A stretch of DNA of 64,000 nt from Candidatus Saccharimonadota bacterium (lineage in GTDB: Bacteria; Patescibacteriota; Saccharimonadia; Saccharimonadales; Saccharimonadaceae): assembly GCA_017406565.1 (NCBI GenBank), contig JAFQYG010000002.1, positions 124,001 to 188,000 on the forward strand, read 5' to 3'. A model generated the notes under the pieces. It was not told where the DNA came from. It saw nothing but the letters and a program-made list of their open reading frames with translations, and did no database searches. The translations under genes were made by a program, and so were the position numbers. The stretch's first letter is position 1. Every line of letters starts with the position of its first letter. Shown in pieces: positions 1 to 64,000 of this stretch.

Positions 1-1271
1 TAGACAATGATGATGAAGGAGCTACCGGAAAACAATTAATCAATACTATTAACCCAGCAGACAATAGAACTCTACAATTCAAAATAGCAGCTAGAGCATC
101 CAGTAACCAAGCTGCTGGTACTTATCAAAATACTATTAACTTCTATGCTGTAGCTAATCCTGATCCTACTCTTCAACCTGTTTCCTGTCCTGCTGGGAAG
201 GTTTGCTATAATGCTAACTCCCTCACCACTGTTCAAGGTGAGATGGGACAACAGACACCAACTACTGATGAGTTAACCAATGGCATTACTCTTTGGGCCT
301 CCAACTTCAAACGTGACGGCTATGGCTTTGCTGGCTGGGCTGACTCAACTACCTATAATGGTTTAAGATACGGCCCCAACCAAACCATCACAGCCCCAAG
401 TGACGTTTCAACTAATGGCTACTCCCTCTACGCCATCTGGATTCCTTCTGCTGGCGATATGCAAAACTGGACTGGTTGTTCTAGTTTAAGTCAAGGTGAA
501 GTTACTGCTCTTAAAGACACCAGAGATAATAATGTCTATGCTGTAGCTAAATTAGCAGACAACAAATGCTGGATGATAGAAAACCTCAGACTAGATGACT
601 CCGCTGAGCTCTCTTCTACGAATACTCACAGCCCATCACTGCCTCTCACGAATATTTACGATTCTAGTACTACGTCAAATCACCTCTCCTCAACTTCATC
701 ACTAGCCTATGATGCAACTACTGCTCCAGAAGGCTGGTGTTCCACTGACTCTTCTGCCTGTGACGATCAATCTAGACTCCGAACAGATAATACCACCCTC
801 TTCACTGACAACACATCTTCTAGCTACAATGCCGAAAGTAATGTCTACTCCTATGGCAACTACTACAACTGGTATTCTGCTACAGCTGGTCACGGTAAAT
901 ATGGCTCTTCTTATGGTAGTGGATACACCGCTCCGGGCGATATCTGTCCTGCAGGATGGCACTTACCAACTGGAGGAAGTGCTACGGCGGAATTTGGTGC
1001 TCTGGACATAGCTATGGGTGGTACAGGAGCAACTCAATCTACTGCAGAGGCTTCCAACAGATGGAGAACTCATCCTAACAACTTTGTCTATTCCGGGGGC
1101 GCGGGTTCGTCGGTCTACTTCCGTGATTCCGGCGGGTTCTATTGGTCGTCTTCGGCGTACAATAGTAGCCTCGCCTACAACTTGTACTTGTACGGTAACT
1201 ACGTCAGCCCAGGCACTGTCTACCCCAGCAAGTACGACGGGAGGATGGCGCGTTGCGTCGCTGGCGTATAG
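1..1271 (+). CDS. FISUMP-domain surface protein, 5' end outside the window
   Basis: The reading frame is open from base 3 (first full codon GAC) to a TAG stop, giving about 422 residues; the first ATG is at 243 but the frame upstream is continuous and of the same Ser/Thr/Asn-rich type, so the true start lies before the window. Order of parts: the end of a beta-rich domain (motif AGTYQNTINFYA), an InlB-like repeat (about residues 75-150, motif GYGFAGW then YAIW), then a FISUMP domain with the hallmarks KLADNKCWMIENLRL and DICPAGWHLP and the terminal GRMARCVAGV. Such proteins are exported surface proteins; binding function is inferred. The last 60 codons are GC-rich and look like a DGR variable region. 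The framework is almost identical to the protein at 43944-46013. Confidence 0.9.
   Translation, partial: DNDDEGATGKQLINTINPADNRTLQFKIAARASSNQAAGTYQNTINFYAVANPDPTLQPVSCPAGKVCYNANSLTTVQGEMGQQTPTTDELTNGITLWASNFKRDGYGFAGWADSTTYNGLRYGPNQTITAPSDVSTNGYSLYAIWIPSAGDMQNWTGCSSLSQGEVTALKDTRDNNVYAVAKLADNKCWMIENLRLDDSAELSSTNTHSPSLPLTNIYDSSTTSNHLSSTSSLAYDATTAPEGWCSTDSSACDDQSRLRTDNTTLFTDNTSSSYNAESNVYSYGNYYNWYSATAGHGKYGSSYGSGYTAPGDICPAGWHLPTGGSATAEFGALDIAMGGTGATQSTAEASNRWRTHPNNFVYSGGAGSSVYFRDSGGFYWSSSAYNSSLAYNLYLYGNYVSPGTVYPSKYDGRMARCVAGV
1105..1259 (+). other. DGR-like variable region in FISUMP gene 1
   Basis: This segment matches the 3' ends of the FISUMP genes ending at 46013 and 55787 base for base at framework positions (for example tattggtc, ccaggcac, aagta and gggaggatgg), while the codons between vary in positions 1 and 2 and keep C or T at position 3. 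That is the pattern of adenine-specific mutagenesis of AAY codons in DGR target genes, whose variable region sits at the 3' end of a C-type-lectin-like or FISUMP domain. No template repeat or reverse transcriptase was seen in the window. Confidence 0.7.
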
Positions 1272-1351
1272 AAATATAACGATTTAAGAGTATCAGTGGG
1301 GGTTGTAGAATTGATGGGGGTGTGGTATAAGGAAAGGAGAAAGAGGGCTAG

Positions 1352-2839
1352 ATGAAGACATTTTTCTTTTATGATTTAGAGACGAGCGGACTTTTGGCGC
1401 GAGAAGATCGGATTATGCAGTTTGCGGGGCAGCGGACGGATATGGATTTGGAGCTGATTGGCGAACCAGTAAATATCCTTGTGAAGATGACGGATGATGC
1501 TTTACCGAGTCCTGGAGCGATTAATGTGACGAAGATTACACCGCAGCAAACTTTGATGGATGGGATTAGTGAGGCGGAGTTTTGTAAATATGTGACGGAG
1601 GATATATTTGTGCCAGATACAGTAGCGGTGGGGTATAATACGGTGCGGTTTGATGATGAATTCATGCGGGCGACTTTGTGGCGGAATTTTTATGATGCCT
1701 ATGAATGGGAATGGAAAGATGGGCGTAGTCGTTGGGATATGCTTGACGTTGTGAGATTGACACGAGCTTTGCGGCCGGAGGGGATTAATTGGCCTTTTAC
1801 GGATGATGGCAGGCCGACTAATCGATTGGAATTAATTACTAAATTGAATGGTTTGGAACACGTGCACGCTCATGATGCGCTTTCTGATGTATACGCGACA
1901 ATTGCAGTAGCAAAATTGATTAAAGAAAAACAACCGAAATTATTTGAATACTTGTATAAGATGCGTGAAAAAAATGCCGTAAAAAAGCTAGTAAATCTTG
2001 AAGATAAACAGCCATTTGTGTATGCGAGTGGTAGATATGCAAATGAGTTTAATAAAACTACGGTAGTAGTGCCACTTACGGCAGGACGAAATGGGAATGT
2101 GCTAGTTTATGATTTAAGATATGATTTAGAACAAATTATGGCTGAACCTATTTTTTCTTCAGCTGGACTTGAATTTTCAAGCACGTCATACACTGGTCAG
2201 CTGGCAGAACCGTCCCTTCGGGACGAACCTGTCGGTGACGTCAGGAATATATGTGTTGAAAATTCAAATCATTCTATGCTTCAGAAAAAACAGATTTCAG
2301 CCGTTCGCTCTAACTTTTTTCCGATTGTAAAGGAATTATGTTTTAACAAATGTCCAGCAGTGGCGCCGTTGGCGGTTTTGGATGCCCAAGATGGTTGGAG
2401 CAAAATCGGATTAGCCAAAGAACAGGTTGATAGTAATTTACAGATATTGATGAAACATCCAGAGTTTGCCGAACGGATGCGAAGTGAATATGAAAATCGG
2501 CCAGAGTTTCCACCAGCGATTGAGCCAGAAGCAGCGCTTTATGATGGATTTTTGAATGATTCAGATAGAGTAAAAGTTGCAGCAGTGCGAAACGCAGAAT
2601 CTAGAAATCTTGCAGATTTCCATCCGGAGTTTATCGATGAAAGATTACCGGAATTATTATTACACTATAAAGGTCGTAATTATCCGGAGTGTTTGTCGGA
2701 ATCAGAAGCAGAGACATACGAAGAATATCGTCGTCAAAGACTAGAAAGACAAGCACCTAGGTTTTTGAAAGAATTAGAAATAATTCAGGACGATTTCCTT
2801 AAAGAAGAATTAATGCTTTATCTGCAATCTTTACAATAA
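1352..2839 (+). CDS. sbcB: Exodeoxyribonuclease I (ExoI/SbcB)
   Basis: 495 residues. ExoI degrades single-stranded DNA 3' to 5' and serves in recombination and mismatch repair. The DEDDh exonuclease core is clear: YDLETSG with D8 and E10, GYNTVRFDDEF near residue 95, and HAHDALSDVYATIA near residue 175. The family C-terminal part follows, with FNKCPAVAPL and FIDERLPELLLHYKGRNYPE. Start ATG with an AAGGAG about 15 nt upstream. The linker before FNKCP is some 35-40 residues longer than in E. coli ExoI, and this extra part coincides with a palindromic, GC-rich DNA insert (2171-2265). The next gene is convergent, its stop directly abutting. Confidence 0.95.
   Translation: MKTFFFYDLETSGLLAREDRIMQFAGQRTDMDLELIGEPVNILVKMTDDALPSPGAINVTKITPQQTLMDGISEAEFCKYVTEDIFVPDTVAVGYNTVRFDDEFMRATLWRNFYDAYEWEWKDGRSRWDMLDVVRLTRALRPEGINWPFTDDGRPTNRLELITKLNGLEHVHAHDALSDVYATIAVAKLIKEKQPKLFEYLYKMREKNAVKKLVNLEDKQPFVYASGRYANEFNKTTVVVPLTAGRNGNVLVYDLRYDLEQIMAEPIFSSAGLEFSSTSYTGQLAEPSLRDEPVGDVRNICVENSNHSMLQKKQISAVRSNFFPIVKELCFNKCPAVAPLAVLDAQDGWSKIGLAKEQVDSNLQILMKHPEFAERMRSEYENRPEFPPAIEPEAALYDGFLNDSDRVKVAAVRNAESRNLADFHPEFIDERLPELLLHYKGRNYPECLSESEAETYEEYRRQRLERQAPRFLKELEIIQDDFLKEELMLYLQSLQ
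2171..2265 (+). repeat. Palindromic in-frame insertion inside sbcB
   Basis: A 10-bp perfect inverted repeat (GAATTTTCAA at 2171-2180, TTGAAAATTC at 2256-2265) encloses shorter nested inverted repeats: CGTCA/TGACG and the central GTCCC-TTC-GGGAC. The element is translated in frame and adds residues that ExoI homologues lack. Its base composition is richer in GC than the flanking gene. This resembles the protein-coding palindromic elements known from Rickettsia, but the family assignment is inference. Confidence 0.6.
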
Positions 2840-3754
2840 TTATAGTTTGACTGATTTGATAGCCTTTTTCAAAGCATTGATGGATTTTTGGAGTTCAACT
2901 GATTCGTGTTCGGATAGCTTGAGATCAAGACGACGGATGATGCCTTCGCGACCTACAACGGAAGGGAAACCAAAGGAAGTGTCAGAGAATTGGTCATAGG
3001 ATGAAACGGAAAGTACGCGCATTTCATCGTTTAAAATACTATTCAAAATTTGGGCGACACAGGTAGCAATACCGTAGTAAGTAGCGCCTTTTTTATCAAT
3101 GATGTCATAGGCTTCGTTTTTAACAAAGTCAGAGATGTCATTACGAACTTGTTTAGGTAAGAGCTCAGTAACTTTTTGTCCACCAACATCAGCAAGTGAC
3201 CAGATGGTGAGCTCGGTGTCGCCATGCTCGCCGATTTGATAAGCGTGGACGGATTTTGGGTTAACGTTGAGATAGTTAGCGATGCGCGTGCGTAGTCTGG
3301 CCGAATCAAGTACGGTGCCAGAACCAATCACGCGTTCGGAAGGTAAACCAGAAAACTTCATTGTATAATAAGTCAGAACGTCCATTGGATTTGATACGAC
3401 AAGGAAAATACCATTAAAACCGGAATCCATAATTTGCTCAACCATACCTTTTAGTATGTTGACGTTTTTATTGAGTAAATCCATGCGGGTTTCGCCGGGT
3501 TTTTGGGCAGCACCGGCGGTAATAACAACAACGTCACAATCTTTGGCGTCTTTATAAGTACCGGATTTGATTTTGACGTAACTTGGAGCAACAGCCAATG
3601 CATCACGAAGATCCATAGCTTCGCCTTCGGCGTCTTTTGCAATAATATCAGTTAAAACTATTTCGTTGACGGCAGTGCGTTGATTGATTAAAGCGTAAGC
3701 AATGGAAGCGCCAACATTTCCTGTGCCCACAATCATTACTTTGTTGTTATCCAT
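2840..3754 (-). CDS. ldh: L-lactate dehydrogenase
   Basis: 304 residues from the ATG at 3754. Converts pyruvate and NADH to lactate and NAD+, the usual redox sink in a fermentative cell. Rossmann motif GTGNVG at residues 10-15, substrate-binding QKPGETR (the Q favours lactate over malate dehydrogenase, where an R is usual), and catalytic YQIGEHGD. A longer frame exists upstream but is hydrophobic and unlike the family. A TATAAT lies exactly 6 nt before the chosen ATG, so the mRNA is probably leaderless. Divergent from the DUF2207 gene, whose own -10 box lies 14 bp away. Confidence 0.93.
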   Translation of the reverse strand: MDNNKVMIVGTGNVGASIAYALINQRTAVNEIVLTDIIAKDAEGEAMDLRDALAVAPSYVKIKSGTYKDAKDCDVVVITAGAAQKPGETRMDLLNKNVNILKGMVEQIMDSGFNGIFLVVSNPMDVLTYYTMKFSGLPSERVIGSGTVLDSARLRTRIANYLNVNPKSVHAYQIGEHGDTELTIWSLADVGGQKVTELLPKQVRNDISDFVKNEAYDIIDKKGATYYGIATCVAQILNSILNDEMRVLSVSSYDQFSDTSFGFPSVVGREGIIRRLDLKLSEHESVELQKSINALKKAIKSVKL

Positions 3755-3791
3755 AAGCATATTATAGCATATTATGATGTATAATAATAAT

Positions 3792-5663
3792 ATGAAGAGA
3801 TTAATAATTGTCATTGCTTTATTATCGAGTTTCATTGTTACTCCAGTATGGGCGGATACGGATAATTTCTATTTTAGTGATTTTACAGCGGATTATTATT
3901 TATCTAAAGATGATGAAGGAATAAGCCATTTAAGAGTTGTTGAAAATTTGACGGCGGAATTTCCGAATTTTGAACAAAATAAGGGAATTACACGTAAAAT
4001 TCCATTCTTGAATCAAGATGGCAAGAATATCGTTTTGCCTCATCTAAATAAATCTGATGTTATTCTTCTGAGAAATGGCATTAACGAGCCAATTTGGAAT
4101 ATTGAACAGAGTGGCGATCATTATGTGTTGGAAACTGGGACAGATGATTATGTGCTAGGTAGTCAAACATATACAATTGAATATAGTTTTGAAAAAGTAG
4201 TGACTGAGTTTCCGACCCACCAAGAGTTATACTGGGATACTAATGGTAATGGTTGGCCGCAGAGATTTGATTCGGTGACGGCGCGGGTGCATTTTGCAGA
4301 TGATTTGCTTGATGTTTATACTGGTGAAAAATGGTGCTATGTTGGTAAATATGGTGAGAATAATCAAACGCGTTGCAATATAACAGAAATAGATGATGGT
4401 TTTGAATTTACTGCCGGTAGACTTAATTCTTATGAAAACTTAACTTTTGATATAGAGATTAAGCCTGGTTCTTTTGTAGTGCCAGAGCCAGAGATAAGTT
4501 ATGCGGTAGTAATTATGACAGCTATTATTGGAGCAATTGCCTTGGCGATTGTTGTTAACTATTATATTAAAAATAGAGAAGTTCGTGATAAGGTTAAAAA
4601 ATATAAAAATATGATAGTGGCACCGCAATATCAGCCCAACTCGAAATACCATTTGGCGGAGATGGCTGAAATATATCTAGGGAAGAAAAAAGATGCTAAA
4701 GTGGGTATTCTTCTTGGTATGATAGTTGATAAAAAGATTGAATTACGAAAAAAAGACGATGCTGGACTCTTTAAGGGTAAATGGGAGTTGATAGTAAAAG
4801 ATGTGAGTTTGCTTCAACCAGAAGAAGAAATACTGTTAAAATTATTGAATGCTGGTAATGAAGTAAAAGATAATGATGTGATTGAATTGAAATCTCAGGT
4901 TGCGACGACGAGTTTGGTTAGTATAGGTAAATCTTTTGATTCGCAGATTCTGAACATGGCTAAAAACGATAATTTAGTAAAAAGTAAGTATAAACTTGGA
5001 AATGCTAGGTTAATAAGTGTTGGGAATAGTATATCATATAGTTTGATGATGACTATATTTTTAACATTTACGATTTGGCCGATATCATTGTTTGTTGTCG
5101 CTTTTGCTTCGGGTGTAGCAATGAATGCTGGAAAATATGCAGTGTATGAAGAGGAGTGCAATTTTCTATTAATTATTATTGTCGCAGTGGCTTCGTTTGC
5201 TATTATGTGGATGAGTGATAGAAAAACTGCAATTTCTGAGTTAACTGATGAAGGATTAGAAGCGTCGAATTATATGGAAGGGTTGAAACTATATATAAAA
5301 ATGGCCGAAGCTGATCGTTTAAAATTTCTGCAGAGCGTAGAAGGAGCAGATGTTTCTAGCAAAGGAATAGTAAAATTATACGAAAAGCTTTTGCCATATG
5401 CTGCAGTGTTTGGTTTGGAAGAAAGTTGGATGAAGGAAATGAAAGCATATTGTGAAATAAACGAAATTGATGAACCGAGTTATTTGTTGACTGGTATTAC
5501 TGCGGCAGAATTATCGAATAGCATGCGTAGCGCGGCTTCGTATGCCAGTAGTTCTGGTAACACAATTGCTGGTGGTGGAACTTATTCGTCGTCGTCTTCC
5601 GGCGGAGGTGGTGGCGGTTTTTCCGGAGGTGGCGGCGGCGGAGGTGGCGGCGGCGGTCGCTAA
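3792..5663 (+). CDS. DUF2207 membrane protein with glycine-rich tail
   Basis: 623 residues from the ATG at 3792, which follows TATAAT by 6 nt; an in-frame ATG at 3774 lies before that box and is less likely. Signal peptide at residues 1-22 ending near VWA, an exported beta-rich domain typical of DUF2207 to about residue 225, a membrane segment about 233-256, a cytoplasmic helical domain, two more membrane segments about 412-470, and a C-terminal region ending in Ser-rich then Gly-rich repeats, common in this family. Function is unknown in the family; a cell-envelope role is inferred from topology. Confidence 0.85.
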   Translation: MKRLIIVIALLSSFIVTPVWADTDNFYFSDFTADYYLSKDDEGISHLRVVENLTAEFPNFEQNKGITRKIPFLNQDGKNIVLPHLNKSDVILLRNGINEPIWNIEQSGDHYVLETGTDDYVLGSQTYTIEYSFEKVVTEFPTHQELYWDTNGNGWPQRFDSVTARVHFADDLLDVYTGEKWCYVGKYGENNQTRCNITEIDDGFEFTAGRLNSYENLTFDIEIKPGSFVVPEPEISYAVVIMTAIIGAIALAIVVNYYIKNREVRDKVKKYKNMIVAPQYQPNSKYHLAEMAEIYLGKKKDAKVGILLGMIVDKKIELRKKDDAGLFKGKWELIVKDVSLLQPEEEILLKLLNAGNEVKDNDVIELKSQVATTSLVSIGKSFDSQILNMAKNDNLVKSKYKLGNARLISVGNSISYSLMMTIFLTFTIWPISLFVVAFASGVAMNAGKYAVYEEECNFLLIIIVAVASFAIMWMSDRKTAISELTDEGLEASNYMEGLKLYIKMAEADRLKFLQSVEGADVSSKGIVKLYEKLLPYAAVFGLEESWMKEMKAYCEINEIDEPSYLLTGITAAELSNSMRSAASYASSSGNTIAGGGTYSSSSSGGGGGGFSGGGGGGGGGGGR

Positions 5664-5743
5664 AAAGTATTTGCAAAAATCAATGATGTGTTATAATATA
5701 AACATAAGTAATTTAAATTTTAATAATTTTGAAGGAAGAAAAA

Positions 5744-6748
5744 ATGGATCCAACGAATAATCCAACCCCAACACCAACACCTGAACCAGGTGCTGCTCCA
5801 GCACCAGAACCATCGGTGTCTTCTGCGCCAGCTGATGCGCCAACACCTGAACCAGTAAACCCTGTGATAAATCCAGGTGGAAGTGGTGCGCCGGTAAATC
5901 CGGTTTTTCAGCCTGGCGAATCGAACGGTTTGTCAGCGACTGATCCAATTATGCAACCAGAAGCTCCTAAAGAACCAGATCCAGTTGAAGAAGAATTAAA
6001 AGCTCCGATGAAGGCGGCAGGCCCAGTGCCTGGTTCGATCGGTTCAGCCGTCTCTGGTCCTCAAGCAGAGGGTGAACCAGATCCATTACCTGCGGATAAT
6101 CCTTTTGCTGACTCTGGTGCACCTGCGAAAACTCCAAATGTCCCTTTTAATGACCCTGCAGTGGAAGCCCAAGGTGCGGCTGCTGCGCCAGCGGCTGCTG
6201 CGAAACCGTCTAAGAACAAAACTGCTTTGATTATTCTCTGTGTAGTTGCTGGGTTGGTCGTGGTGGCTCTTGCTATAGTTCTGTTTTTGCAATTGAGCGG
6301 CAATAATAATCAATCGAATAGTGGTAGTTCAAGTAGTGATAATGGCGGAAATTCTGAGGTTGTGATAGACGATGAAGATGAGGGTGATGACGAAGAAGGA
6401 AATGGTGGAGGCGATAGTGGGCCTATAGCCGCAGAGTCTGGCACTATGACTTGCACTAAGGAAATTGAGGCAGGTACTGCTTCAAAAGAGAACGAATCTG
6501 CTACAGGCACATCTACTGTGACTGTAGAATTTGCTGACAAAACTTTAACAACTATTTCATTGAAAAATACTGTTGATGGAGATGATTCAGCTACCGAAGA
6601 ACATAAAGCAACAGCGTCTGAATTAACAGTAGATTCTGCGCTTGTTTATGGCTTGACTACTGAAGATTCAGATGGTGAGTTAGATCTTTCGATTGATGCA
6701 GTGAAGACTAACTACGAGAATCTTGATTTTGTCTGTGAAGTATTGTAA
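5744..6748 (+). CDS. Pro-rich single-pass membrane protein, unknown function
   Basis: 334 residues; start ATG chosen for the GAAGGAAG upstream. Residues 1-150 are a low-complexity Pro/Ala/Glu segment with TPTPEP-type repeats, followed by one membrane helix (about residues 160-185, LIILCVVAGLVVVALAIVLF), then an acidic Asp/Glu/Gly linker and a Ser/Thr-rich C-terminal domain with two cysteines (TMTCTKE and DFVCEVL). The topology suggests a cytoplasmic Pro-rich tail and a small exterior domain. TATAAT at about 5694-5699 gives a leadered transcript. No known domain recognised; the architecture recurs in Patescibacteria. Confidence 0.75.
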   Translation: MDPTNNPTPTPTPEPGAAPAPEPSVSSAPADAPTPEPVNPVINPGGSGAPVNPVFQPGESNGLSATDPIMQPEAPKEPDPVEEELKAPMKAAGPVPGSIGSAVSGPQAEGEPDPLPADNPFADSGAPAKTPNVPFNDPAVEAQGAAAAPAAAAKPSKNKTALIILCVVAGLVVVALAIVLFLQLSGNNNQSNSGSSSSDNGGNSEVVIDDEDEGDDEEGNGGGDSGPIAAESGTMTCTKEIEAGTASKENESATGTSTVTVEFADKTLTTISLKNTVDGDDSATEEHKATASELTVDSALVYGLTTEDSDGELDLSIDAVKTNYENLDFVCEVL

Positions 6749-6757
6749 AATACTTTC

Positions 6758-8173
6758 ATGAAAAAAAGATACATAACGACGGCTATACCATATATGAACG
6801 GGGATCCGCATATTGGTCATGCCGTCGATTATTGTTTGGCTGATGTTTGTGCGAGATACCATAGATTACTTGGTAGTGAAGTGAAGTTTGAAGCCGGTTC
6901 GGATGAACATGGCAGTAAAATATCACAGAAAGCAGATGAACTTGGTGTAGATGTGAAGACATTCGTGGACGGTAAAGTCGAGAGATTTAAAGATTTTATT
7001 GCTAAGTTGAATGTTTCTTATACTGATTATGTTCGAACAACAGATGATTGGCACGAAAGACGTGTACAAGAAATATGGAAAAAGCTCGAAGACCATATTT
7101 ATAAAGACAGTTATGTGGGTTGGTATTGCACTGGATGTGAAAGATTTATTACGGACAAAGAACATGAAGAGAATGGGGGAATTTGCCCAGATCATCAGAA
7201 ACCGTATGAAAAATTAGAAGAAGAGAATTATTATTTAAGGATTTCTGATTTTAAAGATGAAATAAAAAAAGCAATTGAAACTGAAAAGATGCTAATTCTG
7301 CCAGATTTTCGTAAAAAAGAGATCCTTAAGTTACTTGAAGAATCACCAGATGTATCAATATCAAGGCCAAAATCTCAATTAAAATGGGGTGTGCCAGTAC
7401 CGAATGATGAGTCTCAAGTAATGTATGTATGGATTGATGCTCTATCGAATTATATTACAGTATTAGGTTATCCTGATGAAGATATTTCAGATTGGTGGCC
7501 TGCATTGGTACAATTTGTCGGCAAAGATATTTTAAGATTTCACGCGATTATTTGGCCAGCAATGCTGCTTGGTGTTGGCTTGCCATTGCCTGAGACGATT
7601 GTTTCACACGGAATGATTTTGGCGGATGGTCAAAAAATGTCGAAATCGATTGGAAATGTGGTAGATCCTGTTGAAGTGATTGATAAGCATGGGTTAGATG
7701 CTTTTCGCTACTTTTTCTTAAGGCACATTGATACTTTTAACGACTCGGATTTTACTTGGACCAAATTTGAAGATGCGTACAACAATGAGCTTGCAAATGA
7801 TTTGGGAAATTTAGTACAACGATTAGCGACGCTTGCGAGTAAAAATGGTATAAAAAGTATTGGGAACGTAGAACCTTCGCTTTCAAAAGAATATTGTGAA
7901 TTGATGGATAAATTTGAATTTGCTAAGGCATTTGATTTTGTTTGGGGGAAGGTGCAAGCTTTAAACAAAGCCATCGACGAAGAAAAACCTTGGGTTTTGG
8001 CAAAACAATGTGAAAACGAAAAACTTGAGAAATGCCTAGGCAGGCTAATAACTGAATTATTAAATATTAATTTAGAGCTTACGCCATTTATTCCTGATAC
8101 ATGTAGTAAAATAAGAAATGTATTTGGTGGAACGATTGCGCCACCTAAAACACCACTATTTCCAAAAGAATAA
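6758..8173 (+). CDS. metG: Methionyl-tRNA synthetase
   Basis: 471 residues. Charges tRNA-Met. Class I signatures: HIGH at residues 18-21 and KMSKS near residue 293 (GQKMSKSIGN). A zinc knuckle is kept (CTGCERF, then GGICPDH). The protein ends after the anticodon-binding helical domain and lacks the C-terminal dimerisation/tRNA-binding (EMAP-like) domain found in longer bacterial MetRS; a free-standing protein of that fold is encoded at 52598-52936. TAAAAT lies 6 nt before the ATG, so a leaderless start is likely. A strong terminator follows. Confidence 0.95.
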   Translation: MKKRYITTAIPYMNGDPHIGHAVDYCLADVCARYHRLLGSEVKFEAGSDEHGSKISQKADELGVDVKTFVDGKVERFKDFIAKLNVSYTDYVRTTDDWHERRVQEIWKKLEDHIYKDSYVGWYCTGCERFITDKEHEENGGICPDHQKPYEKLEEENYYLRISDFKDEIKKAIETEKMLILPDFRKKEILKLLEESPDVSISRPKSQLKWGVPVPNDESQVMYVWIDALSNYITVLGYPDEDISDWWPALVQFVGKDILRFHAIIWPAMLLGVGLPLPETIVSHGMILADGQKMSKSIGNVVDPVEVIDKHGLDAFRYFFLRHIDTFNDSDFTWTKFEDAYNNELANDLGNLVQRLATLASKNGIKSIGNVEPSLSKEYCELMDKFEFAKAFDFVWGKVQALNKAIDEEKPWVLAKQCENEKLEKCLGRLITELLNINLELTPFIPDTCSKIRNVFGGTIAPPKTPLFPKE

Positions 8174-8176
8174 AAA

Positions 8177-8204
8177 AATAACCCCCTGGAGGGGTTATTT
8201 TTTT
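8177..8204. terminator. Bidirectional terminator between metG and the aquaporin gene
   Basis: Hairpin AATAACCCC / GGGGTTATT with a 5-nt loop, A-run on the left and T-run on the right, between two convergent genes; it can serve both strands. Confidence 0.85.
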
Positions 8205-8210
8205 GGGTTG

Positions 8211-9122
8211 TTATTCACCAGATAGTTTGGAGTTGAAGTCGGAGAGATAGAATCCGACGATACCACCAATCATTGGAACTAGTGCGAATACCGACAAAGC
8301 CTGGCAGATGCCGCCAAAGATTTCGCCAAAGTTTTCGCCAGATGTTGGGAAGATTTGTAGCATCATTGCTACGGCTGGGTTCATAGCGAAGTTATTATTC
8401 AATCCCAAGAATGCAGCAGAGATGACATATCCGATTACTACTGCAAAGATGATACCACCAGCAATAGTTGCTGCATAGGTAAAGACACTACGCTTGTATT
8501 CGAGGGCACGTGCGGCGAAGAAACCGATAATTACTGCACCCATTAACTCAATCATAGCAAATAGCCAGAATTGATTTTCGCCGATTGCGGTCATTGCTGG
8601 TATTTCGTAGGCTGTTTCACCGCCAGCCAAGTGGAAGGCATTGAAGATGAGCCAACCAAGCCAAGCACCGATAACTTCAGCGATGATGTACATAATCCCG
8701 CGAATAACTGAAACGCGGCGAGTTGCAATCAAACCTGCAGCGATGATAGGGTTGAGACAAGCTCCTGAGAATGCATAAATTGCTATTAAAATTGCGACAA
8801 GTGCAAATGCGTAAGTTGCGAGGCTTGCAATACCCATGAGCGAGACTGCAAAGAGCAATAATGCGAGAAGCATAGTGCCGATGATTTCGCCGAGCAAAGC
8901 ACCGTAGAATTTATGATCCTTGAAAACGGTAAGGATGCTCTCTTTGCCTTCGTATTTCTTAGCGAAGAAACCAGATAGGCATGATTTTTTGGTTGATTTT
9001 TCCACCTTGTTGGTTTTAGGAGCTTCGAGCTCTGTCTTTGCTGCGGATTTTGCGGCAGCTCCTTTTTTGGTCGATTCGGTCTTTTTGGACTTGTTCGACG
9101 ATTTCGACTTTTTGGTCGCCAT
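8211..9122 (-). CDS. MIP/aquaporin-family channel
   Basis: 303 residues. Membrane channel for water, glycerol or similar small neutral solutes. After a Lys/Ser/Ala-rich cytoplasmic tail of about 48 residues come six membrane helices. The first selectivity motif is altered (SGACLNPI, NPI instead of NPA); the second is canonical (FAMNPAVAM). ATG at 9122 is preceded by AAAGGAGG at good spacing. The Lys-rich N-terminal extension is unusual for the family. Substrate cannot be told from sequence. Confidence 0.88.
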   Translation of the reverse strand: MATKKSKSSNKSKKTESTKKGAAAKSAAKTELEAPKTNKVEKSTKKSCLSGFFAKKYEGKESILTVFKDHKFYGALLGEIIGTMLLALLLFAVSLMGIASLATYAFALVAILIAIYAFSGACLNPIIAAGLIATRRVSVIRGIMYIIAEVIGAWLGWLIFNAFHLAGGETAYEIPAMTAIGENQFWLFAMIELMGAVIIGFFAARALEYKRSVFTYAATIAGGIIFAVVIGYVISAAFLGLNNNFAMNPAVAMMLQIFPTSGENFGEIFGGICQALSVFALVPMIGGIVGFYLSDFNSKLSGE

Positions 9123-9219
9123 TTATTCCTCCTTTAAATAATATTTGTATTATTATATCATAAAATTGTGTGTTATAATGAAAAAAGTTATTAAATCATA
9201 ATTTATTTAGGAAAAAAGA

Positions 9220-9453
9220 ATGGGTGTAATTATAAACAAAAAAGATGATGATAATGAGTTGTCGCGTAGAATTACGGCAGACTTAAGAGCAAAAGCAATG
9301 GAAACTGTTGATGTTGATGGCGGTGAGGATGTTGATCTTGCTGAAGATGCAGAATATCTTCGTGATTTAAAAAAGACCGGTAGATTTAGTTGGGTTTGGA
9401 TTGTATTAATTGTTTTAGCGATTTTGTCGTTGATATCAATTGTGTTTTTGTAA
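9220..9453 (+). CDS. Small C-tail-anchored membrane protein
   Basis: 77 residues: a charged N-terminal half with an acidic patch (DVDGGEDVDLAEDAE), then one membrane helix at the very C-terminus (about residues 58-76, WVWIVLIVLAILSLISIVF). TATAAT at 9172-9177 and an AGGAAAA shortly before the ATG support expression. It lies 29 bp before a large membrane protein that has its own -10 box. No recognised domain. Confidence 0.65.
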   Translation: MGVIINKKDDDNELSRRITADLRAKAMETVDVDGGEDVDLAEDAEYLRDLKKTGRFSWVWIVLIVLAILSLISIVFL

Positions 9454-9482
9454 GAATTTAGCATAAGTGCTATAATGGACGT

Positions 9483-12359
9483 ATGGCTAGAAGCTTAGGT
9501 GAACATGATCCTTATCGTAATATGCAAACTGGCGGAGAAGCCATTTATTCTGATTATGAAAAAAATGCTGGGAAAAAATCTAGCGTAGGAGATTCGGTTG
9601 ACGGAACATCTGCTTTAAACACTGATTTAGCTGAAGCTGAAAAAGCTGCTGCAAAAAAAGTTGATAATTGGTCGGATTTAGAAAATGATGATATCAAAAC
9701 TGCTGAGGAAGACGCTGGAGGATTTTATTCTGGTTCTGGTAGAGGAGTAGAAAAACTAAGACCAACTGGGTTTAGGGGGAAAGTGATGAAAGGTGGGCCA
9801 CTTTATGTAATCCTGTTTGTGCTTCTTGTGTCTGGGGGCGTAATGACTAGTACGCAAATGTTCCAACCGTTTAGTTTGGTGGCTCAGTTTGAAGAAGTTT
9901 ATAATTCGATGCGAGTCTCTGCAAATATTCGTTCAGAGAAATTTTTCCGATTACAAATGAGTAAGAACCGAAAGGTGAAGAGTCCTTATAATATATTTGG
10001 AACAAAGCTTTCTATTTCTGATAAACAGAAACAAAAACTGAAGGAACAGGGGATTGAATATGATGATAACTATAAGGGTGAAAAGGCGCTGTTATTTAAG
10101 GATAAAAATGGCGATATAATACCCGTAACTGCAAAGAATTTCAAGGATATATATTATAATAACCCTGATTTTTTTCATAGTTACAACGCTGGTTCGATGA
10201 CATGGAGAGGGGCAATTGCGAATTGGTTTGGAACGAATATGAGGAATTTTTTGAGTACGAATAAGTTGACGAGAAATATGTTTGAAAAATATAAAGAGAA
10301 GATGGATGGAATAAATGATCCAAAAATGAGTGAATTGGAAAAGCAGAAGAAGGTAGTGCAGGATACTATGAATGAAAAAATAAAGGAAGAGGGCGATTTG
10401 AAGGTCAAAGTTGCTGATGACAGCGAGGAAACAGATGCGGATGGTAACGGGACTGGAAAAAATAATGTTTCCGAGGCTAGCTTTGATAGAAAAGTTAAAA
10501 CAAAGACAGAGGTAAGAGATATGATGAATAATGTGGCTGGTAAATATGGCGGCGGTGCTAATTTGGCATGTGCTGCTTTTAATGCCTTTGGCGCCATTAA
10601 TTTATTAGTTACTGCACATCAAGCCCTACAGATAATGAACCTTACCACATCGTTCTTTGAAGTAGTCGATAAGACAAAAGCGGGTCTTGGTGATGAGGCG
10701 CCAATTATGGCATATTCAAACGCATTAAATGAGCGTTTTACATCTTCAAATGTAATTGTTGAAAATAACGGGGATGATTTGGACGGTGTGGAAGCAGTAG
10801 AAGTTATTAGAGATAGAACTGCAATGGAATCGGCTGGCATAGCGTCTATATATGGTAATGGACCGGCCGACCCAAGCGATCCAAGTGTAGCCAGTTTTAA
10901 TATTACTAATAATATGAAAAATGTTTTTGGCGGTTTAGGTATTAGTATGGCTTCATTTAAGGCCTGTACGGTAGCTAGAATGGCGACAGCAGCACTTTCG
11001 CTTGGGGCTAGTCTTTTATGTTTAACTGGCGTTGGGTGTTTGGCTAAAGTGTTTGAAGGAATAAGCCACCTAGATTTGTTGAAATCTGCGGGGGTAGCAG
11101 TATTAATCTCATTTATGGTTCCAACGGTAGCCGATATTATGCAAAGAGACATTATAAAAGATCTTGCGGGGGAAAACTTTGGAAATGCTTTGGCCATGGG
11201 GGCGCTGATGTATTTAGGTAGTTCACATAGAGCGAATGGCGGTTCGTTATCTAGCATAAAAAAGTATAAAAAGTTTGCAGTGGAGCAAAGCCAAGTAATA
11301 GCAGAAAATGCTAAGTATGAGAGAGGAAGCTTGAGTCCGTTTGATATTACATCGAAATATACGTTTATGGGTACGTTGCTGACCCAGATGATGAGCTTTA
11401 CTCATGCTAATTCTGTTATGAGCACTTTGACGGCTGGTGGATCTGCGATACATACATCGTTAATCGGTATGACTGATTCAGCTTCGGCATATGGAATAGC
11501 AGAAAAATTGCCTGATAGTATTGATGATTATGCTGATACGTGTCCATATCTTGCTTCAATTAATGCGGTTGGTGATTCTTTCTGTAATCCTTATGTGATT
11601 ACTGATACCGCAACAATGGATAAGGATCCAGATGATGTACTTGAAAAACTAAGAGAACGAGGGAACTTTAGCTCAGATGATGGTGATAATGTAACAATTG
11701 ATAGCAACTCAGATTTAGCGAAGTATATTAAGTATTGTGACAATCGACAGTCGGCTTTTGGGATTGCTGACCAAAATATTGCGGGTGAAGTGGCTGGTAC
11801 TGGTGATGTTAATACTGATAATGGGACGGTGAATGCTATTTCAAATAGTATAATCGGGATGATTCCTTTTGTTGGTGATGCGATTGATATTATTCAATCC
11901 GTGGAAGAAAGAAATAATATTGGTTATATTAGCGGAGAATCATGTGTGGCTGGTAACACTGTCGATGCTGCTTCGTCTCCTAATTGGAGCAAGGCAAAAT
12001 ATTATCAGCGTTTTATCGAAGATCAATCGTTAGCTGAATCGATGGGTTTGATTGAAAAATCCGCAGTTACTGCATATCTAGAGGACTACTACAAAGAGCA
12101 TCCTTTAGATAATACTTATGAAGGAATTTTGGCTAGATATTCAGGATTAACTAAGGATAATGTCATTGCGCTCTTAGATTTTATTGACTATGCGAAATTT
12201 GTAGCAAATTATGATCCTTCAGATAGTTATGCTTTTGGGGCTTCTGTCAAACCAGCTATTGAAATTCACTTTGAACAAGAAAATGTAATGTCTGGTGATG
12301 GAGTGCTTCTCGGACATATTATTTATGCCGATGTAAGAAATCGTAGCTTTGCTGTTTAA
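9483..12359 (+). CDS. Large multi-segment membrane protein, unknown function
   Basis: 958 residues. Not recognised. Residues 1-100 are polar; a strong membrane helix follows at about 102-125 (LYVILFVLLVSGGVMTS), then a long Lys/Glu-rich, partly coiled-coil region (about 140-320), a hydrophobic stretch with cysteine (ACAAFNAFGAINLLV, about 360-375), and further hydrophobic segments around 495-535, 555-570, 640-670 and 790-805 (IIGMIPFVGDAIDII). Several cysteines lie in the C-terminal half (CPYL, SFCNPY, ESCVAG). TATAAT lies 6 nt before the ATG (leaderless type). It might belong to an envelope or secretion apparatus, but nothing in the sequence proves it. Confidence 0.75.
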   Translation: MARSLGEHDPYRNMQTGGEAIYSDYEKNAGKKSSVGDSVDGTSALNTDLAEAEKAAAKKVDNWSDLENDDIKTAEEDAGGFYSGSGRGVEKLRPTGFRGKVMKGGPLYVILFVLLVSGGVMTSTQMFQPFSLVAQFEEVYNSMRVSANIRSEKFFRLQMSKNRKVKSPYNIFGTKLSISDKQKQKLKEQGIEYDDNYKGEKALLFKDKNGDIIPVTAKNFKDIYYNNPDFFHSYNAGSMTWRGAIANWFGTNMRNFLSTNKLTRNMFEKYKEKMDGINDPKMSELEKQKKVVQDTMNEKIKEEGDLKVKVADDSEETDADGNGTGKNNVSEASFDRKVKTKTEVRDMMNNVAGKYGGGANLACAAFNAFGAINLLVTAHQALQIMNLTTSFFEVVDKTKAGLGDEAPIMAYSNALNERFTSSNVIVENNGDDLDGVEAVEVIRDRTAMESAGIASIYGNGPADPSDPSVASFNITNNMKNVFGGLGISMASFKACTVARMATAALSLGASLLCLTGVGCLAKVFEGISHLDLLKSAGVAVLISFMVPTVADIMQRDIIKDLAGENFGNALAMGALMYLGSSHRANGGSLSSIKKYKKFAVEQSQVIAENAKYERGSLSPFDITSKYTFMGTLLTQMMSFTHANSVMSTLTAGGSAIHTSLIGMTDSASAYGIAEKLPDSIDDYADTCPYLASINAVGDSFCNPYVITDTATMDKDPDDVLEKLRERGNFSSDDGDNVTIDSNSDLAKYIKYCDNRQSAFGIADQNIAGEVAGTGDVNTDNGTVNAISNSIIGMIPFVGDAIDIIQSVEERNNIGYISGESCVAGNTVDAASSPNWSKAKYYQRFIEDQSLAESMGLIEKSAVTAYLEDYYKEHPLDNTYEGILARYSGLTKDNVIALLDFIDYAKFVANYDPSDSYAFGASVKPAIEIHFEQENVMSGDGVLLGHIIYADVRNRSFAV

Positions 12360-12431
12360 CGGATTATGTTGGTTTGTTATTTTTTAGGTTTTAGGGTATA
12401 ATATAATAATATATTATTGATAGGAAAACTT

Positions 12432-13391
12432 ATGGGAGAGTTAGATAAATTAAAACAAGAATTAAAAAGAGTGAACCAAAAGGCAGCTAAAGTAAAAGAT
12501 TTAGCAGCTGATCAACGTGCAGAATTCGGCCGCAAGATCAATAAAGAAAAACAGGAAATTTTGGCTAAAATTAACAAATTAGAACGTGCTTTGCTTGATG
12601 TTGAGGTAGAATCTATTGACGTAACAGCATGGTCGGGAACAAATGAGCCAATGCCTGAGTTTTATTCTACTGAACTTGGTTCAAAACATCCTTTAATGAC
12701 TGAGCTTGATAAAGTGATTGATATTTATCAATTGATGGGTTTTGATGTGATGGATTCAAGACAACTTGATGATGAATTTCATATGTTTGATTCTTTAAAT
12801 TTTGCAAAGGAACATCCAGCTCGGGATGGTTATGATACGTTTAGGACGGAAGAGAATTTAATTCCGCCGGCGCATACTTCAACTATGGAACACCGTGCGT
12901 TAAAGAAATATAAGTATAAACTTGAAAAAGGTGAACCAATTGCAGTGGTGATTCCTGGTCGTGTTTATCGCAATGAGGATGTTGATGCAACACATGAACA
13001 CACTTTTTATCAGTGTGAAGGAATGTTTGTGTCGAAAGATTGTACACTTGGAAATATGCTTGGAGTATTGCGAGAATTCTTTGAACGCTATTATGAGCAA
13101 AAGTTGGAAATCAGGACACAACCTGGTTATTTTCCGTTTACAGAACCTTCTGTAGAATTATTGATCGAAAAACCTAAATCATTAGGTGGTAAAAAAGGCG
13201 ATTGGCTTGAAATGTTGGGTTGCGGAATGACACACCCGAATGTGTTAAAAATGGCGGGGATTGACCCAACGGTATATCATGGTTTTGCGTGGGGTGGCGG
13301 CATCGAACGTCTAGTTTTACTTAAATATGCTTTAGGTGACATTCGTTTATTTGAATCGGGTAATCTTAATTTCTTAAGGGAGTTTAATTAA
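12432..13391 (+). CDS. pheS: Phenylalanyl-tRNA synthetase alpha subunit
   Basis: 319 residues. With PheT forms the alpha2-beta2 enzyme charging tRNA-Phe; alpha carries the catalytic class II core. N-terminal coiled coil (residues 1-60) for tRNA contact, then motif 2 (GRVYRNEDVDATHEHTFYQ) and motif 3 (GFAWGGGIERLVLLKYAL). The ATG at 12432 follows AGGAAAA; a TTG 15 nt upstream lies too near TATAAT to be preferred. One base separates it from pheT, so the two are co-transcribed and probably coupled. Confidence 0.96.
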   Translation: MGELDKLKQELKRVNQKAAKVKDLAADQRAEFGRKINKEKQEILAKINKLERALLDVEVESIDVTAWSGTNEPMPEFYSTELGSKHPLMTELDKVIDIYQLMGFDVMDSRQLDDEFHMFDSLNFAKEHPARDGYDTFRTEENLIPPAHTSTMEHRALKKYKYKLEKGEPIAVVIPGRVYRNEDVDATHEHTFYQCEGMFVSKDCTLGNMLGVLREFFERYYEQKLEIRTQPGYFPFTEPSVELLIEKPKSLGGKKGDWLEMLGCGMTHPNVLKMAGIDPTVYHGFAWGGGIERLVLLKYALGDIRLFESGNLNFLREFN

Positions 13392-13392
13392 A

Positions 13393-15765
13393 ATGAGAAT
13401 TTCACTGAATTGGTTAAAAAAATATGTAGATATTAAGATTTCGGATGAGGAATTAGTGCGATTAATTGGTGCACGTTTGGTTGAAGTAGAAGGGGTGATA
13501 GATGAAACTCACAAATATGACAATATATATATAGTACGCGTCGAATCGACTGAAAAAATTCCGGATACACATTTAACTTTATGTAAGATTAATGTGGGTG
13601 ATGTTGAAATTAAGAATGTACCAAAGGTTGATGGTTTAGTACAAGTAATGTGTGGTGCGCCAAACGTGCATGCGGGGATGATGGCGGCTTGGATTGCGCC
13701 TGGTGCGATTGTGCCAGCGTCCGTACATGAAGATGCACCTTTTGTAATCGGTAAAAGAACAATGCTAAAGAAGTACGATTCTTATGGAATGTTGGCGGCA
13801 GCGGATGAATTGGATCTTGGTGTTGACCATGAGGGAATTATAGAGATTGACCCTGAAGCAGCAAAACCTGGCGAAGTTTTTGCAGACGTATTCGATTTGA
13901 AGGATAAAATATTAGATATTGAAAATAAATCATTAACTCATAGGCCGGATTGTTTTGGTTTGATCGGATTCGCACGAGAAGTTGCTGGGATTTTGGGACA
14001 GAAATTTGAAGAGCCTGATTTTCTAACGCATGAAGCAGTTTTTGAAGAAGGTTTTTTGGAACAAACTAAGAACAGTGTTCGTAAAAAGGGTACTAAGATT
14101 AAAATTGAGATTGAGGATGCAAAGATTTGTCCGCGTTACACTTGTGCGCAGATTAAAATTGTCGATCCTTTAGCGAAGAATAAATACTTTTCGTTAGTAG
14201 ATGCATTGTTGGCTAAGTCTGGTATGCATAGTGTGTCAAAAATTGTAGATGTAACAAACTATTTAATGTTACTAACCGGGCAACCATTACATGCGTTTGA
14301 TTGTGATAAGTTTAATGAAGTAGGAAAAACCTCAGAGCCAAAAATAATTGTGAGATTAGCTAAAGATGGTGAAAGAATTGAATTGCTTGATGGGACTATC
14401 CTTGAATGTACTAAAGATGATATTCTGATTACTTCGAATAATGTGCCAGTTGGATTGGCGGGTGCAATGGGTGGGGCAAATACTATGATTGATGAGAACA
14501 CGAAAAATGTGTTGCTAGAAGTTGCTACGTTTAGTTTATACAATTTGCGTAAGACCCAGATGGCTCATGGAATTTTTTCAGAAGCTATTACGAGATACAC
14601 GAAAGGTGTGCCTGCTAGTGGAACATTCAATGTGCTGGCAGAGGCTGTAAAGGAAATTAACGGCAAAGTAATTGATATGAATGATGAATGGTTGGAGGAT
14701 GTTGCGCCAAATTCTGTTGAAGTGAGTATAAATGAAATAAATGGACTTTTGGGTACAGACTATGATGAGTCATTAATTATTAAAACATTAAGTAATGTTG
14801 GTTTCGATATTGAGAAAAAAGGTAAGAATTTGTTGGTCTTTGCGCCGATTTGGCGAACGGATATTCATATTGGTGAAGATATTACTGAGGAAGTCGGTAG
14901 ATTACTTGGGTATGATAATATTGCTCCAGTTTTGCCACTTCATTTAACGGCTGAGCGAAATCCTGTGTTTGTATTAAGACGAAGGATTCGTGAAATGATG
15001 GCGAAATATGGTGCAAGTGAAGTTCTTACATACAGTTTTGTGAGTGGTAGATTACTTGAAAAAGCTGGCCAAGACTCTAAAAATTCGTATAAGATTGTGA
15101 ATTCGATTTCGCCAGAATTGCAATATATTCGTCAATCAATTGTACCAAGTTTATTAGATAAGACTTACATGAATGAAAAAATGCCAGTTGAAAAGTTCGC
15201 GTTATTTGAGATGAATGCAGTATATCGTAAAGAGCTTGGTATGGATGAAGAGAATGTTCCGGTAGAAAAATACTCATTGGGGTTTGTGGTAGCAGAACGC
15301 AAGAATAAGGAGACTGCATTCTATAAAGCGAAAAAGTACGCTGCAAAACTATTTGAAGAATTGAGTATTGATGTCGAGTTCTTGCCGATTAGTGGGCGTA
15401 AAATGAGAGCAGAGGAGATGCCATTCGAATCTAAACGTTCGGCAGAGATTATTTCGAACGGTAAATACATTGGTATTGTTGGTGAGTTTAAAAATTCAGT
15501 CAAAGCGGACTTTAAGTTGGCACCATACGTGGCTGGATTTGAAATTGATATGGATTATCTGGTGGAAAATGCAGGTCATAAAAAAATAGTTGATTTTGGT
15601 AATAAAAAACATGAGGATTTGACAATTACGACTGATGGATCTTATGCTGAGGTTTTAGAAAAAGTGCAAAAAGATAATCCGGGAGCTAAAATTACCCCTG
15701 GAGTAATCTATCAGGCTGATGGACAGAAGACCCGTAACATCACTTTCCATATTGAAAAGAAATAA
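13393..15765 (+). CDS. pheT: Phenylalanyl-tRNA synthetase beta subunit
   Basis: 790 residues, normal for the family. Order: N-terminal core (MRISLNWLKKYVD), EMAP-like tRNA-binding domain (about 40-155), B3/B4 editing domain (about 210-390, LTHRPDCFGLIGFAREVAG then LTGQPLHAFDCDK), B5 (about 400-475), degenerate class II core and the C-terminal FDX-ACB anticodon-binding domain (last 90 residues). The start ATG follows the pheS stop by one base, which suggests translational coupling. Confidence 0.96.
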   Translation: MRISLNWLKKYVDIKISDEELVRLIGARLVEVEGVIDETHKYDNIYIVRVESTEKIPDTHLTLCKINVGDVEIKNVPKVDGLVQVMCGAPNVHAGMMAAWIAPGAIVPASVHEDAPFVIGKRTMLKKYDSYGMLAAADELDLGVDHEGIIEIDPEAAKPGEVFADVFDLKDKILDIENKSLTHRPDCFGLIGFAREVAGILGQKFEEPDFLTHEAVFEEGFLEQTKNSVRKKGTKIKIEIEDAKICPRYTCAQIKIVDPLAKNKYFSLVDALLAKSGMHSVSKIVDVTNYLMLLTGQPLHAFDCDKFNEVGKTSEPKIIVRLAKDGERIELLDGTILECTKDDILITSNNVPVGLAGAMGGANTMIDENTKNVLLEVATFSLYNLRKTQMAHGIFSEAITRYTKGVPASGTFNVLAEAVKEINGKVIDMNDEWLEDVAPNSVEVSINEINGLLGTDYDESLIIKTLSNVGFDIEKKGKNLLVFAPIWRTDIHIGEDITEEVGRLLGYDNIAPVLPLHLTAERNPVFVLRRRIREMMAKYGASEVLTYSFVSGRLLEKAGQDSKNSYKIVNSISPELQYIRQSIVPSLLDKTYMNEKMPVEKFALFEMNAVYRKELGMDEENVPVEKYSLGFVVAERKNKETAFYKAKKYAAKLFEELSIDVEFLPISGRKMRAEEMPFESKRSAEIISNGKYIGIVGEFKNSVKADFKLAPYVAGFEIDMDYLVENAGHKKIVDFGNKKHEDLTITTDGSYAEVLEKVQKDNPGAKITPGVIYQADGQKTRNITFHIEKK

Positions 15766-15803
15766 CATTTGAATTCTTTTTCTTCTTATGTTAATATGTA
15801 TTT

Positions 15804-16559
15804 ATGATATTACTTGATTCGGTTACTAAACAATATCCGGGTGATGCTGAGCCAGCGCTTGATAATGTTTCTTTGCATATTGAGCCAAATGAGTTTGTAT
15901 TTTTAGTAGGTAAATCTGGGGCTGGTAAATCCACTTTAATGAAGATGATTACTAAGGAAGAAAGTCCGGATTCAGGTAAGATAATTATTGGTGGGATTGA
16001 TCTTGACTATGTGAAGAAGCGTCATATTCCTGGATATCGTCGACGTCTTGGTGTGGTTTTCCAGGATTTTAAGTTGTTGCCTCGTCGTACAGTTTATGAG
16101 AATGTGGCCTTTGCGCTTGAGATTGCAGGTATGAGTGGTAAAGAAATTCGTAAAACCGTACCAAAGGTATTGGAGCTAGTTGATTTAGCAGATCAAGCAA
16201 AAAAGTTTCCAGATCAACTATCGGGTGGGCAACAACAGCGGGTGTCGATTGCGCGTTCAGTAGCGAGACAGCCAAAGATTCTAATTGCGGATGAGCCGAC
16301 AGCTAACCTAGATAAACTAACTACTGAGGAGATTATTCAATTACTAAAGAAGATTAATGATTTTGGTACGACTATTTTGGTGACTACTCACAATGAAAAC
16401 ATCGTGAATACCTTGCAGCGACGTGTTGTGACTTTGAAGAATGGTCGAATTGTAGACGATCAAAAGAGCCACGGTATTTATAAGCTTGACGAAAAGAAAG
16501 TGCCGACACGGAGAGTGCAAACTCCTGGGCATGCGTTAAGACCGAGGAGGGTGATTTAA
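15804..16559 (+). CDS. ftsE: Cell-division ATP-binding protein FtsE
   Basis: 251 residues. ABC ATPase that with FtsX activates peptidoglycan hydrolases at the septum. Walker A GKSGAGKST near residues 38-46, signature LSGGQQQRVSIAR, Walker B ILIADEPTANLD and the H-loop TTHNE are all present. The tail of about 25 residues past the usual end is basic. A TAATAT hexamer lies 6 nt before the ATG (leaderless type). ftsX starts at the next base after the stop. Confidence 0.95.
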   Translation: MILLDSVTKQYPGDAEPALDNVSLHIEPNEFVFLVGKSGAGKSTLMKMITKEESPDSGKIIIGGIDLDYVKKRHIPGYRRRLGVVFQDFKLLPRRTVYENVAFALEIAGMSGKEIRKTVPKVLELVDLADQAKKFPDQLSGGQQQRVSIARSVARQPKILIADEPTANLDKLTTEEIIQLLKKINDFGTTILVTTHNENIVNTLQRRVVTLKNGRIVDDQKSHGIYKLDEKKVPTRRVQTPGHALRPRRVI

Positions 16560-17585
16560 GTGACTAAAGAAGAACGTGAGCAGAAACTGAAGAAAGTTTC
16601 AAAAAAGAGCTTAAAAACAATGCAAAAAACTCGTAAACGCCACGTCGTGCGAGAAAGGGCGCGTATTGTTAAATATGGAACGAGAGGTTTTTCGCGTAAT
16701 ATTTGGTTGTCTACTGCAGCTACTGTGGTAATGTCTGTAACGCTCATCATTTTATTCGTAACGGTTGTAGCTAGTGTAATTTTGACAAACACTGCTGAAA
16801 TGATGAAAGATAAAATTGATATAACGATTTATTTTAAACCTACAACTTCACAGCAGAATTTGGATAAATTATCGACAGAGATTAAGAAGGATTCTAACGT
16901 TAAGAGCGTTGAGACTTCTACTGCTGAACAAGAATATGAGAAGTTTTTGATTGAGAATGGAGACAGCGAAGAAATATTAAATATTTTAGATGATGAGATG
17001 ACAAAGATGATGATTGCGAAGATGCAAGCGACAATGCGTATCAAGGTATATAATATCGATAATCTAGATAGTATAAAAAACATGGTTGAAAATGATGAAT
17101 TATTTAAACAATTTACTGATGAAGAAATGCCACCGACTTATGATGTGAATAGGGCGGAGATTAACACTATTACTTCATGGGCGAGGATGGCGCGAACTGG
17201 TGGTATTATATTAGCGGCAGTATTTTTGGTAATTTCGATATTAATTATTTTCTCGACCATTCGAATGGCAATATTTTCTAGACGCGAGGAGATTTATATG
17301 ATGAAATTGGTTGGGGCTGATCGAAGTTTTATTCGTGGACCTTTCTTGATTGAAGCAGAGATATGTGGTGTGATTGCGGGAGTTGCAGCGGCAACAATTT
17401 CATATTTTGGATTCAGATTCCTATCTCCAAGGCTTGCTAATTATGGAATTAATGTTGATACAATAAATGGTGTGCTTGAATCTAACCAATTGATTATAGT
17501 GTTCTTAGTGTTTATTGCTGCAGGTGTGATTATTGGTAGGGTTTCAGCTTGGTTGGCGGTTTCAAGATATTTGCATAAAACATAG
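16560..17585 (+). CDS. ftsX: Cell-division permease-like protein FtsX
   Basis: 341 residues from a GTG at 16560, directly after the ftsE stop and with GAGGAGG upstream. Basic cytoplasmic N-terminus, membrane helix about residues 57-80, an exterior domain (about 81-210, with EQEYEKF and the DEEMPP region), then three membrane helices (about 218-240, 270-292, 305-330): the four-helix FtsX topology. The exterior domain is expected to contact a coiled-coil hydrolase, and such a protein is encoded next. Confidence 0.94.
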   Translation: MTKEEREQKLKKVSKKSLKTMQKTRKRHVVRERARIVKYGTRGFSRNIWLSTAATVVMSVTLIILFVTVVASVILTNTAEMMKDKIDITIYFKPTTSQQNLDKLSTEIKKDSNVKSVETSTAEQEYEKFLIENGDSEEILNILDDEMTKMMIAKMQATMRIKVYNIDNLDSIKNMVENDELFKQFTDEEMPPTYDVNRAEINTITSWARMARTGGIILAAVFLVISILIIFSTIRMAIFSRREEIYMMKLVGADRSFIRGPFLIEAEICGVIAGVAAATISYFGFRFLSPRLANYGINVDTINGVLESNQLIIVFLVFIAAGVIIGRVSAWLAVSRYLHKT

Positions 17586-17646
17586 TTTAGGTTGAATTAT
17601 CTGAAAACATTTGATTTATTTTGATCAAATATGTTATAATGAGTTT

Positions 17647-18816
17647 ATGGTAATACTTAGAAACAAAAACAGAATAATAATTTGTCTTGTGGTAGCAGTA
17701 TTGTTGACAGTATCTGTTTTTGGTGTGATACGCAGTGATGATTCATGGGCAATTTCAAAAGCTTGTAAAAACTCGCCAGAGTGTCTTGAAGCAGTTAAAA
17801 AGGAAAAGGAAGCAAATAAAAATGCTGCAGCTGCGGCTGATTCGGCGAACGCTTATCAATTAAAAGTAACAGAGTTGTCATCTGAAATTGCTAGTATGCA
17901 GGTAGAGATTGCTGGTACTGAAGCAGAGATTAAAGAGCTTAAAATTAAGATTAAAACTACTGAGGAGAAGTTACTTGAGGAACAGGATGCTTTGGCCGAA
18001 CTTTTAGTAAATATGCATTTTGAATCAGATGCAGAACCAATTAGAATTTTGGCTGGAGCAACATCGATTTCAGATTTAGCAGAAAAAGCAGCGCGCGAGG
18101 AAACTGTAAAGGGACAAATTTCAGCTTCAGCTACTACCATTAAAGAGACAAAAGAAAAATTAGAGGAAGAAAAGTCTGAAGTAGAGTCATTGTTGGCTCA
18201 ACAACAAGATACTGAAAAAGCTTTGATGGAGAAACGTTCTGAACAGCAAGCTTTAGTTGATAAGTATGCAAATGATGCGGAGGCTTATAATGCAGTTGCA
18301 AAAGAGGCTAGAGAAGCCCAACGTGCAGCAGAAAAAGCTGAACAGGAAGCTCATCCAGAACTCTACAGTGGTAGTGCTTATACTGGTGATAATACTTATC
18401 CGTGGCAAGCGGATTGTCCGGGTAGACAAGATGAGTATGGAACTACTCTTAATGGTTATTATATTGGTGGGTTGGTATGTGAATGTGTGAGCTATACTGG
18501 TTGGAAGGCATATGAAGCATTTGGGTTAGTGTTGGCTTGGGGTAATGCATATAACTGGGATAATCGTGCACGCTCTGCTGGATATGTGGTAGATCATAAT
18601 CCTGCCCCCGAAACGATTGGTCAGATCGATGGTGGTGCATATGGACATGTGTTCTGGGTGGAAAGTGTAAATAGCGATGGATCAATTGGTGTGACTGAGT
18701 ATAATAATGCCTATGCGACACAGTTGTACTCTGGCTCGTTCCATTATGGTGATTTTGGTTCACGTATCATTTCGGCAAGTGAAGTAGGTCAGTATAATTA
18801 TATTCATTTGCGTTAA
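17647..18816 (+). CDS. Secreted coiled-coil CHAP peptidoglycan hydrolase (PcsB-like)
   Basis: 389 residues from the ATG at 17647, which has TATAAT 6 nt upstream; an ATG 36 nt earlier overlaps the promoter. N-terminal signal/anchor (about 8-27), long coiled coil (about 45-235, Glu/Lys/Ala-rich), and a C-terminal CHAP domain (about 255-389) with the likely nucleophile Cys in GLVCECVSY and catalytic His in GAYGHVFWVES. CHAP enzymes cut peptidoglycan peptides or amide bonds. The architecture and position after ftsEX match the FtsEX-regulated hydrolase PcsB of streptococci. Confidence 0.88.
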   Translation: MVILRNKNRIIICLVVAVLLTVSVFGVIRSDDSWAISKACKNSPECLEAVKKEKEANKNAAAAADSANAYQLKVTELSSEIASMQVEIAGTEAEIKELKIKIKTTEEKLLEEQDALAELLVNMHFESDAEPIRILAGATSISDLAEKAAREETVKGQISASATTIKETKEKLEEEKSEVESLLAQQQDTEKALMEKRSEQQALVDKYANDAEAYNAVAKEAREAQRAAEKAEQEAHPELYSGSAYTGDNTYPWQADCPGRQDEYGTTLNGYYIGGLVCECVSYTGWKAYEAFGLVLAWGNAYNWDNRARSAGYVVDHNPAPETIGQIDGGAYGHVFWVESVNSDGSIGVTEYNNAYATQLYSGSFHYGDFGSRIISASEVGQYNYIHLR

Positions 18817-18835
18817 TTTGTGATATAATTCTCTT

Positions 18836-20032
18836 ATGGATAAAAATGTGGAGTGGAAAGAAAAACAAACTAGTCTTAGCAATGCAATAATTATTTCGAT
18901 TGTGATGTTGGTCGTTGGTTTAGTATTTGGACTAAACTGGAAAAATTGGTTTGGCGATTTTGCTCCATATTTAGGTTTTGAAAAAGACCATAGTTCGGAA
19001 GTTGATTGGTCCGGATTAAATGAAGTATATAACAAGTTAGCGAATCATTATGATGGTGAGATAGTTGAGTCAAAAATAATTGAAGGTGCAAAAAAAGGCT
19101 TAACTGAGGCTTTGGGTGATGTTTATACTGTATATATGGATGCAGAAGAAGCTCAAGAATTTGACGATGATTTGCACGGCAATGTAGGTGCTGGTATTGG
19201 CGTAGAGATGGGTCTTCGCGATGGATATGTAAGAGTTCTTCGTACTTTGCCGGACAATCCAGCACGAAAAGCAGGCATATTAGCTGGTGATATTTTGTAC
19301 AAAGTTGACGGAGAGGAAGTTTACAGTTTATCGACCGAAGAAATTTCAAAGAAAGTAAGAGGCGAAGAGGGTTCTGAAGTAGAAGTCACAATCATCCGTG
19401 ATGGTGAAGAAAAATCTTTCAAAATGAAACGCGAAATAATTAATAACGTGTCAGCGTACGTTGATTATGATGGTTCTACTGCCGTGGTAACTGTGACTAG
19501 GTTTGATGAGGACACTGGCCTTACCGTGCAAAAATTCGCAAAGGAGTTTGAGAAGAAAGGCGTGAAGAAAGTAATATTGGATTTGAGGAATAATGGTGGT
19601 GGCTATGTTAATTCAGCGAAAGATTTACTCAGTCTTTGGGTGGATGGTGATACGATTTTAGTGCAAAAGTCGAAGAATTCTGAAGATAAAACGACTGAAG
19701 CTGATACTAATAAAGCGATACTTGCTAATATGAAAACTATAGTTTTGGTAAATGGTTCGACTGCCTCGGCCTCAGAGATTGTGGCTGGTGCTTTGCAAGA
19801 TTATGAAAAAGCTACGGTAGTCGGTGAGACAACATATGGTAAGGGTGTGGTTCAAAGCTTATTTGATTTTTCGGATGGTTCAAAACTTAAAGTAACAACA
19901 GCATCGTGGTATACACCAAAGGAACGTTCAATTAATAAGACTGGAATTGAACCGGATGTAAAAGTTGAGCGTTCATTTGAAGATATTAATGCAATGCGCG
20001 ATCCGCAGATGGATAAGGCAAAGAAACTATGA
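18836..20032 (+). CDS. ctpA: C-terminal processing protease (S41, CtpA-like)
   Basis: 398 residues. Membrane-anchored serine protease acting outside the membrane. N-terminal membrane helix (about 17-37), PDZ domain (about 105-190, GAGIGVEMGL), then the S41 core with catalytic Ser in NGSTASASE (near residue 305) and Lys in TTYGKGVVQ (near 331). TATAAT lies 6 nt before the ATG. Its place after the CHAP hydrolase suggests a role in cell-wall turnover, for example trimming hydrolases; that is inference. Confidence 0.93.
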   Translation: MDKNVEWKEKQTSLSNAIIISIVMLVVGLVFGLNWKNWFGDFAPYLGFEKDHSSEVDWSGLNEVYNKLANHYDGEIVESKIIEGAKKGLTEALGDVYTVYMDAEEAQEFDDDLHGNVGAGIGVEMGLRDGYVRVLRTLPDNPARKAGILAGDILYKVDGEEVYSLSTEEISKKVRGEEGSEVEVTIIRDGEEKSFKMKREIINNVSAYVDYDGSTAVVTVTRFDEDTGLTVQKFAKEFEKKGVKKVILDLRNNGGGYVNSAKDLLSLWVDGDTILVQKSKNSEDKTTEADTNKAILANMKTIVLVNGSTASASEIVAGALQDYEKATVVGETTYGKGVVQSLFDFSDGSKLKVTTASWYTPKERSINKTGIEPDVKVERSFEDINAMRDPQMDKAKKL

Positions 20033-20093
20033 TTATAATAATTAAAAGAGGTAAATCGGAGAAAACATACGCGCTTTCTTCGGGAGGTTTTTG

Positions 20094-21323
20094 ATGAAAA
20101 TTGCGATAGCGACGGCTGTGTATTATCCACAAATAAATGGCGTAGCGGTGTTTTCGCACAATTTAGCTGTGGGTCTTGCTGGTCGCGGTCATGAAGTAAT
20201 GGTGATCTGCCCGTCACAAACTGGTAAATCATACGAAAAGATTGTTGATGGAGTGAGGACTGTGTATCTAAAATCGGTAGATATGAAGGTCTACCCAGAC
20301 CAAATACATTCGGTGCCGGAAAAAAGAAGGTTTTTAGGATTAAAATTACCACATCTTTGGTATAAAAATGGTTTTAAAGTTTCTGTTTTTCCTAATCAAG
20401 AAATTAAAGCTGCGCTATCTTCGTTTGAACCTGATGTGGTACATGTACAGGTGTCTGATCCAATTGGTTTATCGGTGGTATCTTATGCAAAGAAGAATAA
20501 TATTCCGGTAGTGACAACCGAACATAATCAACCGGAAGTGTTAACTGATCCTTTACATATGCCAAGAATCATGAAGCGCCCAACTAATTACTTATTATCT
20601 GCTTATTTTAGAAATAGACAGAGTAAAAGTGATTTTGTGACGATGCCGACAGAACAGGCTATCCGAGGTCTCTTGAAGGGGAACAAGGATTTAGGTGTTC
20701 CGATTGCGGCAGTTTCAAATGGTGTCGATCTTTCACGTTTTAAACCAGGTAAAACATCAGATGTGATTTATAAGAAATATAGTATTCCTACTGATAAATT
20801 GACGGTGCTTTATGTAGGTAGGGTCGATCCAGAAAAGAAGGTTGGGACTGTGATTGAGGCATTTTTGAAAGCCGAAGTGGATAATTCTCAAATGGTGATA
20901 GTAGGTGATGGTGTAGATAAGGCTAAGCTCGAAAACAAATTTGGTAAATTAGATGATATTCATTTTTTGGGTAGAGTGGCTGGGGATGATTTGTACGAAC
21001 TGTATAAGATTGGTGATGTTTTTGCGACGGCGTCAGAAATTGAGACGCAGGGGATTGTATTAATAGAGGCAGCAGCATGTGGACTACCTGTAATTGCAGT
21101 CGATAAAGGGGCGGTTTCAGAAGTATGTCTAGATGAAGAGAATGGATATTTGTGTGAACCGGGTTCGGTGCCTGAAATTGCAGCAGCGATCAAAAAGATT
21201 TTGTCTGATGAAAAGTTGAGAGAAAGATTTGCGAAAAAATCACTAGAGATTGCGAAAGGGCATGATTTTGAAACTACACTAGATAAGTTTATCAATATAT
21301 ACAATAAGGTTGTTGAACGTTAG
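20094..21323 (+). CDS. GT4-family glycosyltransferase
   Basis: 409 residues. GT-B fold retaining glycosyltransferase. N-terminal acceptor half with YYPQINGVAVFSHNLA, then the sugar-nucleotide half with the GRVDPEKK loop and the E-x7-E region ETQGIVLIEAAACGLPV. The ATG at 20094 follows CGGGAGG. Relatives glycosylate diacylglycerol or phosphatidylinositol (PimB and DGlcDAG-synthase types), so a membrane glycolipid product is a fair guess; the acceptor is not provable here. Confidence 0.87.
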   Translation: MKIAIATAVYYPQINGVAVFSHNLAVGLAGRGHEVMVICPSQTGKSYEKIVDGVRTVYLKSVDMKVYPDQIHSVPEKRRFLGLKLPHLWYKNGFKVSVFPNQEIKAALSSFEPDVVHVQVSDPIGLSVVSYAKKNNIPVVTTEHNQPEVLTDPLHMPRIMKRPTNYLLSAYFRNRQSKSDFVTMPTEQAIRGLLKGNKDLGVPIAAVSNGVDLSRFKPGKTSDVIYKKYSIPTDKLTVLYVGRVDPEKKVGTVIEAFLKAEVDNSQMVIVGDGVDKAKLENKFGKLDDIHFLGRVAGDDLYELYKIGDVFATASEIETQGIVLIEAAACGLPVIAVDKGAVSEVCLDEENGYLCEPGSVPEIAAAIKKILSDEKLRERFAKKSLEIAKGHDFETTLDKFINIYNKVVER

Positions 21324-21359
21324 TTTTAAGATAGGGGGTTTTATGGTATAATATTTTTC

Positions 21360-23735
21360 ATGGAAAGATATGAACCGTTAAAAATAGAGCAAAAATGGCA
21401 AAAAAAATGGGAAGAGGAAGAAGCTTTTAAGGCTACTGAGGTTGAAGGTCAACCAAAGGTAATGTTGGCTGAGATGTTTCCATACCCATCGGGTGCAGGG
21501 CTTCATGTAGGCCACGTGCGGAATTTTACAATCGTAGATGTTCTAACACGGTTCTTTAGGCAACAGGGGCTGAATGTGATGCGGCCATTTGGCTATGATA
21601 CTTTTGGACTTCCAGCAGAAAATTATGCAATCAAAACTGGTACGGCACCACAAGAGGTAACAGCGGTGAACATTGCTAATTTCCGTAAACAAGCTAAAAA
21701 ACTTGGGTATGCGATAGACTGGTCGCGCGAAATAAATACTTCTGACCCGGAGTATTACCGTTGGACACAATGGTGTTTCTTGCAACTATTTAAGAAAGGT
21801 TTGGCTTATCAGAAGGAATCATATCAGTGGTGGTGTCCAGAAGATCAAACGGTGCTTGCGAATGAGCAGGTTGAAAATGGTAAATGTTGGCGTTGTGGAC
21901 ACGAAGTCGAAAAGAAAAAGATGAAACAATGGTTCTTCAAAATTACAGAGTATGCAGACGAATTATTAGAAGAAATTGATAATTTGGAATGGCCTGAAAA
22001 AATTAAGACAATGCAAAAGAATTGGATCGGAAGAAGTGTAGGTGCTGAGATTGATTTTGAAGTTGAGGGTGGTGCGCCGAAAATTAGAGTGTTTACTACA
22101 CGACCAGATACGATTCTTGGGGCAACATTCTTAGTGTTGGCACCTGAATACGCAGGGCTCGAATATATTGTTTCGGATGATTGCAAGGATGCTGTAGCGA
22201 AGTATAAGTCGGATGCATTGAAGAAATCTGAAATTGAAAGACAAGAGAATAAAGAGAAGACTGGTGTGTTTACTGGGGCTTATGCTATCAATCCGGCAAC
22301 GAAAGAGAAAATCCCAATTTATATTGCAGATTATGTATTATCTGGTTATGGTACTGGCGCGATTATGGCGGTGCCGGCATATGATGAAAGAGATAGGGAA
22401 TTTGCTGAGAAATTTGATTTACCAATCGTAGAAGCAGAATTAATTGATTTTGATGCATATGGTACACCTAAAGTGACTTATCGAATGCGTGATTGGTTGA
22501 TTTCGCGTCAACGCTATTGGGGTTGTCCGATCCCAATTGCATATGATAAAGATGGTAATCCGCATGCGATTCCTGAGGATCAATTGCCAGTGGTGTTGCC
22601 AGAGGTGAAGGATTATAAACCTGATAAGTCTGGACGCTCGGCTTTGGCTAAGGCTAAAGATTGGTTGACTGTAGAAATACCTGTAAAAGATCCAAAGACT
22701 GGTAAGACTCGCATGGAAAAAATGACCAGAGAAACTGATACATTGGACGGCTATGCTTGCTCATCGTGGTATTTGTGGCGATATTCTTCACCACATGATG
22801 ATAAGGCTGCTTGGAATGAGAAGGCGATTTCATACTGGGAACCATTGGATTATTATTGTGGCGGTGATCACGCGGTAGCGCATCTTCTATATATCAGATT
22901 TTGGTGCAAATTCTTTGCGGATGAAGGACATTTGCCTTTTAGAGAGCCAATTAAGAGATTGCTTTATAATGGTTATATTAATGCGCCAGATGGAAAGAAG
23001 ATGAGTAAATCTAAAGGTAATGTGATTGACCCTTTGGATGTGATTGATGATGGTTATGGAGCAGATACTCTTCGTACATATGAAATGTTTATTGGGCCTT
23101 ATGATATGGATGCAGCTTGGGATACGCGAAGTGTAGGGGGTGTATATCGTTTCCTTAATCGGTGTTATAATTTGTGTTTTGATGAAGAAGGTAGTTTTTC
23201 TCCACTCGAGAGTGTACGCGACGACAGGAGCGAAATAGCGAGCGAGCCCCGTGACGATGGGCGCGAGCGAAGCGGCTCGAGAGTGGAGAAAAATACCATA
23301 ATACGGCATAAAACAATTAAGAAAGTTACGGAAGATATCCATCGCTATAATTTCAATACAGCGGTAGCGGCGTTGATGGAATATGTGAATGAGCTATATA
23401 AAAACGGTGCTAGTAAAGAAGATTTGACGGTGTTAGCTAAGCTATTGAAACCGTTTGCTCCACATTTAGCTTCAGAAATGTTGGAAAAATTAGATAGTGA
23501 TGATGAATGGCCGAAGTGGGAAGAGAAGTATTTAGTTGCTGATAAGGTAGAATTGGTGGTGCAGGTAAATGGAAAGCTTAGGGCTAAGTTTGCGGTGCCA
23601 GTGGAAGACTTGGAAGACGAGAAGAAAATTACTGAGATGGTTCTAGACGATGAGAGAATAAAAAAGTATACTGAGAATGGTATTAAAAAGACAATTTTCG
23701 TTAAAAAGAATAAACTAATTAATATGGTAGTATAG
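21360..23735 (+). CDS. leuS: Leucyl-tRNA synthetase
   Basis: 791 residues. Class I synthetase for tRNA-Leu. HIGH variant HVGH near residue 49, zinc motif CWRCGH near 180, editing domain (about 220-370, with TRPDTILGATF), KMSKS near 545 (KKMSKSKGN) and a C-terminal domain ending in NGKLRAKFAVP. A GC-rich stretch of about 33 codons (23195-23293) between RFLNRCYNLCFDEEG and the helix TIKKVTEDIHRYNFNTA is extra compared with E. coli and Bacillus enzymes and is palindromic DNA. TATAAT lies 7 nt before the ATG. Confidence 0.95.
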   Translation: MERYEPLKIEQKWQKKWEEEEAFKATEVEGQPKVMLAEMFPYPSGAGLHVGHVRNFTIVDVLTRFFRQQGLNVMRPFGYDTFGLPAENYAIKTGTAPQEVTAVNIANFRKQAKKLGYAIDWSREINTSDPEYYRWTQWCFLQLFKKGLAYQKESYQWWCPEDQTVLANEQVENGKCWRCGHEVEKKKMKQWFFKITEYADELLEEIDNLEWPEKIKTMQKNWIGRSVGAEIDFEVEGGAPKIRVFTTRPDTILGATFLVLAPEYAGLEYIVSDDCKDAVAKYKSDALKKSEIERQENKEKTGVFTGAYAINPATKEKIPIYIADYVLSGYGTGAIMAVPAYDERDREFAEKFDLPIVEAELIDFDAYGTPKVTYRMRDWLISRQRYWGCPIPIAYDKDGNPHAIPEDQLPVVLPEVKDYKPDKSGRSALAKAKDWLTVEIPVKDPKTGKTRMEKMTRETDTLDGYACSSWYLWRYSSPHDDKAAWNEKAISYWEPLDYYCGGDHAVAHLLYIRFWCKFFADEGHLPFREPIKRLLYNGYINAPDGKKMSKSKGNVIDPLDVIDDGYGADTLRTYEMFIGPYDMDAAWDTRSVGGVYRFLNRCYNLCFDEEGSFSPLESVRDDRSEIASEPRDDGRERSGSRVEKNTIIRHKTIKKVTEDIHRYNFNTAVAALMEYVNELYKNGASKEDLTVLAKLLKPFAPHLASEMLEKLDSDDEWPKWEEKYLVADKVELVVQVNGKLRAKFAVPVEDLEDEKKITEMVLDDERIKKYTENGIKKTIFVKKNKLINMVV
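23195..23293 (+). repeat. Palindromic GC-rich in-frame insertion inside leuS
   Basis: A 13-bp perfect inverted repeat (23195-23207 with 23281-23293) bounds about 73 nt rich in gcgag/cgagc motifs; the sequence CTCGAGAGTG also occurs as a direct repeat at 23205-23214 and 23276-23285. Translation is unbroken and yields an Arg/Glu/Ser-rich peptide placed at a loop of the anticodon-binding domain. Composition contrasts sharply with the AT-rich gene. Confidence 0.65.
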
Positions 23736-23744
23736 GAGGAAAAA

Positions 23745-23960
23745 ATGGTAGAAATATATACGACGCCAACTTGTGGCTATTGTCATGCTTTGATGGATTG
23801 GTTGGATTCTAAAGGTATCAAATATACAGAAAAGGATGCAACAAAAGCGGAAGAGGAGATTGATATTGTGCCAGTTACGGTGATTGGTAAGGAAAGAATT
23901 GTAGGTTTTGATCGTCCAGCAATTAAAAAAGCTCTTAAAGCTGAAGGACTATGGAATTAG
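23745..23960 (+). CDS. Glutaredoxin-like protein
   Basis: 71 residues, one compact thioredoxin-fold domain. The redox motif is CGYC at residues 10-13 (TPTCGYCHAL), with the conserved cis-Pro region VPVTVIG and the GFDRPAI segment. Size and motif fit glutaredoxin 3/NrdH-type proteins that reduce disulfides, for example of ribonucleotide reductase. AGGAGG precedes the ATG. The end overlaps the next gene by 10 nt, so the two are coupled. Confidence 0.88.
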   Translation: MVEIYTTPTCGYCHALMDWLDSKGIKYTEKDATKAEEEIDIVPVTVIGKERIVGFDRPAIKKALKAEGLWN

Positions 23961-24457
23961 TACTGGTACTTGATAATATTCGGTCGACTTATAACGTAGG
24001 GGCAATTCTGAGGACAGCAGAGGGGTTTGGCGTGTCTAAAGTGATTTTGTCGGGTTATACGCCAAGGGTCCATGATAAAACGCTTTTGCCACATCTACGC
24101 GATAAATTAGATCATGAAATTCATAAAACTGCTTTGGGTGCGGAAGATATGCTAGAAATTTATTCATGTGGTGATATATTTCAGGAGTTAAGTAATCATA
24201 AAAAAGATGGTTGGCAGATTATTGGTTTAGAGAATAATATTGACGTTGGAGTGATATATAAGTTGAACGATAATGAGATGAAATCTAAATTAGACGATAA
24301 AGTTGTTTTGGTGTTAGGGGAAGAGGTTAATGGAATTAGCACTGCGTTATATGAGCTAATTGATTTATTTGTTGAAATTCCAATGAAAGGGCAAAAAGAG
24401 TCATTCAATGTTTCGGTGGCGGCTGGAATTGCAATGTATGGATTGATTAATAAATAG
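23951..24457 (+). CDS. SpoU/TrmH-family RNA 2'-O-methyltransferase
   Basis: 168 residues, the catalytic SPOUT domain only. Transfers methyl from S-adenosylmethionine to a ribose 2'-OH in tRNA or rRNA. Motif 1 DNIRSTYNVGAILRTAEGFG, motif 2 VLVLGEEVNGIS, motif 3 IPMKGQKESFNVSVAAGIAMY. The trefoil-knot signature is complete. The RNA target (tRNA or 23S rRNA) cannot be told. Overlaps the glutaredoxin gene by 10 nt. Confidence 0.92.
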   Translation: MELVLVLDNIRSTYNVGAILRTAEGFGVSKVILSGYTPRVHDKTLLPHLRDKLDHEIHKTALGAEDMLEIYSCGDIFQELSNHKKDGWQIIGLENNIDVGVIYKLNDNEMKSKLDDKVVLVLGEEVNGISTALYELIDLFVEIPMKGQKESFNVSVAAGIAMYGLINK

Positions 24458-24571
24458 TTTTGGTTTCGGTAATGTTTTTATACAATGTTTTTGACTACTA
24501 GTCAACTACTTGATTATTGTCAATAATCGTGGTAGAATAAGTAAAATTATCTATTAAATTAAAGGAGTAAA

Positions 24572-24730
24572 ATGCCTGAACCTAAGAAACAGAGTAGCCC
24601 CAGAAAAACTGGGCTTCGTAGGAGTCACTTAAGGCTAGAACTTGCAAAACGGGTGAATAAGCTTTCACCAGTTAAAGCATTCGAGACTAAGAAAAAGACC
24701 CCAAATCTAAAAGTTAAAACTAATAAATAA
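24572..24730 (+). CDS. rpmF: 50S ribosomal protein bL32
   Basis: 52 residues: starts [19 protein letters not shown], matching the bL32 N-terminus, with a basic tail. The zinc-ribbon cysteines of C-plus bL32 are absent. AAAGGAG precedes the ATG at good spacing. Followed after 14 nt by nusB. Confidence 0.8.
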
Positions 24731-24744
24731 AAGAGAATTTTAAA

Positions 24745-25302
24745 ATGGCAAGCAATCGACATTTAGGTAGAGTAATTGTTTTACAGACTTTATACGAGTA
24801 TGAAATCAGGACTTTGGCTAATGACCCAGAAGTCGATTTGGACGTTATTATCGCTAAAAACATTGAGCCATATGATAAAGCGCTTGGTGATACGGAGTTT
24901 GTATATAATCTTGTGCGTAATGTGGCAAAGAATTTTGAGACGCTAGATAAAGCGCTTCAACCAATGGCCCCTGAATGGCCAATTGCATCGATTGCGGCGA
25001 TTGATCGTAATGTCCTAAGGATGGGCCTATATGAACTTTCGGAGTGTAGAGACACGATTCCTCCGAAGGTTGCCATTAACGAAGCTGTTGAGCTCGCAAA
25101 ATCGTTTGGCTCAGAAAACTCATCGAAATTTGTCAACGGTGTGCTCGGTACAGCTTACAAAAAATTAGGAATTACTGAAAAGAATAATTATGGAACAAAA
25201 CAGAAAACCGCAGGTGCCAAGAAGAGCGGGAAACCCGCTGAGGGAGCCAACGGCAAGAAGAGCGCTAAAGGTTCCGGAAGCACTGCCGACGGAAAGAGTT
25301 AA
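24745..25302 (+). CDS. nusB: Transcription antitermination factor NusB
   Basis: 185 residues. All-helical RNA-binding protein of the rRNA antitermination complex. Core residues 1-145 match NusB ([12 protein letters not shown] at the start, [15 protein letters not shown] and [30 protein letters not shown] at the end). The last 40 residues are a Lys/Gly/Ala-rich tail outside the family, encoded by DNA that also encodes the N-terminus of the next gene in another frame. Confidence 0.92.
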
Positions 25303-25798
25303 AGAATCGGCTTTTGATAAAATCAAATCTGCTGTTTTTCATCGCAAGGCGGCGATTCAGTCGATTGTACGTGAGCCGACTTCTGGTGGGATAATTTTTC
25401 GATTCACTAGGGACAAGAAAGATATTGAGATACTATTGATTCAGGATTCGAAGGAGCGTTGGACAATACCGAAAGGTCATATTGAGCCGGGTGAGACTGC
25501 TAAAATGACGGCTAGGCGTGAGATTGAAGAGGAAACTGGGCTTAAGAATGTTTCGATTTTGACATGGCTTGGTAAGATTCATTTTAAATATCGTAGGATG
25601 GATAAATTAGTATTGATGACGACACAGATTTATTTGGTGCAGGCTTTAGATAGTCACGAAACGCCAATTCCTGAAAAATGGATGAAAGGAATTAGGTGGT
25701 TTTCGTTTGCTGATGCCCTTGAAGCAATTGAATATGAAGACATCGAGAAATTGATGTTGATTGCGAAGAAAAAGATTCGTGCGGGCGATTATAAATAA
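25190..25798 (+). CDS. Nudix hydrolase
   Basis: 202 residues if the ATG at 25190 is used; it overlaps nusB by 113 nt. The Nudix box is canonical ([18 protein letters not shown], about residues 104-121), within a beta-alpha-beta domain. Such enzymes cleave nucleoside diphosphates linked to another group (NDP-sugars, dinucleoside polyphosphates, capped RNA). The first 45 residues are basic, Arg/Pro-rich and unlike the family, so a non-ATG start nearer the domain (around 25300-25320) is possible. It lies between nusB and rnc in one operon. Confidence 0.85.
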
Positions 25799-25807
25799 AG
25801 GAGGAAA

Positions 25808-26509
25808 ATGGATAAGACACCTTATGTAGAGTTTGCTAAAAACAAACTTGGGTTTGAATTTAATAATATTGATTTACTGGTGACGGCTTTGACACACCGT
25901 AGTTATGTAAATGAGCACAAAAATGCTCACGAACATAATGAAAGACTGGAATTTTTAGGTGATGCAGTACTTGAATTAGTTTCTTCAGATTTTTTGTATC
26001 GAAATTACAACGAACCTGAGGGAATTATGACGGCAGTGAGAGCAGCTTTGGTGCGAACCGAATCAATTGGCGCGGCTGGACATGAGCTAGGGTATGCACC
26101 ATTAGTTAGGATGTCTAAAGGTGAGAAACTGGGTTCTGAAAGAGCACACGATGTGATACTTGCAGATTGTTTTGAGGCAGTAATTGGGGCGATTTATCTT
26201 GATCAGGGGTATGAGACAGCGCGTGAATTTATCGATAAGCATATTTTGGTGAAGATTGATACTGTGCTTGAAGAAGGGACGTGGCGTGATCCGAAATCTT
26301 ATGTACAAGAATTGGCGCAAAAAATTGACGGTATAACGCCGGTCTATAAAACACTGAAAGAAGAAGGGCCTGATCACGATAAGAAATTTACGGTAGGGCT
26401 TTATGTAGGTAATGTCTTAAAGGGTACAGGGGTAGGCCACTCTAAACAAGAAGCGCAAACTGCAGCGGCTAGAGAGGGTGTCAAACAGTACAAAAAAATA
26501 AAAAAATAA
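25808..26509 (+). CDS. rnc: Ribonuclease III
   Basis: 233 residues. Cuts double-stranded RNA in rRNA and mRNA processing. Catalytic domain signature NERLEFLGDAVLELV near residue 42, second acidic pair in DCFEAVIGAIYLDQG, then a C-terminal double-stranded RNA-binding domain (about 160-230, DPKSYVQELAQ to SKQEAQTAAAREGV). AAAGGAGG precedes the ATG. Ends the nusB-Nudix-rnc operon before a strong terminator. Confidence 0.95.
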   Translation: MDKTPYVEFAKNKLGFEFNNIDLLVTALTHRSYVNEHKNAHEHNERLEFLGDAVLELVSSDFLYRNYNEPEGIMTAVRAALVRTESIGAAGHELGYAPLVRMSKGEKLGSERAHDVILADCFEAVIGAIYLDQGYETAREFIDKHILVKIDTVLEEGTWRDPKSYVQELAQKIDGITPVYKTLKEEGPDHDKKFTVGLYVGNVLKGTGVGHSKQEAQTAAAREGVKQYKKIKK

Positions 26510-26516
26510 GCTAGAT

Positions 26517-26550
26517 AAGGAGTTATTCTAAGGTAGAATAACTCCTTTTT
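26517..26550 (+). terminator. Terminator after rnc
   Basis: Hairpin of 14 bp (AAGGAGTTATTCTA with its complement, 3-nt loop) followed by TTTTT. Confidence 0.9.
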
Positions 26551-26551
26551 G

Positions 26552-26580
26552 TTGACTTTTTAGTATTTTTATGGTATAAT
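26552..26580 (+). promoter_or_regulatory. Promoter of the 26624 gene
   Basis: TTGACT at 26552-26557 and TATAAT at 26575-26580 with 17-bp spacing, directly after a terminator. Confidence 0.85.
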
Positions 26581-26623
26581 GAGAGTATAGGTTATAGCTG
26601 TCAGCCAAAAGGGAGGGTAAAAA

Positions 26624-27211
26624 ATGGCAGAGAACATTAGAAGCATAGCATTAATATTGCATGAATTATTCATGGGTCGAGATTCGGCGCTCAGAAATTA
26701 CGCAAGGGTTCGTCACACTCAGTATTGGATGGGGCTTTGGTGTAATAATGGTTGGAGCCTGCAGGATATCGATGCTACCGCAAAGGCTTACTTTTCGCAG
26801 CGCTTCTTGAATGGCGTTTCGATAAAGAATGCAAGTGAGAAAGCTTTGAGGGACGCGTTCACGAGGTTGGATCATGCTGTAGTGGATGGTTGTCATGGTC
26901 GTTGTAATAGAATTGTCAATGAGCTAAATGCAGCGCTTGCTGAACTTGGTCTACAGCAGGTTGATGTGGACAAATTCCTGGATTGGCTCACCTTCAATTA
27001 TTATTACGATAAATACGATGATGGAAGTATTAAATATGATGATGAATACGGTACTCCGATTCGTATTTTTAACGATGACCAAAACCTTAGGGAATTTTGG
27101 GCAGAACTACAGCTGCTCTTAAAGAGCGGTAGGATGGCTAGTATGCAGTATGTAGCATCAATAGTTATCGATAAGAGGAAGAAGACGAAACCTCTGAAGA
27201 AAAACAAGTAG
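26624..27211 (+). CDS. Hypothetical protein, 195 residues
   Basis: Not recognised. Predicted mostly helical and soluble, with aromatic-rich helices (QYWMGLWCNNGWSLQDIDATAKAY), an acidic Tyr/Asp stretch (about 128-150) and a Lys-rich C-terminal end. No signal peptide or membrane helix. It has a strong promoter, a GGGAGG Shine-Dalgarno and its own terminator, so it is a monocistronic, probably well expressed gene between rnc and rpsP. Confidence 0.7.
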   Translation: MAENIRSIALILHELFMGRDSALRNYARVRHTQYWMGLWCNNGWSLQDIDATAKAYFSQRFLNGVSIKNASEKALRDAFTRLDHAVVDGCHGRCNRIVNELNAALAELGLQQVDVDKFLDWLTFNYYYDKYDDGSIKYDDEYGTPIRIFNDDQNLREFWAELQLLLKSGRMASMQYVASIVIDKRKKTKPLKKNK

Positions 27212-27216
27212 AGAAT

Positions 27217-27246
27217 GGGTCGCATTGTGCGGCCCTTTTCTTTTTT
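27217..27246 (+). terminator. Terminator after the 26624 gene
   Basis: Hairpin GGGTCGCA / TGCGGCCC with a 3-nt loop, then TTTTCTTTTTT. Confidence 0.88.
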
Positions 27247-27292
27247 AGAATTTTATGATATAATGGCGAAAGTAAATAATTTAAGGAGAAAT

Positions 27293-27670
27293 ATGCTAGC
27301 GATTCGCATGCAACGTAATGGCCGGTCACATTATCCAACGTACCGGATAGTCGTCCAAGAATCACAGCGTCATCCGCTTTCGGGACGTGTGGTAGCTGAG
27401 GTCGGCAATTACAATCCCGCAACCAAAGCTTTGACTTTGGATAAAGAAGCGGTGGAAAAATATCTAAAAAATGGCGCACAACCTTCTAGCCGTGTAGCTT
27501 TTATCTTGAAAAAGAACGGCGTAAAGTTGCCAAAATGGTACAAGGAGGCGCCAAAGAAAACTAAGGTCGCTAAACACGCTGACAAATTACGCAAAAATCA
27601 GCCAAAGGAAGAGCCAGCTGAAGCAGCTGCTCCAGCTGAGGAAGCACCAAAGGAAGAAGCTCAAGAATAA
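27293..27670 (+). CDS. rpsP: 30S ribosomal protein bS16
   Basis: 125 residues from the ATG at 27293, which has AAGGAG upstream; a longer frame from 27215 crosses the terminator and promoter and is rejected. Core residues 1-80 match bS16 (MLAIRMQRNGRSHYPTYRIV, then VGNYNPATKALTLDKEAVE). The last 40 residues are Lys- then Ala/Glu-rich, a tail longer than usual. TATAAT at 27259-27264. Confidence 0.94.
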   Translation: MLAIRMQRNGRSHYPTYRIVVQESQRHPLSGRVVAEVGNYNPATKALTLDKEAVEKYLKNGAQPSSRVAFILKKNGVKLPKWYKEAPKKTKVAKHADKLRKNQPKEEPAEAAAPAEEAPKEEAQE

Positions 27671-27672
27671 TA

Positions 27673-27698
27673 AAATAGTCCCCGCGGGGACTATTTTT
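27673..27698 (+). terminator. Terminator after rpsP
   Basis: Hairpin AAATAGTCCCC / GGGGACTATTT, then a T-run; another TATAAT follows within 15 nt for the next gene. Confidence 0.88.
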
Positions 27699-27739
27699 GT
27701 GCTATAATTTTAGTATAACAATAATAAATGGAGAAAAAT

Positions 27740-28168
27740 ATGGCTACTATTGACCAGCAATTTGTAGAATATATCGTTAAAACCTTAGTCAACAATCCTG
27801 AAAAGGTAGCAGTAGAACGAAAAATCGATGAAAAGGGTGTGCTTTTGTCTTTGACCGTTGATCCTTCAGACGTGGGCCGCGTAATTGGTAAGCGTGGTGT
27901 TACAGCCCAAGCGATTCGGGTTTTGCTCCGCGCTCTCGGTACTAAGCAGGATGCTAGATATAATTTGAAAATAGTGAATACCGATGAAGAAGGTGGCGCT
28001 GTTAAGGAAGAGAAGCCTGTAGAAGAAAAACAAGAAGATGTAGAAGAACCAGAAGAAGTAGAGGATGAGGATGACGAAGAGGATGAAGACGATGAAGAAG
28101 AACAGACTTCAGAACTTGCCGAGAAGACACGTGCAGAATTAGCTGATTTAGACGATTTGGATATTTAA
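27740..28168 (+). CDS. khpA: KH-domain RNA-binding protein (KhpA-like)
   Basis: 142 residues from the ATG with GGAGAA upstream. One KH domain (residues about 5-85) with the GxxG loop GKRG in GRVIGKRGVTAQAIRV. KhpA proteins bind RNA and in Firmicutes act in cell-shape and division control. A long acidic Glu/Asp tail (about 95-140) is not found in typical KhpA and could be a regulatory or solubility tail. It follows rpsP as in many bacteria, but with a separate promoter here. Confidence 0.9.
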   Translation: MATIDQQFVEYIVKTLVNNPEKVAVERKIDEKGVLLSLTVDPSDVGRVIGKRGVTAQAIRVLLRALGTKQDARYNLKIVNTDEEGGAVKEEKPVEEKQEDVEEPEEVEDEDDEEDEDDEEEQTSELAEKTRAELADLDDLDI

Positions 28169-28178
28169 GAATACTGAT

Positions 28179-28206
28179 AAAGATAGCCTTGAGGGGCTAT
28201 CTTTTT
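28179..28206 (+). terminator. Terminator after khpA
   Basis: Hairpin AAAGATAGCC / GGGCTATCTTT with a 5-nt loop and T-run. The next -35 box overlaps its end. Confidence 0.85.
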
Positions 28207-28207
28207 A

Positions 28208-28236
28208 TTGACAAAAATGTAAATGTATGATATAAT
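28208..28236 (+). promoter_or_regulatory. Consensus promoter of the 28301 gene
   Basis: Perfect TTGACA (28208-28213), 17-bp spacer, perfect TATAAT (28231-28236). Confidence 0.9.
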
Positions 28237-28241
28237 TATAG

Positions 28242-28268
28242 ATGATAGGTTTTATCTCATATCTATAG
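28242..28268 (+). CDS. Possible leader peptide MIGFISYL
   Basis: A short frame of 8 codons starting 5 nt after TATAAT, so at or near the transcript's 5' end. The same first five residues, and 16 identical nucleotides, occur in a short frame upstream of the FISUMP gene at 46056. It ends 33 nt before the AUG of the 28301 gene. Whether it is translated is unknown; it may instead be an RNA motif. Confidence 0.35.
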   Translation: MIGFISYL

Positions 28269-28300
28269 GACTTTTAGAGAGTTATACATCGGAGGTGTAT

Positions 28301-28651
28301 ATGAACAAGAATATCCCATTTTTTGAAAAGGGGTGGAAGTTTGTCCATAAAGTTAAGGACAATAGTGGTTTAGCCCCAGATAGAATTGAGAGAGATGAAA
28401 GAGTTTACCGTGTAATGCATGATTTAATGGAAGGAAAATTGGTTGCGCCTGTGGATATTAGCAGCTTCTCATGTAGATTGAGGGGAAGAGTGTATAATAG
28501 AGAAGGTTTTAATCATGGAGACATGATAGAAACTTCTATTGTAAAGACAATAGACACGGAACCTTATGGCGATGGTTTTATTGTGACCACGAAATCCGGA
28601 AGTAAATACCGTATTTTACACGATCGGTTCTACACCCAAGTGATTCTATAA
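28301..28651 (+). CDS. Hypothetical protein, 116 residues
   Basis: Start ATG with GGAGGT upstream; a longer frame from 28223 would begin before the -10 box and is rejected. Not recognised. Soluble, no signal peptide; the second half looks like a small beta-barrel (SFSCRLRGRVYNREGF, then GFIVTTKSGSKYRILHDRFY). It has a perfect consensus promoter and its own terminator, so it is likely strongly expressed, just upstream of the rpoBC region. Confidence 0.7.
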   Translation: MNKNIPFFEKGWKFVHKVKDNSGLAPDRIERDERVYRVMHDLMEGKLVAPVDISSFSCRLRGRVYNREGFNHGDMIETSIVKTIDTEPYGDGFIVTTKSGSKYRILHDRFYTQVIL

Positions 28652-28658
28652 TTTGTCA

Positions 28659-28685
28659 CCCTCGGCAGTTCGCCGAGGGATTTTT
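28659..28685 (+). terminator. Terminator after the 28301 gene
   Basis: Hairpin CCCTCGGC / GCCGAGGG with a 5-nt loop, then ATTTTT. Confidence 0.9.
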
Positions 28686-28719
28686 GTGGAAAAGTTTGGT
28701 TTTTAAGTCGATAATGCTA

Positions 28720-28849
28720 TTGACATTTTTGTGATTCTGAGTATAATTATTCTTAAGCTAACTAACTGCGAGTCGGCTTGTAAAAAAAATAAACAAAGAG
28801 TTGAGAGCTTATCTATGTCTAGAAAATTCCGTCCGTTGCGGAATTTTTT
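28720..28849 (+). ncRNA. Candidate small RNA with its own promoter and terminator
   Basis: TTGACA (28720-28725), 16-bp spacer, TATAAT (28742-28747); the expected transcript starts near 28754 and ends at a terminator hairpin AAAATTCCG / CGGAATTTT with T-run (28823-28849), about 96 nt. The 5' end TAAGCT-a-ACT can pair with AGTT-gag-AGCTTA before the terminator, closing the RNA. No credible open frame inside. The identity is not recognised. Confidence 0.55.
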
Positions 28850-28952
28850 GGTGCTTAAGTTTTCCCTTTAAAAAAGTTTAAAAAATTCGAAATAAAAGTG
28901 AAACTAATTTTAGATTATGAATATTATTGTAATAATTGACGATCTGTGTTAT

Positions 28953-28958
28953 TATAAT
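28953..28958 (+). promoter_or_regulatory. -10 box for the rpoBC transcript
   Basis: TATAAT 172 nt before the rpoB ATG; no good -35 at 17 bp (TTGACG lies only 11 bp upstream). The stretch 28652-29129 has no gene and holds a terminator, a candidate small RNA, this promoter and a structured leader. Confidence 0.55.
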
Positions 28959-28973
28959 TAGTAAGAAGTAGTG

Positions 28974-29092
28974 TGCCTTGTTTTTGTGCAACTCTAGATG
29001 TAGCGGGGCTAGGGTAAAAACAGGCAGTAATCTTCGGCGCTGAGACAATTTGAGATGCAGGGCTAGGAGTTCCTTATGTCTTAAAAATTGTC
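28974..29092 (+). promoter_or_regulatory. Tandem structured leader upstream of rpoB
   Basis: Two successive stem-closed units: 28974-29026 closed by TGCCTTGTTTTT / AAAAACAGGCA, and 29044-29092 closed by GACAATTT / AAATTGTC. Both hold a similar core (AGATGTAG..GGGGCTAGGG at 28996-29014 and AGATGCAG..GGCTAGGAG at 29053-29069). The position suggests control of rpoBC, like protein-binding leaders of RNA polymerase operons; no known Rfam motif was recognised by eye. Confidence 0.5.
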
Positions 29093-29129
29093 AAAAAGAT
29101 TATCAACACTAAATAATAAAAGAGGTAGA

Positions 29130-32100
29130 ATGGCTACAAAACCGAAGTCAGGTGAGAGAGTTTTCTTCACCGAAGGCGACCAGGCTCTGCCAATTCCGGA
29201 TCTAACGGCACACCAAAAAGATTCGTGGGCAGACTTTGTCGAAAATGGACTGAGGGAAGTTTTTGCTGAGTTGAATCCAATCGACGATTACACTGGGCAG
29301 AAATTATCTCTAAGGTTCAAAGATTATTATTTTAAAGACCCTAAGGAGACAGAGCAAGAAGCTAAATACAATTTAGCGACTTATGAGGCTCCTTTGCATG
29401 TTTTGGTCGAGCTCGAGAATAAAGTTACGGGCGAAAAGAAAGAACAGGATATTTACTTTGGTGATTATCCTTGGATGACTGAGCGTGCAACTTTTATCAT
29501 CAATGGTACAGAACGTGTGATTGTCTCACAGCTAATTCGTTCAGCTGGCGTATTTTTCAATGCAACTACGATTGGTCTTCGTAATTATTATGGTGCGAAG
29601 GTTATTCCAGGTCGTGGTGCTTGGCTAGAATTCGAGACAGCCGTAAACGGTGCTATTTATGTTAAGATTGACCGTCGTCGCAAGATTCCAGTAACGACAT
29701 TCTTGCGTGCGCTCGGTATGTCTCAATCAGAGATTAAAAAGAAGTTTGAAAAAGTTGATACCGGTGAGCGTAAATATATCGAAGCGACACTAGAAAAAGA
29801 TACGACTTCAACACAAGGTGAAGCTTTGCTTGAAGTTTATCGTCGACTTCGTCCTGGTGATTTAGCTACCGTTGAAAACGCTAAATCAATGATTGAAAGG
29901 ACCTTCCTTGATCCTAAGCGATACGATTATTCAAATGTCGGTCGTTTCAAGCTCAATCGTCGTCTTGGTTTCGATACACCAAATGATCCAGAGCATAGAA
30001 CTTTGCAAATGAAGGATGTATTGGCGATTATCACTGAGATTATTCGCCTCAATAACACTCAAGAGCCAGCTGACGATATCGATTCATTGTCGAATCGCAG
30101 AGTTAAATTAGTCGGTGAATTGGTGCAACGTCAATTCCGTTTGGGTATGCTTCGCTTACAGCGAAACATTTTGGATAGAATGTCAATGGCTAGTGCTGAA
30201 GATGTTACACCCTCACAATTATTAAACTCACGTCCAGTTGTAGCTGCGGTGAAAGAATTCTTTGCTACCTCACAGCTGTCGCAGTTGATGGATGAAGTTA
30301 ACCCATTCTCAGAGCTTGCACACAAGAGGCGTCTAAGTTCGATGGGTCCTGGTGGTTTGACTAGGGAACGTGCTGGTTTTGATGTGCGGGATGCACACCC
30401 GACTCATTATGGTCGTATTTGTACAGTTGAAACACCAGAAGGTGGTAACGTAGGTTTGGTGCTTAACTTTGCTACTTATGCCAAGATAAACCAATATGGC
30501 TTCATTGAAGCTCCCTATCGTGTAGTTAAGAATGGCAAGGTGACTGATGAAGTAATATATATGGATGCGGATACCGAAAACGATATGATTATTGCAGATG
30601 CTTCGGTGAAACTTGATAAAAATGGTAAGTTCGTAGAAGATTGGGTATCGGCCCGTGTACATGGTACACCAGCTCAGGTAGAAGCAAAACGTGTTACCCA
30701 TATTGATGCAGCTCATAAGGAAATTTTAGGTGCGTCTGCTGCACTTATTCCATTTGTGGAGAAAAACCGTGTTGACCGTTCTTTGATGGCTTGCGCAATG
30801 CAGAAACAGGCAGTGCCACTTTTGAAGCAAGATAATCCAATTGTTGGTACTGGTATTGAACGAGAAATCGCTAAGAATACTTCACAGCTCGTGATGGCTA
30901 CTGGCAGTGGTGTGGTAAAGAAAGCCGATAGCGAATCCGTAGTTGTGACTTATGATAAGGGTGGTGATGTAGAATACAAACTGCAACACTTTGAAAAGAC
31001 AAATGATGACCGTTGTTATAACCAGCACTGTAGAGTAGTGCGTGGCCAAAAGGTAAAAGCAGGTGACACATTGATTGAAGGCGCCTCAATTAATGATGGT
31101 GAGCTTGCGCTTGGTCGTGATTTGTTAGTAGCATTTATGCCATGGCGTGGTTACAACATGGACGACGCTATTGTGATTTCGAATCGTTTGGTTGAAGATG
31201 ATACTTTGACCTCAATTAACATTAAAGATTTTGACGTAGAAGTTCGTGAGACTAAATTAGGTCCAGAACAAGTGACTCGCGATATCCCGAATGTATCCGA
31301 ACACTCACTCCGCCATTTAGGTGAAGATGGTATTGTGACAGTTGGTTCTGAAGTTAAAAATGGTGATATCTTAGTCGGTAAGATTACGCCAAAGGGTGAA
31401 CAAGAGTTAAGTTCAGAAGAGCGTTTGCTTCGTGCAATCTTCGGTGAGAAAGCTAAAGATGTACGTGATACTTCAGTGCGTATGAATGGTTCGTCAACTG
31501 GTAAAGTTGTTGATGTGCGTGTTTATACGCGTGAGCAAGGCCATGACCTCAAAGCTGGAGTAATCATGCAGATTAAAATCTTTGTAGCTGAGATGCGCAA
31601 GATTGGTGTAGGTGATAAGCTAGCTGGTCGTCATGGTAACAAGGGTGTGGTATCGCGTGTATTGCCAGTTGAAGATATGCCTTTCATGGAAGATGGTACT
31701 CCGATTGACATCGTCTTGTCACCAATGGGCGTGCCTTCACGTATGAATCTAGGTCAGCTATTTGAAACACATCTTGGTATGGCAGCACGTGCTCTAGGGT
31801 ACAAAGTTGCGACACCGTCATTTAATGGGGTACCAGATGAAGTAATTTCTGACGAACTAGAAAGAGCTGGATTTTCAAGAGACGGTAGAGTACAGTTATA
31901 CGATGGTTTAACTGGTGAGCCATTTAATGAACGTACTAGTGTTGGCGTGATGCATATGTTGAAGCTTCACCACATGGTGGAAGACAAAATTCACGCTCGT
32001 TCGACTGGTCCATATACTATGGTTACTCAGCAGCCGCTTGGCGGTAAAGCTCAAAATGGTGGTCAGCGCTTTGGGGAAATGGAGGTCTGGGCACTTGAAG

Positions 32101-32510
32101 CTTATGGTGCTGCTACCACTTTGCAAGAGATGCTGACGATTAAGTCTGATGATGTCTATGGACGTGCAAAGGCTTATGAGGCAATCATTAAACATGAACC
32201 AATTGAAGGGCCGAAACTCCCTGAAGGCTTTAATGTCTTAGTGAAGGAGTTGCAAGGTCTTGGTCTCAAGGTTGATCTTTTGGATCACGGTGAATCAGCG
32301 GATGCTGGCGATGTGATCGAAAAGACATCCAAAGCAATTGAGAAGGATAAAGATGATCAATCCATCTATGATCAACATAAAAAAGATACTGAGCCACAAA
32401 TACTTGACCTCGACGATACTGAGGCGGAAGCAATGATGGCAGAAGAAGGTATCGAAATAACGGAGATTGACGAGGATGATGGTACCGTTGATCTCGGAGA
32501 GGAGTTCTAA
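29130..32510 (+). CDS. rpoB: RNA polymerase beta subunit
   Basis: 1126 residues from the ATG at 29130 (AGAGGTAG upstream); a TTG at 29088 lies within the leader hairpin. Shorter than E. coli beta (1342) as in compact lineages. The rifampicin pocket is conserved in the canonical form (SQLSQLMDEVNP, AHKRRLSSMGPGGLTRERAG): the residues equivalent to E. coli D516, H526 and S531 are D, H and S, predicting sensitivity at target level. Catalytic-site segments GDKLAGRHGNKG and the C-terminal GGKAQNGGQRFGEMEVWALEAYGAA are intact. The tail is acidic. rpoC begins after one base. Confidence 0.97.
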   Translation: MATKPKSGERVFFTEGDQALPIPDLTAHQKDSWADFVENGLREVFAELNPIDDYTGQKLSLRFKDYYFKDPKETEQEAKYNLATYEAPLHVLVELENKVTGEKKEQDIYFGDYPWMTERATFIINGTERVIVSQLIRSAGVFFNATTIGLRNYYGAKVIPGRGAWLEFETAVNGAIYVKIDRRRKIPVTTFLRALGMSQSEIKKKFEKVDTGERKYIEATLEKDTTSTQGEALLEVYRRLRPGDLATVENAKSMIERTFLDPKRYDYSNVGRFKLNRRLGFDTPNDPEHRTLQMKDVLAIITEIIRLNNTQEPADDIDSLSNRRVKLVGELVQRQFRLGMLRLQRNILDRMSMASAEDVTPSQLLNSRPVVAAVKEFFATSQLSQLMDEVNPFSELAHKRRLSSMGPGGLTRERAGFDVRDAHPTHYGRICTVETPEGGNVGLVLNFATYAKINQYGFIEAPYRVVKNGKVTDEVIYMDADTENDMIIADASVKLDKNGKFVEDWVSARVHGTPAQVEAKRVTHIDAAHKEILGASAALIPFVEKNRVDRSLMACAMQKQAVPLLKQDNPIVGTGIEREIAKNTSQLVMATGSGVVKKADSESVVVTYDKGGDVEYKLQHFEKTNDDRCYNQHCRVVRGQKVKAGDTLIEGASINDGELALGRDLLVAFMPWRGYNMDDAIVISNRLVEDDTLTSINIKDFDVEVRETKLGPEQVTRDIPNVSEHSLRHLGEDGIVTVGSEVKNGDILVGKITPKGEQELSSEERLLRAIFGEKAKDVRDTSVRMNGSSTGKVVDVRVYTREQGHDLKAGVIMQIKIFVAEMRKIGVGDKLAGRHGNKGVVSRVLPVEDMPFMEDGTPIDIVLSPMGVPSRMNLGQLFETHLGMAARALGYKVATPSFNGVPDEVISDELERAGFSRDGRVQLYDGLTGEPFNERTSVGVMHMLKLHHMVEDKIHARSTGPYTMVTQQPLGGKAQNGGQRFGEMEVWALEAYGAATTLQEMLTIKSDDVYGRAKAYEAIIKHEPIEGPKLPEGFNVLVKELQGLGLKVDLLDHGESADAGDVIEKTSKAIEKDKDDQSIYDQHKKDTEPQILDLDDTEAEAMMAEEGIEITEIDEDDGTVDLGEEF

Positions 32511-32511
32511 G

Positions 32512-35500
32512 ATGGCGTGGATGGATAATTTTATCAGCGCTTCGGACTTCGATTCAATTCGTCTAAGCGTAGCAAGTCGTGACGATATTTTGAATTGGAG
32601 CTATGGTGAAGTAACCAAGCCTGAGACGATTAACTATCGTACTCAAAAACCAGAACGTGATGGTTTGTTTTGTGAACGTATCTTTGGTCCAACCAAAGAC
32701 ATCAATCCACATGATTCGAAGCTTAAAGGCGTAAGAAGCCGTGAAGCAGCGGTTGATAAAGAAGGTAATCTTGTTACGAAATCAATTACCCGACGTGAAA
32801 GAATGGGGCACATTTCATTGGCTGCTCCTGTTGCTCATATTTGGTTTATGCGCGGGATTCCATCTGCTTTATCATTATTGCTAGATATTACAGTTAAAAA
32901 TATTGAGAAAGTAGTATATTTTGCAACTTATTTGATTACGGATGCAAAGACCGATGAAATCCAAAAAACTTTGGAGAGTCTAGAAGGACAAACTAGTGCT
33001 GCTCGTGATGCAATTAGGTTGCGCTACGAGAAAGAATCTAAGGCTGAAGGTGCAGATGTAAAAGCACTTGCCGAAGCTCAAACTAAAGAAATTGAAGAAT
33101 TAGAAGCTGATTATTCTGCTAAAAAAGCTATGCTTGATTCATTTAAGAAGGGCGGCGTAATTACTGAAGTTCAATATCGTAATCTTCCAGAAGAATACGA
33201 AGATTTGATTACTGTAGAGATGGGCGCAACTGCTATTAAGAAAATGCTTGATGAGATTGACTTGGACAAGTTAATTGAAGATTTGCGCAAAGAAGCGACT
33301 GAAGCAAAAGGCCAAAGAGAGAAAAAGATTCAAAAAAGACTTAAGACTCTTGAGGGCATGCAAGCTGCGGGGATTAGACCAGTTGATTTAATATTGACGG
33401 TCGTCCCAGTAATTCCACCGGATCTACGCCCGATGATTGCTTTGCCTGGTGGTAGATTTGCTACTTCAGATTTGAACGATTTGTATCGTAGAGTAATTAA
33501 TCGTAATAATCGTTTGAAGAAGTTGATTGATTTGAATGCGCCAGAGGTGATTTGCCGAAATGAAATGAGAATGTTGCAGGAAGCAGTGGATGCTTTGATT
33601 GATAACTCTGCTGCGCATGGTTCACGTGGGGCAAATTCTACTAATGGTCGTCGTAAACTCAAATCATTATCTGATTTACTAAAAGGTAAGCAAGGCCGTT
33701 TCCGCCAGAACCTTCTTGGTAAGCGTGTAGACTATTCTGGCCGTTCTGTAATTGTAGTGGGTCCAGAATTGAAATTACATGAATGTGGTTTACCAAAACA
33801 GATGGCACTTGAGCTTTTTAAGCCGTTTGTAATTTCATGGTTAATCGGTAATGAATATGCAAATAACATTCGAGCTGCTTCAAGATTAATCGAATCAAAA
33901 GAAACTGTAGTTTGGGATGCGCTCGATGATGTGATTAAGGGTAAATATGTGCTCTTGAACCGTGCTCCTTCGCTACACCGTTTGAGCGTACAGGCTTTCC
34001 AGCCACGTTTGATTGACGGTAAAGCAATTAAGCTTCATCCTTTAGTAGCATCTGGGTTTAACGCTGACTATGATGGTGACCAGATGGCTGTTCACTTGCC
34101 ACTTTCAGAAGGTGCTCAAGCTGAAGCGAAAGAATTGATGTCGGCTGAAAAGAATCTTTTGAAGCCTGCAGACGGTTCTCCGGTGTTGGCAATTTACCAG
34201 GACGTGGTGCTTGGTGCTTACTATCTAACTTATGATAAACCAGGCACTGATACTGGCGATCCAAAAGCTTTCTCGAGCGTTTATGAAGCCGAAATGGCTT
34301 ATGACCAGGGAATTATTGCGCTTCAGACGCCAATTCGTGTGTTTACGAAGCGTGAAATTCGCGATACGACACTCGGGCGAGTTATCTTTAATGAGATTTT
34401 GCCTAAAGATTATCCATATGATAATTCAGTACAAACTAAGAAACACTTGTCTAAGGTGATGGCAAATATCTTTGATCTTTATGGCTCAGAGGTGATGGTG
34501 AAGACTGCTGATGCTTTGAAAGATTTGGCATTTGAATATGAAACAATTGCTTCAATTTCAACTGCAAAAGATGATTACCCAACTTATGATGAAATCGATG
34601 ACTTTATCGCTGAAGGTGATGCTAAAACTGCATTGATCCAAGAGCAGTTCAATGATGATTTGATTACTGAAGATGAGCGTTATAAGTTGACTATTGCTAA
34701 CTGGCGAGATATCGATAAGAAAATCTCTGAATTCTTGCAAGGTAAACTTTCTGAGATGGATACTGATATTGCGGTGATGGTGAACTCTGGCGCTCGTGGT
34801 AACATTTCAAACATTAAGCTTGCTTCTGCAGAAATTGGTATCATGGTAGATATCAACAACAATGAGATTGAGCTTCCTGTAAAATCTTCATATAAGAAAG
34901 GTTTGAATACTCTTGAATCATTTATTGCGACACGAGGTGCACGTCAAGGTCAGGTTTCTACGGCGTTACGTACTGCTGACTCTGGTTATCTAACCCGTCG
35001 TTTGGTTGATGTTTCACAAGACGTATTCACAACTGATGAAGAAGCAGAAGATCCTGGCTTCACAGTATATCGTAATGAAACTGAATTATCTGGTATTAGC
35101 TTTGCAGCTAGACTTAACGGTCGTTATACAGCTGAAGCAGTGCCAGGCTACCTAGAAGCAGATGAGCTAATTACTAAAGAAATGGCAGAACAGCTTGAAG
35201 CTGATGAAAAGATTGAAGCCGTAAAAATTCAGTCGATTCTTTCAACTACTGCTGTTGAGGGTATTCCACGTAAGGCTTATGGTGTTGATATGTCAACTCG
35301 TGCATTGGTGGCTGCCAATGAGCCAGTAGGTGTGATTGCAGCACAATCACTTGGTGAGCCAGGTACCCAGCTAACACTTGACACTAAACACGGTTCTGGT
35401 GTGGCGGGTTCTGGTGCAATCGCAAGAGGTCTTCCTCGTGTAGAAGAGCTTCTTGAAGCACGTACACCAAAAGGTCAAGCTTATGTATCGCCAATTGATG

Positions 35501-36345
35501 GTGTGGTAGAAGTTTGGGAAGATGGTAATAAATATATTGTCCAAATTACTCCACAATCTGGCGCTGTCGAAAAGTTTGAGCTTGATGGTCGTAAGCCATC
35601 TGTCAAGGATGGTGAGAGCGTAAAGGCTGGTGCTACTTTGGTGAAAAAGAGTGGTGAGAAGCCAGCTATTAAGGCACCTCACGAAGGCATCGTGGAACTT
35701 GTCAAAGATGCTATTATCTTAGTGACATCGGCTGGCGGCGTAACGAGGATTGAAATCCCTGGCGATGCCGAATTGGTGGTAAAATCCAATGATTCCGTAG
35801 AGGCTGGCGATCGTTTGACTACTGGTTCTTTGAATCTACAAGATTTGCTCAAGTATAAGGGAATTGAGACAACTGAACGTTACATTATGAATGACGTTCT
35901 AAACGTGTATGCAGCACAAGGACATGAGATTTCACCGAAACACCTTGAAATTTTGGTACGCCAAATGTTCTCACGAGTACAAATCAATGATCCAGGCGAT
36001 TCATCATTTGTGACCGGTGACATCACTTCTCGTGCAGCTGTTACCTTGGAGAATCGTGAGTTAGAGGCAGCAGGTAAAGCTCCAGCAACTTTCACTAATT
36101 TGTTGCTTGGTATTACTAAGGTATCGATCTTCTCAGATTCATTCCTTTCAGCCGCATCATTCCAAGATACTACTCGTGTGCTTATTAATGCAGCCATTAA
36201 CGGTCGTGTTGATAGATTACGTGGTCTCAAGGAAAATGTGATTATCGGTCGTAAGATTCCGGTAGGAACTGGTGTAGCGCCGTTATCGGATTTTGAAACG
36301 TCGGACTCTAAGGAGCCTACGGAAGAAGATCTCGAGAATCTCTAA
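32512..36345 (+). CDS. rpoC: RNA polymerase beta' subunit lacking both zinc sites
   Basis: 1277 residues from the ATG with GGAGAGGAG upstream. Active-site loop is NADYDGD (near residue 523) instead of NADFDGD. Trigger loop LNTLESFIATRGARQGQVST and the following TADSGYLTRR are intact. The N-terminal zinc ribbon (normally CxC..CxxC between the ERIFGP and RRERMGH motifs) has no cysteine here, only polar residues (KDINPHDSKLKGVRS). The second zinc site is also lost: the segment before GVDMSTRALV reads SILSTTAVEGIPRKAY without cysteines. Co-transcribed with rpoB. Confidence 0.97.
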   Translation: MAWMDNFISASDFDSIRLSVASRDDILNWSYGEVTKPETINYRTQKPERDGLFCERIFGPTKDINPHDSKLKGVRSREAAVDKEGNLVTKSITRRERMGHISLAAPVAHIWFMRGIPSALSLLLDITVKNIEKVVYFATYLITDAKTDEIQKTLESLEGQTSAARDAIRLRYEKESKAEGADVKALAEAQTKEIEELEADYSAKKAMLDSFKKGGVITEVQYRNLPEEYEDLITVEMGATAIKKMLDEIDLDKLIEDLRKEATEAKGQREKKIQKRLKTLEGMQAAGIRPVDLILTVVPVIPPDLRPMIALPGGRFATSDLNDLYRRVINRNNRLKKLIDLNAPEVICRNEMRMLQEAVDALIDNSAAHGSRGANSTNGRRKLKSLSDLLKGKQGRFRQNLLGKRVDYSGRSVIVVGPELKLHECGLPKQMALELFKPFVISWLIGNEYANNIRAASRLIESKETVVWDALDDVIKGKYVLLNRAPSLHRLSVQAFQPRLIDGKAIKLHPLVASGFNADYDGDQMAVHLPLSEGAQAEAKELMSAEKNLLKPADGSPVLAIYQDVVLGAYYLTYDKPGTDTGDPKAFSSVYEAEMAYDQGIIALQTPIRVFTKREIRDTTLGRVIFNEILPKDYPYDNSVQTKKHLSKVMANIFDLYGSEVMVKTADALKDLAFEYETIASISTAKDDYPTYDEIDDFIAEGDAKTALIQEQFNDDLITEDERYKLTIANWRDIDKKISEFLQGKLSEMDTDIAVMVNSGARGNISNIKLASAEIGIMVDINNNEIELPVKSSYKKGLNTLESFIATRGARQGQVSTALRTADSGYLTRRLVDVSQDVFTTDEEAEDPGFTVYRNETELSGISFAARLNGRYTAEAVPGYLEADELITKEMAEQLEADEKIEAVKIQSILSTTAVEGIPRKAYGVDMSTRALVAANEPVGVIAAQSLGEPGTQLTLDTKHGSGVAGSGAIARGLPRVEELLEARTPKGQAYVSPIDGVVEVWEDGNKYIVQITPQSGAVEKFELDGRKPSVKDGESVKAGATLVKKSGEKPAIKAPHEGIVELVKDAIILVTSAGGVTRIEIPGDAELVVKSNDSVEAGDRLTTGSLNLQDLLKYKGIETTERYIMNDVLNVYAAQGHEISPKHLEILVRQMFSRVQINDPGDSSFVTGDITSRAAVTLENRELEAAGKAPATFTNLLLGITKVSIFSDSFLSAASFQDTTRVLINAAINGRVDRLRGLKENVIIGRKIPVGTGVAPLSDFETSDSKEPTEEDLENL

Positions 36346-36347
36346 AA

Positions 36348-36376
36348 AATAAAGGGCTAAAAGCCCTTTATTTTTT
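36348..36376 (+). terminator. Terminator after rpoC
   Basis: Hairpin AATAAAGGGCT / AGCCCTTTATT with T-run. A TATAAT for secY follows at about 36393. Confidence 0.88.
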
Positions 36377-36419
36377 ATCTTAGATATGATACTATAATAT
36401 ATAGTTATAAAGAGGTTTT

Positions 36420-37856
36420 ATGCATTTTAAGACGATTTTCAAATCCCTAAAGAATAAAGACATGCTAAAACGAGTATTAATAATACTCGGTATTATTGTT
36501 GCATATCGTTTAATGGCACAAATTCCAGTACCAATGGGCGATGCTTCTACTTTTAAGGAAGCTGTGTCGAATTTGTTAGAAAAATCTGATTTTTCGAGTT
36601 TTCTTAATTTGATTTCTGGTGGTGGGTTAGCTTCATTTAGTATTATTTTGGTGGGTATGTCTCCATACATTACTGGTTCTATTGTGGTACAATTGCTCAC
36701 TAAAGCGATTCCACGTCTTGAGGAATTATCTAATGATGGTGAAACTGGTCGTCGTAAGATCAACCAATGGACTCGTATTTTGACAGTGCCTCTAGCTATT
36801 ATTCAATCTATTGCTTATATCTTTATTTTATATCAGTCTACTGTTGCGGCAAATATCGCTTCTGATTTCACTCCGACAATGGGTGACTGGGCATTATCAG
36901 TGACCGCAATGACAGCTGGTTCGGTTATCTTGATGTGGCTTGGTGAGTTAATCACAGAGCAAGGGATTGGCAATGGTATTTCTACTTTGATCTTTGCTTC
37001 GATTATTTCACAATTGCCAAATACGATGGCAACACTTTGGGCATCTCTCACAGATACTTCACAGGGTACTTTAAATTTGTTTGGTTGGTTTGAATTGCCA
37101 GTTAATCCTACAACATTTTGGATTATTCTAGGTTTTTCAGTGGCAATGTTGTTTGTGATCTACTTCCTGGTGAAATTGAATGAAGCACAGCGTATTATTA
37201 CGGTCAATTATGCCAAGAGAGTACACGGTAATTCATCTTATGGTGGTATTAAATCGATTTTACCAATTAAAATGATTGCGGCTGGTGTTATTCCAGTGAT
37301 TTTTGCGACAGCTTTCTTGTCATTGCCTGCTCTTGTTGGTCAAGTAATGACGTCAATTGACCCAAGCAGTGAAGTAGGAGCTGGGTTAGTGTCTACTTTT
37401 TCAGCACCTTCGGCAAATAATTTTAAAGCAATGTATCCAGATGGTATAACTGGTCAATGGTTCGTCTATCCGGTAATGTACTTTGTATTAGTATTTGCCT
37501 TTACATATTTCTACACTTCAATTATTTTCAATACTAAAGAAATAGCGGATAATTTGCAGAAGCAGGGTGGATTTATTGAAGGTGTACGTCCGGGTATTCA
37601 AACGGCGGAATATTTAAGTAAAGTAGTTAATCGGTTAGATTTATTTGGTGCGTTAGCGCTTGGTTTGGTGGCGATGCTTCCATTTATTACTGACTATATC
37701 TTTATCGTTTTGACTGGTGCTCCAATTGGTTTGTCGATTTCTGGTACTGGGCTTCTAATCGTGGTGACGGTGGCGTTAGAGAATCTCAGGTCGGTGGATT
37801 CTAGGGCACTAATGATAACATACGACGATTTTGGTGATGAGCTTGAAAGTGAATAA
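36420..37856 (+). CDS. secY: Protein translocase subunit SecY
   Basis: 478 residues. Channel subunit of the Sec translocon in the plasma membrane. Ten hydrophobic segments; hallmark stretches MSPYITGSIVVQLL, GITGQWFVYPVMYF and EIADNLQKQGGFIEGVRPG (C5 loop used by SecA and the ribosome). AAAGAGG precedes the ATG. It stands outside the spc ribosomal operon, next to rpoC, and its end overlaps the following sortase gene. Confidence 0.96.
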   Translation: MHFKTIFKSLKNKDMLKRVLIILGIIVAYRLMAQIPVPMGDASTFKEAVSNLLEKSDFSSFLNLISGGGLASFSIILVGMSPYITGSIVVQLLTKAIPRLEELSNDGETGRRKINQWTRILTVPLAIIQSIAYIFILYQSTVAANIASDFTPTMGDWALSVTAMTAGSVILMWLGELITEQGIGNGISTLIFASIISQLPNTMATLWASLTDTSQGTLNLFGWFELPVNPTTFWIILGFSVAMLFVIYFLVKLNEAQRIITVNYAKRVHGNSSYGGIKSILPIKMIAAGVIPVIFATAFLSLPALVGQVMTSIDPSSEVGAGLVSTFSAPSANNFKAMYPDGITGQWFVYPVMYFVLVFAFTYFYTSIIFNTKEIADNLQKQGGFIEGVRPGIQTAEYLSKVVNRLDLFGALALGLVAMLPFITDYIFIVLTGAPIGLSISGTGLLIVVTVALENLRSVDSRALMITYDDFGDELESE

Positions 37857-38526
37857 AGGGTGGCGTAGTATTGTCAAGTGGACCGTATGGTCAATACTTT
37901 TGGTACTGTTTTTGATATACTTTATAAGAGTAGTTTCATTTGAGAAATATTATTATAATGAGAAAGAGGGAAGCGAGCGTGATGTTGCGACAATTTCGAA
38001 TGGAAACGAGGATTTGATCGAAGAAAAACCGAGTGATGACGAAGTAAAAGAATATGTAGTCGCTCCTGACAGACCGAGGTATTTAATTGTAGAGAAACTA
38101 GGGGTAAAAAGAGCTCGAATTTTACCCATGGGAGTTAACACGAGTGGCGAACTTGATACACCACGTAATATCTTTGATGTGGGTTGGTATGAAGGTTCTG
38201 GTAAGCCTGGGTTGGGTGGCACTATGATGATTGATGGTCATAATGGTGGCCCCCATGTACATGGTGTTTTTAAGGATTTACCAAAACTTGCTAATGGGGA
38301 TATCATTAAAATTGAGCGAGGTGATGGTGAAGTTTTTGAGTATGAAGTGGTAGAAAATAAAGCGATAGCTTTGGATGAGTCTAACGCGTATATGTCAATA
38401 GCAGCAAAGACGCCAGTAGAAGGTAGAGAATCAGTGACTTTGATCTCATGTACGGGTGAATGGTCGCAACAACAAGGGACATATCTTTCTAGGCAGTTTA
38501 CGCGGGCGGTGCTAGTAGAAAATTAG
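37837..38526 (+). CDS. Sortase family transpeptidase
   Basis: About 229 residues from the ATG at 37837, overlapping secY by 20 nt; TTG (37831), GTG (37834) and GTG (37849) are alternatives. One membrane anchor (about residues 13-30), then the sortase beta-barrel with catalytic His in MIDGHNGGPH, Cys in TLISCTGEW and Arg in LSRQFTRAVLV. Sortases join surface proteins to the envelope or polymerise pili. No LPxTG motif was seen in the surface proteins of this window, so its substrates lie elsewhere or use another signal. Confidence 0.9.
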   Translation: MSLKVNKGWRSIVKWTVWSILLVLFLIYFIRVVSFEKYYYNEKEGSERDVATISNGNEDLIEEKPSDDEVKEYVVAPDRPRYLIVEKLGVKRARILPMGVNTSGELDTPRNIFDVGWYEGSGKPGLGGTMMIDGHNGGPHVHGVFKDLPKLANGDIIKIERGDGEVFEYEVVENKAIALDESNAYMSIAAKTPVEGRESVTLISCTGEWSQQQGTYLSRQFTRAVLVEN

Positions 38527-38580
38527 AGGATTTAACTCTTTACAAATTGTAATTTTTGTGCTAAACTTGAAAGGTAATTT

Positions 38581-38805
38581 ATGGCTAGTCAAAAGGAAGT
38601 GATTAAACTCACTGGTAGTGTTGTTGAAGCATTACCTAATACCCAGTTTCGGGTTGAACTCGAGAATGGTCATATTATTGTTGCCCATATGAGCGGGAAA
38701 ATGCGAAAGAACTACATTCGTTTGGTCCCGGGCGACAGAGTCGAGGTTGAGTTAACCCCATATGATCTTACAAAGGGCAGAATCAGCTTTAGACTCAAGG
38801 ATTAA
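38581..38805 (+). CDS. infA: Translation initiation factor IF-1
   Basis: 74 residues, full length. OB-fold protein that binds the ribosomal A site during initiation. Motifs [34 protein letters not shown]-like region and [20 protein letters not shown] precedes the ATG. It heads the ribosomal block and is separated from rpmJ by a 131-nt leader. Confidence 0.96.
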
Positions 38806-38936
38806 TATTAACTGTTGTATTTTTTACAACATTTAATATAAGGAAGAAGTTAAATACTATTTGCAAAAGTATTTAGCGGGGATTCTTTATATTTATGTGA
38901 AAATTACAACAATAACAAGGAAAGGATTTTAACACA
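38806..38936 (+). promoter_or_regulatory. Leader region before rpmJ
   Basis: 131 nt without a gene. Two short hairpins: TGTTGTA-(T5)-TACAACA at about 38812-38830, and AATACT-(atttgcaaa)-AGTATT further on. AAGGAAAGGA stands before the rpmJ ATG. An operon leader or attenuator is possible; no known motif recognised. Confidence 0.4.
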
Positions 38937-39053
38937 ATGAAAGTACGTGCAAGTGTTAAAAAAATCTCCCCTGATGACATTATTGTACGCCGTAAAGGTG
39001 TGCTTCGTGTTATCAATAAGAAAAAACCTAAGAATAAGCAAAGGCAGGGTTAA
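38937..39053 (+). CDS. rpmJ: 50S ribosomal protein bL36, zinc-free form
   Basis: 38 residues, [10 protein letters not shown] at the start and PKNKQRQG at the end as in all bL36. The four metal ligands (C, C, C, H) of the standard form are replaced (SPDD in place of [13 protein letters not shown] in place of ICSAEPKHK), so this is the C-minus variant. First of a tight ribosomal operon. Confidence 0.93.
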
Positions 39054-39058
39054 GATAT

Positions 39059-39445
39059 ATGGCTAGAATAGCTAGTGTTGTGATTCCTTCCGAAAAACAA
39101 GTATGGATTGCTCTTACTTATGTTTACGGAATTGGTCGCACAACTTCAAAGAAAATCCTTGCGGAGGCTAAAATCGAGCCTACCACTCGGGTGAAAGATC
39201 TCACCGAGGCTGACGAACAGAAAATCAACGACATTATTTCCGCGAAATATCGCGTTGAGGGTGATCTTCGTCGCACAGTGAGTAATAATATCAAACGTAT
39301 AAAGGATATCAATTCCTATAAGGGAATGCGTCACAAGGCGAAATTACCAGTCAACGGCCAGCGTACTCGTACGAATGCACGTACTCGTAAGGGTAAGGCG
39401 ATCGCGGTCGGTGGTGCACAACCAAAAGCTGCAAGTAAGACTTAA
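39059..39445 (+). CDS. rpsM: 30S ribosomal protein uS13
   Basis: 128 residues. Head protein contacting tRNAs and uL5. Starts [14 protein letters not shown] and has the family helix [14 protein letters not shown] and the C-terminal [21 protein letters not shown] basic tail. Six bases after the rpmJ stop. Confidence 0.96.
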
Positions 39446-39457
39446 AAGGAGAATAAA

Positions 39458-39898
39458 ATGGCAGAAGAAGAAATTAAAGCTACAACTGCTACTGAGACTA
39501 CTGAGTCGAAGGCTCCTAAGTCAAAGGCAGGTAAAAAAGGTAAAAGAATTGTCAATAGCGGACAAGTACATATTCAGTCAACTTTCAATAATACTATTAT
39601 TAGTGTTACTGATAAAACTGGTGGTGTATTGTCAGCTTCTAGTGCTGGAGCGAATGGTTTTCGTGGTTCTAAGAAAGGAACAGCATTCGCAGCTGGTGTA
39701 GCAGCAGAAAAAGCATTAGAAACTGCAAAAAAGAACCATGCGTTAAATTCAGTTGATGTTTACGTCAGCGGGATTGGTCTCGGTCGCGATGCGGCTATCA
39801 GAGCAATTTCGACTGTTGGTATCAAAATTGATAGCATCGTAGATGTGACTCCGATTGCACATGGTGGTGTGCGACCGAAGGGAGAAAGGAAACCATAA
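39458..39898 (+). CDS. rpsK: 30S ribosomal protein uS11
   Basis: 146 residues. Platform protein. The first 30 residues are a Thr/Lys-rich extension; the core follows with GQVHIQSTFNNTIISVTDKTG and the end VTPIAHGGVRPKGERKP. AAGGAG precedes the ATG. Its stop overlaps the rpsD start (TAATG). Confidence 0.96.
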   Translation: MAEEEIKATTATETTESKAPKSKAGKKGKRIVNSGQVHIQSTFNNTIISVTDKTGGVLSASSAGANGFRGSKKGTAFAAGVAAEKALETAKKNHALNSVDVYVSGIGLGRDAAIRAISTVGIKIDSIVDVTPIAHGGVRPKGERKP

Positions 39899-40515
39899 TG
39901 GCTAGAGACAATACCCCTATCGTAAAACAGAGTCGTCGTGAAGGTTTCGCACTGGCGCCTAAAGCGCATAAGGTGATGGCTAAAAAATCTGGTATTCCAG
40001 GTGAGCATGGCGATAAGAGAGTACGTGGCGGTAGCCTGTACCTCACTCAGCTTCGTGAGAAACAGAAAGTTCGTCGTATGTATGGACTACTAGAGAAGCA
40101 ATTTGCGAAATTAATGCGTGAAGCCCAGAAGGCTGATGGCCTAACTGGTGAAAAATTGCTTGAATTTTTGGAGAGGAGAGCTGACAACGTGGTTTTCCGC
40201 GCTGGATTTGCTTTGACTCGTCGTCAAGCACGTCAATTAGTTTCACATGGACACTTTACCTTAAACGGTCGTCGAATTGATATTCCATCGATTCGATTGA
40301 ACCCGGGTGATGTTTTAGAGGTTCGTCCGAAATCAGCAAAAACTGAGTATTTCAAGAATCTTCCGAATATCATCGGGGCGGCTAACGTAGTTCCGCTTTC
40401 ATGGATGAAGGTCGACGGCAAGAAGATGAAGATTGAAATTACCGCAACGCCGAAACGCGAAGAGGCGGAAGCTGGTATTAACGAACAATTAATCGTTGAG
40501 TATTACTCACGCTAA
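39898..40515 (+). CDS. rpsD: 30S ribosomal protein uS4, zinc-free form
   Basis: 205 residues. Primary 16S rRNA binder. S4 domain with LTRRQARQLVSHGHFTLNGR. The N-terminal cysteine cluster of zinc-type uS4 is absent. Start ATG overlaps the rpsK stop by one base, so translation is coupled. Confidence 0.96.
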   Translation: MARDNTPIVKQSRREGFALAPKAHKVMAKKSGIPGEHGDKRVRGGSLYLTQLREKQKVRRMYGLLEKQFAKLMREAQKADGLTGEKLLEFLERRADNVVFRAGFALTRRQARQLVSHGHFTLNGRRIDIPSIRLNPGDVLEVRPKSAKTEYFKNLPNIIGAANVVPLSWMKVDGKKMKIEITATPKREEAEAGINEQLIVEYYSR

Positions 40516-40527
40516 GGAGAATAAAAC

Positions 40528-41478
40528 ATGACAACAAAGAATATTCACGAAGCCAAGCTAGACTCAGTAAAAGAGCTTAGTCCAACTAGTGCAGAATTTG
40601 TGATTAAGCCACTTTACCCTGGTTATGGTAATACGCTTGGTAATTCCTTGCGTCGCGTGCTTCTTTCTAGCGTGAAGGGTGCTGCGATTACGGCATTTTC
40701 AATTGAAGGTACCACACACGAATTCACTTCGATTCCTGGTATTCGTGAAGATGCAGTTGATATTATGCTCAATCTCAAGAATATTCGTTTCAAGATGCAC
40801 ACTGATGCACCTGTTGAATTGACACTTGAGATGAAAGGCGATAAGCAATCTGAAAAAGATGGTGATAAGCGTGTAGTGGCTGGTGATATCAAACTTCCTT
40901 CTGAAGTTGAAATCGCTAACCCAAATCAGACTATTTGTCACATTGATGATCCTAAGCATGTTCTTAAGATGCATTTGATTGTGGAGTCTGGCCGTGGTTA
41001 CCTTACTATTGATAAGGCAAGCGAAGAACGCTTACATAGTGATATGATCGCGATTGACGCAGTGTTTACACCTGTACTTCGTGTACGTTATAAAGTAGAA
41101 AACACTCGTGTTGGTCAAGATACTAATTTGCAACAGTTGACACTTACAGTTGACACTGATGGTACTTTGACACCAAAAGATGCTTTTGAGGAAGCTGCTG
41201 CAATTTTGGTTAATCAATATACTGCACTTGCAGGTTCAACTAAGGTAGAATCTAGCCCAGCTCCTGGTAGTAATACCGAAGACGAAGACGCTGGTTTGAT
41301 GCTTCCTATTGAAGAGCTTGAATTGTCTGCTCGTACAGCTAATGCACTTCTCAACAATGACATTCGCACAATTCGAGATTTGGTCACTTTGTCAGAGACT
41401 GATTTGAAGGATTTGAAAGGATTTGGTCAGAAGGCACTAGATGAAGTAAAAGAAAAGTTAACGGAGTTAAATATTTAA
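40528..41478 (+). CDS. rpoA: RNA polymerase alpha subunit
   Basis: 316 residues. N-terminal dimerisation domain (YPGYGNTLGNSLRRVLLSS) and C-terminal helix-hairpin-helix domain (ELSARTANALLNNDIRTI, then LKGFGQKALDEVKEKL). Joined by an acidic linker. AAGGAG precedes the ATG. Lies between rpsD and rplQ, the standard order. Confidence 0.97.
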   Translation: MTTKNIHEAKLDSVKELSPTSAEFVIKPLYPGYGNTLGNSLRRVLLSSVKGAAITAFSIEGTTHEFTSIPGIREDAVDIMLNLKNIRFKMHTDAPVELTLEMKGDKQSEKDGDKRVVAGDIKLPSEVEIANPNQTICHIDDPKHVLKMHLIVESGRGYLTIDKASEERLHSDMIAIDAVFTPVLRVRYKVENTRVGQDTNLQQLTLTVDTDGTLTPKDAFEEAAAILVNQYTALAGSTKVESSPAPGSNTEDEDAGLMLPIEELELSARTANALLNNDIRTIRDLVTLSETDLKDLKGFGQKALDEVKEKLTELNI

Positions 41479-41479
41479 T

Positions 41480-41911
41480 ATGCACAGGCACGGATATAAA
41501 GGCCGAAAATTTGGCCGCGAAACCGATCAGAGGTTGGCGCTAACCCGTGGGCTCCAGTGCTCTCTGATCAAGTACCAAAGTATTACTACGACTTTGGCAC
41601 GAGCTAAAGAGATTCGCCGTTCAACTGAAAAGTTGATTACGATGGCGAAGAAGGGTGGTCTCAATAATCGACGTTTGATTATTGCCCGCCTCAATGATTT
41701 AGAAGCTGCTTCATTGTTGGTCGATGTAATTGCACCACAGATTAAGCGTGATTCTGGCTATCTCAAAATTGAGCGAGCTGGATTCCGTCGTGGCGATAAT
41801 GCCGAGATGGGTACGATTAGCTTTGTGGATGAAATCGATTTTGAGATTGAAGCTCCTAAAGAAGAAAAACCTAAGGCTAAAAAGCCAGTGACTCAGAAGG
41901 AGGACAAGTAA
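41480..41911 (+). CDS. rplQ: 50S ribosomal protein bL17
   Basis: 143 residues. Starts MHRHGYKGRKFGRETDQR; core ends near 115 and is followed by a Lys/Glu/Pro-rich tail. One base after rpoA, and its stop overlaps the rplM start. Confidence 0.95.
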   Translation: MHRHGYKGRKFGRETDQRLALTRGLQCSLIKYQSITTTLARAKEIRRSTEKLITMAKKGGLNNRRLIIARLNDLEAASLLVDVIAPQIKRDSGYLKIERAGFRRGDNAEMGTISFVDEIDFEIEAPKEEKPKAKKPVTQKEDK

Positions 41912-42336
41912 TGAAAACTTATTCTCAGAAAGCTGCTGAAATCAAGCGTGAGTGGTGGATGATTGATGCTTCCTCGATGCCTTTAGGTAAATTGGCAGTT
42001 GTGATTGCTGATAAATTGATGGGGAAGAGTAAAGTTACTTATACCCCACATATTGATAACGGTGACTATGTTGTAGTTACTAATGCTAAGAAATTGGTAG
42101 TAACTGGTGATAAAATGCTCCAAAAGAAGTATTATCGCCACAGTGGTTATCCTGGTGGTATCAAGGAATTACGTCTTGAAGAAGTAATCGAAAAGGATGC
42201 TGCTCGCGCAATTCGCGAAGCAGTGAAAGGTATGATGCCTAAGAATAAATTAGCAGCAGAGCGCTTGAAACGCCTTCGTATCTTCGATGGCGAAGAACAT
42301 GCTCACGCAGCGCAAAACCCAAAGGAGATTAAATAA
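41911..42336 (+). CDS. rplM: 50S ribosomal protein uL13
   Basis: 141 residues. Early 23S rRNA assembly protein. Motifs WWMIDASSMPLGKLAVVIAD, GDYVVVTNAKK and YYRHSGYPGGIKE. Overlaps rplQ and rpsI by one base at each end. Confidence 0.96.
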   Translation: MKTYSQKAAEIKREWWMIDASSMPLGKLAVVIADKLMGKSKVTYTPHIDNGDYVVVTNAKKLVVTGDKMLQKKYYRHSGYPGGIKELRLEEVIEKDAARAIREAVKGMMPKNKLAAERLKRLRIFDGEEHAHAAQNPKEIK

Positions 42337-42737
42337 TGGTAGATAAGAAGAAATATACCTACGGGCTTGGGCGACGTAAAGCTGCTACAGCTTCGGCTCG
42401 CCTCTACAAAGGTAAGGGTGATATTAAAATCAACGATAAGCCAGCTCTAGAATATCTTTCTGGCAATAAGACTTATTTAGCTGAGATTACTGATCCTTTG
42501 GCTCTAGCCGAAAAGCAAAAAGAGTACGATATTACGATTCTCGTTAAAGGTGGTGGTTTGGCTGGACAGGTAGATGCTATTAAGCTTGCTATCTCGAAAG
42601 CTTTGGTCACGGAAGCGCCTGACCTTCGTCCGGTTTTGAAGAAAGCTGGTATGATGAAGCGCGATCCTAGAGAAAAAGAGCGCAAGAAATATGGCTTACG
42701 CTCAGCTCGTAAGAAAGAACAGTTCTCTAAGCGTTAA
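42336..42737 (+). CDS. rpsI: 30S ribosomal protein uS9
   Basis: 133 residues. Its C-terminal tail reaches the P-site tRNA. Motifs YGLGRRKAATASARLYKGKG and the terminal KKYGLRSARKKEQFSKR. Last gene of the ribosomal operon, followed by a terminator. Confidence 0.96.
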   Translation: MVDKKKYTYGLGRRKAATASARLYKGKGDIKINDKPALEYLSGNKTYLAEITDPLALAEKQKEYDITILVKGGGLAGQVDAIKLAISKALVTEAPDLRPVLKKAGMMKRDPREKERKKYGLRSARKKEQFSKR

Positions 42738-42765
42738 AAATAAGCCCCCTCAGGGGCTTATTTTT
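42738..42765 (+). terminator. Terminator of the ribosomal operon
   Basis: Hairpin AAATAAGCCCC / GGGGCTTATTT with T-run. Confidence 0.9.
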
Positions 42766-42784
42766 ATGTTATAATATAGGTGAT

Positions 42785-42860
42785 GGGGCGTTAGCTCAGC
42801 TGATAGAGCGCAGCATTCGCATTGCTGAGGTCGCGGGTTTGATTCCCGCACGCTCCACCA
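42785..42860 (+). tRNA. tRNA-Ala (anticodon CGC)
   Basis: 76 nt with encoded CCA. Acceptor GGGGCGT pairs with ACGCTCC and holds the alanine identity pair G3:U70. Anticodon stem CAGCA/TGCTG encloses loop TTCGCAT (anticodon CGC). TATAAT at 42771-42776. Confidence 0.95.
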
Positions 42861-42868
42861 AAAATGGA

Positions 42869-42896
42869 AAATAAATCATTTATGATTTATTTTTTA
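42869..42896 (+). terminator. Terminator after tRNA-Ala
   Basis: AATAAATCAT / ATGATTTATT hairpin followed by T-run. Confidence 0.7.
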
Positions 42897-42902
42897 TTTT
42901 TT

Positions 42903-42969
42903 AGGAGTGGCCCGGGAAGACTTTCCCGCACGCTCCACCACGGATAGCGTCTTTGTGGAGGGCCACAAA
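42903..42969 (+). repeat. Structured element holding a copy of the tRNA-Ala 3' end
   Basis: Bases 42923-42940 repeat exactly the last 18 nt of the tRNA-Ala gene just upstream (42843-42860). The copy sits in a foldable unit: outer stem GTGGCC/GGCCAC, inner hairpins GGGAA-gac-TTCCC-like and CTCCAC/GTGGAG. A duplicated tRNA 3' end is what integrases leave at attachment sites; no integrase is nearby. The following stretch to 43166 has no gene; it holds a terminator and repeats. Confidence 0.6.
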
Positions 42970-42973
42970 AATA

Positions 42974-42998
42974 GACCCCTGATAGGGGTATTTTTTTG
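42974..42998 (+). terminator. Terminator-like hairpin
   Basis: ACCCCT / AGGGGT with a 3-nt loop, then ATTTTTTT. Confidence 0.7.
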
Positions 42999-43068
42999 TG
43001 TTTTGAAACAATATTGGTTCATTGTGATGTATATTGGAGTGTCGCATTATTTTGCCGCAAGAGGGAAG

Positions 43069-43128
43069 TGTGTGCAACCGACCAGCGACGCGACACCCCC
43101 CTGTGTGCAATATACCAGCGATGCGACA
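43069..43128 (+). repeat. Two tandem 33-nt-type repeats, left boundary
   Basis: Unit 1 (43069-43101) and unit 2 (43102-43128) share TGTGTGCAA, then ACCAGCGAYGCGACA; unit 1 ends in CCCCCC. Related units lie inverted at 59614-59684. Two units with no spacers are not a CRISPR array. Confidence 0.65.
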
Positions 43129-43166
43129 TTTACAGGGGTGAAATTATCCTATGTTATAATGAATTT

Positions 43167-43214
43167 ATGGATATTGTTGGAATTAGTAACCATAATTACA
43201 TGGGACAGCTGTAA
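43167..43214 (+). CDS. Leaderless 15-residue frame coupled to the NERD gene
   Basis: ATG exactly 6 nt after TATAAT (43155-43160); encodes MDIVGISNHNYMGQL. Its TAA overlaps the ATG of the NERD gene (TAATG). The next gene lacks a clear Shine-Dalgarno, so translation of this short frame may deliver ribosomes to it. Small protein or pure coupling device: not known. Confidence 0.5.
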   Translation: MDIVGISNHNYMGQL

Positions 43215-43894
43215 TGCCGTCTCTACTTCTGGTTCTTATTATAATTGCGGTAGCCTTGTTTGTTTTAGCTGGATTTATTTGGTTATTCTATGATCATGGT
43301 TTGGATAAACTTAAGAATCCTAATGAATGGAAAGATACAGGTAAGGCTGGTGAACAAATCATATTCACCACTTTGCGTGACAAAATTCATGTTCCGGAAA
43401 ACCAAATACTTAGAAATGTTTATATACCTACAAAAGATGGTAAAACTTCTGAAATTGATATACTGGTAGTCTCTAAAAAAGGGCTACTAGTTTTTGAATG
43501 TAAAAACTATGCCGGAAACATGTATGGAGACATGAAACGAAAAAAGTGGATACAATATCTTGGTAATAAGAAGAGCTTCTTCTATAATCCATTTCTTCAA
43601 AACCAGACTCATATAAATAGCTTAAAAGCTTTTCTTAGTCAATATGGGGATTTGCCAGCAACATCTTTTGTGACTACTATCTCTCGTGGTAAATGGAAGG
43701 TAAAGAATCTTGGTCCAAATGATTATTTCTTAGGATATAATTGCCACTTAGTGGATGTACTAAAAACAATACCGGATTCAAAAATCATGGTTAAACATTT
43801 TAAAGACATCATGCAAAAACTTACTCTCTTATCTAGACCTGATCAGCTAATCTGTGAAGAACACGCCAACCAAATCAGAAAACATTCAAAATAA
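43214..43894 (+). CDS. NERD-domain membrane-anchored nuclease-like protein
   Basis: 226 residues. N-terminal membrane helix (about residues 4-25), then a NERD domain (about 45-160), a PD-(D/E)XK-like fold linked to nucleic-acid processing. The active-site pattern is present: GEQ, then SEIDILVVSKKGLLVFECKNY with the D...ExK triad. Translation starts inside the stop of a leaderless 15-codon frame. It lies at the left edge of the accessory stretch. Its substrate is unknown. Confidence 0.85.
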   Translation: MPSLLLVLIIIAVALFVLAGFIWLFYDHGLDKLKNPNEWKDTGKAGEQIIFTTLRDKIHVPENQILRNVYIPTKDGKTSEIDILVVSKKGLLVFECKNYAGNMYGDMKRKKWIQYLGNKKSFFYNPFLQNQTHINSLKAFLSQYGDLPATSFVTTISRGKWKVKNLGPNDYFLGYNCHLVDVLKTIPDSKIMVKHFKDIMQKLTLLSRPDQLICEEHANQIRKHSK

Positions 43895-43909
43895 GTAAAA
43901 CAGTTATGT

Positions 43910-43925
43910 TATAATGGTTATGTAG
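43910..43925 (+). promoter_or_regulatory. FISUMP gene promoter with start-stop leader
   Basis: TATAATGGTTATGTA is identical to the promoter at 54025-54039. Only 4 nt after the -10 box stands an ATG followed at once by a stop codon (TAG here, TAA at the other copy). Confidence 0.65.
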
Positions 43926-43943
43926 TAGGTAATACTAAAAGAC

Positions 43944-46013
43944 ATGTCCATGACAAAAGAAAAACATACAATATTAGCTCCAATAGGACTAGGTCTGATA
44001 GTCCTTACTGGAGCATTTTTATTATCTAGCGTCTTATCCACTTATAATACTTATGCTGCATCCTACACCCTCACTCTCTCTTCCTCCGGCTCTCAATCCA
44101 TTGATGTATCTAACATGGGAGATAAGACTGCTATTAGTGCAGATAATCTCAATGTAGCTACTAACTGTAGATATGGCTATAACCTTACTCTCTCTACTTC
44201 AGTAAATAATAATAATCTATATCTAAATGGTAATAGCTCTAATAATACAACTGGTACATACTTCTCTCCAGTAAATGGCACATCTACATTAAAGAGCTCT
44301 TCTAATACATGGGGATACTATTATAATAGCTCTACTCCTACTACAGCTCCTACTTCATCTTCTATCTTCTCTCCAGTACCAACTCTTAGTAACCCTGCTA
44401 CTATTAAGACTCCACTAACTAATCCTAGTAGTACAGACATTAATGATAACTTTAGTATCTACTATGGTGTAGCATCATCAGATGATATGCCAGTAGGTAC
44501 ATATAAACTAATACCAGATACTAATAATTCAGGTAATGATGGAACCTTAGTCTATAATGCTACTATCTCAGATTCTTGTATATCTTATACCGTACACTAC
44601 AATCCTTCTAGTTACTTTGAAGGAAATCTCATCACTGGTACTGGTACAGTAGCAGACCAGACTATCTATGAGGGTGTATCTACGCCTCTAACGACTAGCA
44701 CATATACTGGTCCTAATATTGGTGGTGTTCAGTACTACTTTGCTGGATGGAATACTGCACAAGATGGCAGCGGGTCTAGCTACACGTTAGGCCAGTCTGT
44801 AACTGATCTCACTACAGTTGGAAGCACGATAACTCTTTATGCCATGTGGACAGATTGTCCAAGTAACAACATTTGCTATAATGCCAACGTGACAAATGCT
44901 AGTGATGTAGAAGGTAGTATGGGCAATCGGAGTATATCTAATTCAACCACTTCAGCTACACTCTATGCTCCCAACTTCAAACATGACGGCTACGGCTTTA
45001 AATCCTGGAATACTAAGAAAGACGGAACCGGCACTGACTATGGTCCAAACCAAGATATATCATTCGCTACTGGACAATATAGCACAGGTGGTCTCAAACT
45101 CTATGCTACCTGGGTAGAAAGCCAAGGTAATATGCAAGACTGGTCAGGTTGTTCTAGCATGAATATAGGAGACGTCACGGCTCTTAAAGATACTAGAGAT
45201 AATGATGTTTATGCCGTAGCTAAACTTGCTGATAATAAATGCTGGATGATAGAAAACTTAAGATTAGATGATTCTGTAGAACTCTCATCCACCAACACTC
45301 ACAACCCATCTCTTCCACTCACTAACATCTATGATTCTAGCACTACATCAAACCACCTCTCTCCAACCTCATCACTGGCTTACGATGCTACTACTGCTCC
45401 AGAAGGATGGTGCACTACTGACTCCTCTGCCTGTGACGACCAATCTAGACTAAGAACAGACAATACCACTCTCTTCACCAATAACACCTCATCAAGCTAC
45501 AGTGCATCAAGTAACGTCTACTCCTATGGCAACTATTACAACTGGTACTCTGCTACAGCCGGACATGGTAAATATAGTAAATCCTCAGATAATGTAGCAG
45601 GAGACATCTGCCCAGCAGGTTGGCATCTACCAACCGGAAAAGATGCCACTGGAGACTTTGGTGTACTAGATATTGCCTTAGGTGGTACTGGGGCATATTC
45701 ATCTTCCAGCACTACTCCTACTGGTGCTACCATGTCTTCTGCTTATCGTTCTTACCCCAACAACTTTGTTTATTCTGGGCGCGTGAATGGTTCGTCGGTC
45801 GGCAGCCGTACTTCCGGCGGAAACTATTGGTCTGCTTCGGCGAGCAATAGTAGTATCAACGCCGACATCTTGTATTTCGGTAGTACGTTCGTAAACCCAG
45901 GCACGAACGCCGACAACAAGTACACCGGGAGGATGGCGCGTTGCATTGCATGCACATATCATTTTGGAATCAGTGATTGTGACGATGGTGAGTCTGGAGG
46001 GGGGCAACTTTAA
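43944..46013 (+). CDS. FISUMP-domain surface protein with two InlB-like repeats
   Basis: 689 residues (an ATG 6 nt later is equally possible). Signal/anchor helix about residues 11-34; Ser/Thr/Asn-rich beta domain to about 210 (SYTLTLSSSGSQSIDVSN); InlB-like repeat 1 (about 212-297, YYFAGWN...LYAMW); repeat 2 (about 300-393, GYGFKSWN...LYATW); FISUMP domain from about 398 (CSSMNIGDVTALKDTRD, LADNKCWMIENLRL, DICPAGWHLP). The C-terminus after GRMARCIAC differs from its relatives. Exported, probably an adhesin (inference). Its FISUMP framework is nearly identical to that of the gene ending at 1271, while its N-terminal half is different. Confidence 0.9.
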   Translation: MSMTKEKHTILAPIGLGLIVLTGAFLLSSVLSTYNTYAASYTLTLSSSGSQSIDVSNMGDKTAISADNLNVATNCRYGYNLTLSTSVNNNNLYLNGNSSNNTTGTYFSPVNGTSTLKSSSNTWGYYYNSSTPTTAPTSSSIFSPVPTLSNPATIKTPLTNPSSTDINDNFSIYYGVASSDDMPVGTYKLIPDTNNSGNDGTLVYNATISDSCISYTVHYNPSSYFEGNLITGTGTVADQTIYEGVSTPLTTSTYTGPNIGGVQYYFAGWNTAQDGSGSSYTLGQSVTDLTTVGSTITLYAMWTDCPSNNICYNANVTNASDVEGSMGNRSISNSTTSATLYAPNFKHDGYGFKSWNTKKDGTGTDYGPNQDISFATGQYSTGGLKLYATWVESQGNMQDWSGCSSMNIGDVTALKDTRDNDVYAVAKLADNKCWMIENLRLDDSVELSSTNTHNPSLPLTNIYDSSTTSNHLSPTSSLAYDATTAPEGWCTTDSSACDDQSRLRTDNTTLFTNNTSSSYSASSNVYSYGNYYNWYSATAGHGKYSKSSDNVAGDICPAGWHLPTGKDATGDFGVLDIALGGTGAYSSSSTTPTGATMSSAYRSYPNNFVYSGRVNGSSVGSRTSGGNYWSASASNSSINADILYFGSTFVNPGTNADNKYTGRMARCIACTYHFGISDCDDGESGGGQL
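45781..45955 (+). other. DGR-like variable region in FISUMP gene 2
   Basis: Shares framework nucleotides with 1105-1259 and 55618-55778. This copy keeps the most adenines (for example gtaaacccaggcacgaac, then gacaacaagtac), so it may be closest to the unseen template. Variable codons keep C or T in position 3. Confidence 0.7.
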
Positions 46014-46017
46014 TATG

Positions 46018-46038
46018 ATGATAGGTTTTATCTATTGA
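46018..46038 (+). CDS. Possible leader peptide MIGFIY
   Basis: ATG-ATA-GGT-TTT-ATC-TAT-TGA, 18 nt before the FISUMP gene at 46056. Shares 16 nt and the MIGFI residues with the short frame at 28242. Translation is unproven. Confidence 0.3.
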   Translation: MIGFIY

Positions 46039-46055
46039 GAGGACGGAAGGAGTAA

Positions 46056-47747
46056 ATGAGTAAAACAGAATACAAGATAGCTACATCGGCATTCGGTCTA
46101 GTAGGTCTGACTATCTTTACTGGGATAATCCTTATGTCGTCGGGGGCATCTGCTGGTGATAGTGCTATAAGCAATGTTTCGGTTAATGTTCCAGTAGCTT
46201 GCACAATGTCTGGTACTGGTATGAATAGTCATAATGCTACTATTCCTAATGGCACCTATCAAGCCAATATAGGTACTACTACCATGAAAGCTGTATGTAA
46301 TGATAGCAATGGTTTTGCCATCTATGCTATAGGATATACAGACAATGAATATGGCAAGACAGTACTAACTAACAGCACTTTAGGCACTTCTTCTGATATA
46401 GCTACAGGAACAGCTACGAGTACAGGAAGTCCTGATGTATCTAACTGGGCTATGAAACTAGCTACAAATTCATCTGCTACTTATCCATTAACCCTAGATA
46501 ATAGCTTTGGTAATTATCATAATGTTCCAGCAGAATATACTAAAGTAGCACATAGAGATTCTGGTACTGATATAGGAACTAGTGCTGTAGGAAGTGAACT
46601 AACATCTACTTATGCTGCTTATATGAGTAAGACTCAACCTGCTGGAACCTACATAGGACAAGTTAAATATACATTAGTCCATCCATCTACCCACGTCGCT
46701 CCAGTAGCATGTAACAATAAGGCTACTACTATATCTGAAGCAGTCTGTCTCCAAGACTTTGCTCATGTCAGTGAAGCTAATAGAAACTCCATCATCGCTT
46801 CTATGACTCCAGAACAACAATACACATTAAAAGATAGTAGAGACGGTAAGACTTATACTATTGCTAAATACCAAGTAGGAAACTCAGGTAACTATGATAT
46901 CTGGATGACTCAGAACCTAGACTTAGATCTAGAAGCAGGAACTACCTATACTGACGAAGATACAGATATAGGCTATAACACTACAACCAATTCATACGAT
47001 ACTGCTGCCTGGAGCCCAATCCGCTCTACCTACACTGCCACTACCGGACATATTCACGAGTGGTGCCAAGGTGGAACCTGGAACTCACAATATGGTTACT
47101 GTGAACTAAACGATACCCCAGAATCCTATGATCCAGGTAATCTATATTGGAACGCTACGGAGAGTGATTATACTGACTGGGATGCTTACTATAGCAGTTG
47201 CGATTACACTACTTCTACCCCATCTTGTAACCAATCTCTTAACCCTATCTCTACTTACGTCTCATCTACCGGTGCGTCTCAATACCATCTAGGCAACTAC
47301 TACAACTGGGCAGCTGCGCTTGCTACTAATGATTCCTCAGCGTTCAATAACTCTAGTTTAGTAGAACAATCCATTTGTCCTGCTGGGTGGACCTTGCCTA
47401 GAATCGGTGAAGGAGAAGATTCCTTCTATAGCTTGTGGAACCAGTATGGCTTTAGCAACAGTTCTATAAACGGAAACAACAAATTGTGGGTCAGTCCATT
47501 ATACTTCGCCGCGGGTGGGGTCTTTATCGGTAATCTGGACGATGTCGGGGGCGGCGGCTTCTTCTGGTCGCCTGTCCCGGATGGCTCGGGCGGCGCCAGG
47601 GATGCGGGCTTCGGCGTGGATGGCTACGTCGGCCCGTCTGGCAACAGCAACCGAAGCGACGGCGTCTCTGTTCGCTGCGTGGTTCGTCCTGTGTCTGATT
47701 CAGTTTCTGGAGGCGGTGGCGGTGGTCCAGAGGGTCCTAGCGTCTAA
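46056..47747 (+). CDS. FISUMP-domain surface protein, divergent C-terminal type
   Basis: 563 residues; GGAAGGAG precedes the ATG. Signal/anchor helix about 10-34; an N-terminal beta domain (about 38-220) almost the same as in the protein at 54063 (NVSVNVPVACTMSGTG; QPAGTYIGQVKYTLVHP); then directly a FISUMP-like domain (AKYQVGNSGNYDIWMTQNLDL, SICPAGWTLP) that differs from the other three, ending in GVSVRCVVRPVS and a Gly-rich tail. It has no InlB-like repeat. The last part is strikingly GC-rich. Exported; binding function inferred. Confidence 0.88.
   Translation: MSKTEYKIATSAFGLVGLTIFTGIILMSSGASAGDSAISNVSVNVPVACTMSGTGMNSHNATIPNGTYQANIGTTTMKAVCNDSNGFAIYAIGYTDNEYGKTVLTNSTLGTSSDIATGTATSTGSPDVSNWAMKLATNSSATYPLTLDNSFGNYHNVPAEYTKVAHRDSGTDIGTSAVGSELTSTYAAYMSKTQPAGTYIGQVKYTLVHPSTHVAPVACNNKATTISEAVCLQDFAHVSEANRNSIIASMTPEQQYTLKDSRDGKTYTIAKYQVGNSGNYDIWMTQNLDLDLEAGTTYTDEDTDIGYNTTTNSYDTAAWSPIRSTYTATTGHIHEWCQGGTWNSQYGYCELNDTPESYDPGNLYWNATESDYTDWDAYYSSCDYTTSTPSCNQSLNPISTYVSSTGASQYHLGNYYNWAAALATNDSSAFNNSSLVEQSICPAGWTLPRIGEGEDSFYSLWNQYGFSNSSINGNNKLWVSPLYFAAGGVFIGNLDDVGGGGFFWSPVPDGSGGARDAGFGVDGYVGPSGNSNRSDGVSVRCVVRPVSDSVSGGGGGGPEGPSV
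47508..47680 (+). other. DGR-like variable region in FISUMP gene 3 (second type)
   Basis: GC-rich run with many GGC, GTC, GAC, GCC and AGC codons between framework pieces ttctggtcg, ttcggc and tctgttcgctgcgtg. Codons with any base in positions 1-2 and C in position 3 are as expected from AAC template codons. Framework differs from the other three genes, so it would need a different template. Confidence 0.55.
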
Positions 47748-47812
47748 TGGTTTCTCTAGTTTTCCAGCTTGTGTCCTTCCCGCCTTTTCTGAGCCAACCT
47801 AAAATACAAAAG

Positions 47813-47846
47813 ATAAGAGTCATTTCAATGTGGCTCTTATTTTTTT
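47813..47846 (+). terminator. Terminator after FISUMP gene 3
   Basis: ATAAGAGTCA / TGGCTCTTAT hairpin with T-run. Confidence 0.82.
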
Positions 47847-47980
47847 GAACTGTATCTCAACTTCGGGGTTCAATCAGTGAGTGCATCAGAGCATATTGTA
47901 GTCCAATAAAAGTAAATTAAGTTTGCAGAAATAAAAAACGCAATTGCTGTTGTGGTATAATTATTCAAAACGGAGGTTTA

Positions 47981-48946
47981 ATGAGTAAGTTTGATGATCA
48001 ATATATAGATCTATGTAAGCGGATTTTGGCTCAGGGTGAGAAGATTACGAATTACAAGAAGAAAGATTTACGTAGTAAAGCAACGGCTTCTGTGATCCCT
48101 GATCATACGGCTCAGGCTACTAGCGCAGCTTCCACTATTCGTTTACCTCATCAAGTACTACAATTTGATCTTGAGGAGGAATTTCCGATTTTGGTAACAA
48201 AAAAGGTTGGATTTAAAACGGCGGTGCTAGAGATTCTATGGATTTATCAGGTGGCGTCGAATGATGTGAGATGGTTGCAAGACAGAAATGTGAAGATCTG
48301 GAATGAATGGGAAATCGCAGAAGACGGCACTTATCAAGGCCGTAATTTAAATGAAATTTTTGCTAAAAAACATCCTGATTTAGAGCCTGAGAATTTTGCT
48401 CATACGATTGGTACAGCATATGGATGGATTGTGAATCGATATGATTTGATCAGAAATTTGATTGAAACTTTGAAATCGAACCCTGGAAATCGGCGAATGG
48501 TACTAAGTCTTTGGCAAAATGAATGGCTGGAGACTGCGGCTTTACCGTCTTGCGTCTGGAATTCACAGTGGAATTTGATTGACGGAAAATTAAATGTATT
48601 GGTTACTTCACGCTCATCGGATGTACCTTTGGGATTACCGTTTAACGTGGTGCAATATGCAGTGCTTTGTCATTTGATTGCAGCTTCGGTAGGTGCAAAG
48701 CCTGGCCAAATGACATTTATTACTAATGACGCACATATTTATGAAAATCAAATTGATGGGATTAAGGAACAAATTGAACGTTATGATAAAGCAATGGAAA
48801 AAGGTGGCTTACCGAAAGCACCGAGACTATGGCTTAACCCTAAGATTAAAGATTTTTATGAATTTGATAATTCGCGTGAACTTAAAGATATTAAACTTGA
48901 GGGCTATGAACACCTTGGTGTGATTAAGATGCCAGTGACGGAGTAG
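47981..48946 (+). CDS. thyA: Thymidylate synthase
   Basis: 321 residues. Methylates dUMP to dTMP using methylene-tetrahydrofolate and releases dihydrofolate. Catalytic Cys in LPSCVWNSQW (near residue 190), nucleotide-binding SRSSDVPLGLPFNVVQYA and the C-terminal region GYEHLGVIKMPVTE. ACGGAGG precedes the ATG; TATAAT at 47957-47962. First of three genes that together form the thymidylate cycle. Confidence 0.96.
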   Translation: MSKFDDQYIDLCKRILAQGEKITNYKKKDLRSKATASVIPDHTAQATSAASTIRLPHQVLQFDLEEEFPILVTKKVGFKTAVLEILWIYQVASNDVRWLQDRNVKIWNEWEIAEDGTYQGRNLNEIFAKKHPDLEPENFAHTIGTAYGWIVNRYDLIRNLIETLKSNPGNRRMVLSLWQNEWLETAALPSCVWNSQWNLIDGKLNVLVTSRSSDVPLGLPFNVVQYAVLCHLIAASVGAKPGQMTFITNDAHIYENQIDGIKEQIERYDKAMEKGGLPKAPRLWLNPKIKDFYEFDNSRELKDIKLEGYEHLGVIKMPVTE

Positions 48947-48948
48947 TG

Positions 48949-49422
48949 ATGATTAGTTTGATTGCAGCAGTTGGTAAAAATTGGGAACTTGGTAAAAACG
49001 GTGATTTAATTTTCCATATCAAAGAAGACATGCGATATTTCAAAGAAACTACCATGGGGCACAAAGTAGTAATGGGGCGAAAAACTTGGGAATCTTTGCC
49101 CAGAAAACTACCTGGTCGTGAAAATATTGTAGCATCTCGCGGTGAAATACCTGATGCGGATTTAGTAATACATGATTTAAATAAGTATTTACAGGAAAAC
49201 GAGAATACCTCCGAAGAAATATTCATTATTGGAGGCGGAATGGTATATTTTGCGGCGCTTCCATATGCGAAATATATCTATTTGACTGAAGTGGAAGCTG
49301 AAGATGAAAGAGCGGATTCGTATTTTCCAGAATTTGATAAACTCAAGTATAATAGAGAAGTGATAAAAGAAGGGAAGAGCGATGATTTAGCATATACTTT
49401 CGTAAAATATACTAAAAAATAA
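48949..49422 (+). CDS. folA: Dihydrofolate reductase
   Basis: 157 residues from the ATG at 48949 (a GTG at 48946 overlaps the thyA stop). Reduces the dihydrofolate made by ThyA. Motifs ISLIAAVGKNWELGKNGDLIFH, VVMGRKTWESLP and IFIIGGGMVYFAALPYAKYIYLTEV. Two bases after thyA, so co-translated. Confidence 0.95.
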   Translation: MISLIAAVGKNWELGKNGDLIFHIKEDMRYFKETTMGHKVVMGRKTWESLPRKLPGRENIVASRGEIPDADLVIHDLNKYLQENENTSEEIFIIGGGMVYFAALPYAKYIYLTEVEAEDERADSYFPEFDKLKYNREVIKEGKSDDLAYTFVKYTKK

Positions 49423-49431
49423 GGAGGTTTT

Positions 49432-50805
49432 ATGAAAGATTTTGTGTTTGATTTGATTGAGCAGGAGAAGACTCGTCAAAGAGAAGGGTTGGAATTAATT
49501 CCGAGTGAGAATTATGTTTCTGGCGACGTACTTGAGGCGATGGGCTCCGTGTTGACCAATAAGTACTCGGAGGGTTATCCGAGTTTTAAGGGTTTAACTG
49601 AATGGGATGAAAAAGAGATAGCCGAGGAGGTTCTACCGAATTACAGATACTATGGTGGGCAAATTAACGTGGATAGGATTGAGAGGTTGGCTATTGCTAG
49701 GGCTTGTAAGTTATTTAATGCGGACCACGCTAACGTACAACCACATTCAGGAGCTAATGCTAATGAGGCCGTATATTATGCATGGTTAGATCCAGGAGAT
49801 AAGGTCTTGGCGATGAATTTAGGTCATGGTGGACATTTGACGCATGGTTCACCGGTAACTCGGAGCGCACATATCTATGAATTTGTGGCATACGGTACAG
49901 ATCAGAATGGGGATATCGATTACGACGAGATGGAGCGTTTGGCGCTTTCGGAGGATGTGAGATTGATCCTAGTAGGGTATTCGGCTTTTATGAAGATACC
50001 AGATTTTGCTCGTGTCGAGAAGATTCGTGATGAGGCTGCCAAAAAATGGGGTCACGAGATTCTTCTAATGGCCGATATGGCACATGTGGCAGGTTTGATT
50101 GCGGCTGGAGTGCATCCAAATCCTTTGGAATATGGTTTTAATGTAATGACGACGACTACACATAAGACTTTACGTGGACCACGAGGTGGGATGATCTTAA
50201 CCATGGGTAAAATTGGTTCACCGCTCAAGAAAACGCCCGAAAAAACTCTCGATAATATTCCAATTTTAGTGGACAAAGCGGTATTTCCTGGTACACAAGG
50301 AGGTCCTTTGGAACATGTGATTGCGGCTAAAGCTGTGGCGTTTGGCGAAGCTTTACAACCTGAATTCAAAGATTATGCGAAGAACATTGTTAAAAATGCA
50401 AAAACTCTGGCTGTTGAACTTCAAAAACGATGTTTCGTTTTGCAAGGTAACGGAACAGAGAATCATCTGATTTTGATGAATATGATGGAGAGTTTTGGTA
50501 TTACAGGCAAAATGTATGAAAAAGCACTTGATATGGTCGGGCTAACACTTAACGCAAATTCTTTGCCTGGCGATAAGGGCGGTGCGTTTAGACCAAATGG
50601 TGTAAGATTGGGGACTCCAGCTATTACGACTAGAGGTTTAGGCGAGAAAGAAATGAAGATTCTGGCCGAATGGATGGAATCTGTGGCAAAGATTTGTCAA
50701 AAGGCAGAAGAAGAAGGCAGACTGGAAGAATATGAATCTGAATTGGATAAAATACATCAAGAAGTAACTGAATTAGCGTTAAGATTTCCAGTACCAAGTC
50801 TATAA
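49432..50805 (+). CDS. glyA: Serine hydroxymethyltransferase
   Basis: 457 residues. PLP enzyme that turns serine and tetrahydrofolate into glycine and methylene-tetrahydrofolate, closing the cycle with ThyA and FolA. PLP lysine in TTTTHKTLRGPRGG (near 244); LIPSENY near the start and NANSLPGDKGGAFRPNGVRLG near the end. AAGGAGG precedes the ATG. A segment of about 20 residues around KTPEKTLDNIPIL is slightly longer than in E. coli. Confidence 0.96.
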   Translation: MKDFVFDLIEQEKTRQREGLELIPSENYVSGDVLEAMGSVLTNKYSEGYPSFKGLTEWDEKEIAEEVLPNYRYYGGQINVDRIERLAIARACKLFNADHANVQPHSGANANEAVYYAWLDPGDKVLAMNLGHGGHLTHGSPVTRSAHIYEFVAYGTDQNGDIDYDEMERLALSEDVRLILVGYSAFMKIPDFARVEKIRDEAAKKWGHEILLMADMAHVAGLIAAGVHPNPLEYGFNVMTTTTHKTLRGPRGGMILTMGKIGSPLKKTPEKTLDNIPILVDKAVFPGTQGGPLEHVIAAKAVAFGEALQPEFKDYAKNIVKNAKTLAVELQKRCFVLQGNGTENHLILMNMMESFGITGKMYEKALDMVGLTLNANSLPGDKGGAFRPNGVRLGTPAITTRGLGEKEMKILAEWMESVAKICQKAEEEGRLEEYESELDKIHQEVTELALRFPVPSL

Positions 50806-50807
50806 AA

Positions 50808-50831
50808 TACCCCGACCAAGTGGTCGGGGCG
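50808..50831. terminator. Terminator between glyA and the HD-domain gene
   Basis: CCCCGACCA / TGGTCGGGG with a 2-nt loop. The T-rich run lies on the minus-strand side (ggggtatttt), so it best serves the minus-strand gene. Confidence 0.75.
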
Positions 50832-50840
50832 ACAGGGGGT

Positions 50841-51695
50841 TCAGATATAGTCTTTTTCGCGCCATTTATACCAGCAGCCGTTGACTTCTAGTGTGTATGC
50901 GACAATAAGTGCCGTGTAATACCCGGTATCGTCGTATTCAGTGAGATTGCGCATTTTGAAGAAATCTATGGCCCACATTTCGCTGGCACGATAGTGTCCG
51001 TTAAAATCGTAGTCACAGAGCTTCATCTCGGCGCGGTCACGTCCAGATACTGCTGGGCTGTCTGGGCTCATGAGCGGATAGCGACCTTTTTGATCATGCC
51101 AAAGTGTAATGATTAAAGCGGATGTTTTGTCTGCTAAATACAAAAGTTTGCCTATGAAACTGGTTTGGTTATCCATTTCAATGAGAAGACGATTTACATT
51201 ATCTTCAAATTCATATTCACGAAACGGCGATAGTGATTTAAAATGTTGAAAATAAATCATTTCGGCTTTACGTTTAGTGTCAGCATCTCCAGCGCCATTA
51301 TCCGGAATATCACCGATGACATTTTCTGGCAAATCATGTCGACGAATTACCTCCATTAGTTCTCGATAAGTATATCCATCTGGAATAGAATAGAGGGTTG
51401 GACCGTATAAATATGATAGACAACGGTCTAAAATTGCACAACATAAGTTAGAATGTGCGCCGACTGATTCGTAGGCTATCTTGTTACTTGTAAGGCCATA
51501 GCGACCATTATATGAACGCAGCACTGAACTGGATTCGGCTATCTCATGTAATTGTTCTGCAGTTTTGAATATCTCGTTGACTGGTGGAATCTGCCAACAT
51601 TTTTTGGCAAGTTTGTCTTCTTGTTCCATTATGCGTTGATATTCTGCTTTATTTCTAAGAATGCGGTTTTCGCGATTGCCGTTATTATACCCCAT
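50841..51695 (-). CDS. HD-domain phosphohydrolase-like protein
   Basis: 284 residues from the ATG at 51695; an ATG 15 nt upstream is part of the Shine-Dalgarno (GGGAGG). Helical protein with metal-ligand pattern H (ESVGAHSN), HD (VIRRHDLPENVIGD) and a late D (LYLADKTSALI), as in YfbR/HDDC2-type nucleotidases. It may act on deoxynucleoside monophosphates, which would fit the nearby thyA operon, but this is inference. Divergent from the sortase gene at 51820. Confidence 0.75.
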   Translation of the reverse strand: MGYNNGNRENRILRNKAEYQRIMEQEDKLAKKCWQIPPVNEIFKTAEQLHEIAESSSVLRSYNGRYGLTSNKIAYESVGAHSNLCCAILDRCLSYLYGPTLYSIPDGYTYRELMEVIRRHDLPENVIGDIPDNGAGDADTKRKAEMIYFQHFKSLSPFREYEFEDNVNRLLIEMDNQTSFIGKLLYLADKTSALIITLWHDQKGRYPLMSPDSPAVSGRDRAEMKLCDYDFNGHYRASEMWAIDFFKMRNLTEYDDTGYYTALIVAYTLEVNGCWYKWREKDYI

Positions 51696-51755
51696 AATTG
51701 AACCTCCCATTTTTAATGTACACCCCCTGTTTTATGGGTATAATTGTACTATATC

Positions 51756-51784
51756 TTGACAAAAATGACAAAGTATGCTATAAT
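51756..51784 (+). promoter_or_regulatory. Consensus promoter of the second sortase gene
   Basis: TTGACA (51756-51761), 17-bp spacer, TATAAT (51779-51784). Confidence 0.9.
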
Positions 51785-51819
51785 GTAAGTATTAAATGGT
51801 CATTAATGGGAGTTTTAAG

Positions 51820-52446
51820 ATGGGCAAGCGCCTTTTTTTGTTAATTATTTGTAGTTTACTGGGGATGATTAGCGCTCCTAGTATTTTGACTGCGTCTGAT
51901 ATTGCGCCAGTGACGGGGCTTTCGAATGTTGGTGTTGTCGAAACTATTCCATTGCCAGAACCTGAACCAGAACCAGTGGTTGTAACAGCGGTAGCGCCAC
52001 GTTCTCAGACGACTTATGTTGCTCCTGCAACTCAATCAGCAGAGGTTGTGCCAGCGAATTCGATTGCAGTGGCTGGTAGAGTGATTCCGATTGTAGATGT
52101 GGCTGACACGGCCGTAGATGCAGGGAATCATGTAAATAAATATGGAACAAAATTCCTGTATGGACATAATACTAGTGCTGTGTTCGGAAATTTGCCAAGT
52201 GTGGGTGTAGGGAATGTGTTTACGGTTGCCTATGGTGGTACGACACGTAATTACCAAGTGCAAGAAGTACAAATTTATGAAAAAACTTCACCAACGCAGT
52301 TGTCTGTAGGCGGTAGAGATTATCGAATGAGTTTTATTGCCAATGGCAAAGGCCGTTATGATATGGTGCTAATGACTTGCTATGGTACGATGCTGGGCGG
52401 TGGTGATGCAACACATCGGTATGTAGTGTTTGCGAATGCGATATAA
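51820..52446 (+). CDS. Secreted sortase-like protein
   Basis: 208 residues from the ATG with GGGAG upstream. Signal/anchor (about 4-24), a Pro/Glu linker (LPEPEPEPVV), then a compact sortase domain: His in LYGHNTSAVFG, Cys in VLMTCYGTM and Arg in ATHRYVVFANA. The likely catalytic triad is complete. The TAA stop is followed in the same frame by a remnant of a FISUMP domain (52447-52578), which suggests a past fusion or recombination at this site. Confidence 0.82.
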   Translation: MGKRLFLLIICSLLGMISAPSILTASDIAPVTGLSNVGVVETIPLPEPEPEPVVVTAVAPRSQTTYVAPATQSAEVVPANSIAVAGRVIPIVDVADTAVDAGNHVNKYGTKFLYGHNTSAVFGNLPSVGVGNVFTVAYGGTTRNYQVQEVQIYEKTSPTQLSVGGRDYRMSFIANGKGRYDMVLMTCYGTMLGGGDATHRYVVFANAI

Positions 52447-52578
52447 GTTTTATGTGTTGGTGATTATTCTGACCCGATAAGTTTTCAGTTGCGCGATTAT
52501 GGACTGTCTGTACGTTGTATAGCTCGTCCAGTGTCGTCTTCATTAGAAAATGTGACAACACATTATCCGGCGCAATAA
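52447..52578 (+). pseudogene. Remnant of a FISUMP gene 3' end
   Basis: Translated in the same frame as the preceding sortase gene after its TAA, the DNA reads through RDYGLSVRCIARPVSSSLEN to a TAA at 52576. This matches the C-terminal hallmark of the FISUMP protein at 46056 (GVSVRCVVRPVS). Only about 40 codons remain and no start or upstream domain is present. Confidence 0.65.
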
Positions 52579-52597
52579 TGACTGTATTTATATAAAA

Positions 52598-52936
52598 CTA
52601 AAAAACCCGATCACCGTTTTTGACTGGTTCAGTAGGTGTGAGTAAAACTACGCCTTGTTCTGATTCAGTACCGAGGATACGGACTTCGCTTTTTACGCTG
52701 CCAATATGCATTGGTGTAAGATTCACACAACAAATAACTTGTTTTCCAATCAAATCTTCTTCTTTATATAAATCTGTAATTTGTGCTGAAGAAGTTTTGA
52801 TGCCTATTTCTTCACCGAAATCAATTTTGACTTTGTAGGCTGGTTTGCGGGCTTTTTTATTAATACCTACTTCTATTACTGTGCCAGCACGCATTTCTAT
52901 TTTATTGAAATCCTCGATATTAATTTTTTCGTCCAT
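52598..52936 (-). CDS. csaA: CsaA-like tRNA-binding (EMAP/OB-fold) protein
   Basis: 112 residues, one EMAP-II-like OB fold (FNKIEMRAGTVIEVGINKKA, ICCVNLTPMHIG, SEVRILGTESEQGVVLL). The size fits CsaA (secretion chaperone in Bacillus) and also the detached C-terminal domain of MetRS, which the MetRS at 6758 lacks; either role is possible. TATAGT lies 6 nt before the ATG, so the start is probably leaderless. Confidence 0.88.
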   Translation of the reverse strand: MDEKINIEDFNKIEMRAGTVIEVGINKKARKPAYKVKIDFGEEIGIKTSSAQITDLYKEEDLIGKQVICCVNLTPMHIGSVKSEVRILGTESEQGVVLLTPTEPVKNGDRVF

Positions 52937-52996
52937 TTTATTACTATATCATAATTACGATCTGAATACTATTTGCAGATTAACTATTATTTAATT

Positions 52997-53932
52997 CTAA
53001 GTTTTTTTAACAATTCTTTTTATTTTGTTTTTTAATTCTGAAGATATGTCAAAACTCGCGTCGGCTAACTTAGTGATAGCGTTATCATAAATTTCATTGT
53101 CTTGTGGTGCTTGTGTTTGACTGCCTACTACTGCTTCGGGTGTAGGGTCAACTCCGAAATTTGCTTTTATGGTCGCTATTATTTCTAGTATTTTGCCTTT
53201 TTCTATTCCGTCAAAGTAGAATACATCTTTGCCTGCAACTAGTTTTAACAAACCTAAGAAACAATCTATCGTGATAATTGAGAACTTTATTTCATTTTCT
53301 TTGAGCTTAACTTTGACATCTTGTATGTCGAGCACTTCACCTAGGAAAAGGGTACAAGGATTATCATCTTTTTCGTTTATTATAGTAGCGGAGTCAAGAC
53401 TAAATTTGGTAATTGTGTTTTTAGGTGGATGATTTGAAGTATCATTATAATGTTTATTGAACTCCTCTAGGTTATCCCAAACTGCAAATCCATATGCAAA
53501 AGCAGATAATCCAACGTAAAAATCTTTGCCTTCTAATTTTTTGTCCCAAATTGCATGACGGTTTACTGCTTCAATCACAAATGAAGGTGTAGGGAATAAA
53601 GAGTCTTCTTTTGCAAGATAGTAATCGTGTGTTTCTTCGTCAGAAACCTTTAAGTGTTTGTGTAGATGTATTCTTTTAGGCTCTGCGTTAATTGTTAAAT
53701 TGCAATCGCGAATTATAATCTTGCTATTTTCGATTTTTAATAAATTAGTTATTAATCCAAATTCTTCCTTTGTATACTCATCTATGAGTGGATATTCATA
53801 CATGAAATACTTTGGGGTTTTTGATTCAAAAGAGGCAAAACCCCATGAATTGCAGGTGGAAACAATATCATTTTCGATATTTTCTTCATTTTTGTCACCT
53901 TCTCTTATAAATGATTCAGATCGTATTGGCAT
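52997..53932 (-). CDS. Hypothetical protein, 311 residues
   Basis: Not recognised. Soluble, no signal peptide; mixed alpha/beta with several beta-rich stretches (ENSKIIIRDCNLTINAEPKRIHL-type in the first third, VKLKENEIKFSII in the middle) and a C-terminal Lys-rich helix. TATAAT lies 6 nt before the ATG (leaderless type). It lies between csaA and a FISUMP gene and faces away from the latter. Confidence 0.7.
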   Translation of the reverse strand: MPIRSESFIREGDKNEENIENDIVSTCNSWGFASFESKTPKYFMYEYPLIDEYTKEEFGLITNLLKIENSKIIIRDCNLTINAEPKRIHLHKHLKVSDEETHDYYLAKEDSLFPTPSFVIEAVNRHAIWDKKLEGKDFYVGLSAFAYGFAVWDNLEEFNKHYNDTSNHPPKNTITKFSLDSATIINEKDDNPCTLFLGEVLDIQDVKVKLKENEIKFSIITIDCFLGLLKLVAGKDVFYFDGIEKGKILEIIATIKANFGVDPTPEAVVGSQTQAPQDNEIYDNAITKLADASFDISSELKNKIKRIVKKT

Positions 53933-54024
53933 ACCATTATTATATCAAATTTCAAAAAACATCGCCCCACTTCTTTCTGGGGTGTTATTGGTTGATTTTT
54001 TTATAGACAAATTAAAACATATGC

Positions 54025-54040
54025 TATAATGGTTATGTAA
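54025..54040 (+). promoter_or_regulatory. FISUMP gene promoter with start-stop leader
   Basis: Same 15 nt as at 43910 (TATAATGGTTATGTA); here ATG is followed by TAA. The FISUMP ATG is 22 nt after this stop, without a strong Shine-Dalgarno. Confidence 0.65.
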
Positions 54041-54062
54041 AAGGTATACAAGAATATAGTCT

Positions 54063-55787
54063 ATGCTCAAAAAGAAACCTATATTAATTGCTCCACTAGG
54101 GCTAATTAGTTTAATTGTCCTTTCTGGAGCTTTTTTAATATCTCCTTATTCTTACGCTACTGATGATAATGCCATAGACAATGTTTCTGTTAATGTACCA
54201 ATCTCATGTACTATGTCTGGTACTGGTATGAATACTCATAATGCTAGTATAGTAAATGGTACCTACCAAGCAAATATAGGTACTACTACAATTAAAACCT
54301 ATTGTAATGATTCATCAGGCTTTGCTATCTATGCTATAGGATACACTAATGATGAATATGGTAAGACAGTACTAACTAATAACACACTAGGTTCTACTGC
54401 TGATATAGTAACAGGAACAGCTACAAGTGGAAGCACATCTAACTGGGCTATGAAGTTAGCTACAGACAGCACTGCTATATACGCCATCACTTTAGATAAT
54501 AGCTTTAATGCCTATCATGATGTCCCTTCTTCATATACAAAAGTTGCACATAGAGATAGTGGTACAGACATAGGTACTAATGCTACAGGTGCATCCTTAA
54601 CATCTACTTATGCTGCCTTTATGTCCCAAACCCAACCTGCTGGGGCTTATACTGGGCAAGTGAAATACACTTTAGTCCATCCAGCCACGGAAGAACCATT
54701 ACAGCCTCAACCAGCTACTGCCGGATGCATCAATTACTTTGCTAATGCTAGCACAACTGTTGGTGAAATGGGTTGTCAGTCTGCAACTAATAATGCATCG
54801 AGAACTCTTTGGGCATCTAACTTCAAACGAGATGGCTATGGTTTTGCAGGCTGGAATGACAAGTTTGACTACTCCGGTAATTTCTACGGTCCTAACCAAA
54901 CTATCACTACTCCAGCTGACGTATCTACAAACGGTCTATCCCTCTATGCCGTCTGGGTCAAATCAGCAGGCACAATTCAGAACTGGGATGGCTGTTCAAG
55001 TCTAGCAAGTGGAGCCACAACTGCCCTTACAGACGAACGTGACGGTAACGTATATGCAGTAGCTAAGCTCGCAGATGGAAAATGCTGGACTATAGAAAAC
55101 TTAAGACTAGACAATTCATCGGAGCTATCATCTTCCAACACCAATAATCCGTCTCTCCCTCTTACTAATTACAATGGTATTGTAGATAAATCGCAATCTA
55201 ATCATCTCTCTCAACCATATGATCCCTACACCTTGGCATGGTGTAACGAGAGCTCATCAGACTGTGACGACCAATCTATGCTCGCCACTAACAATACCAC
55301 TCTCTTCACAGACAATACATCCACTAGCTACAGCACATCTAGTAACGTTTACTCCTATGGCAATTATTACAACTGGTATTCAGCTACAGCAGGAAATGGT
55401 AAATATGGCTCTAGTTATGCTTCCGGGTACATAGCTCCGGGTGACATCTGCCCAGCAGGATGGCACCTACCTACTGGAGGAAGTGCTACAGCAGAGTTTG
55501 GCGCTCTTGATGTTGCTCTAGGTGGTACAGGCGCATACCAATCTGGTGATGCTGGTACAGCTCAATCCGCAAAATGGCGTTCTTATCCTAACAACTTTGT
55601 CTATTCCGGCTACGTGGATGGCTCTTCAGTGCTCTACCGCAGTTCCTACGGATACTATTGGTCGTCCTCGGCGAGCAATAGTTACTACGCCTACTACTTG
55701 AACTTCAATAGCAGTAGCGTCTACCCAGGCACGACCGGCAGCTACAAGTACGTCGGGAGGATGGTGCGTTGCGTCGCTGGCGTGTAG
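54063..55787 (+). CDS. FISUMP-domain surface protein with one InlB-like repeat
   Basis: 574 residues. Signal/anchor about 9-30; N-terminal beta domain (about 36-215) nearly the same as in the protein at 46056; InlB-like repeat (about 225-300, GYGFAGWN...LYAVW) nearly the same as in the gene ending at 1271; FISUMP domain from about 305 (LADGKCWTIENLRL, DICPAGWHLP) ending GRMVRCVAGV. It is thus a mosaic of parts shared with different paralogues. Followed by a strong terminator. Exported; adhesin role inferred. Confidence 0.9.
   Translation: MLKKKPILIAPLGLISLIVLSGAFLISPYSYATDDNAIDNVSVNVPISCTMSGTGMNTHNASIVNGTYQANIGTTTIKTYCNDSSGFAIYAIGYTNDEYGKTVLTNNTLGSTADIVTGTATSGSTSNWAMKLATDSTAIYAITLDNSFNAYHDVPSSYTKVAHRDSGTDIGTNATGASLTSTYAAFMSQTQPAGAYTGQVKYTLVHPATEEPLQPQPATAGCINYFANASTTVGEMGCQSATNNASRTLWASNFKRDGYGFAGWNDKFDYSGNFYGPNQTITTPADVSTNGLSLYAVWVKSAGTIQNWDGCSSLASGATTALTDERDGNVYAVAKLADGKCWTIENLRLDNSSELSSSNTNNPSLPLTNYNGIVDKSQSNHLSQPYDPYTLAWCNESSSDCDDQSMLATNNTTLFTDNTSTSYSTSSNVYSYGNYYNWYSATAGNGKYGSSYASGYIAPGDICPAGWHLPTGGSATAEFGALDVALGGTGAYQSGDAGTAQSAKWRSYPNNFVYSGYVDGSSVLYRSSYGYYWSSSASNSYYAYYLNFNSSSVYPGTTGSYKYVGRMVRCVAGV
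55618..55778 (+). other. DGR-like variable region in FISUMP gene 4
   Basis: Framework bases shared with genes 1 and 2 (tattggtcgtc, tcggcg, ccaggcac, aagta, gggaggatgg, gcgttgcgtcgctggcgt). Variable codons such as AGC, TAC, GTC, GGC and ACC share a third-position pyrimidine. Confidence 0.7.
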
Positions 55788-55807
55788 CAGATAATACCTT
55801 CTCACAA

Positions 55808-55838
55808 AAACACTGAGGCGATTACCTCAGTGTTTTTT
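55808..55838. terminator. Bidirectional terminator after FISUMP gene 4
   Basis: AAACACTGAGG / CCTCAGTGTTT hairpin with A- and T-runs; serves the convergent small gene as well. Confidence 0.88.
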
Positions 55839-55853
55839 ACTACCTATATCTCT

Positions 55854-56027
55854 TCACTTTTCTATCTCAGCAACAGTAAGTAATAACTGTTCCATCTGCC
55901 GGATAGTTTCACGATATTTCTGTCTCTTATCCGTATCATTAGTTGCAAATGCTTCGTCCATATAATCATCAATCTTAGCTACCAGTATTTCCTTAAAGCT
56001 ATTGTTCTTAGTTTGTTTTGTGGCCAT
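55854..56027 (-). CDS. Small helical protein, unknown function
   Basis: 57 residues from the ATG at 56027, chosen for the GAGGAAG 8 nt upstream; longer in-frame starts lack a ribosome site. Charged, predicted helical (FKEILVAKIDDYMDEAF, then TIRQMEQLLLTVAEIE). No recognised domain. Sits between the terminator of a FISUMP gene and the structured RNA cluster. Confidence 0.55.
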   Translation of the reverse strand: MATKQTKNNSFKEILVAKIDDYMDEAFATNDTDKRQKYRETIRQMEQLLLTVAEIEK

Positions 56028-56085
56028 GGTCAGCTTCCTCATATCTTTTTCTTGGTCATCTCTATGTTGGTTTTTATTGATTCGC

Positions 56086-56141
56086 CACCGTAGAAGTAGT
56101 AGGTCATTACTGCCGATCCTACTCCTATTCAGTCTATGGTG
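56086..56141. repeat. Imperfect inverted repeat
   Basis: CACCGTAGA / TCTATGGTG (one G.T pair) enclosing AGTAGG / CCTACT. It may be a further, degenerate relative of the hairpin RNAs to its right. Bases 56142-56340 hold no recognisable gene. Confidence 0.35.
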
Positions 56142-56344
56142 TTTTAAATTGTTTTTGAACACAAAAAATACCCCTCTTAGGAGCTAATTTTTGTGACACT
56201 CCACAAAATTTGTATTTATGCCAATATACTACAAGAATGAGTGTCATCTGTTGCCGTTTTTTTAGGATGTACATTTTATTCTTGCCGTTCCAAATAGACG
56301 AAAAACCATGTTTTTGTACTTGTCGTGAATTATCAGATATAAAA

Positions 56345-56508
56345 AGAACCACTATCGGTTCAAATGAACCAGTACGGTGGGACAATTTCCGCAAGAATAG
56401 TGGTTCTCAAAGTCCCGATAGATAGCTTGGAAGGTGGCAAGATATTGTCCTTCATCCGTCAGTACGTCTACTGAAGGCAGATTGCCAATTTCTGCTCGTC
56501 AAGCTACA
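56345..56508 (-). ncRNA. Candidate structured RNA with multi-hairpin fold
   Basis: On the minus strand TATAAT (56515-56520) stands 6 nt before 56508. The RNA would start TGTAGCTT, which pairs with AAGCTA at 56423-56428 and encloses three hairpins (GCAGA/TCTGC, CAGTA/TACTG, GAAGG/CCTTC). It ends in an 11-bp stem (56345-56355 with 56397-56407) holding two small hairpins (GGTTC/GAACC and GGA/TCC), followed by TTTTT. No open frame of note. Identity unknown. Confidence 0.55.
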
Positions 56509-56542
56509 TTTAATATTATATCATCAATTAGTCAAATAATTC

Positions 56543-56616
56543 TGGTACCCCTGCCCAGAGTCGAACTGGGAACCTAGCTTTAGAAGAGCAGAGCATCGAA
56601 TCCGCGATTCAGGGGC
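56543..56616 (-). tRNA. Degenerate tRNA-like sequence (anticodon TCT, Arg?)
   Basis: 74 nt on the minus strand: acceptor GCCCCTG pairs with CAGGGGT, followed by A and CCA; the T arm CCCAG-TTCGACT-CTGGG is perfect. The anticodon loop CTTCTAA would give TCT, but only 3 of 5 stem pairs form and the D arm is poor. TATAAT at 56663-56668 could drive it. Either a tRNA-Arg with unusual arms or a decayed or repurposed tRNA. Confidence 0.45.
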
Positions 56617-56672
56617 GCGATTTATACGATTTATCTGCTACATCTATACTTCATATACAAATATTATATCAC

Positions 56673-56736
56673 AAAAAATGGAAGCTCCGGTTAAGAGCCG
56701 ACCTCAGGACAAAATCCCTATTCGGGGGGAGCTTCC
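56673..56736 (-). ncRNA. Candidate ~60-nt three-way-junction RNA
   Basis: Minus-strand TATAAT (56743-56748), 6 nt, then GGAAGCTCC at 56736. The whole RNA is closed by a 12-bp perfect stem (56677-56688 with 56728-56739), with two inner hairpins GGTT/AGCC and GGAcaaaaTCC, and ends in TTTTTT. It is a self-contained promoter-structure-terminator unit related to the one at 56768. Confidence 0.6.
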
Positions 56737-56767
56737 ATTGATATTATAACATATGTTTTTAACCAAT

Positions 56768-56828
56768 AAAAAAAGAGAACCCCAGAGGCCTCTTCAGGAT
56801 TAATTCCCTTGGGCTGGCGGAGCTCTCC
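56768..56828 (-). ncRNA. Candidate ~60-nt three-way-junction RNA, second copy
   Basis: Minus-strand TATAAT (56835-56840), 6 nt, then GGAGAGCTCC at 56828. Outer pairing GAGA/TCTC and CCAG/CTGG, inner hairpins GAGG/CCTC and GGAttaatTCC, end TTTTTTT. Same arrangement and same conserved GGA....TCC inner hairpin as its neighbours, but with different outer-stem sequence. Confidence 0.55.
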
Positions 56829-56887
56829 ACTAGTATTATATCACAGCATAAAACTATCAGAGGTTAATGGAACATTTGTGTCATTTT

Positions 56888-57970
56888 TTATTTGTTACTT
56901 TTTCTACGATTACAGTTACGGCAGAGCATTTTACAGTTTTCTGCAATCGTTTTACCGCCTTCACACCATGGAGTAATATGATCTGCCTCCATCTCACTGA
57001 TGTCGAAAGACTTACCACAATCTGCGCATATTCCTTTTTGCTTTTCGTAGGCTTCTCGTTTTTGGTTATCTGAAAACGCTCTAATATTTAAGTGTTTTTC
57101 TTCACCAGTTAATAGGTATTCGTAAATACCTTTTTTATTTGTGACATCTTCATCTTGCATTAATCTAGCAACGTCTTCTTCTAGTTTTGCTGCGTTAAAG
57201 CTATCCTTATGATGCTCATTATATAATCTCCCCCAATCTAAGCCTTTCATTTCTTTGCGGTAATTTGGGAAGATTGTTTCTACCCAGTTAATTACTGTTT
57301 GGAAATATTGCCAGAGTTCTGAAGCGTTATCTTCGTGTTGGTGTTTAGCCATATACTCTTGAATATTCCCGTTAGAAATCCATTTCAAAACAGTCTCTAG
57401 ATACTCTTGTCGTATCGGAGAACCATTGACATATTTCTCCCCTAACTTATATGCTACACATCCGGTTTTGCTAAAATGCCTTTTTGCGTCTGTGAGCCAT
57501 GGCCCAGTGTAATCAACGTTTAATAATTCTTGATCCGTTAATTTTTCTCCTGCTATATTAACTATTTTGAACCACTCTAATTTTTCCAAATCATTTCCTT
57601 CACAAATGTAAATCAATAGATCATAGTTTTCTATTGCTTCTCGCTCAGTTATAGTTAAATTATGCGCATATTTGCCCTCAAAAGAGAATTGACCATCTAA
57701 ATATTGGCAAAAGGAAATTGTTCTCTGCTGACCATCTAAGATTTCAAAAGTACCATCTTCATTTTTCACCCAATACATCACGTTTAATGGAAAACCATTC
57801 TTAATTGTTTGAATTACCGCGGCACGTTTCTTTTCGTCGTAAACGAATTCTCGCTGATATTTGGGACGGATGTTTAGCTTGCCCCCATAACCTAAAACCC
57901 CGCCTTCTTCATTGTCCACGAAGCCATTAAACACTTCTTTTACTTTTATGTTCTTTTGTTCAATTTTCAC
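56888..57970 (-). CDS. DUF262-HNH nuclease (GmrSD-like)
   Basis: 360 residues. N-terminal DUF262 domain (about 5-180) with RPKYQREFVYDEKKR and the DGQQRT nucleotide-binding motif (EILDGQQRTISF); C-terminal HNH endonuclease (about 312-358) with zinc pairs CADCGK and CRNCNRRK around EADHITPWCEGG. Such proteins cleave DNA in restriction-like defence, often with NTP control. Its ATG overlaps the end of an adenine methylase gene by 11 nt, so the two form one transcription unit that looks like a restriction-modification pair. Confidence 0.88.
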   Translation of the reverse strand: MKIEQKNIKVKEVFNGFVDNEEGGVLGYGGKLNIRPKYQREFVYDEKKRAAVIQTIKNGFPLNVMYWVKNEDGTFEILDGQQRTISFCQYLDGQFSFEGKYAHNLTITEREAIENYDLLIYICEGNDLEKLEWFKIVNIAGEKLTDQELLNVDYTGPWLTDAKRHFSKTGCVAYKLGEKYVNGSPIRQEYLETVLKWISNGNIQEYMAKHQHEDNASELWQYFQTVINWVETIFPNYRKEMKGLDWGRLYNEHHKDSFNAAKLEEDVARLMQDEDVTNKKGIYEYLLTGEEKHLNIRAFSDNQKREAYEKQKGICADCGKSFDISEMEADHITPWCEGGKTIAENCKMLCRNCNRRKSNK

Positions 57971-59006
57971 TTTTCCTCCTTCTTATAAAGATTCGTTGAT
58001 ATATGGGTTTTAGTACTCCATCTATGTACAAAGATGGCCCTCTATTTAAATCGTTGTAATTATTAGAATCATTCTTTGTATATACTTTGGTCCTGTATCC
58101 ATAAATCGCCTGTCTATCAGTTTTTCCTAATATTTCAAATTGTTCTGGATTGTGTTTATTCAGAAACGATATTGGCACACCCATCGTACCATCATAATCA
58201 TATGGTATATTAGCTACTTTATTCACCTCTATCGCAGCATAATTATCATAAAATGGGTAATCATCAGGATTATATTTTTTGTATAGAATAATGCCTTCAT
58301 GTCTTTTTTCAATGTCTAAGTTTGTGTACCATAATTTGTTGCCAAATTTTTTTGGATTATTATCTGGTTGCATAAACTCTTTAATACCGTTGTAACCAAA
58401 CCATATTTTATTATCCATTATCAATGGAAAAAATTCTTTATATGTTATCCAATTTAAATCGCCAATTATAAGAAATTTTTTTTCGTATTCTATTAATTGA
58501 GGGATAAAGTATTCTCTCGCTATCGAGAAAGGAGGATTCGTAACAACTATGTCTGCTTCTTTTAAAAATTCAACACACTCTTCACTTCTAAAATCACCAT
58601 CCCCATCTAAAATGGTCAATGTGTTCTCTTTATTTTTCAACAAATATTCGATATCCGCTAAGTCTTCAGCTCCATCGCTGTTGTAATCTTTCACTTCTGT
58701 AATTTCTATCATATACGGCATCTTCATATTCGTTTTGAATAGTGGTAAGTCATTTAGCTCAGTATGTGAAATAGGAGATCCAGCATAGCTAGTGCAGATC
58801 AATTTTTTTAATTGTAAATAATTAAAATTCATTGCGAAATACTTGAAAAAATTACTTTCAAATGGATCATCACAATTACAAAAAACAACCTTATTTTTAA
58901 AATGATGCCTATAGTGCTTCAGCTCATTTTCGATATCGACAAGCTTCGTATAAAACTCATCATTTTTTGCGATACTGGCTTTGTGAAGGCCTGAGTTACT
59001 CGATAT
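57960..59006 (-). CDS. EcoRI-type adenine-specific DNA methyltransferase, unusual start
   Basis: The catalytic motif is TNPPFSIA (motif IV), with family segments LKKLICTSY and LWYTNLDIEKRHEGI. The first AUG in frame is at 58832 (290 residues), but the frame stays open 58 codons further and encodes the conserved family N-terminus (KNDEFYTKL, then VVFCNCDDPFESNFFKYF). At 59006 an ATA follows AGGAGG by 4 nt, and no ATG, GTG or TTG exists in the extension. So either ATA is used as start (348 residues) or the original ATG was lost. The Shine-Dalgarno can pair with an upstream CTCCT. DNA methylation partner of the downstream nuclease. Confidence 0.82.
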   Translation of the reverse strand: MSSNSGLHKASIAKNDEFYTKLVDIENELKHYRHHFKNKVVFCNCDDPFESNFFKYFAMNFNYLQLKKLICTSYAGSPISHTELNDLPLFKTNMKMPYMIEITEVKDYNSDGAEDLADIEYLLKNKENTLTILDGDGDFRSEECVEFLKEADIVVTNPPFSIAREYFIPQLIEYEKKFLIIGDLNWITYKEFFPLIMDNKIWFGYNGIKEFMQPDNNPKKFGNKLWYTNLDIEKRHEGIILYKKYNPDDYPFYDNYAAIEVNKVANIPYDYDGTMGVPISFLNKHNPEQFEILGKTDRQAIYGYRTKVYTKNDSNNYNDLNRGPSLYIDGVLKPIYQRIFIRRRKSEN

Positions 59007-59038
59007 AACGCCTCCTAACTCCTAGGAGACGTTAAACG

Positions 59039-59062
59039 AAAAGACACCGGCACGCGGTGTCA
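59039..59062 (-). terminator. Second terminator-like hairpin upstream of the methylase
   Basis: Minus strand: GACACCG / CGGTGTC followed by TTTTCG. It repeats the GACACC/GGTGTC theme of the terminator at 59074-59099. Confidence 0.6.
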
Positions 59063-59073
59063 GAATCATACCT

Positions 59074-59236
59074 AAAAAACAGGACACCACGACGGTGTCT
59101 ATAACGTTTTTCCGCACTTAGATCCCTAAAGACCTAACTGTTTCGCGTGATGCCCTGATCATCAATCTTTAGGGCATACGCGCAAACCTAATGCGGATTA
59201 CGTAACCTAAGTACGGATTATTAAATTGTTATAGAC
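59074..59236 (-). ncRNA. Candidate structured RNA with 6S-like rod shape
   Basis: Minus-strand TATAAT (59243-59248), 6 nt, then the RNA begins GTCTATAAC, which pairs perfectly with GTTATAGAC (59097-59105). Moving inward: CCGTACTTAG / CTAAGTGCGG, an internal bubble of 22-24 nt on each side, then CGCGTATGCCCT / AGGGCATCACGCG with a 14-nt loop. A terminator hairpin GACACC/GGTGTC with T-run follows. Closing stem, large central bubble and terminal stem resemble 6S RNA in layout; sequence identity was not established. Confidence 0.55.
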
Positions 59237-59418
59237 AATTTAATTATATCACGTTTTTTAATACTTAAGCTGATGTCGGAACTTTGGGCTTTCTTCGCCA
59301 AATATCGCCCTATGTCGGGCGAAATGAAACCTTTCGTATAATATAGCCTTATACTAGATACCTTGCCTGAAACTTGCAGTTTAGAATACTCGTAGATTAA
59401 GATCACCCTTCCTCGCAT
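59221..59418 (-). CDS. Doubtful small frame, 65 residues
   Basis: Basic, possibly beta-rich (VSSIRLYYTKGF). A GAGGAAGGG lies inside the frame before an in-frame GTG. The -10 box of the RNA at 59236 falls within it, which argues against coding. Listed because it is the only frame upstream of the methylase; otherwise 59249-59613 shows only a small hairpin near 59430-59450. Confidence 0.25.
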   Translation of the reverse strand: MRGRVILIYEYSKLQVSGKVSSIRLYYTKGFISPDIGRYLAKKAQSSDISLSIKKRDIIKLSITI

Positions 59419-59613
59419 TGGATAATGCTATTACTGCTAAAAACAGTAATACTGTCTCTTCCAACTTAAAGACGTAATCGGGAGAAAAGGCAGCATAATT
59501 CTTACTTTTGTCACGATTAAACCTTGCATGATAGGTCTTATCATTCGTCTAGCTAATGCTCTAGAATATGAATATTTTACTCATTATTTTTTACGTGTCC
59601 CTCTGCCAAATTA

Positions 59614-59684
59614 GTGTCGCATCGGCGTCTTATCGCTAGTCAATTGCACACGGGGGGTGTCTTATCGTTAGCCATTTGCACACA
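59614..59684 (-). repeat. 33-nt-type repeats, right boundary (inverted)
   Basis: Read on the minus strand: TGTGTGCAA...ACGATAAGACACCCCCC (59684-59652), GTGTGCAA...AGCGATAAGAC (59651-59627), then CCGATGCGACA. These match the units at 43069-43128 in inverted orientation. Confidence 0.65.
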
Positions 59685-59772
59685 GTTAGAATATATAGTA
59701 AATAAAAACGCAAAAAAATATCGCTCATGATCATATTTATACATTCATAAGCGAATTTACTGAATGTGTCTT

Positions 59773-59794
59773 GCCCCTGTAAATTGGGGCTTTT
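59773..59794 (+). terminator. Terminator-like hairpin beside tRNA-Ala
   Basis: GCCCC / GGGGC with an 8-nt loop, then TTTT. Confidence 0.5.
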
Positions 59795-59832
59795 CCGTGC
59801 TCTGGATGACACTCCAGCGAAAATATATTTGT

Positions 59833-59908
59833 GGTGGAGCGTATGAGATTCAAACTCATGACCTCTACTATGCCATAGTAGCGCTCTAATCAGCTGAGCT
59901 AACGCCCC
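59833..59908 (-). tRNA. tRNA-Ala (anticodon GGC)
   Basis: 76 nt with encoded CCA. Acceptor GGGGCGT/ACGCTCC with G3:U70; anticodon stem CTACT/AGTAG, loop ATGGCAT (anticodon GGC). Acceptor and D arm match the other tRNA-Ala at 42785, in opposite orientation. Confidence 0.95.
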
Positions 59909-59947
59909 GTGTTTTTATTTTATCACAGAATATGTTAAAATAAAAGT

Positions 59948-59989
59948 ATGAAGATATATGATTCAGCATTTTTACCGCATTGGCGCTGA
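59948..59989 (+). CDS. Possible leader peptide upstream of trpS
   Basis: ATG 6 nt after TAAAAT (59936-59941); encodes MKIYDSAFLPHWR and stops at TGA, 42 nt before the trpS ATG. A Trp codon stands two codons before the stop. A leaderless peptide with Trp ahead of tryptophanyl-tRNA synthetase suggests control by charged tRNA-Trp; no clear terminator/antiterminator pair was found, so this is tentative. Confidence 0.45.
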   Translation: MKIYDSAFLPHWR

Positions 59990-60031
59990 TTCTGGTTGAC
60001 ACAGACATTAATTTTGATTTAAGGAGGATTT

Positions 60032-61045
60032 ATGAAAACAATTTTAACTGGTATTCGCGTGAATAGTGAACTTACGCTCGGAAATTTTCTAGGCGCTTTG
60101 TTGCCGATGACGCGACTTGCCAATAAGTATTCAGATGACCATAATGTAAATATCTTTGTAGCGGATTTGCATACAATTATTGCTGAGCAGGATGGAGCTT
60201 TGCAGGATAATTTATTAATGTTGATTAAAATGTATCTTGCAGCTGGACTAAAAGTTAACGAAAACGTGCATATCTATCGTCAAAGTTATGTTCCGGCGAC
60301 TTCGGAAATGACTTGGATTTTGAATTGTGTTGCAACAATGGGTGAACTAGGCCGTATGATTCAATATAAGGAAAAAGGGAAGGGAGAAGATTCTTGTAAT
60401 GTAGGTATTTTCGATTATCCAGTATTGATGGCGACGGATATTTTGCTATTTGACACTACCTATATTCCAGTTGGTCAGGATCAATTTCAGCATATCGAAT
60501 TAACTCGTGATATTGCGATGCGGGTAAATCATCGCTTTGAAAAGGAAATCTTTACAATTCCAGCTAGAACAGCTGAGCAGGCAAAATTCATGGGTACTGA
60601 CGATGGTATTAGAATCCGTGATTTAGTAAACCCTGAAAAGAAAATGAGTAAATCAGCCAAATCGGCTAATTCAAAAATTATGATGACGGACGAGCCGGAA
60701 GTTGCAGCTAAGAAAATCATGTCGGCAACGACCGATTCGTTTGGTGAGATTAAATATGATTTGAAAGAACGTCCTGGGATTTCTAATTTATTGCAAATTG
60801 AAGCATTGGTGACTAATAAACCTCTAGATAAAGTTGTGAAAGAATGGGAAGGGAAGCCGAATTACGGTGATTTGAAGAAGCAGGTGGCAAAGAGTGTTGA
60901 GAAGATGCTAACGGAATTTCATAATAAATTAAACGAAATTGAAGACAAAGAAGTATTTGCTTTGATGGAAAAGGGAGAGAAATACGCCAATAAGAAAGCG
61001 AACGCTAAATTATACGAATTGCAAAAGGCTTTCCAGTTACGGTAA
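60032..61045 (+). CDS. trpS: Tryptophanyl-tRNA synthetase
   Basis: 337 residues. Class I synthetase. HIGH-type motif TLGNFLGALLP near residue 16, tRNA/Trp pocket DILLFDTTYIPVGQDQFQHIELTRDIA, and KMSKS near residue 208 (PEKKMSKSAKS). AAGGAGG precedes the ATG. A leaderless frame containing a Trp codon lies in the leader. Confidence 0.96.
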   Translation: MKTILTGIRVNSELTLGNFLGALLPMTRLANKYSDDHNVNIFVADLHTIIAEQDGALQDNLLMLIKMYLAAGLKVNENVHIYRQSYVPATSEMTWILNCVATMGELGRMIQYKEKGKGEDSCNVGIFDYPVLMATDILLFDTTYIPVGQDQFQHIELTRDIAMRVNHRFEKEIFTIPARTAEQAKFMGTDDGIRIRDLVNPEKKMSKSAKSANSKIMMTDEPEVAAKKIMSATTDSFGEIKYDLKERPGISNLLQIEALVTNKPLDKVVKEWEGKPNYGDLKKQVAKSVEKMLTEFHNKLNEIEDKEVFALMEKGEKYANKKANAKLYELQKAFQLR

Positions 61046-61131
61046 TTGACTTTTAAGCATAAGTGTGATATAATTAGAGTAGTGTGGAATTTTGGCATTG
61101 GAAAATCTCGGCCTGATATGGCCGAGATTTT
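61046..61131 (+). ncRNA. Orphan promoter with terminator: short RNA?
   Basis: TTGACT (61046-61051), 17-bp spacer, TATAAT (61069-61074); then a 12-bp hairpin AAAATCTCGGCC / GGCCGAGATTTT (61102-61127) within 60 nt. No gene follows on this strand. Either a short RNA made toward the 3' end of the opposing HD gene, or a bidirectional terminator next to a spurious promoter. Confidence 0.4.
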
Positions 61132-61140
61132 GGTGGGAGT

Positions 61141-61950
61141 TTAACGTAGACCACGAAGATAACTAGGATCATCCATTAGTTTGATTAGTTCTTCTTGGTC
61201 GTTTAGATCTTCGATGCCGTTATAAAAAGCCAGAATATCATTGGTCTCCTTAATAGAGGATCTTAGTAGATAAAGTATATTAGATTCACGTGGCCATTTG
61301 CTTTTAGCTTCTTTTAGGATTGGTAAAAGCAAAATTGAGGTCTCTAGAACATTCTTCCTGATAGCGCGTTTTGACAGGGCGGTCATTGTGGTATTATTAT
61401 CCCAACGGTCAAATCCTTTGCACTTTAAGGCTATTTTGTTAACAATACTATCATTTTCGATAAATTGGTGATAATAGCGGAATGCGATTTCACTTTTGGT
61501 TTCGTTGGGGTAAATTGACGATATGGTGACCATTTTGACCGCAGATTTAACAGTTGGCCCAACTGGCAAATCTTCAGCTAATCTGGCAACTTCGGTTGAA
61601 GATAATATTCTACCGAGTGTAGCTGTTTCTTCTATAGCATCATGCAATAGAATTGTGGCAAATAAGTCGTCGTCAGGAATTTTGAGTGCTTGGAATCTGC
61701 AAGCCATGGATAACGGATGTATGATATACAATTCACCATTTTTACGTAGGCTGTTGCTGTGTTTTTCACACATGTAGCCTAATGCGTCCATGCTTTGTTC
61801 AAGCCCAAGGTCGTCAAAATATACTTTTAGCCTTGTGCGCATTTTCTCTACCTTTAGATCGGATTGTTCTAACTCTTCACGCCTTTGATTTCGTTTGTCG
61901 GTATCTTTGATTTTATTTAAATAAATTTCACGACTTTTTGAAATTGGCAT
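61141..61950 (-). CDS. RelA/SpoT-type HD-domain hydrolase
   Basis: 269 residues from the ATG at 61950 with GGGAGG upstream. Helical HD domain: YIIHPLSMACRF, ATILLHDAIEET and KCKGFDRWDN supply the metal-binding H, HD and D residues as in the (p)ppGpp hydrolase domain of SpoT and in stand-alone MESH1-type enzymes. There is no synthetase, TGS or ACT domain. It may degrade alarmones, or act on other nucleotides; the substrate is not proven. Confidence 0.82.
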   Translation of the reverse strand: MPISKSREIYLNKIKDTDKRNQRREELEQSDLKVEKMRTRLKVYFDDLGLEQSMDALGYMCEKHSNSLRKNGELYIIHPLSMACRFQALKIPDDDLFATILLHDAIEETATLGRILSSTEVARLAEDLPVGPTVKSAVKMVTISSIYPNETKSEIAFRYYHQFIENDSIVNKIALKCKGFDRWDNNTTMTALSKRAIRKNVLETSILLLPILKEAKSKWPRESNILYLLRSSIKETNDILAFYNGIEDLNDQEELIKLMDDPSYLRGLR

Positions 61951-62019
61951 TGAACTCACCTCCCTCTTAATGTGCTCCCACCAGTGGATTGATTATATCA
62001 TATATGGTATAATTTGGGT

Positions 62020-62901
62020 ATGATTAGAACAGGTAAGAAGTTTAGCAAACCGGAGATGTCACGCGTGATTAATGGTGACGTGGTGCTTTCTGATACACCT
62101 GAAGTCCCTGAGAAAAAACGCCTTGACCATATGATGGTCGAGATTTTTAAGAGCTATAATCGTTCGACATTGCAAAAATTTATTGAGAGTGGATTTGTAA
62201 AGGTTGATGGTGTAGTTGCAAAAAAGCCCAATCAGAAATTCGTTGAAGGTGCATATATCGAATTAGATGTGCCTGAAGACATGAAGAATGCTGATGTTGA
62301 ACCTGACGTAATTTATGAAGATGATGATGTTATTGTAATGAATAAACCAGCCGGACTTCTCAGTGAACCGAGAGGACAATATTGTCCAGAGAAGACATTA
62401 GCTGATTTTGGGTATATTGCCCATCGTTTGGATCGTGATACCTCTGGAGTGGTAATTTTAGCAAAGACAGAGGGAATCCAAAAATTCTTAAAAAAACAAT
62501 TTCAAGATAGGACGGTACATAAGACCTATGTGGCAGTGGTATCTGGACGACCAAAATTAGATGAAGCCAGGATAGATTTGCCTCTTATTCGAGATTTGAA
62601 ACGTCCAACTACTTTTCGAGTAGATGCTAATGGTAAAGAAGCTGAGACTTTTTATAAAGTGTTGAAAGTGAATGATAAGTATTCGATGGTAGAGCTAAAA
62701 CCAACTACTGGTCGAACTCATCAACTTAGAGTACATATGAAATATCTTGGTCATCCAATTTTAGGTGATCCGGTTTACGGTGAAGAGAAAGCTGATAGAC
62801 TATATCTACATGCAAGGGAACTTGAGATTACTTTGCCGAGTGGCGAGAGAAGGATATTTAAGGCGCAAGTACCGCGAGAATTTAATAATGTTTTTCGATA
62901 A
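62020..62901 (+). CDS. RluA-family pseudouridine synthase
   Basis: 293 residues from the ATG at 62020, 6 nt after TATAAT. N-terminal S4 RNA-binding domain (about 30-85, RLDHMMVEIFKSYNRSTLQKFI), then the catalytic domain with aspartate motif HRLDRDTSGVVILAKT (near 130), and LKPTTGRTHQLRVHMKYLGHPILGD. Converts uridines in 23S rRNA or tRNA to pseudouridine; RluD-like by domain order. Its end overlaps holB by 14 nt. Confidence 0.93.
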   Translation: MIRTGKKFSKPEMSRVINGDVVLSDTPEVPEKKRLDHMMVEIFKSYNRSTLQKFIESGFVKVDGVVAKKPNQKFVEGAYIELDVPEDMKNADVEPDVIYEDDDVIVMNKPAGLLSEPRGQYCPEKTLADFGYIAHRLDRDTSGVVILAKTEGIQKFLKKQFQDRTVHKTYVAVVSGRPKLDEARIDLPLIRDLKRPTTFRVDANGKEAETFYKVLKVNDKYSMVELKPTTGRTHQLRVHMKYLGHPILGDPVYGEEKADRLYLHARELEITLPSGERRIFKAQVPREFNNVFR

Positions 62902-63544
62902 TATCAGTGATATCTCTAAGATAGCTAACCAATGCGGGACTTCTGTGTTTGTTGTGCCTAAATCGCAGACGATTGAGATAAAAAATGCTATTTTGCTTCA
63001 ACCCGAAGAAAAATCCGTAATTACAATTGAGCAAGTGCGTGATTTGATTAGCAAATTAAATGTTAAACAGCGTAAAGACCAGTTTATAATAATTCGTCCT
63101 GCTGAATTATTGCAACCTGAAGCAGCTAATGCTCTACTTAAAAGTTTGGAAGAGCCAAAGGACAAAATCCATTTTATTTTGGTAACAGATGTTCCCTCAC
63201 AGGTTTTACCTACTATCCTAAGTCGTTCGTCTATTTATATATTAAGAAATAAGGATTGGAATAAGATAGATGCAGATGATAAAATTAAAGATTTGGCGAA
63301 AAAATTGATGGTTGCTCATGGGGCAGATTTGGTGGATATTGCGGAAGAAATTGCTAAGAAAAAAGATGGCGTTAGAAATTATGCTATGGAAATTCTTCGA
63401 GTTGCAATTGAAATGACGTATAAAACATATTTTTTAACTAATAAGAAGGTGTTCATAGAAAAACTACCAAAATTTTTACGGGCTTATGAGGGGATCGCAC
63501 GGAACGGTAATGTAAAATTGCAAATAGTAGCAAACTTATGTTAA
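62888..63544 (+). CDS. holB: DNA polymerase III delta-prime subunit (clamp loader)
   Basis: 218 residues from the ATG at 62888. Clamp-loader AAA+ subunit lacking a P-loop, as expected for delta-prime: the recognisable parts are RPAELLQPEAANALLKSLEEP and the sensor-1/SRC region VLPTILSRSS. It is shorter than E. coli HolB, without the N-terminal zinc module. Overlaps the pseudouridine synthase gene, so the two are coupled. Confidence 0.85.
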   Translation: MFFDNISDISKIANQCGTSVFVVPKSQTIEIKNAILLQPEEKSVITIEQVRDLISKLNVKQRKDQFIIIRPAELLQPEAANALLKSLEEPKDKIHFILVTDVPSQVLPTILSRSSIYILRNKDWNKIDADDKIKDLAKKLMVAHGADLVDIAEEIAKKKDGVRNYAMEILRVAIEMTYKTYFLTNKKVFIEKLPKFLRAYEGIARNGNVKLQIVANLC

Positions 63545-63553
63545 AATAGAGAT

Positions 63554-64000
63554 ATGATTGCAGTTATTGCTATTTTGATTTTTACGGGTTATCTATGTTT
63601 CTTTTTCCCTCTGGAAGCAAAGGAGAAAAAAGAGGAAGAAAAATCCGCAAAATATTCTCCACAAATGAAAAAGCTATGGCAGGTTGCGCAGACTTCGATG
63701 AAAGAGCGTAAACCATTTCGAGCTGAGAAAGCGTTGCTAACTATTTTGAAGTTTGATGAAAAAAATGCAGCAGCCTATAACAGGTTAGGCATTTTGTATG
63801 CTAAAGGCCAAAAATACGATGAAGCTGTAGAGTGTTTTGAGATTGCTCAATCACTTGACAATAATCCAGCTTCGATTCATAATGCTGGTTTGATTTACTT
63901 AGAAACAGGTGCTTATGAGAAAGCTGCGATGGCTTTTAGACAAGCGATTGCATTGGAGGGTGATGTCCCATCGCGTCATATTGCGCTTGCAAAAGCAGAA
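63554..64000 (+). CDS. TPR-repeat protein, 3' end outside the window
   Basis: 149 residues visible. N-terminal membrane helix (about 2-19), a Lys/Glu-rich linker, then TPR repeats (about 75-108, AAAYNRLGILYAKGQKYDEA; 109-140, ASIHNAGLIYLETGAYEKAA). TPRs mediate protein-protein contacts. TAAAAT stands 6 nt before the ATG (leaderless type). Ten bases after holB. Confidence 0.85.
   Translation, partial: MIAVIAILIFTGYLCFFFPLEAKEKKEEEKSAKYSPQMKKLWQVAQTSMKERKPFRAEKALLTILKFDEKNAAAYNRLGILYAKGQKYDEAVECFEIAQSLDNNPASIHNAGLIYLETGAYEKAAMAFRQAIALEGDVPSRHIALAKAE

Follow-up and report, generated by a model that had tools for sequence, protein, structure and literature searches.

The question raised by this locus is whether the short minus-strand segments clustered at positions 56345-56840 of the window are compact RNAs selected for structure, as the original prediction held, and what such RNAs would do. 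The window is the whole 64,000-nt stretch of Candidatus Saccharimonadota DNA that was analysed.

Layout of the block and folding against chance

In line with the original prediction, the minus strand of 56345-56840 carries TATAAT boxes, four in all (56840-56835, 56748-56743, 56668-56663 and 56520-56515), and a structured or tRNA-like segment comes after each of them. The block holds at least three structural families, namely the U1/U2 hairpin, the U3 cloverleaf and the U3 three-way junction, and its parts are as follows:

56835-56840, minus strand: -10 box TATAAT of U1, read from the sequence; TGTGA just before it gives an extended -10, and the type matches the genus consensus promoter
56768-56829, minus strand: U1, a hairpin RNA of about 60 nt with outer stem P1, inner stem P2, hairpin P3 (AGGGA/TCCT) and a T-run
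56743-56748, minus strand: -10 box TATAAT of U2, read from the sequence
56673-56738, minus strand: U2, of the same family as U1 but differing from it in the sequences of P1 and P2, supported by covariation and a phage homologue (G419:C1:5787-5855)
56663-56668, minus strand: -10 box TATAAT upstream of the tRNA-like element, read from the sequence
56543-56616, minus strand: degenerate tRNA-like element (Rfam tRNA 25.8 bits against a gathering score of 29)
56515-56520, minus strand: -10 box TATAAT of U3, read from the sequence
56423-56506, minus strand: U3 5' domain, a "cloverleaf" of 84 nt with closing stem TAGCTTG/CAAGCTA and three hairpins
56341-56406, minus strand: U3 3' domain, a three-way junction of 61 nt (GAACCACTAT/ATAGTGGTTC plus two hairpins) with a T-run (terminator)
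56241-56884, minus strand: block common to the genome of the window (G000) and G029, 91% identical, with ATGACAC at either end

The long outer stems and T-runs described for U1, for U2 and for the end of the longer RNA were confirmed, and the outer stem of U1 and U2 comprises 9 to 12 pairs directly continued by the T-run. The hairpin with GGA and TCC arms is present in U1 and U2, but the strings originally quoted for it are a plus-strand reading, those of the transcribed strand being GGAATTAATCC, GGATTTTGTCC and GGAAATTGTCC; in U3, most of the GGA/TCC stretch lies in a loop, and the phage homologue has not retained it. The view of all three units as one layout likewise held for U1 and U2, which form one family, but not for the third, which is a separate two-domain RNA with a three-way junction as its tail. 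Moreover, the distance of "exactly 6 nt" between TATAAT and the stem did not extend to the homologues, where the spacing is about 3-13 nt.

Comparison with dinucleotide shuffles gave folding z values of -4.7 for the U3 tail, -3.0 for the whole of U3, -3.0 for U2 and a weak -1.8 for U1, and the tRNA-like element (z = -1.0) did not fold below the shuffles. A mechanical descriptor consisting of a -10 box, a closed stem of at least 9 pairs and a T-run had no matches in the 64-kb window other than U1 and U2, and because shuffled windows average 0.65 such matches, the layout alone lends the units weak support. The decisive support for the putative RNA units is the covariation in their homologues.

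Homologues and covariation of the RNA families

A corrected covariance model (R3) was seeded with seven U1/U2 copies from four Saccharibacteria genomes and one phage. It gave at least 50 bits to all eight real copies, seven of which are its seed and score 63-80 bits by construction, U1 (63.0 bits, E = 1.5e-17) and U2 (66.2 bits) among them; the eighth, a decayed copy in G126 that stands outside the seed, scored 51.6 bits. Homologues were found in the sheep-ileum Saccharibacteria MAG RGIG5736 (G029), which has the complete block, in the MAG CAMVDR010000006 (G127), which has one U1 and one U3, in the yak-rumen MAG JAGCST010000030 (matching G153), in which a lone U1 lies between tRNA-Ala(CGC) and thyA, and in the phage contig IMGVR_UViG_3300028887_000330, which carries a U2-type unit. 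All other R3 matches in the wider family stayed below 26 bits, and these (in G035, G071, G202 and others) were set aside as simple terminator-like hairpins or chance. A search of 147 genus genomes with the exact core pattern returned two extra matches within S41 protease genes, which were taken as chance coding matches, and the core-pattern matches in Bacteroidales and Dehalococcoidia and four of the five viral ones were also attributed to chance. Most relatives also gave near matches of 15-25 bases, which represented promoter and tRNA similarity, and the matches in the phage and plasmid collections showed only T-arm similarity to phage tRNAs. In Rfam 15, U1, U2 and U3 had no match besides chance ones at E values up to 10, and at the gathering score only tRNAs were retrieved from the window and six related loci.

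Members of the U1/U2 family follow the order P1, spacer, P2, 2-3 bases, AGGGA(5-6 nt)TCCT, GARG, P2', CTCT, P1' and T-run. P1 and P2 vary with compensation among the copies; across the seven, 97.8% of the cells of the counted structure are paired and 9 of the 20 pairs have changed on both sides, giving a covariation score of 0.44, compared with no more than 0.11 when the structure is slid. All seven copies agree in the inner hairpin and in the unpaired GARG and CTCT, and the outer-stem sequence and the hairpin loops differ.

The U3 cloverleaf exists in two versions, between which eight pairs have changed on both sides and none is broken (four copies, 100% paired; covariation score 0.53, against at most 0.20 for slid structures). 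Both versions stand in tandem, 88 bases apart, in G127, on which account the initial treatment of U3 as a hypervariable region between G000 and G029 was dropped; the difference between these two genomes is best read as a putative alternative loss from a two-repeat array, suggesting that the cloverleaf may behave as a tandem-repeat module that expands and contracts. For the three-way junction, all 19 pairs are kept and 10 have changed on both sides among four sequences including that of a phage, with a covariation score of 0.57 against at most 0.08 for slid structures. In addition, the R2 model gave a weak match in G185 (14.7 bits).

Because the homologues are few (eight U1/U2, four cloverleaf and four three-way-junction copies, three of the latter nearly identical), the covariation rests on few independent events, and the alignments (A8, A12 and A13) were registered by hand, with N padding and guided by the structure, which biases them toward it; the slid controls fail. 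The predicted structures of U1, U2 and U3 are strongly supported by these comparisons, and the compensatory changes among the homologues that the covariance-model search yielded, as originally proposed, bear out the prediction that compact RNAs here are selected for structure.

The tRNA-like element has an intact acceptor stem, T-arm and CCA, with UCU at the anticodon position and a decayed D-arm and anticodon arm. It does not qualify as a tRNA (25.8 bits against at least 29 required, no full cloverleaf), ARAGORN did not call it, and with its D-arm and anticodon arm degenerate, a normal tRNA is not supported. A normal tRNA-Arg(UCU) is also encoded in the genome, making the element redundant. 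Just upstream on the minus strand, at about 56654-56631 of the window, there is a short frame, ATG AAG TAT AGA TGT AGC AGA TAA, which is identical in G029 and contains two AGA codons readable by the UCU anticodon of the element.

Chromosomal context and probable transfer of the block

Between G000 and G029, the block is 91% identical, similarity extending to its spacers, compared with 77% for the flanking trpS and 69% for the rluD-like gene. Since the block, spacers included, is far more similar than its flanks, it was probably transferred recently and not merely constrained. In both genomes, GAGTGTCA repeats, related to ATGACAC, lie just downstream of tRNA-Ala(GGC), and the U1/U3 region of G127 has a large serine recombinase abutting tRNA-Glu. 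Units were found in few of the 394 family genomes; they are carried by phages or integrative elements and are patchy among hosts, a distribution that marks them as borne by mobile elements.

The tRNA-like element and the nuclease and methylase neighbours that had been pointed out are present in the window, the latter as a GmrSD_N-HNH gene and an EcoRI-type methylase, followed by an ORF with no Pfam match. A type III toxin-antitoxin RNA finds no support in this setting, because these neighbours include no ToxN-like gene directly downstream in the window, and the neighbours of the other copies are unrelated. Among the copies seen, the restriction-modification-like pair adjoins the units only in the genome of the window; elsewhere they adjoin a serine recombinase or tRNA-Ala(CGC)/thyA, or sit inside a phage gene, so the units have no more than an incidental link to the tRNA-like gene and to the nuclease-methylase pair, and the pair is not a constant neighbour.

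The position of the block between ATGACAC/GAGTGTCA repeats beside tRNA-Ala, together with the recurrence of these repeats at other tRNA-adjacent islands, would fit a role as structured ends of mobile elements or as their terminators, either at the DNA level or by passively stopping transcription. This explanation appears unlikely, as each unit has its own promoter directly upstream, the conserved inner stems and unpaired bases are not needed by terminators, no element end lies near the phage copies, and the yak copy stands alone between tRNA-Ala(CGC) and thyA.

Further recurrent features were observed in the surroundings. A motif of the form GCCAAT...ATTGGAGTGTCAT...TGCCGTCC, with tandem GGACGGCA / TTTTTGYACA repeats, recurs in intergenic regions of the genus (window 56194-56260 and 59807-59833; L067 1500-2936; L148 455-492; L165/L166 near 1301-1760), where it flanks tRNA-adjacent islands and Fib_succ genes and looks like recombination or element ends. 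At 42923-42941 of the window, about 60 bases downstream of tRNA-Ala(CGC) (42785-42860), there is a duplicate of the 3' end of that tRNA (TTTCCCGCACGCTCCACCA), an attR-like trace of an integrated element. A secreted Fib_succ_major-type protein is encoded at 54063-55787 of the window and also at L067 2-1285, L022 3-1886 and L148 2-289, and its paralogues are strongly variable in the C-terminal part, reminiscent of the targets of diversity-generating retroelements. Moreover, a 311-aa protein without a Pfam match (window 52997-53932; L165, L166 and L167) has paralogues elsewhere in the genome and in relatives, two of which adjoin the GGACGGCA repeat motif.

The phage slot and the likely function of the RNAs

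The U2-type RNA of phage IMGVR_UViG_3300028887_000330 stands behind a consensus-strength promoter, antisense inside a 2151-codon ORF of virion-protein type. PHROGs assigns this phage an endolysin and a major head protein, and ORFs for a putative terminase and a putative tyrosine integrase were read by eye. Its sister, IMGVR_UViG_3300003523_000117, is 89% identical at the protein level over the flanking 380 codons and lacks the U2 unit; at the matching antisense position, TTGACA-17-TATACT precedes a segment of 70 bases whose fold is a three-way junction with a T-run (z = -6.7), and the U3 model aligns across the whole of this junction (L163) with 13.6 bits, the next best score there being 0.6. 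The linker around the slot has diverged between the two. Because the sister phages hold a U2-type and a U3-tail-type RNA at one position, both RNA types of the chromosomal block are putative alternative contents of a single phage slot, as judged from a small sample of three phages. In the third, a related prophage in G133, the same antisense promoter precedes a Shine-Dalgarno-like AGGAG and an ORF of 69 codons without a Pfam match. This ORF lies at about 7200-7450 of L168 on the plus strand (G133:C2 near 49201), inside a virion-type gene. The slot promoter is a variant of the consensus promoter of the genus, and none of 24 other promoters of that type drives a closed compact RNA. In addition, a closely similar copy of the slot promoter precedes U1 in G127, which would be a trace of exchange with the phage slot.

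The RNAs predicted here are mobile, phage-exchanged small-RNA genes and not housekeeping RNAs, and we consider it reasonably probable that the block is a mobile cluster of such genes with products that act through their structure, likely as protein partners or decoys serving the element. Each unit would comprise a promoter, a compact fold and a long closing stem doubling as terminator, with no reading frame. The RNAs would move between the temperate phages of one animal-gut Saccharibacteria genus and the integrative elements of that genus. In the phages they would form alternative cargo of one antisense slot in a gene of virion-protein type and would be expressed from a promoter of host consensus type. 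Since GARG and CTCT are invariant and unpaired and the outer stem and loops vary, recognition by a protein fits better than antisense pairing through loops, and the sharing of the slot with other small cargo behind a strong promoter also points to binding of a host protein, for which the RNAs may be binding partners or decoys. From these sequence comparisons we infer transcription, a protein target and a benefit to the element, which might lie in countering defences, modulating the host or competing with other elements; the most likely function is that of regulatory or counter-defence RNAs that bind a protein. More tentatively, Saccharibacteria phages or satellites might carry interchangeable structured RNAs, instead of proteins, as early counter-defence or host-takeover cargo, with a promoter nested antisense in a virion gene, and host chromosomes would then hold captured arrays in which cloverleaf and junction modules are gained and lost like cassettes.

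The exactly antisense placement of both sister-phage RNAs relative to the large virion-type ORF could also mean that they are ordinary cis-antisense regulators, the slot RNA restraining the virion mRNA and the chromosomal copies acting on incoming phage mRNA (superinfection immunity). We regard this as rather improbable, as the sister phages hold different RNAs at one place and the related prophage has an ORF there, chromosomal U1 and U3 have no such overlap, and the loops, where pairing would begin, are among the variable parts.

The reading as mobile RNAs that act through their structure has parallels among described systems. Racrs, solitary CRISPR repeat units in phages (PMC10651486), are likewise short RNA cargo of phages or elements that likely acts by binding a host protein, and as short structured phage-encoded RNAs behind a strong promoter they prompt the idea that the present units are RNA anti-CRISPRs mimicking host CRISPR repeats. 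This is very improbable: the units, which have three separate folds unlike Racrs, gave nothing beyond chance against seven CRISPR repeats of the genus (49 comparisons, allowing for the number of tests), cas1 occurs in 11 of 170 genus genomes and is absent from that of the window, and no CRISPR spacer of the genus matched these phages or the block above chance length. Least credible of all are tiny leaderless genes or leader peptides, suggested by ATG/GTG 4-8 nt after several -10 boxes, by 23 open codons of U1 in G000 and G029 and by the ATG GAA GCT that begins U2 in G000, as start, frame, length and peptide vary among the copies, several have no start, the changes keep pairing and not amino acids, and no conserved ORF was found in the units across copies.

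Phage-encoded tRNAs evade anticodon nucleases (PMC10264068), and tRNA-Lys neutralises PARIS (PMC11455837); with its tRNA-like element and cloverleaf-shaped RNA, the block resembles these cases of RNA cargo in host-phage conflict. Unlike phage tRNAs, the tRNA-like element falls short of the tRNA gathering score and of an ARAGORN call, the cloverleaf has no T-loop consensus or CCA end, and U1 and U2 have no tRNA features. The Pas sRNAs of E. coli, prophage-encoded and described as base-pairing regulators (PMC13192938), are similarly small RNA genes borne and spread by mobile elements, whereas the conserved core of the present units is a fold with invariant unpaired bases, found in a CPR lineage and in a nested antisense cargo slot.

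A targeted full-text literature search retrieved no relevant report on non-coding RNAs of CPR bacteria and phages, which thus appear hardly described, and the present data suggest that viruses of these bacteria carry a set of small RNAs not described before. In bacteria of which most have no CRISPR, three covarying families common to a CPR genus and its temperate phages offer directly testable candidates for conflict or control of the host by means of RNA. Furthermore, it is unusual for cargo to be carried in an antisense slot nested in a virion gene, occupied in related phages by RNAs of different types or by a small ORF, and this slot could serve to find further such RNAs. Separately, the consensus strong promoter of the genus, derived from 34 genomes, appears to be TTGACWTTTT(N)...TGTGCTATAAT with an extended -10.
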